From IMG/VR virus record IMGVR_UViG_3300037185_000229, positions 1 to 23,383 of that record: 23,383 nucleotides of DNA. One strand, given 5' to 3'. Position 1 is the first letter of the stretch. Each line of letters opens with the position of its first letter. The stretch comes from a virus. The position numbers and the translations under genes were made by a program. Positions 1-23,383 of the stretch are shown piece after piece. The notes beneath the pieces are model-generated. The model saw only the letters and a program-made list of their open reading frames with translations, was not told where the DNA came from and made no database searches.

Positions 1-192
1 CTAGCCTTTGCCTTTGCCCGAGGATTTTGGCACTTGCTGCTTTATCTCATCGAGCGCGGGGGCGATCCAGCGGCCGGCGATCAGCCGTTCGCCACGCGAA
101 TAGGGCAGCGGGATGCGCTGCTGATTCGTGGCGACCTGCTCCTGCTGGAAAGGCAGGAGTTTGACGGGGGTTTTTTCGCGGTTGGTGCTCAC
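1..192 (-). CDS. Small tail-associated protein (63 aa), hypothetical
   Basis: A 63-residue ORF follows the NlpC/P60 gene and ends with TAG at the window edge. I place the start at a GTG because it is the first start after the upstream stop and sits directly behind a short tandem repeat, like other genes here. The protein is basic, with a central LPYSRGERLIAGRWIAPAL stretch and a lysine-rich tail (KSSGKGKG). Small proteins of this kind often sit between the NlpC/P60 peptidase and the large central tail protein in siphophages and gene transfer agents; that role is inferred from position. No catalytic motif is visible. Confidence 0.55.
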   Translation of the reverse strand: MSTNREKTPVKLLPFQQEQVATNQQRIPLPYSRGERLIAGRWIAPALDEIKQQVPKSSGKGKG

Positions 193-227
193 GGAGCGGT
201 GGACGGTGGACGGTCGGACGGTTGGGA
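193..227 (-). repeat. Leader tandem repeat before the 63-aa gene
   Basis: Read on the minus strand, this gap contains three to four copies of ACCGTCC with small variations, ending directly at the GTG start. No Shine-Dalgarno motif is present. It belongs to the class of short-period leaders described in the findings. Confidence 0.6.
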
Positions 228-698
228 TCAGGCGAGGGCCTTCAGGCGCCAGATGGCTGAGAGGCGGTTTGACCAGATGGCAGGAATCTGAGGCGCGATA
301 CCCACCTCGCGGCCGGAAATGCTGTGCACGATGCGACCACCGCTCAGCAGGATCGCAGCGTGATGCAGAGGTCCGACGCGGAAGCCGAGAATGTCGCCGG
401 GCTGCGCCCCGAGCAGTGACACTGGAGCGAGGGAGCCAGGGGCAGCCTGCGCGATGCAAACGCAGATGCCAGAGGCCTCGATCCACTCGGCGATCAGGCT
501 GCGATCTTGCCCGCGCCAATTGCTCGGGCCATTGGGCACGGGGACGCGCGGCAGCAGCCCGGACTCGAATAATACTTCCGCGACCAGGTGATGACAGGAG
601 GCGCCCGCGCCCTTGACCGGCGCGCCCTCGCAGAAGGGCGTGCCGACCCACGATTGGGCGGCGGCTTCGAGCGCGGCGATTTGAGTCGGAGAGATCAT
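228..698 (-). CDS. NlpC/P60-family tail peptidase
   Basis: This 156-aa protein has the layout of phage-tail NlpC/P60 cysteine peptidases, which cut peptidoglycan peptides during DNA injection. The putative catalytic Cys35 lies in GAGASCHHLV, where the usual motif is DCSGLV. It is followed by the typical QPGDILGFRVG strand and His112/His113 in LHHAAILL, then GGRIVHSI. The start overlaps the upstream hub gene's stop as ATGA, implying translational coupling. Position after a DUF2163-like hub protein matches gene transfer agent and siphophage tail-tip operons. The Asp-to-Ser change before the catalytic cysteine is a variation to note. Family assignment is fairly secure; substrate is not known. 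Confidence 0.82.
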   Translation of the reverse strand: MISPTQIAALEAAAQSWVGTPFCEGAPVKGAGASCHHLVAEVLFESGLLPRVPVPNGPSNWRGQDRSLIAEWIEASGICVCIAQAAPGSLAPVSLLGAQPGDILGFRVGPLHHAAILLSGGRIVHSISGREVGIAPQIPAIWSNRLSAIWRLKALA

Positions 699-2788
699 TT
701 TTTCGCCGGGGTCGTGTCTTGTTGCGGGATCACGAAGTTCGGGCTGATTGCGGGCATCGCGTAGAAGCCGCCAAATTCGTTAAAGTTGTTATATTTTCCA
801 CGGCAGAGCATCGAGGAGTCGGAGGGATCGGAGCCGGGCCAGCTCGTACGCGAGGCGTCGTAGTTGAGGCAGGTCCAGTATTTCTTGTCGCAGGTGGGCG
901 CGGCCACGACGGCGTTGCCGTTTGCCCAGCCAAGCTGGCGGTCGACCGTCAGCACGATCTGGCCAGAAGCGAGCGCGGCGCTGGAGAGAATCACAGCGCG
1001 CAGGGGGTGGCCGGCGACGTCGGTCCATTGCACCCAGCCGAGCGCAAACCAATCGACAAAGCCGAAACCGGCCGGAAGTGATCCGCTGTTCGCCCGAGAG
1101 ATCGAGCCGATCGTGAGGGTGTGGTCGCCGATTGCAGCGACCACGGCGTTAAATTTCCAGTCGGCGATGGCAAGCCCGCAGCGCGGTCCGCAGAAGCGCT
1201 TGTAGCACGTCTTGACCATAGTCTGGTGGGGGCCTTTTTTGCTGAAGAGCGCATTCGCGCCGAGCACCTTGACTTTATAGAGCGGGCCTTCGCGTCCCGG
1301 AGTGGAGAGCGAGCCAGACCAAATAATGGCGGGCACGCCGATCGCGCCGATCGATGACACGGGCGCCCGCAGGATCGTGAGCAGACCCGTGGCCGCAAGC
1401 ATGCCGGGCTGCCAGTTCTCCAGGAAGCAGCCCGGCGACCAGCGGATGGAAAACGTGAGGGTGTCGTCTTCGAGATCGATCGACTGAATGAGTTTGTCGA
1501 AACCGGCGTCGCGATACTCCCACGTCTGCCCATTGGCATCGGAGCCGCCGGTCTCCCAGTCGGTCAGAAACCAGCTCTGGAGGGCGCCGGAATAATCGAG
1601 ATCGATGCGGGCGAGCCAGGCGCCGGCCGGCAGGCGGCCGATGGTCGTGCCGCGCGTCTCGCCGTCGGTCGCGGCATATTCGGCGGCGACTTCGCGGAAG
1701 GCGAGCTGCACGTCGGCGATCCAGTCTTCGTTGGCGCGGCGGAAATCGATGGCGAGCTCTTCGTCGGTGTGGCGGGCGAGGATGGCGGGCGCGAGGATCG
1801 TCCAGGCTTTCGGGTGCGCGGCGGCCGTGGCGGCCGCGAGGCCGACGACGCCGGCGACGATCGAGCCCACGCGCACGAGCTCCGGGGCTTGCCCGGTCGT
1901 GAGGAGCGCGAGCGTATCACCGACATGTACGTTCAGCGGCGCGACGGTAGGCAGCGTGCCGGCGCCGGCGGCGAGATCGCCGGCGAGCTGGCCGATGGCC
2001 TGCATGCTGGCCAGCCAGAAGCAATCGGCCCCGCCGGCGCGGCGAAACCACCAGCCGAGGAGCGAGGCGGCTTCGGCGCTGGAACGGAGCTTGCACGTGG
2101 GCTGCAAGGCGTCTTCCGGCGTCTGCGGGTAGAAGACGGTGGACTGCTGGCGGCCGTGGCCGAGCTTCTGGCGGTCGACATCGTAGGCCGGCAGCGTGAG
2201 CGAGTTGTCGGCCGCGGGATCGGGGCGGAAGGGGAAGATGGCCGCGTAGTAGCCATCGAGCGTCGGGAAAGTGATGTCGCTCTCGGTGGGCGGGATGAGC
2301 GCGACGGAGGCGGGCGCATCTTCATCGAGCGACCATTCGGCGAGGACGTGCTCGCTCGTCTTGGCGGCGAGGCGCGGCGGCTGCTTGAGCCGGCCATAGA
2401 GCAAGGGGGCGTAGAAATCGTAGCCGGCCAGGCTCCCTGGATTGATGGCATAGGTGGCCCAGTGGCGCGTCCAGGCGACGGTGAGGCCACTCGTAAGCAG
2501 AGCGGCCGCTGTGGTAGCCCTGGCGGCCGGCCAGAAGGGCACGAGGACCGGCTCGTCCTGGCAGGCGATGGCGGCGGCGCGGGCGGAGGCGTAGTCGGCC
2601 AGCCGCATCTTTGCCGTCCAGGTGATCGAGAATTGCAGCTGATAAGCCTGCGGCCGGCGGGTACTGCGGCCGGTGGGGCTGCGCTGGGTGTCGACTTCGA
2701 TGCGGGCCTTCACCGACACCGGGTCGTCCGTGTTCGGGCCGAAGGGCACGAGCCAGGCGGGAGCGGAGAGAGCGGTGACGGCTAACAT
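695..2788 (-). CDS. Tail-tip hub protein, DUF2163/BR0599-like C-terminus
   Basis: The protein has 697 residues. Its C-terminal third resembles DUF2163/BR0599-type hub proteins of gene transfer agents and siphophages. It has cysteine clusters (FCGPRCGLAI, TCDKKYWTC, LCRGKYNNF) and ends in an NNFNEFGGFYAMPAI-type motif. The N-terminal part (about residues 1-370) is probably a distal-tail or baseplate-like domain, so this may combine two proteins that are separate elsewhere. It follows the tape measure and is coupled to the NlpC/P60 gene by ATGA. The ATG start lies behind an 84-nt repeat-filled gap without a Shine-Dalgarno motif. The hub role is inferred from the C-terminal pattern and gene order. 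Confidence 0.72.
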   Translation of the reverse strand: MLAVTALSAPAWLVPFGPNTDDPVSVKARIEVDTQRSPTGRSTRRPQAYQLQFSITWTAKMRLADYASARAAAIACQDEPVLVPFWPAARATTAAALLTSGLTVAWTRHWATYAINPGSLAGYDFYAPLLYGRLKQPPRLAAKTSEHVLAEWSLDEDAPASVALIPPTESDITFPTLDGYYAAIFPFRPDPAADNSLTLPAYDVDRQKLGHGRQQSTVFYPQTPEDALQPTCKLRSSAEAASLLGWWFRRAGGADCFWLASMQAIGQLAGDLAAGAGTLPTVAPLNVHVGDTLALLTTGQAPELVRVGSIVAGVVGLAAATAAAHPKAWTILAPAILARHTDEELAIDFRRANEDWIADVQLAFREVAAEYAATDGETRGTTIGRLPAGAWLARIDLDYSGALQSWFLTDWETGGSDANGQTWEYRDAGFDKLIQSIDLEDDTLTFSIRWSPGCFLENWQPGMLAATGLLTILRAPVSSIGAIGVPAIIWSGSLSTPGREGPLYKVKVLGANALFSKKGPHQTMVKTCYKRFCGPRCGLAIADWKFNAVVAAIGDHTLTIGSISRANSGSLPAGFGFVDWFALGWVQWTDVAGHPLRAVILSSAALASGQIVLTVDRQLGWANGNAVVAAPTCDKKYWTCLNYDASRTSWPGSDPSDSSMLCRGKYNNFNEFGGFYAMPAISPNFVIPQQDTTPAKK

Positions 2789-2872
2789 CGGACGTGGGTT
2801 TAAGTTTTAGGTTTAAGTTGAAGTCGCCGGATTCTTGTTACTTGAAACTTGGGACTTGTTACTTCACGGCCG
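2789..2872 (-). repeat. Leader tandem repeat before the hub gene
   Basis: On the minus strand the gap holds two repeat blocks. One is built on AAGTAACAAG (two copies). The other, next to the start codon, is built on CTTAAAC/CTTCAA units of 6-7 nt. I see no promoter, terminator or ribosome binding site in it. Confidence 0.6.
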
Positions 2873-5755
2873 TCAGCTCCGCTGGCGCTTGTCGTAGACC
2901 TGGTGCGCGATGCCGGTCATGTCGCCGGCGATGGCCGCAAGGTAGGCGGATTTGTCGAGGTAGATATGCACGTTGGGCGGGGCGGAGCGGCCGGCGCTGA
3001 GGCCAGAGGAGGCGCCGGGCGCGCTGGCCGGGCGCAGGGCGGCCGAATGCATGGCGGCGACGGCCGCTGAGCCTCCCATATTGCGCACGGCGGGTGCGCT
3101 AAAAACATATTCTTGTCCATGGACAATGCCCGCGGGCTGGCCCTCACTCCCTCCAGTATAACCGCCGGATTCGAAGCTCGAGGCGAGCGCCAAGACCGCC
3201 GCGGCCGAAACAGCAAAAGCGACTGTCCCCCAAATTGGGCCAAGTTGGGCAATCGATTTCATGCCGGCTTCGGCTCCCTTTTCCACCACCGCCTCCTTCG
3301 TATCTTTTTTCTCATCGGCCCGGATTAATTTCCCGAGGGCATAATTGATAGCCATCTGCACGCCGAGCTGGACCAGCGCGCCGACGACGGATTCCTCGAT
3401 CGCCAGGCCGATGTTGGCGAACGCCTGGCGCCAATCGCCGGTGCGCGTGATCGCAGTCGTGATTTGCGACGAAACGGCCTGCATGCCGCCGCCGATAATG
3501 CTGCTGAGACTGTGGCCGATCTGCTGCGCCGTCGTGCCCCCCTCGTTGCGGAGCTGCGTGAGTGATTCGCGCATCTGCGCGAACGGATCGTTGGGGCTCG
3601 GCCCCATGCGGCCGGCCTCGCCCTGCATAGAGCCGAGTTGCTGGCCCTTGGCGGCGGCGCTTGCCTCGAAGGTGCTAGCCGCTCCCGGATGGCCGGCGGC
3701 GTGGGCGGCCTGCGCGGCAAGTTGGTCGGCCGCGATCGCGGCCTGCAGCGTGGCGATTTCCTGGGCGATGGCGGCCTTGCGCTCGGTCCATTTCTCGGCA
3801 TCGGTGCGGGTGTAGTCGGCTTCGAGGTTCGCGATGTTTTCGCGGATCGCCGTCATCTGGTTTTCGAGCGCGGTGCGCTGGGCGGCCGTTTGTTCGTGAG
3901 CCTTTCTCTGCGCTTCCTGCTGCTCCCACACCATGTGCTCGGCATCAATGCGTTGCTTGGCGAGATTCAGGTCGATGCCGTCATACGTGCCCATGGCCTG
4001 TTTGACCTTGGCCTGTTCTTTCAGCTGATTGGCCAGGTCGGAATTGCCGGCAGCAGCCGCGCGGGCGGCCTGCGTCTCAAGCTCGAAGGCCTCCCGATGG
4101 ATCTGCTCCTGTTCGGCGTGTTTGGCCGCGGCGGCGATCTTCTGCGTGACCTCATGCTCGTCTTTCTTCAGTTCGAGGATCTGGTTTTCGAGCTGGAGAG
4201 TGTGAGCGGCTATCTCGTCGTCGCTGAGGCCGCCCGGCAAGGGCTTGGCAAGCTCGGCCTGTTTGGCCGCGAGCTCAGCCCGCAGATGCTTCAGTTCGGC
4301 ATCGGGATCGCCGGCCGCCACGAGGAGCTGCTCGTGTTTTTTTTGCATCTCCGGGAGTTGCCCGACCAGCGGCGACAGAGTGTCCTTGAGCTTGGCGAGC
4401 TGGGCGTCGCTGACGATCTTCGCGGCCTTCGCGGGGTCGCCGAGATCCCGCATGAGCAGCTTCTGCTCGCCGATGATTTCCTTGACGTCCTGCAAGCGCT
4501 TGGCGTCGGCATCGGAAAAGGCTTTTGGCCGGAACGAAACGGACATGCCCACGCCATAGGTCGTCGTCAGTCCCGCGGCGGCTTTGGCTTCGGCCTCGGC
4601 GGCGGTTTTTCGCTTTTCGAGGACGCTTTGTTCGAGCAGGAGCTTGGTCATCTCCGCCTGCGTGGCGGCGCGGGCGGCGGCGATCTCTTCCGGACTGCCC
4701 GATTTGCCGGCACGATCACGGGCGCCTTTCATGGCATCGCCGACGACATGCAGGTCGCGCAACGTCGCCTGCACGTTGGCATCGGCCATCGCGTTGAGGA
4801 TGCCGGCGACGATGCCGCCGGCGATCACGGCCGCGAGCGCGGGCAGGAGCATCGAGGACATCGCGCCAGTGATCGGCGCAATGAATTTGCCCGCGAACGC
4901 CTGGCCGGCCGGATTGCCGGTGCGCGTAGCCCAATCCAGCACGGCGTTGTCGAGCTTGGGGATGATGCCTGCAGCCAGACCCGCGCCGAGGAGACTTGGC
5001 GCCATGCCGGCCAGGCCCGCGCCGAGGCTGCCGGCGCCGCCGATGCCGCCCATGACGCTCGCGACGCTCTGCAGGGTGGGCAGCAGCTGTGTGGCCGCGG
5101 CCTGCCACATGGTGCGGATCTGCGCGGTGACACCGTTCCACTGCTTTTCGAGGTTCTCCGCCGCGCGGGCGTTCTGGTCGACGCGCGTGGCAAGGTCGCC
5201 GGTCTGCTGCTTGGCAAGCTCAAGCGCCTCGGGATCGCCCAGGAGCTGCAGCATCGAGCCGCCGCCGCGGCCGAAGAGCTGGCGCGCCACGGCGACTTTG
5301 TCGGCCTGGTTGCTCAGGTTGGCGAAGCCTTTGGAGAGCACTTCGAGTTGCTGCGCATAAGTGAGCGGCTTCAGTTCCGCGATGGAAGTGCCGATGCGCT
5401 TGAAGGCGCCGTCGGTCTTGCCGCCCATGTCGTTGAGCCCACCGAGCGAGCGCTGCAGCATGTTGGCCGACATGCCGATCATCTCGGCGCCGAGGTGCGC
5501 GTTGCGGAACGCCTGATCAAGTACCACGAGCTCGCGCACGCTTTCGCCGGTGCGCATCGAGAGATGCTCGAACTCAGCCGCCTCGCCAATCGCGCTGGAC
5601 ACGCCCTGATAGGCCGTCTGAACCGAGAGGGCGGCGACGGCCACGCGGCCGAGCTCGCCCACCATGTCGCCCAGGGCGCCGTTGACCTTGCCGACGGAGG
5701 CGGCGGCGGTCTCGGTGCCGACGGCGGTGATGATGAGCTCTAGGAAAGAGGGCAT
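2873..5755 (-). CDS. Tail tape measure protein
   Basis: At 960 residues this is the longest gene in the window and sits directly after the tail assembly chaperone pair, the canonical place for a tape measure. Hydrophobic segments lie at about residues 215-320. A long alanine-, glutamate- and glutamine-rich helical/coiled-coil region spans about 340-720. The C-terminal end carries GGYTGG and a GIVHGQEYVFSAPAV stretch typical of siphophage tape measures. With the usual rule of about 0.15 nm per residue, the tail would be about 140 nm. No lytic transglycosylase or peptidase motif is evident. The start is an ATG behind a period-7 repeat without a Shine-Dalgarno motif. Confidence 0.92.
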   Translation of the reverse strand: MPSFLELIITAVGTETAAASVGKVNGALGDMVGELGRVAVAALSVQTAYQGVSSAIGEAAEFEHLSMRTGESVRELVVLDQAFRNAHLGAEMIGMSANMLQRSLGGLNDMGGKTDGAFKRIGTSIAELKPLTYAQQLEVLSKGFANLSNQADKVAVARQLFGRGGGSMLQLLGDPEALELAKQQTGDLATRVDQNARAAENLEKQWNGVTAQIRTMWQAAATQLLPTLQSVASVMGGIGGAGSLGAGLAGMAPSLLGAGLAAGIIPKLDNAVLDWATRTGNPAGQAFAGKFIAPITGAMSSMLLPALAAVIAGGIVAGILNAMADANVQATLRDLHVVGDAMKGARDRAGKSGSPEEIAAARAATQAEMTKLLLEQSVLEKRKTAAEAEAKAAAGLTTTYGVGMSVSFRPKAFSDADAKRLQDVKEIIGEQKLLMRDLGDPAKAAKIVSDAQLAKLKDTLSPLVGQLPEMQKKHEQLLVAAGDPDAELKHLRAELAAKQAELAKPLPGGLSDDEIAAHTLQLENQILELKKDEHEVTQKIAAAAKHAEQEQIHREAFELETQAARAAAAGNSDLANQLKEQAKVKQAMGTYDGIDLNLAKQRIDAEHMVWEQQEAQRKAHEQTAAQRTALENQMTAIRENIANLEADYTRTDAEKWTERKAAIAQEIATLQAAIAADQLAAQAAHAAGHPGAASTFEASAAAKGQQLGSMQGEAGRMGPSPNDPFAQMRESLTQLRNEGGTTAQQIGHSLSSIIGGGMQAVSSQITTAITRTGDWRQAFANIGLAIEESVVGALVQLGVQMAINYALGKLIRADEKKDTKEAVVEKGAEAGMKSIAQLGPIWGTVAFAVSAAAVLALASSFESGGYTGGSEGQPAGIVHGQEYVFSAPAVRNMGGSAAVAAMHSAALRPASAPGASSGLSAGRSAPPNVHIYLDKSAYLAAIAGDMTGIAHQVYDKRQRS

Positions 5756-5780
5756 GATGCGTGATTCGTGATGCGTGATT
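5756..5780 (-). repeat. Leader tandem repeat before the tape measure gene
   Basis: On the minus strand the bases before the ATG read as three units of ATCACGC/ATCACGA plus a partial unit, an almost perfect 7-nt period. There is no Shine-Dalgarno motif. Confidence 0.65.
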
Positions 5781-5795
5781 ATCGGGAGATTTCAG

Positions 5796-5829
5796 CGTCT
5801 CGCGTTCTTCCTACGTCTCGCGTTCTTCC
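5796..5829. repeat. 16-bp direct repeat at the end of the chaperone extension
   Basis: CGTCTCGCGTTCTTCC occurs twice (5796-5811 and 5814-5829), separated by TA. The minus-strand TAG stop of the chaperone extension straddles the junction at 5811-5813. It looks like a recent local duplication. Confidence 0.8.
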
Positions 5830-6113
5830 GCCATCTGCTTCACCAGCTGCTCGGCGAGTTCGCTATAGCCGCTGGACTCCCCCTTGGCGGCGGCGTAGGC
5901 GAGGTTGAAGGCTTGCATGAGATCGAGGCGGCGTTGGGCGCGCACGCGCTCGACTTCGGCAAGCAGAGCGCGCAGGCGCGCGGGTGTCAGCCGACAGCAG
6001 CGAGCATAGTCGCCGGCGCAGAGGCCGCGGGCGGCGGCGCGCTCGGCGAGGCGTCGCCAGCCGCGCTCGCGGTCGAGGGCGTAGGCGCAGAGCTCGTCGA
6101 AGGTAGCAAGCTT
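5811..6113 (-). CDS. Tail assembly chaperone extension (gpT-like, frame -1)
   Basis: This frame gives about 100 codons of protein-like sequence, from KLATFDELCAYALDRERG to VKQMAEERET and TAG. It sits between the upstream chaperone gene and the tape measure. The frame is open back to 6218 but has no ATG, GTG, TTG or CTG codon before roughly the middle of the extension. It is in the -1 frame relative to the upstream ORF, as in lambda G/GT and most siphophages, where a minority of ribosomes shift and make a fused chaperone. GC-rich third positions switch from the upstream frame to this one near 6113. The helical, charged character suits a tape-measure-binding domain. The function is inferred from architecture. 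Confidence 0.65.
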   Translation of the reverse strand, partial: KLATFDELCAYALDRERGWRRLAERAAARGLCAGDYARCCRLTPARLRALLAEVERVRAQRRLDLMQAFNLAYAAAKGESSGYSELAEQLVKQMAEERET

Positions 6114-6406
6114 AACACTTGGCCCATCTTGAAGAGCAGCGGTCCCACTTTCAGAGCGGCGATGGGATCGGCCTGCGCGATCTTCATCGCCATCTGAAAA
6201 TTTCCGCGGATGAACTCCTTAGCGAGCTCAAGGAAGCAATCTTGGTCGAGCGAGTTGATCCACTCGATATTGCGGCGCGCGCAGAGGGCCACGAGTTCCG
6301 GGGTGCGACCCTCGACGAGATGATCAGTGAACGTATAGCGCTCGGTGATCGAGAGCGGGGCGAAGTCGAGGGACTCGACCTGGCCGTTGGCGTATTTGAT
6401 TTTCAT
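5987..6406 (-). CDS. Tail assembly chaperone (gpG-like)
   Basis: This 139-aa protein precedes the tape measure. Its first 95 or so residues look like an ordinary folded domain, including MKIKYANGQVESLDFAPLS and a helical DCFLELAKEFIRG region. The remaining tail is Ser/Ala/Pro-rich and is the out-of-frame reading of the extension gene. The ATG abuts the TAA of the upstream lipoprotein gene with no gap. By analogy with lambda gpG, it would coat the tape measure during tail assembly and also be made as a longer -1 frameshift product. A candidate heptamer AAATTTT lies in frame at 6197-6203. Confidence 0.72.
   Translation of the reverse strand: MKIKYANGQVESLDFAPLSITERYTFTDHLVEGRTPELVALCARRNIEWINSLDQDCFLELAKEFIRGNFQMAMKIAQADPIAALKVGPLLFKMGQVLSLLPSTSSAPTPSTASAAGDASPSAPPPAASAPATMLAAVG
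6197..6203 (-). promoter_or_regulatory. Candidate -1 slippery heptamer A-AAT-TTT
   Basis: Within the gpG-like frame the codons GGA AAT TTT create A AAT TTT, which fits the X XXY YYZ rule for -1 slippage. It is the only canonical heptamer I found in the stretch where the two frames overlap (6218-5987). It lies about 85 nt upstream of the point where codon character changes frame, so the true site could be a non-canonical one nearer 6113. Confidence 0.35.
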
Positions 6407-6958
6407 TTAGTCGAATTCTGAGAGCTGTGTTGCTGCTTTTTCGGCGTCGGTGAGCGTCACAAACTGTCCCGTCTGCGGCTCGAAGAATTCCAAGCCGCGC
6501 TGCGTGACGGCTTGCACGATCGCATGGCCGACCTTGCCGCCGGCCGGCGTGTACCAGCGTTTGCCCACGGCAATGCCGTTGGCCGCCAGACCTGTGTTCC
6601 AATTCTGGGCGAAGTAATGCAACTGCGCGCCGCTCGCGAAGCGCGAGGCAAAGAACGTGCAGCATGCATTCGGCTCCCACTTCACCACGCCATAGGCGCC
6701 GGCGGCGATCTCCGCGCGGAACTGCGCGTAATACCACGGCAACCAGTCGCGATTGACCTCGGCGTACTGCGTCTTGCCGATGTAGGCCCAGCCGCAAGCC
6801 GTGCGCACCTGCTCAGCCGAGTAAACTTTGCCGGTGAAGATCGCCGGCTCGCCGCTCTGACGCGAGCAGCCGGTGACCAGGGCGAGCGGCGATAGTGCCG
6901 CCAGCGCTACGGCGAATAGTGCGACCCCTGACCAGAAAATGGCACGCCGCATTTTCAC
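6407..6958 (-). CDS. Lipoprotein with papain-like Cys/His/Glu pattern
   Basis: This 183-aa protein starts with a signal peptide: MKMRR, a hydrophobic run to residue 30, and a lipobox VTGC with Cys31 as the predicted lipidation site. The mature part has a WEPNACCTFF motif (Cys99/Cys100), then KVGHAIVQAV (His145) and EFFEPQTGQ (Glu160). That spacing recalls papain-fold cysteine peptidases and the MOA-lectin-type peptidase domain, where a Cys, a His followed by a strand, and an E-P-Q-T-G segment occur in this order. It starts with GTG overlapping the upstream stop (GTGA). A lipoprotein inside a tail operon could be a superinfection-exclusion or moron product. The enzymatic role is a hypothesis. 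Confidence 0.6.
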   Translation of the reverse strand: MKMRRAIFWSGVALFAVALAALSPLALVTGCSRQSGEPAIFTGKVYSAEQVRTACGWAYIGKTQYAEVNRDWLPWYYAQFRAEIAAGAYGVVKWEPNACCTFFASRFASGAQLHYFAQNWNTGLAANGIAVGKRWYTPAGGKVGHAIVQAVTQRGLEFFEPQTGQFVTLTDAEKAATQLSEFD

Positions 6959-7200
6959 AGCGCCTCCAGCTCCTCGCGGGTATAGCCGAAGCGCGCGGCG
7001 GCGGTATCGTCGGGCACGGCGGTGAAGACCGGCGCGAGGTAGCCTTCATCGCCCGGCTTGAGTGCCCGGTCATAATTCTCCGGGTAGCTCTGGGTATCCT
7101 GGGTGCGGGTCAGCGAGCCTTTGAGGCCGGCGATAAATGCCGCATGCTCGGGCGTGCCGGCGAGGGCGTCGAGATCTTGGCGAGTGTTGATCGTTTGCAT
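6955..7200 (-). CDS. Small hypothetical protein (81 aa) downstream of the RT
   Basis: This acidic 81-residue protein (MQTINTRQDLDALAGTPEH at the N-terminus, GYTREELEAL at the C-terminus) follows the reverse transcriptase. I chose the ATG at 7200 because it follows a CACTTT-type repeat leader; the longer reading from 7278 would encode that repeat and overlap the reverse transcriptase. It is coupled to the lipoprotein by GTGA. I do not recognise the family. It contains no Cys and no clear membrane segment. A tail-accessory role is suggested only by position. Confidence 0.6.
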   Translation of the reverse strand: MQTINTRQDLDALAGTPEHAAFIAGLKGSLTRTQDTQSYPENYDRALKPGDEGYLAPVFTAVPDDTAAARFGYTREELEAL

Positions 7201-7225
7201 GGTAAAGTGAAAGTGAGGATGAAAG
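7201..7225 (-). repeat. Leader repeat before the 81-aa gene
   Basis: On the minus strand, CTTTCA-type units of about 6 nt (CTTTCA, TCCTCA, CTTTCA, CTTTACC) precede the ATG. There is no Shine-Dalgarno motif. Confidence 0.5.
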
Positions 7226-7241
7226 GTCCGGCTTCGCGGGG

Positions 7242-8240
7242 CTACGCCGGAGCAAGGGAAACAAGTCCGAGGCTGCACTGCAGGTTGCGGCTATCGGCCC
7301 AGCCGGCGTGGCCGAGCCAAGCGGAGAGAAAGCGGGCGCGGCCGACAGGATCGTCCTGGCGCGTGAAGTGCCGCAGTTTCCGGCGCGCCCGGCGGACGCT
7401 CGCTGGCCGCAGTAGCTTGTGCCGCGCGAAAATCCGATAACCGAGAAAGTTGATGCCGCGCGTGTGATGCGCGACCATCCAGTGCGAGAGCCGCAGGCCC
7501 ATCGCCTCGCGGGCGAACGCCTCGGCGCGCTTCAGCAGCGCGGCGAGTTCGCGCCAGTCGGTGCCAAGCACGACGACGTCATCCATGTATCGGTGCCAGC
7601 GCAGCGCGCCCTGGCCCACCAGCCAGCGGTCGAAAATATGCCCGTAGACATTGGCCCAAAGTTGCGAGGTGAGGTTGCCGATGGGCAGCCCGGCGCCGGT
7701 GCGCGGGGTGAAGCGCTCGATCAGGGCGAGCGTGCGCGGGCAAGCGATCTTGCGCTCGATCTCGTGCCAGAGGATCGCGCGGTCGATGCTCGCGAAATAC
7801 TGCTTGAAATCGGTCTTCAGGAAATAGACCTGCTCCGGTCCGTGCTCGCGCACGAGCCGGCGCAGCTCGGCCTGCACGGCGACGACGCCATGGTGCGTGC
7901 CCAGGCCGACCCGGCAGGCGTAGCAGCGGCCCATCAGTACGCGGTCGAAGATCGGCCCGATGACACGATAGAGCGCGTGCTGCACGACGCGATCGGCGAA
8001 GGGCAGCGCCGAGATGCGCCGGGCCTTCGGCTCGTAAACCCAGAACTCGTGTGGCGCCGCCGGGCGATACGTGCCGGCGAGCAGGGCCGTGCGCAGATCC
8101 GCGAGGCGCACCTCGGATTCCTCCTTGTAGGCGAGATAGCCGAGCGTCTGCCGCTTGCCGAGCGCGGTGAGGCGATAGGCTTCGCGAAGATTGGCATCGG
8201 CCACGATGGCCGGGAAGAGGTTTTTATAACGATGACCCAC
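7242..8240 (-). CDS. Diversity-generating retroelement reverse transcriptase
   Basis: This 332-aa enzyme would copy the TR RNA into adenine-mutagenised cDNA for transfer to the VR. The start GHRYKNLFPAI and the GKRQTLGYL segment match the usual N-terminus of DGR reverse transcriptases. Motif A is KTDFKQYFASID (Asp144). LPIGNLTSQ at about 185-193 is the DGR/group II form of the QG motif. The catalytic box is YMDD at 218-221, followed by GINFLGYRIF. I set the start at a GTG at 8240 because the family N-terminus begins there and no in-frame ATG lies nearby; the frame stays open upstream through the TR. No Shine-Dalgarno motif precedes it. All visible catalytic residues are intact. Confidence 0.95.
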   Translation of the reverse strand: MGHRYKNLFPAIVADANLREAYRLTALGKRQTLGYLAYKEESEVRLADLRTALLAGTYRPAAPHEFWVYEPKARRISALPFADRVVQHALYRVIGPIFDRVLMGRCYACRVGLGTHHGVVAVQAELRRLVREHGPEQVYFLKTDFKQYFASIDRAILWHEIERKIACPRTLALIERFTPRTGAGLPIGNLTSQLWANVYGHIFDRWLVGQGALRWHRYMDDVVVLGTDWRELAALLKRAEAFAREAMGLRLSHWMVAHHTRGINFLGYRIFARHKLLRPASVRRARRKLRHFTRQDDPVGRARFLSAWLGHAGWADSRNLQCSLGLVSLAPA

Positions 8241-8400
8241 GAGGAGGAAGAAAATGGAGGGCTGACGGGTTTCGCGCAGGCTACTCGCCGCGCCCTCACC
8301 CAGGAGTGTATTTGCCGAAGCGAGAGAGCCCGGCTGACCACCTTGGTAGTCGTATCCGGAGCCCGTGAGCGTTCGGAGTTGGAAAAGACTTGTCGGATCG
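8241..8400 (-). ncRNA. DGR spacer region between TR and RT
   Basis: This 160-nt stretch between the TR and the reverse transcriptase start has no convincing gene of its own. In the Bordetella phage DGR, the RNA downstream of TR (the spacer) folds and provides the primer site for cDNA synthesis together with the 3' end of avd. I infer that this segment is the equivalent part of the DGR RNA. The reverse transcriptase frame is open across it. Confidence 0.5.
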
Positions 8401-8506
8401 TCACAGCGGCCGCGGGCGCCGATGTTGGAGTTGGAGTTCCACGGCGAGTTGTTCCAGTTCGAGCAACGCGAACCGCAGTTGGCGCCGTTGTCCCAATTGC
8501 CACCGC
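8401..8506 (-). repeat. DGR template repeat (TR)
   Basis: These 106 bp align without gaps to the VR at 8959-9064. They differ at 14 positions, and every one is an A in the TR sense strand. There are 21 such A residues. The TR is rich in AAY codons (nine when read in the VR frame), the usual arrangement that lets A-mutagenesis give 15 amino acids per codon without stops. The 5' end of the TR shares its first base with the TAG stop of avd. Confidence 0.97.
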
Positions 8507-8943
8507 TATCCGCGCTCTCTCTTCGCGACCTGCGCGCGCTTGACCCAAGCCCCGAGCATCGCGCCAACCTCGGCGAGGAGAATCGCCGCGGTCCGGTGTT
8601 GTTGCTGCGAGATAAACTTGCGACAAGGCGCGGCGCAGAACCGCAAAACGAAACGGAGGTGGGCGAGTCCGGCGTCAGCGGCATAGAGCCGCGAGACCTG
8701 GCCGGATTTGCCCGCCTCGATAAAAAGCTGCACCTGCCCGAGGATCGCGCGCGTGGCGTGGTCGCGCAGCACGTAGTCCGCCCGCGGCACTCCGCGGAGC
8801 AGCGGATAGACGTAGTCGACGAAGCGCTCGTATTTTTCGACGATGGCGAGCTGCTCCATGCAGGCATGCTGCATGGAGCTAGCAGGGTCGGGGTTGATAC
8901 GAGGTGTGTCATCGTGCGCCGGCTGCGCTTCCGCGCAGCTCAT
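8506..8943 (-). CDS. avd: DGR accessory variability determinant Avd
   Basis: The core of this protein (from MEQLAIVEKYERFVDYVYPL to about residue 140) matches the Avd four-helix-bundle family, with an AILGQVQLFIEAGK helix and a C-terminal LLAEVGAMLGAWVKRA helix. Avd forms a basic pentamer that binds the reverse transcriptase and RNA and is required for retrohoming. The ATG at 8943 overlaps the target gene's stop as ATGA; ATGs at 8874 and 8859 would give the more usual N-terminus. If the first start is used, the retrohoming hairpin is part of its coding sequence and adds about 28 residues. The stop TAG overlaps the TR by one base. Confidence 0.88.
   Translation of the reverse strand: MSCAEAQPAHDDTPRINPDPASSMQHACMEQLAIVEKYERFVDYVYPLLRGVPRADYVLRDHATRAILGQVQLFIEAGKSGQVSRLYAADAGLAHLRFVLRFCAAPCRKFISQQQHRTAAILLAEVGAMLGAWVKRAQVAKRERG
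8922..8939 (-). promoter_or_regulatory. DGR hairpin/cruciform downstream of the VR
   Basis: A perfect 7-bp inverted repeat GCTGCGC/GCGCAGC encloses a 4-nt loop, GGAA on the minus strand. It lies 19 nt beyond the VR and directly after the target gene's stop codon. DGRs of the Bordetella type need a hairpin of 7-10 bp with a GRNA tetraloop at this place for efficient target recognition; stem length, loop and position all fit. Confidence 0.85.
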
Positions 8944-9896
8944 ACAAGTTGCAGGTGGTCACAGCGGCCGCGGGCGCCGAAGACGGAGTAGGAGCTCCAC
9001 GGCGAGACGCTCCAGTACGAGCAACGCGAACCGCAGTCGGCGCCGGAGTCCCAAACGCCACCGCCGAGAGGAGCATGCAGGGCCTGATGATAGACCTGGC
9101 CGCGCGTCTGCGGAGTGGCCTGCCAGGCGTAGGCGGTGGTCGTTGGATCGGAGACTTCTCCGGCGAGCCATTCCCACATATTCCCCGCGGCCTGGAACAT
9201 GAAGCGCGAGGTCCTCGGAGCATCGAGGCCGGTCGTCACTGGATCGTAGCCGAGGTCCGTGCCTTCCGTGACGCCATAGGCGGCGAGCGATCGCTGCGCC
9301 GGCGTGAGCAGCGAGAGTCCATGCACGCCCAGGAGCTCCTCGGCGATGAAGCGCGAGAAGTCCGGGTAAGCGGCCGAGCCATCGCCGCCGCGCGAGGCGG
9401 GGATGATCGGCAGCGAGGCGCCGTCGGCGATCTGCGCGCCATAGGCCGAAGCGCCGAGCAAATGCGGCGTGGTATTGAGCGGATAGAGACACACCCAGCC
9501 GACGCCGGGACAGAACGCCTTGGCGCGCGGGTCGCTGCAGGCCGGGCGAAACTTGATGTCCCAGATCGACGGGACGAAGATCTGCGGCGTGGAGTCGCCG
9601 CCGGCCTGCGCCGCGGCGGGGCCGCCGGGGGCGTAGTGAAAGCCGCCGACCTGGAGGCTGTTTGCGGTCGTGTATCCGGCCGGAGCCGAAAAGTTGGCCG
9701 AGGCGATGATGCGGCCGTCAAAGGTCGCATACACCGCGTAATCGGTGCCGACCACGAGCGCGGGCATCTCGACGGCTTTGTCGGCCGTGAACTTGACCAG
9801 AAGATTACCCACCGCCGCGCGCGTGCCGGAGAGGATCTTCAAGACCCCGCCCGATAGCGTCAGGCAGGGGATCGATGAATTTAGCTTGGAAATCAT
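8940..9896 (-). CDS. DGR target protein: Mtd-like receptor-binding protein with C-type-lectin fold
   Basis: This 318-aa protein resembles major tropism determinant proteins. An N-terminal part (about 1-105) contains VGGFHYAPGG. It is followed by SIWDIKFRPACSDPRAKAF, the LPIIPASRGGDG segment, LDAPRTSRFMFQAAGNMWEW and a C-terminal GARGRCD typical of DGR lectin-like or formylglycine-enzyme-like folds. The VR covers residues 278-313. Ten residues differ from the TR-encoded version: 281, 284, 287, 294, 296, 297, 301, 303, 305 and 306. By analogy with BPP-1 Mtd it would sit at the tail tip and bind a host receptor. The start overlaps the upstream gene's stop as ATGA, and the stop overlaps avd in the same way. 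The ligand is unknown. Confidence 0.93.
   Translation of the reverse strand: MISKLNSSIPCLTLSGGVLKILSGTRAAVGNLLVKFTADKAVEMPALVVGTDYAVYATFDGRIIASANFSAPAGYTTANSLQVGGFHYAPGGPAAAQAGGDSTPQIFVPSIWDIKFRPACSDPRAKAFCPGVGWVCLYPLNTTPHLLGASAYGAQIADGASLPIIPASRGGDGSAAYPDFSRFIAEELLGVHGLSLLTPAQRSLAAYGVTEGTDLGYDPVTTGLDAPRTSRFMFQAAGNMWEWLAGEVSDPTTTAYAWQATPQTRGQVYHQALHAPLGGGVWDSGADCGSRCSYWSVSPWSSYSVFGARGRCDHLQLV
8959..9064 (-). repeat. DGR variable repeat (VR) with GC-rich IMH end
   Basis: This is the 3'-terminal coding segment of the target gene, the partner of the TR. Relative to the TR sense strand the changes are 7 A-to-T, 6 A-to-G and 1 A-to-C, with none at C, G or T. The end nearest the stop contains an unbroken 16-nt G/C stretch (8964-8979) followed by TGTGAC. 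This is the expected initiation-of-mutagenic-homing (IMH) element. Identity with the TR region stops directly after it. Confidence 0.97.
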
Positions 9897-10186
9897 GGTG
9901 CGGTGACAGAACCGAGCAGGCCGAGCTGGAGCGCGGCTGCATCGGTGATTGGAGTGATGACGACATTTACCAGCCCGGTTTGGGGGTCGAGTACCCCAGG
10001 CGCCACGGCGGTCGCCGCCGTCGGATCAGCATGGCTCGGAGCCGCGGCCGTAGCCGCCGTCGGCGTAGTGTGGCCGGGCGCGGTGGCCGTGGCCGCGGTT
10101 GGCGTGGCATGACCAGGCGCGGTGGCCGTGGCCGCCGTTGGCGTGGTGTGACCAGGCGCGGTGGCCGTGTAATCCCATTGGCTCAT
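9893..10186 (-). CDS. Protein with tandem 13-residue repeats (97 aa)
   Basis: After MSQWDY come four copies of a 13-residue unit (consensus TATAPGHTTPTAA, residues 7-58) and part of a fifth. The C-terminal region is unique (DPQTGLVNVVITPITDAAA). The first three units are nearly identical and the fourth is diverged. There are no cysteines or catalytic motifs; the Thr/Ala/Pro-rich repeats suggest an extended, surface-exposed stalk or linker. The gene overlaps the DGR target start as ATGA, so the two are probably translated together, and the product may anchor or space the target protein. I do not recognise a family. The start is an ATG after a repeat-containing leader. Confidence 0.7.
   Translation of the reverse strand: MSQWDYTATAPGHTTPTAATATAPGHATPTAATATAPGHTTPTAATAAAPSHADPTAATAVAPGVLDPQTGLVNVVITPITDAAALQLGLLGSVTAP
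9995..10168 (-). repeat. 39-bp in-frame tandem repeat array
   Basis: Four full 39-bp units and part of a fifth encode the 13-residue repeats. The unit length is a multiple of three, so gain or loss of units keeps the frame and the ATGA coupling to the DGR target gene. Confidence 0.9.
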
Positions 10187-10295
10187 AGCGGGGAGAGATT
10201 AAGGATTCTGTGTTTTGCGTTTCGGGCTCCGGGCTCGGGGCCTGGAGATCGACAACGCGAAATCCAAAACCCCGAAACCCGAAACCGGGATCGGC
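10187..10295 (-). repeat. Leader region with GGTTTCG-type heptad repeat
   Basis: This 109-nt gap lies between the tail tube and 13-residue-repeat genes. On the minus strand it holds GGTTTCG units of 7-8 nt, then a second block of GAGCCCG-type units, then a CT-rich stretch before the ATG. I see no Shine-Dalgarno motif and no clear terminator. Confidence 0.55.
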
Positions 10296-10850
10296 TCAGG
10301 TGCCAGTGCCGCTGTTGAGCGTCGAGAAGAGCACCGTGGCCTCGACGGGCGTCTCGGATGCCTTGTCGTCGCGGTTGGTGTCGCCGCTGACTTTCAGCGA
10401 CACGTACACCTCGACCGTGTCGATCAGCGTGTTGTTTTGGTCGTAGCCCTGGATGTGGAGCCAGCCGTTGGTCTTCGCGGAGCCGGCGAGCGGATTGTAC
10501 TGGCCCATGGCGGTGGGCGAAGCGGGGATCGCGGCCGCGGCCTGGGCAGCGCGGGTGAGCTCGTAGGCGAAGTTCGACTGTTTCTCCAGCTTGCCGGTGA
10601 GCTTCAGACCGACCGAGAGCTCGATCTCATCCTCGGCGACATATTTGCCGGGCGCGGCAACCGCGTATTCCTCGGATTTTCCCGTGGGCTTTTCGGTCCA
10701 CTTGATCGGCCCCACGTCGAGCCAGGCCGGGTCGGTGATGTCGGGCTTGGCGGTGCGACTGACGGTGCCTCCCGGAGCGGTGAGCGTGAAGGCGGCGCCT
10801 TCGCGGAAGAACTTGGTTTGAGAACCAATAACTTTACGACTTAGAATCAT
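10296..10850 (-). CDS. Major tail tube protein
   Basis: This 184-aa protein has the size and beta-rich character of siphophage tail tube proteins. It opens with MILSRKVIGSQTKFFREGAAFTL-like sequence (first 20 residues shown in part), and has WLDVGPIKWTEKPTGKSEE and late strands including TVEVYVSLKVSG. It follows the tail completion and tail terminator genes and precedes the distal tail genes, as expected for a V-like tube protein. No tail sheath gene is seen, which supports a non-contractile tail. The family is assigned mainly from position, size and composition rather than from a strict motif. Confidence 0.65.
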   Translation of the reverse strand: MILSRKVIGSQTKFFREGAAFTLTAPGGTVSRTAKPDITDPAWLDVGPIKWTEKPTGKSEEYAVAAPGKYVAEDEIELSVGLKLTGKLEKQSNFAYELTRAAQAAAAIPASPTAMGQYNPLAGSAKTNGWLHIQGYDQNNTLIDTVEVYVSLKVSGDTNRDDKASETPVEATVLFSTLNSGTGT

Positions 10851-10904
10851 GGCGATGGTGGTTGAGGATTGGACTGGGTGAAAGGGAGCGAAGCGGTGGG
10901 CGGA
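10851..10904 (-). other. Gap before the tail tube gene
   Basis: On the minus strand this 54-nt gap ends in pyrimidine-rich CCAATCCTCAACCACC-type sequence before the ATG. There is no Shine-Dalgarno motif and only a weak repeat character. Confidence 0.4.
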
Positions 10905-11369
10905 TCAGAGCAGCCGGAGGCCGGCCAGAACGTAGAGCTCGTGCACGTGGCAGCCGGGCGGGCCGTCGTGGCGGCGCTGGTGGCCGGTCACGCGGAAATA
11001 GTCGCGCTCGGTCAGCACCGCCGGCGGCGTGGCCAGCACCGTCTTGCCGTTGATCGCCTCGATGGCGGCCCAGAGGGCGTCGAGGGCGTTGTGCGTCAAG
11101 TCGGTCGTGGGATTGTGCGTGATGCAGACGTTGAGGTCCTCGTCGCTCAATAGCGCGGCGTAATCGTTCTCGACCGATTTGCCGGTCGCGGTGGTCACGA
11201 TAACCCCGAAGCCAAGCGGCAGCAGACTGTTCTCGATTTGATATTCGAGGTCCGCGATCTTCTCGGTGAGCAGCTGCCTCGTGGTATCGAGCCCCGTGAA
11301 ATAGGCGTTGGCCGCGAGGAGATCGACGAGGCGCTGCTGCAGCGTGAGGATGGGATTGGCGGCGCTCAT
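10905..11369 (-). CDS. Tail terminator-like protein (Mu gp37-like)
   Basis: This 154-aa protein begins MSAANPILTLQQRLVDLLAA. Position between the tail completion protein and tail tube, size, and an LNVCITHNPTTDLTHNALDALWAAIEAI-type stretch (shown in part) fit tail terminator proteins that stop tube growth and join tail to head. The ATG overlaps the upstream stop by one base (TGATG), so it is probably read by re-initiating ribosomes. Longer readings in the same frame run antisense-like sequence and overlap the upstream gene. The assignment rests mainly on context. Confidence 0.58.
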   Translation of the reverse strand: MSAANPILTLQQRLVDLLAANAYFTGLDTTRQLLTEKIADLEYQIENSLLPLGFGVIVTTATGKSVENDYAALLSDEDLNVCITHNPTTDLTHNALDALWAAIEAINGKTVLATPPAVLTERDYFRVTGHQRRHDGPPGCHVHELYVLAGLRLL

Positions 11370-11980
11370 CAGGCAATGCCTCCTGGGCTGTGGCGGCGAA
11401 AGAAGGCTTGCGCGGTGCCTGCGAGGGCAGGGCCGAGGAGCGCGGGGGGCGGCAGGGCCAGCGGGTCCTTGGGCACGGTGACCTGCGAGAGGAGCCGATA
11501 GTAGAACGTAAGCGGGCCGCCCTTTTGGTCGCGGGCGACAAGGAACGCTCCGTTGCCGTCTTTGCGGCGGAAGACGAACAGGCCGGGGATGATACCCGAG
11601 CGTGGCTGCACGCCATACGCCGCGGCCACGAGCGGGATGGCGAGCGCTTTGCGGCCTTGAGTGGGCTTGATCGTGGCGCCGTAAACTTTGGCGGCCAGGG
11701 CGGGATCGGAGACGACGATCGTAGCAGCGTCCGGCGTGGTCTTCGATGGGTCGAAAGCGGTGCGCTTGCCGATGCGCGCCCAGAAGTGCTGGCGCGGCCA
11801 GCCCTGCTTGTTCGGGCTCTCGTGATCGAGCTGGAAAAACCATTTGCGCAGCTCACCCTCGGCGCGCGTGCCGAGGACCTTCATCAGGGCTTTGCGCTGC
11901 TCGGGAGATTTGAGCGCATCGTGCACGAGCGCCACGTCGCGGCTGGCGTCGTTGCGGGAGATGGTGACGGTGACGCTCAT
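11369..11980 (-). CDS. Tail completion protein (Mu gpG / HK97 gp10-like)
   Basis: This 203-aa protein starts MSVTVTISRNDASRDVALVH. It has a helical N-terminal half and a conserved-looking KVYGATIKPTQGRKALAIPL strand that resembles the GxTIxPKxxKALAIPL signature of HK97-gp10/Mu gpG-type virion morphogenesis proteins. These act at the head-tail joint. The chosen ATG overlaps the MuF-like gene's stop as ATGA; an ATG six codons upstream is also possible. It pairs with the MuF-like gene as gpF and gpG do in Mu. Confidence 0.68.
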   Translation of the reverse strand: MSVTVTISRNDASRDVALVHDALKSPEQRKALMKVLGTRAEGELRKWFFQLDHESPNKQGWPRQHFWARIGKRTAFDPSKTTPDAATIVVSDPALAAKVYGATIKPTQGRKALAIPLVAAAYGVQPRSGIIPGLFVFRRKDGNGAFLVARDQKGGPLTFYYRLLSQVTVPKDPLALPPPALLGPALAGTAQAFFRRHSPGGIA

Positions 11981-12888
11981 TGGCCAGGGATCTCCCAACT
12001 CGGCAGATCGAGGCCGAGTTTACCGAGCGCGTTGGCACCGCCCACCCAGGTGATCTTGCCTTCGGCCGAGACGTCGGCAGTCGTGCCGAAAAGTTTCTGG
12101 AATGCTTCGAGCAGTGCCGGCGAGGCGTCGGGTACGCTGGCCTGCAGGTTGTGATTGAAGTCCATGTGCTCAGGCGCGGGGGCGGCCTCGTTGGGCGAGA
12201 TAGCGCCGAGCTCTTCGGCTTCATCGCGCGCCACGTCTTCGAGACCCATGCCGCTCATGAAGTCGAAGGGCGGCCAAGGGCGGCCAAAGCGGGAAATCTT
12301 GATCCAGATCGGATCTCCCTTCCGCGCGATCATGCGGCCCTCGAAGAAGAGGCCGCCCGCGGCTGCCCAGCGGGCCGGCCAGCTTTCCTCGGGCACTTCG
12401 ACCAGGCGGCCGCCTTTGGCCTTGCGGTAGCCGCGCGGCACTTCGCGGTGCTCGACGCGTACAAGTTCGCTGCAAGGGAAGGCATCGCGGATGTCGGGGT
12501 CTTGCCGCGCGAGCCAGCGGCCATACTCCATGGCGTCCTCGGTGTTGAAATCGTAGATGAGGCCGAGTCGCTTGGCGCTGGTGATGTCGGTCAGCTCGCC
12601 GGAATCGCCGGGAGCGGCGCCGAGCTCGACGCGCATATCGGCGATGAATTTGGAGCGATCCATGAACGCGCCGTCGTCGCGGCGGGTGAGCGTGAGGGCG
12701 TCGTCGATGCGCGACTGCAGGGCGGTGAGGGTGCGCAGCTCGTCGACGCGCGCGGAGAAGAAGGCGCGCTCCCGCAGGCCGATCGCCAGTTCCGACCACT
12801 GCGCCGATGACAGGTCGGCCGCGACCGGAGTCTTGGACTCCAGGCGGGCCACCGCGGCGGGGAAGGGTTCGGGAGAGGTGAGGAGCAC
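11977..12888 (-). CDS. MuF-like head morphogenesis protein
   Basis: This protein of about 303 aa has a helical N-terminal half and a C-terminal MuF-like stretch: SAKRLGLIYDFNTEDAMEYG, then a region with LVRVEHREVPRGYRK and an ESWPARWAAAGG segment. In Mu gpF and SPP1 gp7 relatives the order is a conserved NxxxAYxxGR helix, an RxxH motif and a W-rich end; this protein follows that pattern loosely. The start is set at a GTG directly after a CATTCT repeat leader. Reading from 13038 would run through that repeat and overlap the methyltransferase by about 100 nt. It is followed by a gpG-like gene with ATGA overlap. Confidence 0.6.
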   Translation of the reverse strand: MLLTSPEPFPAAVARLESKTPVAADLSSAQWSELAIGLRERAFFSARVDELRTLTALQSRIDDALTLTRRDDGAFMDRSKFIADMRVELGAAPGDSGELTDITSAKRLGLIYDFNTEDAMEYGRWLARQDPDIRDAFPCSELVRVEHREVPRGYRKAKGGRLVEVPEESWPARWAAAGGLFFEGRMIARKGDPIWIKISRFGRPWPPFDFMSGMGLEDVARDEAEELGAISPNEAAPAPEHMDFNHNLQASVPDASPALLEAFQKLFGTTADVSAEGKITWVGGANALGKLGLDLPSWEIPGQ

Positions 12889-12932
12889 GGGCGGAAAATT
12901 AAGAATGGAGAATGAAGAATGCAGAATGCGGC
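12889..12932 (-). repeat. Leader heptad repeat before the MuF-like gene
   Basis: On the minus strand, four consecutive 7-nt units CATTCTG, CATTCTT, CATTCTC and CATTCTT are followed by AATTTTCCGCCC and the GTG start. The period of 7 is exact; only the last base of each unit varies. There is no Shine-Dalgarno motif. Confidence 0.75.
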
Positions 12933-12934
12933 GG

Positions 12935-13690
12935 TCAGGCGGCGGGCGTGATGATGACTTCAGGATACGGTTTCCCGTGCCCGCACTTCTTGTTGATCTG
13001 ACATTGGCGCAGGATCGGCGTGAACCGGCAGCCGGCAAAAATGCCGCGCACTTCGGCGCTCTCGTTGAGAGTCACGATCCACTGGCCCTTGATCGCGAAG
13101 AGAACGTCGTGCAGGCGCTGAACCTGCGGGGCGGTCCAGGCGGCATAGGAATTGACCTTGCAGCCGATATAAGGCGGATCGCAGAAGAACAGGGTGTCTG
13201 GAGAATCGTAAAGCGCGACGCAGCGCTCCCAATCGAGGCGCTCGACGTTCACGCGCTCCAGCCGGGCATGCAGCGCGGCCGTCTGCCGAACGATGCGAGA
13301 CGAGGGAGTGGAAGCTCCGCCTCCGCTGCTGCGGACAACGCCATAGCTCTTGTTCTCGCCGCCGAATGAAAGGTTGTTGAGATAAAGGTAACTCGCGGCC
13401 CTTTGAATTTCCGTCCAGCCGGGCTGCGCCTTGCGCAAGAGAAATTCCTCGCGGGAGTTCGCGACCGCTGTCAACTGCCGCAAGAGCTCGTCGGGATGAT
13501 GCTGGATCTGGCGAAGGGCATTGACCAGGCAGCCGTCGGTATCGTTGACGACTTCCACTTCGCTGCGCGGCTTGGCCAGCAACACAGAGCATGTGCCGCA
13601 GAACGGCTCGACGTAGCAGCGATGCGACACCTGCGCGATATGCGGCAGGAGATGTTGCACCAGGCGCGATTTTGAGCCAGCGCGCTTCAT
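12935..13690 (-). CDS. DNA N6-adenine methyltransferase, D12 class (Dam-like)
   Basis: This 251-aa enzyme has the Dam-family layout. A basic N-terminal AGSKSRL segment is followed by the AdoMet-binding motif VEPFCGTCSVLL (about 27-38), VVNDTD (47-52) and the catalytic DPPY at 171-174 within FFCDPPYIGC. It should methylate adenine in DNA, perhaps to protect phage DNA from host restriction or to regulate phage genes. It is embedded between head genes and flanked by repeat-filled gaps on both sides, so it looks like an added gene. Two small cysteine-containing segments near the C-terminus (QCQINKKCGHG) could bind metal. Target sequence is not predictable from the sequence alone. Confidence 0.9.
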   Translation of the reverse strand: MKRAGSKSRLVQHLLPHIAQVSHRCYVEPFCGTCSVLLAKPRSEVEVVNDTDGCLVNALRQIQHHPDELLRQLTAVANSREEFLLRKAQPGWTEIQRAASYLYLNNLSFGGENKSYGVVRSSGGGASTPSSRIVRQTAALHARLERVNVERLDWERCVALYDSPDTLFFCDPPYIGCKVNSYAAWTAPQVQRLHDVLFAIKGQWIVTLNESAEVRGIFAGCRFTPILRQCQINKKCGHGKPYPEVIITPAA

Positions 13691-13753
13691 GGGAGAGTTT
13701 GGCCGCTGGCCGCTGGCCGCTGGCCGCTGGAAGTTGGATGGTGTTAAACATGC
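13691..13753 (-). repeat. Leader heptad repeat before the methyltransferase
   Basis: Positions 13701-13730 carry four identical 7-bp units (GGCCGCT on the plus strand, AGCGGCC on the minus strand) plus two bases. They are followed on the minus strand by AAACTCTCCC and the ATG. This is the only fully exact repeat of the leader class in the window. Confidence 0.85.
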
Positions 13754-14212
13754 TCAGATTCCGTCCTGGTTGCGGCGCGTGAATTGCCGCGGACGGCGGC
13801 GGATCGCGGGCGTGACGACCGAGCCCTGGATCTGTGGGATCAAAACGGGATTGTCAGCGGGATCGATTGGCCAGAGGCCCTGGCGGATCTTGTCGAGGCG
13901 CGACTCATAGGTGCGTTCATCGGCCTGCTCGTCGGCCGTGAGCGGTAGGTTCACCGAGCGCACCATCTCGCGGACGATCTTCTTGATCGCCAGATCGAGG
14001 ACCGCGTTGGGCAGCGCGGTCGTGTCCTGGTCGACGATATATTTGCCCGAGAAACCGATCGCGCCCCGCAACTCCTGCGTCACGGCCGCAATCGCCGCCG
14101 GAGCCGGATCGGGCAGGCTGCGCCCGCTGGCGGCATTGCGAATGATCGTCACCTTGCCGGAAACGCTCGCGGCAGTGAGATCGCTGAGGACGATAGGGCG
14201 CCAGTTGCTCAT
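13754..14212 (-). CDS. Mu gp36-like head-tail adaptor (DUF1320-like)
   Basis: This 152-aa protein begins MSNWRPIVLSDLTAASVSGK and contains a helical NAVLDLAIKKIVREMV region and RLDKIRQGLWPIDPADNPVL. Size and position after the capsid gene fit the gp36/DUF1320 family of head-completion adaptors, which form a ring on the portal. The start lies 8 nt beyond a rho-independent terminator, so expression probably depends on readthrough. Assignment is by order and general helical pattern; I see no diagnostic catalytic motif. Confidence 0.58.
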   Translation of the reverse strand: MSNWRPIVLSDLTAASVSGKVTIIRNAASGRSLPDPAPAAIAAVTQELRGAIGFSGKYIVDQDTTALPNAVLDLAIKKIVREMVRSVNLPLTADEQADERTYESRLDKIRQGLWPIDPADNPVLIPQIQGSVVTPAIRRRPRQFTRRNQDGI

Positions 14213-14218
14213 GAGTTC

Positions 14219-14256
14219 TAAAAAGCCCCGCCCGCGCGCTGGGCGTCGGGGCTCGA
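14219..14256 (-). terminator. Rho-independent terminator after the major capsid gene
   Basis: On the minus strand AGCCCCG pairs with CGGGGCT, and the stem continues inside as GCCC/GGGC with a small bulge. It is followed at once by TTTTTA. It lies 20-60 nt after the capsid stop and just before the gp36 start. It would cut down transcription of downstream genes relative to the capsid. Confidence 0.8.
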
Positions 14257-14275
14257 AGAAATCACCTGCCTTCGG

Positions 14276-15226
14276 TTAGTGCTGCGCCACCTGGTCGATG
14301 ATGAGCGCGGCGGCCGTGGTGTTGGTCACCCGCACGTCTTGCGACCAGTCCATCTTGAGGACTTCGCCGCGTTGATCTTCCGGCACGTAACTGCCGGGAA
14401 CCATCCACTGACCGTCGAGCCGGAACGTCTTCATGAACGACGGATCGAGCGTGGTGGGGTTGTCCTGTGAGGCGAAGACGATGATCTTCTTGTCGAGGAC
14501 AAACGTGATGTTCTCGGCGACGCCTTCCGCCGCCGTGTCCTGCACGAGCATGGACATCTGGCATTCGGGCTCGGTGAAGAGCAGGCTGGAGAGCGCTTCC
14601 AGCGTCGGGCTGGCCAGGCCGACCACATTGCCGGTGCCACGACCGGTGCCGACAATGTAGCGCTTGAGGAAGTTCGCGTTGCTCTTGATGTCGAGCCAGG
14701 CGCCGGCGCCGAGCAGGATCTTGACCGGGGCGCCGTTTTTGGCGGCGAGGATCACGGTGCGGATGTAGCCATCGAGCACCGCGACCGGGTCCACCGCGCT
14801 GCTGGTGAAATCGACACCCGTGCCGCCGCCGAGGGCGGCGAGTGCGGTGTTCACGACCTGCAGCTCGTGATCGAGCGTGGCGACATCGGCGATGAGGGTG
14901 GCGCCGTATTGGCTGATCGAGAGCAACTGCGCTTCCTCCAGCTTTTCCAGGTTGTCGATCGGGAAGTCGATCGCGTGGGGCGAGCAGTCATAGGTCTTGT
15001 CGTCGGCGGTGAAACCGATGCGTACGGCCTTGCCGCCCGGAGCGCGCCGGGTATCCGGCACCTTGAAGCGGTTTTTGTTGGTGTATTCCTTGTAACGGCC
15101 GATGAGGGTCGGCACGGGAACGGTCGGGGCCAGGAAGCCCGCGATCGGACGGATGGCGCTCTGCGCGGCGCCCTGGGCGAAGTTCCGGAGCATGGGGCTC
15201 GCGGTGATATTGCCGAGAAGTGACAT
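14276..15226 (-). CDS. Major capsid protein (Mu T-like position)
   Basis: This 316-aa protein starts MSLLGNITASPMLRNFAQGA. It has the mixed alpha/beta pattern of HK97-fold capsid proteins: an extended N-arm, PDTRRAPGGKAVRIGF, helical DNLEKLEEAQLLSISQYG, a long central helix region, and a C-terminal strand set ending in VRVTNTTAAALIIDQ. It follows protease/scaffold and decoration genes, as in Mu-like head modules, and is the last gene before a strong terminator. It has a single Asn-Arg pair at residues 52-53, a possible N-terminal processing area if the I-like protease acts there. The start lies behind a TCCCTCA repeat leader. Confidence 0.8.
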   Translation of the reverse strand: MSLLGNITASPMLRNFAQGAAQSAIRPIAGFLAPTVPVPTLIGRYKEYTNKNRFKVPDTRRAPGGKAVRIGFTADDKTYDCSPHAIDFPIDNLEKLEEAQLLSISQYGATLIADVATLDHELQVVNTALAALGGGTGVDFTSSAVDPVAVLDGYIRTVILAAKNGAPVKILLGAGAWLDIKSNANFLKRYIVGTGRGTGNVVGLASPTLEALSSLLFTEPECQMSMLVQDTAAEGVAENITFVLDKKIIVFASQDNPTTLDPSFMKTFRLDGQWMVPGSYVPEDQRGEVLKMDWSQDVRVTNTTAAALIIDQVAQH

Positions 15227-15285
15227 GGCTTAGGGAGATGAGGGATTGAGGGATGAGGGAGGGAGGATGGCCGGGCGCGAGGCGC
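15227..15285 (-). repeat. Leader repeat before the major capsid gene
   Basis: On the minus strand three units TCCCTCA, TCCCTCAA and TCCCTCA follow a CCTCCC stretch and end near the ATG (TCTCCCTAAGCC). The period is 7-8 nt. A close relative of this unit lies before the protease gene. Confidence 0.65.
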
Positions 15286-15855
15286 TCAGACCATGATGGC
15301 CTGCGTTTCGAGCAGGGCCTTGACGGCGTCGCGGAGCGCGCCGACTTCGGCGCCGGTGGCACCGACCGAGGTGAACGTGAGGGCCGTGAGCGAGTCCGCG
15401 CTCTTCACGCGAACGAGCTGGAGGGCCGGCCGCACGAGCACGAGCTGCCCGTCGACGAAGTCTTCCTCGGCGACGCCGATCTGCACGAAGACACCGGCCA
15501 CGGTGCCGATCGCCTTGACCATGCCGGCCTGGGCGCCGGCGTTGGCGGTCGGGTCAGCCATGACGAGCTTCACGCCGGCGGCGCCGGCATTATAGGCGCG
15601 GATGTGAACGTTCTCGCCCGCGGAGAGCGGCTGCGCCTGGACCTGCTGACCGGCGAGATTGGAGGCCGAGGTCTGGGTGGCGCCGTCGTCGACGAGCACG
15701 AACTGCGGGATGTCGGTCGTGGCCGTCGGCAGGGCGACGGTGGGCACGCCGGAATTGGAGGAGAGGACGAGGAGCTTGCCTTCGTTGTTGACGAGACCGG
15801 CAGCGCCGACAAAGGGCCGATGGCCGGCCTTGGTATTGGACTGGGTGTAAAACAT
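15286..15855 (-). CDS. Capsid decoration/stabilising protein (putative)
   Basis: This 189-aa, beta-rich protein (MFYTQSNTKAGHRPFVGAAG at the start) has many short Val/Ala/Gly strands and a C-terminal LRDAVKALLETQAIMV helix. It lies between the protease/scaffold and the capsid, where Mu-like and GTA-like phages encode a head decoration or cement protein. The N-terminal half is glycine/alanine-rich and could form a small beta-barrel. No strict family motif is visible, so the role is inferred from place and size. Confidence 0.6.
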   Translation of the reverse strand: MFYTQSNTKAGHRPFVGAAGLVNNEGKLLVLSSNSGVPTVALPTATTDIPQFVLVDDGATQTSASNLAGQQVQAQPLSAGENVHIRAYNAGAAGVKLVMADPTANAGAQAGMVKAIGTVAGVFVQIGVAEEDFVDGQLVLVRPALQLVRVKSADSLTALTFTSVGATGAEVGALRDAVKALLETQAIMV

Positions 15856-15909
15856 GGGAGGTGACGGATTAAATTTTCGAGAACGGTGACTGGGCGATGA
15901 TTGGGCCGA
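15856..15909 (-). other. Gap before the decoration gene
   Basis: On the minus strand, weak CCCAATCATCGCCCAGTCACC-like units (shown in part as CCCAATCATCGCC) and an AT-rich AAAATTTAAT precede CCGTCACCTCCC and the ATG. I see no Shine-Dalgarno motif. Confidence 0.35.
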
Positions 15910-16953
15910 TCAGCTGCTGAGCTCGGCCTTGGCGTCGTTGAACGCCGTCTGGTAGGGATACGCTCGGCCGCGGACGCTTTTCTGCTTCTGGATTTCCAGC
16001 GCACGATTGGAGATGCGGGCGGCAAGCTTGCCGTCCGGATCTTCCTGCCTCGCTTGCTTGTCGGCCGGCGTGAGCGCGGCGGCGCGATTGGTGATGCTCG
16101 CGGCCGTGGCGACGGCGGCGGCCGGCTCGGTCATTTCGAGGAGCTCGATCGCGCCGGCGCGGTTCTTGACGAGCTGCGCTTTGACCTTGTCGCGATTTTC
16201 CGGCTTGAACCGGTTCTTGTACTTTTCGAGATCGCTATCGACCTGGGCGGCGAGCAGCTCGTCGCGCTCATTCTTCAACGCGACGATCTCGGTATCGGCC
16301 GAGGTGACGCGGTTCTTGATCTTCTGAATCTCGGCGACGGCCGACGCTTCGGGCGCGTCCTCCGCGAGACCCAGTTCCTTGAGGGCGGACTTCATGGGTG
16401 TATCGGGTTGGTGGTTGCCCGCGTCGGCAGAATTGCCTTGGCGGTTGGAAATGGGGCGCTGGCCTTTGTTGTTCGGATCGTTGGTCAGCGAGAGGCCGGC
16501 CAGGCGCAGCGGGCGGACGATCTTGTAATCGCGGTTGCCGATCTTCCGCGTGCCGATCTGCTCGCACTCGGCCGGCTCGTACTCAGTCGAGAAAAACTTG
16601 TAGGCGGGCGGCTGCCCTTCCTTGGCCTCGACCAGGGGGAGGCCGAGGCCAGTCCAGCCGATCTTCGCCTCGGGCACGCCGGCGCGGTTGCGCAGCTGCA
16701 TCGCCCAGCCCAGCGCTTCGGTGGAGTTTTCCAGCGACTGGCTCAAGTGGTCCTTATCGAGCGGCAGGCCGGGGAAGTCGTCGCCCGCCTTCGCGGCCTC
16801 GGCGGCAAAGCGGTTGACGATCGACTCGACAGCCTGGGCGTCGATCACCTGGACAACGCGGGCGGCATGATTGATATGCTCGCCCAGGGCCTCGATCTGG
16901 TAGAAGCCATCGTCGGGCAGTTTTCCGGCACGGTTGAGAATTCGGGGATTCAT
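15910..16953 (-). CDS. Prohead protease/scaffold (Mu gpI-like)
   Basis: This 347-aa protein combines an N-terminal Mu I-like protease domain with a C-terminal scaffold. The protease part has LPLDKDHLSQ (Asp68, His69), IGWTGLGLPLVEAKEG, and LRLAGLSLTNDPNN (about 149-162), which match the D-H and LTN signatures of the family. Residues 200-260 form a charged coiled coil. An internal ATG at 16395 (residue 187) could start a separate scaffold of 161 aa, as with gpZ inside Mu gpI. The protein has 11 Asn-Arg dipeptides at 7, 47, 89, 140, 170, 214, 247, 253, 264, 289 and 316. I chose MNPRILNRAGK as the start; the longer reading from 17010 translates the leader repeat. Confidence 0.82.
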   Translation of the reverse strand: MNPRILNRAGKLPDDGFYQIEALGEHINHAARVVQVIDAQAVESIVNRFAAEAAKAGDDFPGLPLDKDHLSQSLENSTEALGWAMQLRNRAGVPEAKIGWTGLGLPLVEAKEGQPPAYKFFSTEYEPAECEQIGTRKIGNRDYKIVRPLRLAGLSLTNDPNNKGQRPISNRQGNSADAGNHQPDTPMKSALKELGLAEDAPEASAVAEIQKIKNRVTSADTEIVALKNERDELLAAQVDSDLEKYKNRFKPENRDKVKAQLVKNRAGAIELLEMTEPAAAVATAASITNRAAALTPADKQARQEDPDGKLAARISNRALEIQKQKSVRGRAYPYQTAFNDAKAELSS

Positions 16954-17006
16954 CGGAAGGAAAGGGGAAAAAAGAGCGAGGGAATGAGGGATTGAGGGAC
17001 TAGGGG
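16954..17006 (-). repeat. Leader repeat before the protease/scaffold gene
   Basis: On the minus strand, TCCCTCAA, TCCCTCAT and TCCCTCGC (8-nt units) are followed by a long pyrimidine tract to the ATG. The repeat overlaps the 3' end of the 49-aa ORF. Confidence 0.65.
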
Positions 17007-17149
17007 CCAAAAACCGGGAACGATGGGGCCGTATAACGTCTGCTAGGGCCTTGCATACCCCCTTGCATGCCTTGCACAGACTCGGGTCCGTGTCTTGGGT
17101 CGGCCAAACGCACCTGGGGCAAATCTAGGGCCTCTGTGACGGGTTTCAT
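17000..17149 (-). CDS. Small hypothetical ORF (49 aa) coupled to the portal gene
   Basis: This ORF starts MKPVTEALDLPQVRLADPRH and ends PSFPVFGP, with TAG inside the next leader repeat. The reason to list it is the ATGA overlap with the portal stop, the pattern used by most real gene pairs here. It has two QGMQG-type repeats and no recognisable domain. It occupies the place where Mu has gpF and gpG, so it may be a remnant or a new small gene. It may also be chance. Confidence 0.35.
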   Translation of the reverse strand: MKPVTEALDLPQVRLADPRHGPESVQGMQGGMQGPSRRYTAPSFPVFGP

Positions 17150-18849
17150 TTTTTGGCCTCCTGGGCCGGCATTTCGGCCAGGCCGTCGACCAGGGCGGTG
17201 CCGAGCACCTGTTCCCAAACGGTGGCGATGTCGGGACTGTGCAGCCGGGCCTCGGCGAAGAGGCGGGGCAGATCCGTGCGGAAGGCTTGCAGGGCGGCGG
17301 CGAACTGGTCGGCCGGCAGCTCCTTGATCGCCGCCAGGCGGTCGAGCACCGGCTGCACCGCCTCGGCCTGCGCCTGGTTGAGCTTGCGGCGGGCATGGGC
17401 GGCAAAAACCGCCGCGCCGGCGTCGACCGCCGGATGGGAGGCATTGAGAATCGCACGCCGGTTTTCGATCGAGGCCGGGTCGCCGGTGTTCGGGTCGGAA
17501 TTGCCGCCGTCGACACCACCCTCGCCGGCGCCGAAGCCGCCACTGGCTCCCGCCGCGGGCTTGGCGATGCGCGTGAGCTTGTAGCCGGTGCGCTCGCTCG
17601 CATCCGCCTCGTCGACCTGGAGCCCGGCCGCGTAGAGATCCTTGATGTGCGCGACGACCTCGCCCACCTTGGTCTCTTCGTTGGCGGCAAGGGCCAAACG
17701 AGCAGCGACCGGCTTGCCGGGATATTCCGCCGCAAGCCAGCCCGCGACGAGCGAGCGGTTGAAAATATCCGAAATCTTGCGGGCTTCGGATTTAGCGATC
17801 TGCTCGAAGACGTCGGCATGGGCGCCGCCGGCCAGCGTGCCGCTGCCGGAACGCGCGACCATCGTCAGCAAGCCGCCGGTGCCGACGAGGATCAGCTTTT
17901 CCGTGAGCCAATCCAGGCGCTCCTTGAAGGGCGCGCCGCCACGCGGCATATCGTTTTTCTCGTAAATCGAGCCGTGAGGAAGGAAGCCGCCACCGCCCTC
18001 GGCCACATCGTGCGCCGCGGCCTCGAACTCGGATTTGATTTCGTTGGAGACGTTGGGCGGCCCGATCACGACGCCGCTCGGGATGCCGTAGATTTCGAGG
18101 AAGGCATCCCAATCCTTTTGCGCCAGATTCGCCGAAATGAACTTGAGCAGCCCGATGCGATTGATATGCCGGCGAACTTCGCGGATGATGAAATTCTCCG
18201 GCGCCATTTCCATCTCCTCGCCCAGGCCCCAATAGGCCGTCTGCCAGGCGCGCGGGTTGTAGCGCCAGCCGCCGCGCAGCCCATCGCGTACGACGCTCCA
18301 CTGGTCGACAACCTCCAGGTGATTGATCTCGCCATTGTCGCCATGCCATTTTTCCAGGTGGGCAAAGCCGCGGAAGGAAGCCATCGCGAGGTGCTCGATA
18401 CCGTCGTAAAGATTGTCGATCGCGCCGACCTTCTCGTCGATCATCGCGGCCTGCTCGGCGGCGAGCGTCTTGTCGGCCTCTTTCTGCGGCACGGCCACGC
18501 AATCCATTTCGAGCAGCCGGCTGGTACGCCGCTCGCACAGCGCAAAGAGATCGCCGTCGGTCTGCTCGATGTAGAAATAGGTCCACTGGAGATCGGCCAT
18601 CCAGCCTCGCGTGAAGTTCTCCAGCAGGCTGACCGCGCGCTGCAGCGTGAGCTGACGCAGGGGATTGTAGTTGTCGCGCCAGCGGGAGATCGCGGCGATG
18701 CGTTTGGTGAGCGATATGCCACCCACCACGTCTTTGCCGGCATGGGCATCGCCCGCAGTATCGGCCTCGGGATTGATGGGCAGTACGCCGCCGGCCTGGC
18801 TGCTGATGTTGGCGATTCGCGCCGGGCGTTTTTGGACCGGCTTTTTCAT
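17146..18849 (-). CDS. Portal protein, DUF935 (Mu gp29-like)
   Basis: This 567-aa protein would form the dodecameric portal through which DNA is packaged. Features matching the DUF935 family include the RNWxxxxNPLRxLT-like RWRDNYNPLRQLTL start, LCERRTSRLLEMD, GFAHLEKWHGDNGEINHLE, and GIPSGVVIGPPNVSNE followed by FEQIAKSEARKISDIFNRSL. The C-terminal 120 residues are alanine-rich and helical after a GASGGFGAGEGGVDGGN linker. The ATG overlaps the TerL stop (ATGA). The order TerL, portal, protease and capsid is that of Mu-like heads except that F and G are missing between portal and protease. Confidence 0.9.
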   Translation of the reverse strand: MKKPVQKRPARIANISSQAGGVLPINPEADTAGDAHAGKDVVGGISLTKRIAAISRWRDNYNPLRQLTLQRAVSLLENFTRGWMADLQWTYFYIEQTDGDLFALCERRTSRLLEMDCVAVPQKEADKTLAAEQAAMIDEKVGAIDNLYDGIEHLAMASFRGFAHLEKWHGDNGEINHLEVVDQWSVVRDGLRGGWRYNPRAWQTAYWGLGEEMEMAPENFIIREVRRHINRIGLLKFISANLAQKDWDAFLEIYGIPSGVVIGPPNVSNEIKSEFEAAAHDVAEGGGGFLPHGSIYEKNDMPRGGAPFKERLDWLTEKLILVGTGGLLTMVARSGSGTLAGGAHADVFEQIAKSEARKISDIFNRSLVAGWLAAEYPGKPVAARLALAANEETKVGEVVAHIKDLYAAGLQVDEADASERTGYKLTRIAKPAAGASGGFGAGEGGVDGGNSDPNTGDPASIENRRAILNASHPAVDAGAAVFAAHARRKLNQAQAEAVQPVLDRLAAIKELPADQFAAALQAFRTDLPRLFAEARLHSPDIATVWEQVLGTALVDGLAEMPAQEAKK

Positions 18850-20261
18850 GAGAGCACGCTCCGATCGCGGCGCGCCGCCAGGCGCGTTCTGAGATTGCGG
18901 GGCATCTCCGGCACGAAGAAGCCCGAGCCGCCCTCGCCCGCCGCGCGCAACGCCAGGGCAAGGGCCGTGCAGCGGTCGCTATGGCCCTCGGCCGTGCGGG
19001 GCGCAGCATAGGTGTATTCGCCGTTTTTGACGATCTGCCGCATCTCATGCAGATCCTCGCGGATGGCCTTCGAGACCGGGATGCGCAGCTTCACTGGCGC
19101 CTCGAAGGCGCGGCGCAGCTTCGGAAATATCTCGCGCTTGAAGCCGACCGTGAACGTGCAGAGCTCGATCTTGCCGAAGCTGTGTTTGTCCGGATCGTAT
19201 TCGCCATGCTCCTTGACGAGGTAATCGCCCAGGCCGATGCCGGGGCCGGTATAGTCGAAACACACGCGCTGCGCGCGACGGATGCGGGTCGAAAGAATAG
19301 TCTGTTGGCTGGGTGAAGACATGCCTTTGAGCACAAGCACCTCGCGGGCGATCCACACATCGCCGACGCGTTCCATCGTCCAGCAGATCGTGGGATCGTT
19401 GGTACGTCCGAAGTCGATGCCACACACGACCGGGTTGCCGCCGCGCGCGGCGAAGAACTCCGGAGCGCAGCCTTCGCTGGCATCGAGCGATTCGGCCAGG
19501 GCGATGATGTCGTAAGGCAGGAGGACATTGCTGCTATCCAGAAACTCGCACTCGAACTCCTGCGCGAAACCCTCGGCATCGTCCATGCCTTCGCGGATCT
19601 GTTCGATGTCCACCGGCAGGCCCATGCGCACCGCGTCGTGGATTGTGACCTTGTGGCAGCTCCAGACCATGCGACGGCCGGCGACAGAATTGAGCAGGTT
19701 CTCGTCAATGATCTTGAAGAACCGGCCCGACTTCCCGTTGGGCGTGGAGATGACGCGGATCTTCTTTTCGCCGCCGCGCAGCGGATTGGTGATCGAGGGC
19801 AGGATCGCGCGCCAGGTGGCGTCGTCATCTTCGAAGAAGGCGAACTCGGTCAGCAGCGCGTTGGCGGAGAAACCGCGCACGGTATCGGGCCGGCCAGGGA
19901 CGGCGACCACGCGCGATCCGTTCGCATAAACGATCTCGCTCGATTTGAGAAGCGCCTCGGGATTGTTCGTTTCGTTGACGATGCGGGCATCGACGATCGC
20001 GAGCTTGTAGGCTTCGCTCCACTCCTTGACCTTCGCGAGCGATTCCAGCGACTGGCGCTCGGAGGGAGCGGCGATTAGCCAGGTGTTTTTGGCGCGCTGC
20101 AGACTGTCGCGCACGATCTCCTCGGCCGAGGAGAAGTCCTTGCCGGTCTGCCGCGACCAGAGGCCGGCCTTGAAGCGCGCGAGATCGTCGCTCCAGGTGC
20201 GCTGGTAAGGCAGCAAGATCTCGCGCGGCGAGACGACAGCGGCTGTTTTTCGTTGGGCCAT
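18846..20261 (-). CDS. Terminase large subunit (Mu gp28-like)
   Basis: This 471-aa packaging motor starts MAQRKTAAVVSPREILLPYQ. An ATPase Walker A-like SRQTGKD lies at 36-42 and a Walker B-like LLTEFAFFEDDD at about 136-147. A GRPDTVRGFSA segment precedes Walker B. The RNase H-fold nuclease domain shows CGIDFGRTNDPT, VCFDYTGPGIGLGDYL and HSDRCTALALAL with the expected acidic residues. The frame is open further upstream to 20795, but that extension is the out-of-frame reading of the small terminase gene. The ATG lies 5 nt beyond the small terminase stop. Confidence 0.93.
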   Translation of the reverse strand: MAQRKTAAVVSPREILLPYQRTWSDDLARFKAGLWSRQTGKDFSSAEEIVRDSLQRAKNTWLIAAPSERQSLESLAKVKEWSEAYKLAIVDARIVNETNNPEALLKSSEIVYANGSRVVAVPGRPDTVRGFSANALLTEFAFFEDDDATWRAILPSITNPLRGGEKKIRVISTPNGKSGRFFKIIDENLLNSVAGRRMVWSCHKVTIHDAVRMGLPVDIEQIREGMDDAEGFAQEFECEFLDSSNVLLPYDIIALAESLDASEGCAPEFFAARGGNPVVCGIDFGRTNDPTICWTMERVGDVWIAREVLVLKGMSSPSQQTILSTRIRRAQRVCFDYTGPGIGLGDYLVKEHGEYDPDKHSFGKIELCTFTVGFKREIFPKLRRAFEAPVKLRIPVSKAIREDLHEMRQIVKNGEYTYAAPRTAEGHSDRCTALALALRAAGEGGSGFFVPEMPRNLRTRLAARRDRSVLS

Positions 20262-20266
20262 CGTGG

Positions 20267-20791
20267 TCAGCCGCCGAAAATCTGCCGGTAACGCAGGAGC
20301 TGTTGCTCGGGCGTCAGCGATTCGTCCGACGTCACGGCCTTCGCTGCGTCGGCCTGGGCGGCCTTCGCTTCGAGGATCTTCACCTTGCGGGCATCGAGCG
20401 AGAGCTTCTCCTGGGCGAGCGAGAGCTTGGCTGAGTCGCCCACGATCTTCAGCAACGCCTTCGCGGCTTTCAGATCCGGCCGCGGGCCGCTCATTGCATC
20501 GAAGGCCAGCTGCTTCGCTTTCTTGATCGTGGCCGCATCGAATTTCCCCTCCATCAGGTCGGCAAAGCTGTCCGCCTCGCCCGCCGCCCGCGCGTATTTC
20601 CAGGGCGCTGCAAAGCGCGAGAAAAACGATTGCAAGGCCGCCACCGAAGTGGAGACGCCGAATTGATCGAGTACGCGCGCCTTCGCGTCCGCGTAGCTGA
20701 CGTTCTCGATCGTCAACCACTCCGCGAGCGTTACATGCTGCTCCTCGGAGAGCGCATCGAGCTTCGAATCGGAACGAGGTTTGCGGCTCAT
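20267..20791 (-). CDS. Terminase small subunit (Mu gp27-like, DUF3486)
   Basis: This 174-aa, mostly helical protein (MSRKPRSDSKLDALSEEQHV at the start) has a helix-turn-helix-like segment (WLTIENVSYADAKARVLDQF then GVSTSVAALQSFFSRF). A long charged helix with LSLAQEKLSLDARKVKILEAK follows. Basic start, HTH, coiled helix and place before TerL match the gp27/DUF3486 family of Mu-like small terminases, which recognise DNA for packaging. The ATG overlaps the preceding stop as ATGA. Confidence 0.75.
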   Translation of the reverse strand: MSRKPRSDSKLDALSEEQHVTLAEWLTIENVSYADAKARVLDQFGVSTSVAALQSFFSRFAAPWKYARAAGEADSFADLMEGKFDAATIKKAKQLAFDAMSGPRPDLKAAKALLKIVGDSAKLSLAQEKLSLDARKVKILEAKAAQADAAKAVTSDESLTPEQQLLRYRQIFGG

Positions 20792-21324
20792 ACATGCGCG
20801 CCCTCCCGGCTCGCGAGGCTCACGGCCATCCTCGCGCTGCGGAAATCCGACAACCAGGCCGCCGCCATCGTCGTTTGGGTTATATCAAAAATTACACCCT
20901 CGGGCGGCAGGTCGCCGGAGACGACCTTACGCCGAGAACAAACCGCCGGCGCGGTGCGGATCGCCCGGACGGAAAAAGCGGCGGGCGCCATCGCACCGCC
21001 CGAGGGGTTTGTGACAAGCGCGGGACTACAAACCGCGCGGAAAAGATCACGCCGGCCAGGGACTACGGGACGATCACTTGCGAGGGAGGCAAAAGCGCAA
21101 TCTCCGTTTGCGACTGCCGGCGTGGAAAAGGCGGAAGGGAAAGTTGAGGTTGAAGGTTTAAGTTGAAGTTGCGGAAGCCCGATCGCCGCCGTTTTCTTCG
21201 GTTGCAGCGGGAAGCTCACGAGCGGCCGGCTCGCGCACCAGATCGCCAGCGCGGATATCGCCGCGGCGATGATCAGCGCCAGCACGGCCAGCCAGAAGAG
21301 GCGTTTGACTTCGGGCGTACTCAT
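20788..21324 (-). CDS. Small membrane protein with repeat-encoded middle (178 aa), hypothetical
   Basis: The N-terminus MSTPEVKRLFWLAVLALIIA continues as one clear transmembrane helix to about residue 32. The part around residues 50-68 is encoded by a leader-type repeat (21136-21170). The rest has few recognisable features. The ORF is linked to both neighbours by ATGA overlaps at 21321-21324 and 20788-20791, which argues that its full length is translated. Mu-like phages often have small membrane proteins before the terminase genes, sometimes for lysis. I do not assign a function. The C-terminal half has low confidence as a real fold. Confidence 0.5.
   Translation of the reverse strand: MSTPEVKRLFWLAVLALIIAAAISALAIWCASRPLVSFPLQPKKTAAIGLPQLQLKPSTSTFPSAFSTPAVANGDCAFASLASDRPVVPGRRDLFRAVCSPALVTNPSGGAMAPAAFSVRAIRTAPAVCSRRKVVSGDLPPEGVIFDITQTTMAAAWLSDFRSARMAVSLASREGAHV
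20876..20898 (-). promoter_or_regulatory. AT-rich patch with promoter-like -10 (weak)
   Basis: On the minus strand GTAATTTTTGATATAACCC stands out from very GC-rich surroundings. TATAAC resembles a -10 box, about 85 nt before the small terminase start. No good -35 box is visible at the usual spacing, and the site lies inside an ORF. Confidence 0.2.
21136..21170 (-). repeat. Leader-type repeat inside the 178-aa ORF
   Basis: On the minus strand, units CTTCAA, CTTAAAC, CTTCAAC and CTCAACT (6-7 nt) resemble the leaders at 2794-2820 and 22104-22132, but here no start codon follows at once. It encodes part of the 178-aa protein. Confidence 0.6.
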
Positions 21325-21572
21325 CCGAGGCCCTCCTCTGCGAGAGCAGATTTGCCGAGCGCCGTGATGCGCCAGCGCCGGCCGCTGAGCGGGGAATCAA
21401 AGGCCACGACATAGGACACATCGGCCAGATCGCGCAGCGCGATTTCGAGTTGCGGCTGCGTCAGGCTGCGATGCGCGCCGGTGCGCAGATCGGTGAGCAG
21501 CTGGCCGAGCGGCAGCCCATATTCGCGGGCGGCCACCAGGCCGAGCAGACCATCGCGGTGCAGCGGGTTCAT
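21321..21572 (-). CDS. Winged-helix small protein (Mu gp26-region, ArsR-like fold)
   Basis: This 83-aa protein starts MNPLHRDGLLGLVAAREYGL. It has helices around GQLLTDLRTGAHRSLTQPQL, then EIALRDLADVSYVVAF, a beta hairpin and WRITALGKSAL, a pattern typical of winged-helix proteins with a terminal 'T-x-x-G' element. Mu-like phages commonly carry a protein of this kind two genes before the small terminase. It overlaps both neighbours by ATGA. A DNA-binding or regulatory role is likely but not shown. Confidence 0.55.
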   Translation of the reverse strand: MNPLHRDGLLGLVAAREYGLPLGQLLTDLRTGAHRSLTQPQLEIALRDLADVSYVVAFDSPLSGRRWRITALGKSALAEEGLG

Positions 21573-22096
21573 TTGGTGGCGTGGTGGAGTTGCTGCGTCT
21601 CGCGCAAGAGCTGGATGGTGCGCATCGGCACCGCGTCGATCCGCCCGGCCGTCTCCATGCCCTGCTGCTTCAGGTCGGCGATGCAGGCTGACTGGCTTTT
21701 GGTTTCGGTCTGCAGAGCGGTGATCTTCGAGGTGAGATCGGAAATCTGTTCGTGAATCTCTTTGCGCGCGCCGCGCTCGCGGCCGAGTTGCGTGTCGATA
21801 TTCGTCGCGTGATCCCTTTGCGCGGCTTCGAGCCGTTGATGCATCTCGTGGCAGCGGGAGACGGTCATGAATTCATCAGCCTCCTGCACGCGGAGGGGGT
21901 TCGGATGCACCGAGATCGACTGCCCTTCCTTCTGCGTCGCGATTTCCTGCTTCAGCTCGTTGGCGAGATTGGTCCGAAACGCCCGCAGCTCCGCGAGTAT
22001 TCGGCTGCTCCCGAAGATAGCGATGAGGGCGACGATGATGCACCCAACCACCAGATAGGCGGCATCGGGGAGCTGGAGCGCGAGCGGCAGGAACAC
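21569..22096 (-). CDS. Membrane-anchored coiled-coil protein (DUF2730-like position)
   Basis: This 175-aa protein has one N-terminal membrane helix (about 11-31, DAAYLVVGCIIVALIAIFG) and then a long charged helical region (32-165) with heptad-like Leu/Ile spacing, including EIHEQISDLTSKITALQTET. A TM helix plus coiled coil in this place recalls the DUF2730 proteins before gp26/gp27 in Mu-like phages; a spanin-like lysis role is another option. The start is a GTG behind a repeat leader, and the stop overlaps the next ATG (ATGA). Confidence 0.55.
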   Translation of the reverse strand: MFLPLALQLPDAAYLVVGCIIVALIAIFGSSRILAELRAFRTNLANELKQEIATQKEGQSISVHPNPLRVQEADEFMTVSRCHEMHQRLEAAQRDHATNIDTQLGRERGARKEIHEQISDLTSKITALQTETKSQSACIADLKQQGMETAGRIDAVPMRTIQLLRETQQLHHATK

Positions 22097-22132
22097 GGGG
22101 AAGCGAGTTGAGGTTTAGGGCTTAGGTTGAAG
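22097..22132 (-). repeat. Leader heptad repeat before the coiled-coil gene
   Basis: On the minus strand, CTTCAAC, CTAAGCC, CTAAACC and TCAACTC (7-nt units) lead to CGCTTCCCC and the GTG. The first unit overlaps the last codons and stop of the upstream lipoprotein gene. Confidence 0.65.
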
Positions 22133-22982
22133 TCGGCGGCAGCTTCGCCTTCAGCACGGCCTCGGCCTTGGCGGCGGCCATACGGCCCGTGCGCATCATC
22201 CACTGGCCGACGGCCGAGGTGCTCTTGTCGATCTCGCCCATCACGGCGGCGGGCACACCGGCGGCGTGCAGCGCGGCCCCCACTCCGCCGAGCTGGAGGC
22301 GCACATAGAGGGCGAAGAGCGCGAGAAGCACGACCACGCCAATGGCAATCCAGAAGCGCGCGACCTGGCTGCGGAGTTGATTGGCCAGCGCGTTCTCGCG
22401 GTCGAAGGCGGCGCGAAGTTTCGCCTGCGCGGTATCACTTGCGGCCTGGGCGGCGGTGAGATCGGCGCGGGACTGCGTCAACTCGCGCGAAAGCTTCGCC
22501 TGTTCGCTTTCGGCGGCCTGCTGCTTCTGCTCGGCCGCGGCGACGCGGGCGGCGGAATCGCTCAGCAGATCGGCGACGATCGCGCGCGCCTCGGCGCTTT
22601 CCGCGGCGGTAAGCGGATCGACCTGGCCGAGTAAATCGAGCCCATTGCCCAGGGTACGCCGCGTGAGCGCGACAGGTTTGGAATCGGGCGCCGCGAGAAT
22701 CGAAAAATCGGCCTTGGCAAATTCGACGTGCGCCGCGTGCGTCGCGTTGAACTGCACGGCGTCAACTTTTACCTCGGCTTTGCCCTCGGCGGCGCGGGCG
22801 CGATCGGCCGCGGCGGCGGGCGCGTGGCTGAACCACGTCGCGGGCGCATACCATTTGGAACCGGTGCCAGTCGCGCAGCCGGCGAGCAGCAAGCAAAATG
22901 CTGAAATGCTAAAAAGCTGAAAAGCTGAAATCCGACAACCCGGAACCCGAAACCCGGAACCCGGAACTTTTGGGGTGCTCAC
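22122..22982 (-). CDS. Lipoprotein with coiled coil and C-terminal membrane helix (286 aa)
   Basis: The N-terminus carries a signal peptide with lipobox LLAGC (Cys36), of which the stretch from about residue 6 to 31 is encoded by a tandem repeat. The mature part has an alanine-rich coiled coil (about 140-205, with QKQQAAESEQAKLSRELTQ) and a second membrane helix (FWIAIGVVVLLALFALYV, about 210-227). The end is a basic helix. The GTG start overlaps the upstream stop as GTGA. An outer-membrane anchor at one end and an inner-membrane helix at the other could span the periplasm, as spanins do; this is speculation, since endolysin and holin are not visible here. Confidence 0.65.
   Translation of the reverse strand: MSTPKVPGSGFRVPGCRISAFQLFSISAFCLLLAGCATGTGSKWYAPATWFSHAPAAAADRARAAEGKAEVKVDAVQFNATHAAHVEFAKADFSILAAPDSKPVALTRRTLGNGLDLLGQVDPLTAAESAEARAIVADLLSDSAARVAAAEQKQQAAESEQAKLSRELTQSRADLTAAQAASDTAQAKLRAAFDRENALANQLRSQVARFWIAIGVVVLLALFALYVRLQLGGVGAALHAAGVPAAVMGEIDKSTSAVGQWMMRTGRMAAAKAEAVLKAKLPPTST
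22894..22969 (-). repeat. Compound heptad/octad repeat coding for a signal peptide
   Basis: On the minus strand, TTCCGGG/TTTCGGG units (four, 7 nt) pass into TTTCAGC, TTTTCAGC, TTTTTAGC and ATTTCAGC units (7-8 nt). The block is inside the lipoprotein ORF and remains in frame. Confidence 0.8.
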
Positions 22983-23383
22983 AGCAGTTTCCCTCCCGGT
23001 TTGGTGACGGGCTTCCGTCCACTTTCACTCGGCCGCTTCGCCGCCTTGCGGCAGTAGTACCACATTTGCTCGGGCGAGATGCCGAGTTCGCGGGCCAGCG
23101 CCGCCTGGCGGATGCCGCCTTGCGAGTGGCGTTCGACGGCGGCCTGGATGCGCGCGCGCAGCTCGGGGCTCGTGCGGTGGTAGCAGGCATGCTTGCCGGC
23201 GCGGCGTTGCGCCTCGGGCGAAGGGCCAGCCTCCGGCTTGAACAAGCCGGCTGCGATGCTCTCCGGGACCGCGAAGACGATCGGGCCGAGCTCGGTGTGC
23301 AGGCTCAGCAGCCGGCAGCCATCGCCGGCCGTGACGGCGGCGGAGAGGACTTTGTAGGCTCGACTTTTAGGGGCGGACGGCAT
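22979..23383 (-). CDS. Helix-turn-helix protein (134 aa), possibly 5'-truncated by the window
   Basis: An N-terminal region of about 50 residues (AYKVLSAAVTAGDGCRLLSL) is followed by a basic linker and a helix-turn-helix-like segment: RIQAAVERHSQGGIRQAALARELGI, then SPEQMWYYCRK (first part shown in fragments). The C-terminus is basic. The ATG is at the very edge of the window, so a longer gene cannot be excluded. It heads the block and could be a DNA-binding regulator or packaging accessory protein. The stop overlaps the lipoprotein GTG. Confidence 0.6.
   Translation of the reverse strand: MPSAPKSRAYKVLSAAVTAGDGCRLLSLHTELGPIVFAVPESIAAGLFKPEAGPSPEAQRRAGKHACYHRTSPELRARIQAAVERHSQGGIRQAALARELGISPEQMWYYCRKAAKRPSESGRKPVTKPGGKLL

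Follow-up and report, generated by a model that had tools for sequence, protein, structure and literature searches.

The closest described system is the diversity-generating retroelement (DGR) of Bordetella phage BPP-1, in which the components follow in the order mtd-avd-TR-brt. Phage elements carry hairpins with GC stems of 7-10 bp and 4-nt GRNA loops at a distance of 4-34 bp (PMC3240598). A metagenome survey of 2021 catalogued more than 30,000 DGRs and found them to be broadly active, most strongly so in the virus-associated group (PMC8144416); the element described here is therefore a further example of a known DGR type. It is located in the window, i.e., the whole stretch of 23,383 nucleotides analyzed, which corresponds to positions 1-23,383 of the IMG/VR record IMGVR_UViG_3300037185_000229, a 23-kb fragment. 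All standard parts of a Bordetella-type DGR are present and intact: a Mtd homologue, the GRNA hairpin, Avd, the template repeat (TR), the RF03022 RNA, and the reverse transcriptase (RT). We estimate at about 0.97 the probability that this is a functional Bordetella-type DGR of a tailed phage or prophage with the closest packaging relatives in Opitutaceae genomes. The features of the locus are as follows.

9893-10186, minus strand: open reading frame of 97 aa with TAPGH repeats, upstream of the target gene and sharing an ATGA overlap with its start
8940-9896, minus strand: target gene, a Mtd homologue of 318 aa without the Mtd_N domain
8959-9064, minus strand: variable repeat (VR), spanning target codons 278-313, a gapless match to TR
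8964-8979, minus strand: IMH-like tract of 16 nt, all G or C, close to the 3' end of VR and identical in TR
8922-8939, minus strand: hairpin GCTGCGC-GGAA-GCGCAGC with a 7-bp GC stem and a GGAA loop (GRNA type)
8506-8943, minus strand: avd; its ATG at 8943 overlaps the target stop codon, and the real start may be downstream, near 8874 or 8859
8401-8506, minus strand: TR, with 21 adenines and nine AAY codons
8256-8380, minus strand: Phage_DGR RNA RF03022 in the spacer between TR and RT (Rfam cmscan)
7242-8240, minus strand: RT of 332 aa with a GTG start, a homologue of Brt
6955-7200, minus strand: Bbp4-like gene of 81 aa (phrog_30757), directly after the RT gene, a homologue of BPP-1 Bbp4

The order target-hairpin-avd-TR-RT is the same as in BPP-1, as the original prediction had stated, and its claim that these five parts are intact is borne out by the independent identification of each. 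The prediction had also called the element complete; this holds for the retroelement, but the RNA gene and the mtd-partner gene downstream of RT had been missed. BPP-1 and the window share a homologous target, Avd, and RT (51-52% identical), the same RNA family, a GC tract, a GRNA hairpin, and a Bbp4-like gene after RT; moreover, of the ten AAC codons in the BPP-1 TR, nine have AAY codons at the same aligned positions in the window TR. The differences concern (i) the target, which has no Mtd_N domain, whereas the BPP-1 Mtd does; (ii) the hairpin, which in the window has the 7-bp stem and the GGAA loop and, by the same count, is separated from VR by 20 nt rather than 5 nt; (iii) the G/C tract, CGGCGCCCGCGGCCGC (16 nt) in the window and CGGGGCGCGCGGCG (14 nt) in BPP-1; (iv) the surroundings, since the window element, unlike that of BPP-1, is part of a tail cluster that includes tape-measure and BR0599 genes; and (v) the host, which for the window is probably a member of Opitutaceae.

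The hairpin immediately follows the target stop codon. Its stem, loop, and distance from VR are within the published ranges, and thus it fits the phage DGR rule. In relatives the stem sequences differ, while the pairing is kept. Among 28 further loci scanned, 17 have a perfect stem of 6 bp or longer, and each of these 17 has a GRNA loop. The 5' part of avd contains a longer palindrome, GCTCCATGCAG-CATGC-CTGCATGGAGC, at positions 8853-8879. It was considered as a homing hairpin and rejected, as it is not conserved in a relative with 84% identity (L008).

Avd is identified by matches to the Pfam family bAvd (E 2e-27), to the BPP-1 Avd structure 4dwl in PDB (E 7e-32), and to NF033474 above its cut-off. 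The RF03022 match in the spacer is full-length (61.8 bits, E 1.4e-8 by Rfam cmscan) and exceeds the gathering score; this RNA was present in all ten loci searched. An open frame of 556 aa (8912-7242) was rejected as the RT gene: it spans TR and the RNA, and the homology to Brt begins at the GTG at 8240.

The substitution pattern between the repeats is strictly base-specific. TR and VR are both 106-mers that align without gaps and differ at 14 positions, every one of them an adenine in TR (seven A to T, six A to G, and one A to C). Thus, 14 of the 21 adenines and none of the 85 other bases are changed; the probability that 14 random positions would all hit adenines is 1.1e-12. The differences alter ten codons of the target, and the nine AAY codons of TR correspond to 15^9, or 3.8e10, protein variants. 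These figures agree throughout with those given originally. Other loci show the same tendency, with adenines accounting for most or all of their TR-to-VR differences. When the cassette DNA was searched against the whole record, only the cassette itself and the 27-base palindrome matched, and no second VR was found.

A natural experiment is provided by a sister contig, IMGVR_UViG_3300037107_000128 (L007/L014), which carries a near-identical cassette with a different VR. This contig and the window have the same TR, avd, and RT and do not differ in the 851 target bases outside VR, and the block 7220-9920 without VR contains a single difference in 2,595 bases. The two VRs differ at 12 positions, all 12 at TR adenines (Fisher p 2e-26 for VR adenines versus the remainder). 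The original prediction had proposed to look in related phages for VR variants with a constant TR, and had described the element as apparently active; the sister contig provides such a variant, and at the level of sequence it demonstrates recent activity of the DGR in nature. Scanning for additional VR variants by exact pattern returned the sister contig only, and a pattern-based RT scan of genome contigs returned two loci only. Other close RT-bearing pairs behave alike, e.g., L089 and L090 differ by 0.9% outside the last 123 bases and by 14.6% inside them.

The flanks of the sister contig contain diverged stretches, and one gene is replaced relative to the window; hence the two are different phages, and their genomes are mosaic. 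Between positions 4363 and 11774 the window and the sister contig (L014) form a sharp mosaic, with identical blocks alternating with diverged ones, and the ends of an identical block coincide with the cassette ends at 7219/7220 and 9920/9921. A transfer of just the cassette as one block was considered and rejected as non-specific, as the blocks 4570-6406 and 10930-11725 are identical too.

Three other explanations of the locus can be considered. One is that the element has decayed, with TR/VR differences of old date and an RT that has lost its function. Decay is indeed common in this family, where related mtd loci contain RT stubs or avd fragments without RT. However, both RT motifs are intact (YMDD at 218 and IGNLTSQ, of the IGxxxSQ type, at 187), and the dN/dS ratio of 0.12 against a relative indicates purifying selection on the RT. 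Moreover, the 12 changed adenine sites separate cassettes that are otherwise almost identical. Decay of the window element is therefore very unlikely. The differences in VR could also be ascribed to gene conversion or to ordinary positive selection on the receptor-binding tip rather than to mutagenic retrohoming. Receptor-binding tips are generally fast-evolving, but no non-adenine position of TR is changed in either comparison, and selection would ignore the base found in a distant template. Because the changes are confined to TR adenines, this explanation is refuted for practical purposes.

It is just as improbable that the RT belongs to another system, such as a group II intron, a retron, or a defence RT, and stands beside a repeat by chance. 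The RT profiles of those systems do match the window RT, but weakly and below the curated NCBIfam cut-offs, and Brt of BPP-1 yields identical weak matches to them. The match of the window RT to Brt (8ub7) has E 2e-92, whereas the best group II intron RT reaches just 3e-13, and Avd, RF03022, and the TR/VR pair are present at the same locus.

If the DGR operates as in BPP-1, from which the biochemical steps are taken by analogy, an RNA consisting of TR and the RF03022 spacer would be copied by the Avd-RT complex. Random bases would be placed opposite the TR adenines during copying, and the mutated cDNA would take the place of VR at the 3' end of the mtd-type gene, with the GC tract and the adjacent downstream hairpin directing it to the site. 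The C-type-lectin tip would then vary at up to ten residues, with TR remaining constant, and the varied tip would presumably bind the host receptor.

The target aligns with Mtd (1yu1) from Mtd residue 63 (phmmer E 7e-63), and also matches the Pfam domain mtd_2nd (PF21916, E 8e-20) and phrog_11262, which comprises that tail protein (E 5e-97). The Pfam domain Mtd_N (PF18454), found in BPP-1 Mtd, was not found in the window protein; for this reason it is best named a Mtd homologue rather than a full Mtd. Modeling of its lectin-like domain had been suggested originally. A template-free AlphaFold model based on 32 related sequences (pLDDT 88.6, pTM 0.88) adopts the Mtd fold, with TM scores of 0.94-0.95 and deviations of 1.6-1.7 A against five crystal variants of Mtd (1yu0-1yu4); the second domain of Mtd and its C-terminal lectin fold are thus both present in the target. 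Given the homology to Mtd and the position in the tail cluster, it would serve as the receptor-binding tail protein. The N-termini differ widely between relatives of the target. The upstream 97-aa frame has a weak match to phrog_10196, and we can only guess that it might serve to anchor the Mtd with its short N-terminus as a protein of its own. One of the Mtd matches, L023 (LR745708), is not a natural relative but a record of phage T7 whose fibre was engineered as a T7-Mtd chimaera.

The Bbp4-like gene downstream of RT is the least expected component. No Pfam family matched it, and its structural model (pLDDT 92.5, pTM 0.65) had no match below E 0.7 in PDB and BFVD. No relevant mention of bbp4 together with BPP-1 turned up in the literature searched, although the gene might still be described. 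A scan of IMG/VR with an alignment of the Bbp4-like family identified 145 relatives, and the analysis was limited to the 80 best loci. Among these best 80 of 145, 44 loci have at least 3.5 kb upstream; mtd is present in 43 of the 44, RT in 35 (in some cases as mere stubs), and no locus lacks both. In the reverse scan, anchored on Mtd, 57 loci of the best 80 of 359 have at least 2.6 kb downstream, and a Bbp4-like gene follows mtd in 53 of them. Again within the best 80 of 359, the two genes are separated by the retroelement in 40 of these 53 loci, and in the remaining 13, which have no RT, the Bbp4-like gene starts 19-346 nt past mtd. The two scans share some contigs, and their counts are not fully independent. 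As the Bbp4-like gene follows mtd in the absence of the retroelement as well, it goes with mtd and not with RT. The retroelement occupies the junction of a two-gene unit formed by mtd and the Bbp4-like gene.

Several loci are intermediate in content. RT stubs are observed in L039, L046, and L078, avd fragments in L134 and L153, and hairpins without RT in L052 and in Synechococcus phages S-CBS1 and S-CBS3. In both Synechococcus phages mtd is followed by a GRNA-type hairpin and a Bbp4-like gene, with no avd or full RT and at most a C-terminal RT remnant (weak, E about 1e-4). L018 and L019 belong to the same group of mtd loci, in which RT stubs, avd fragments, or just a hairpin are left. Such remnants look like stages of retroelement loss. 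In L107 and L108 an open reading frame that by eye resembles an HNH/NUMOD-type endonuclease replaces the retroelement between mtd and the Bbp4-like gene, and in three more distant loci (L009, L010, and L012) the place of the Bbp4-like gene is taken by a different small gene family, phrog_6034.

L004 and L006 encode a fusion of the Bbp4-like part with DUF4376. Since the DUF4376 phrogs include tail-fibre proteins, this fusion points to a role in fibre assembly for the Bbp4-like protein, which is probably a partner of Mtd in assembly; we propose that it acts as a chaperone or adaptor. More tentatively, and at slightly less than even odds, it would be a protein devoted to the folding or attachment of Mtd, with mtd and the bbp4-like gene as the unit and the retroelement as a removable insert at the junction that has been lost many times. 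If so, Mtd-type loci, including that of BPP-1, would encode an overlooked partner protein that tolerates or checks randomized lectin tips.

The source is a tailed phage or prophage with the closest packaging relatives in Opitutaceae genomes. The window terminase is up to 72% identical to that of prophages in these genomes, and further structural genes are common to the window and some of these prophages. A related element is also present in the source MAG of locus L011, which is named Opitutaceae. On these grounds the host is probably a member of Opitutaceae (Verrucomicrobiota). When RF03022 was searched in 200 genomes of the family of this MAG, only the MAG itself was positive; the element is therefore rare in the family. 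The structural gene cluster of the window also includes a gene for a D12-class adenine methyltransferase (12935-13690).

In summary, the locus adds a complete and naturally active Bordetella-type element from a phage apparently of Verrucomicrobiota (Opitutaceae), together with a pair of cassettes that differ only at adenine sites of VR and at one further base. The mtd-bbp4 pair is a part that specialists may not expect, and it suggests a partner protein of Mtd. As related phages carry the same tail gene with or without the diversifier, the cost and benefit of diversification may be compared between them.
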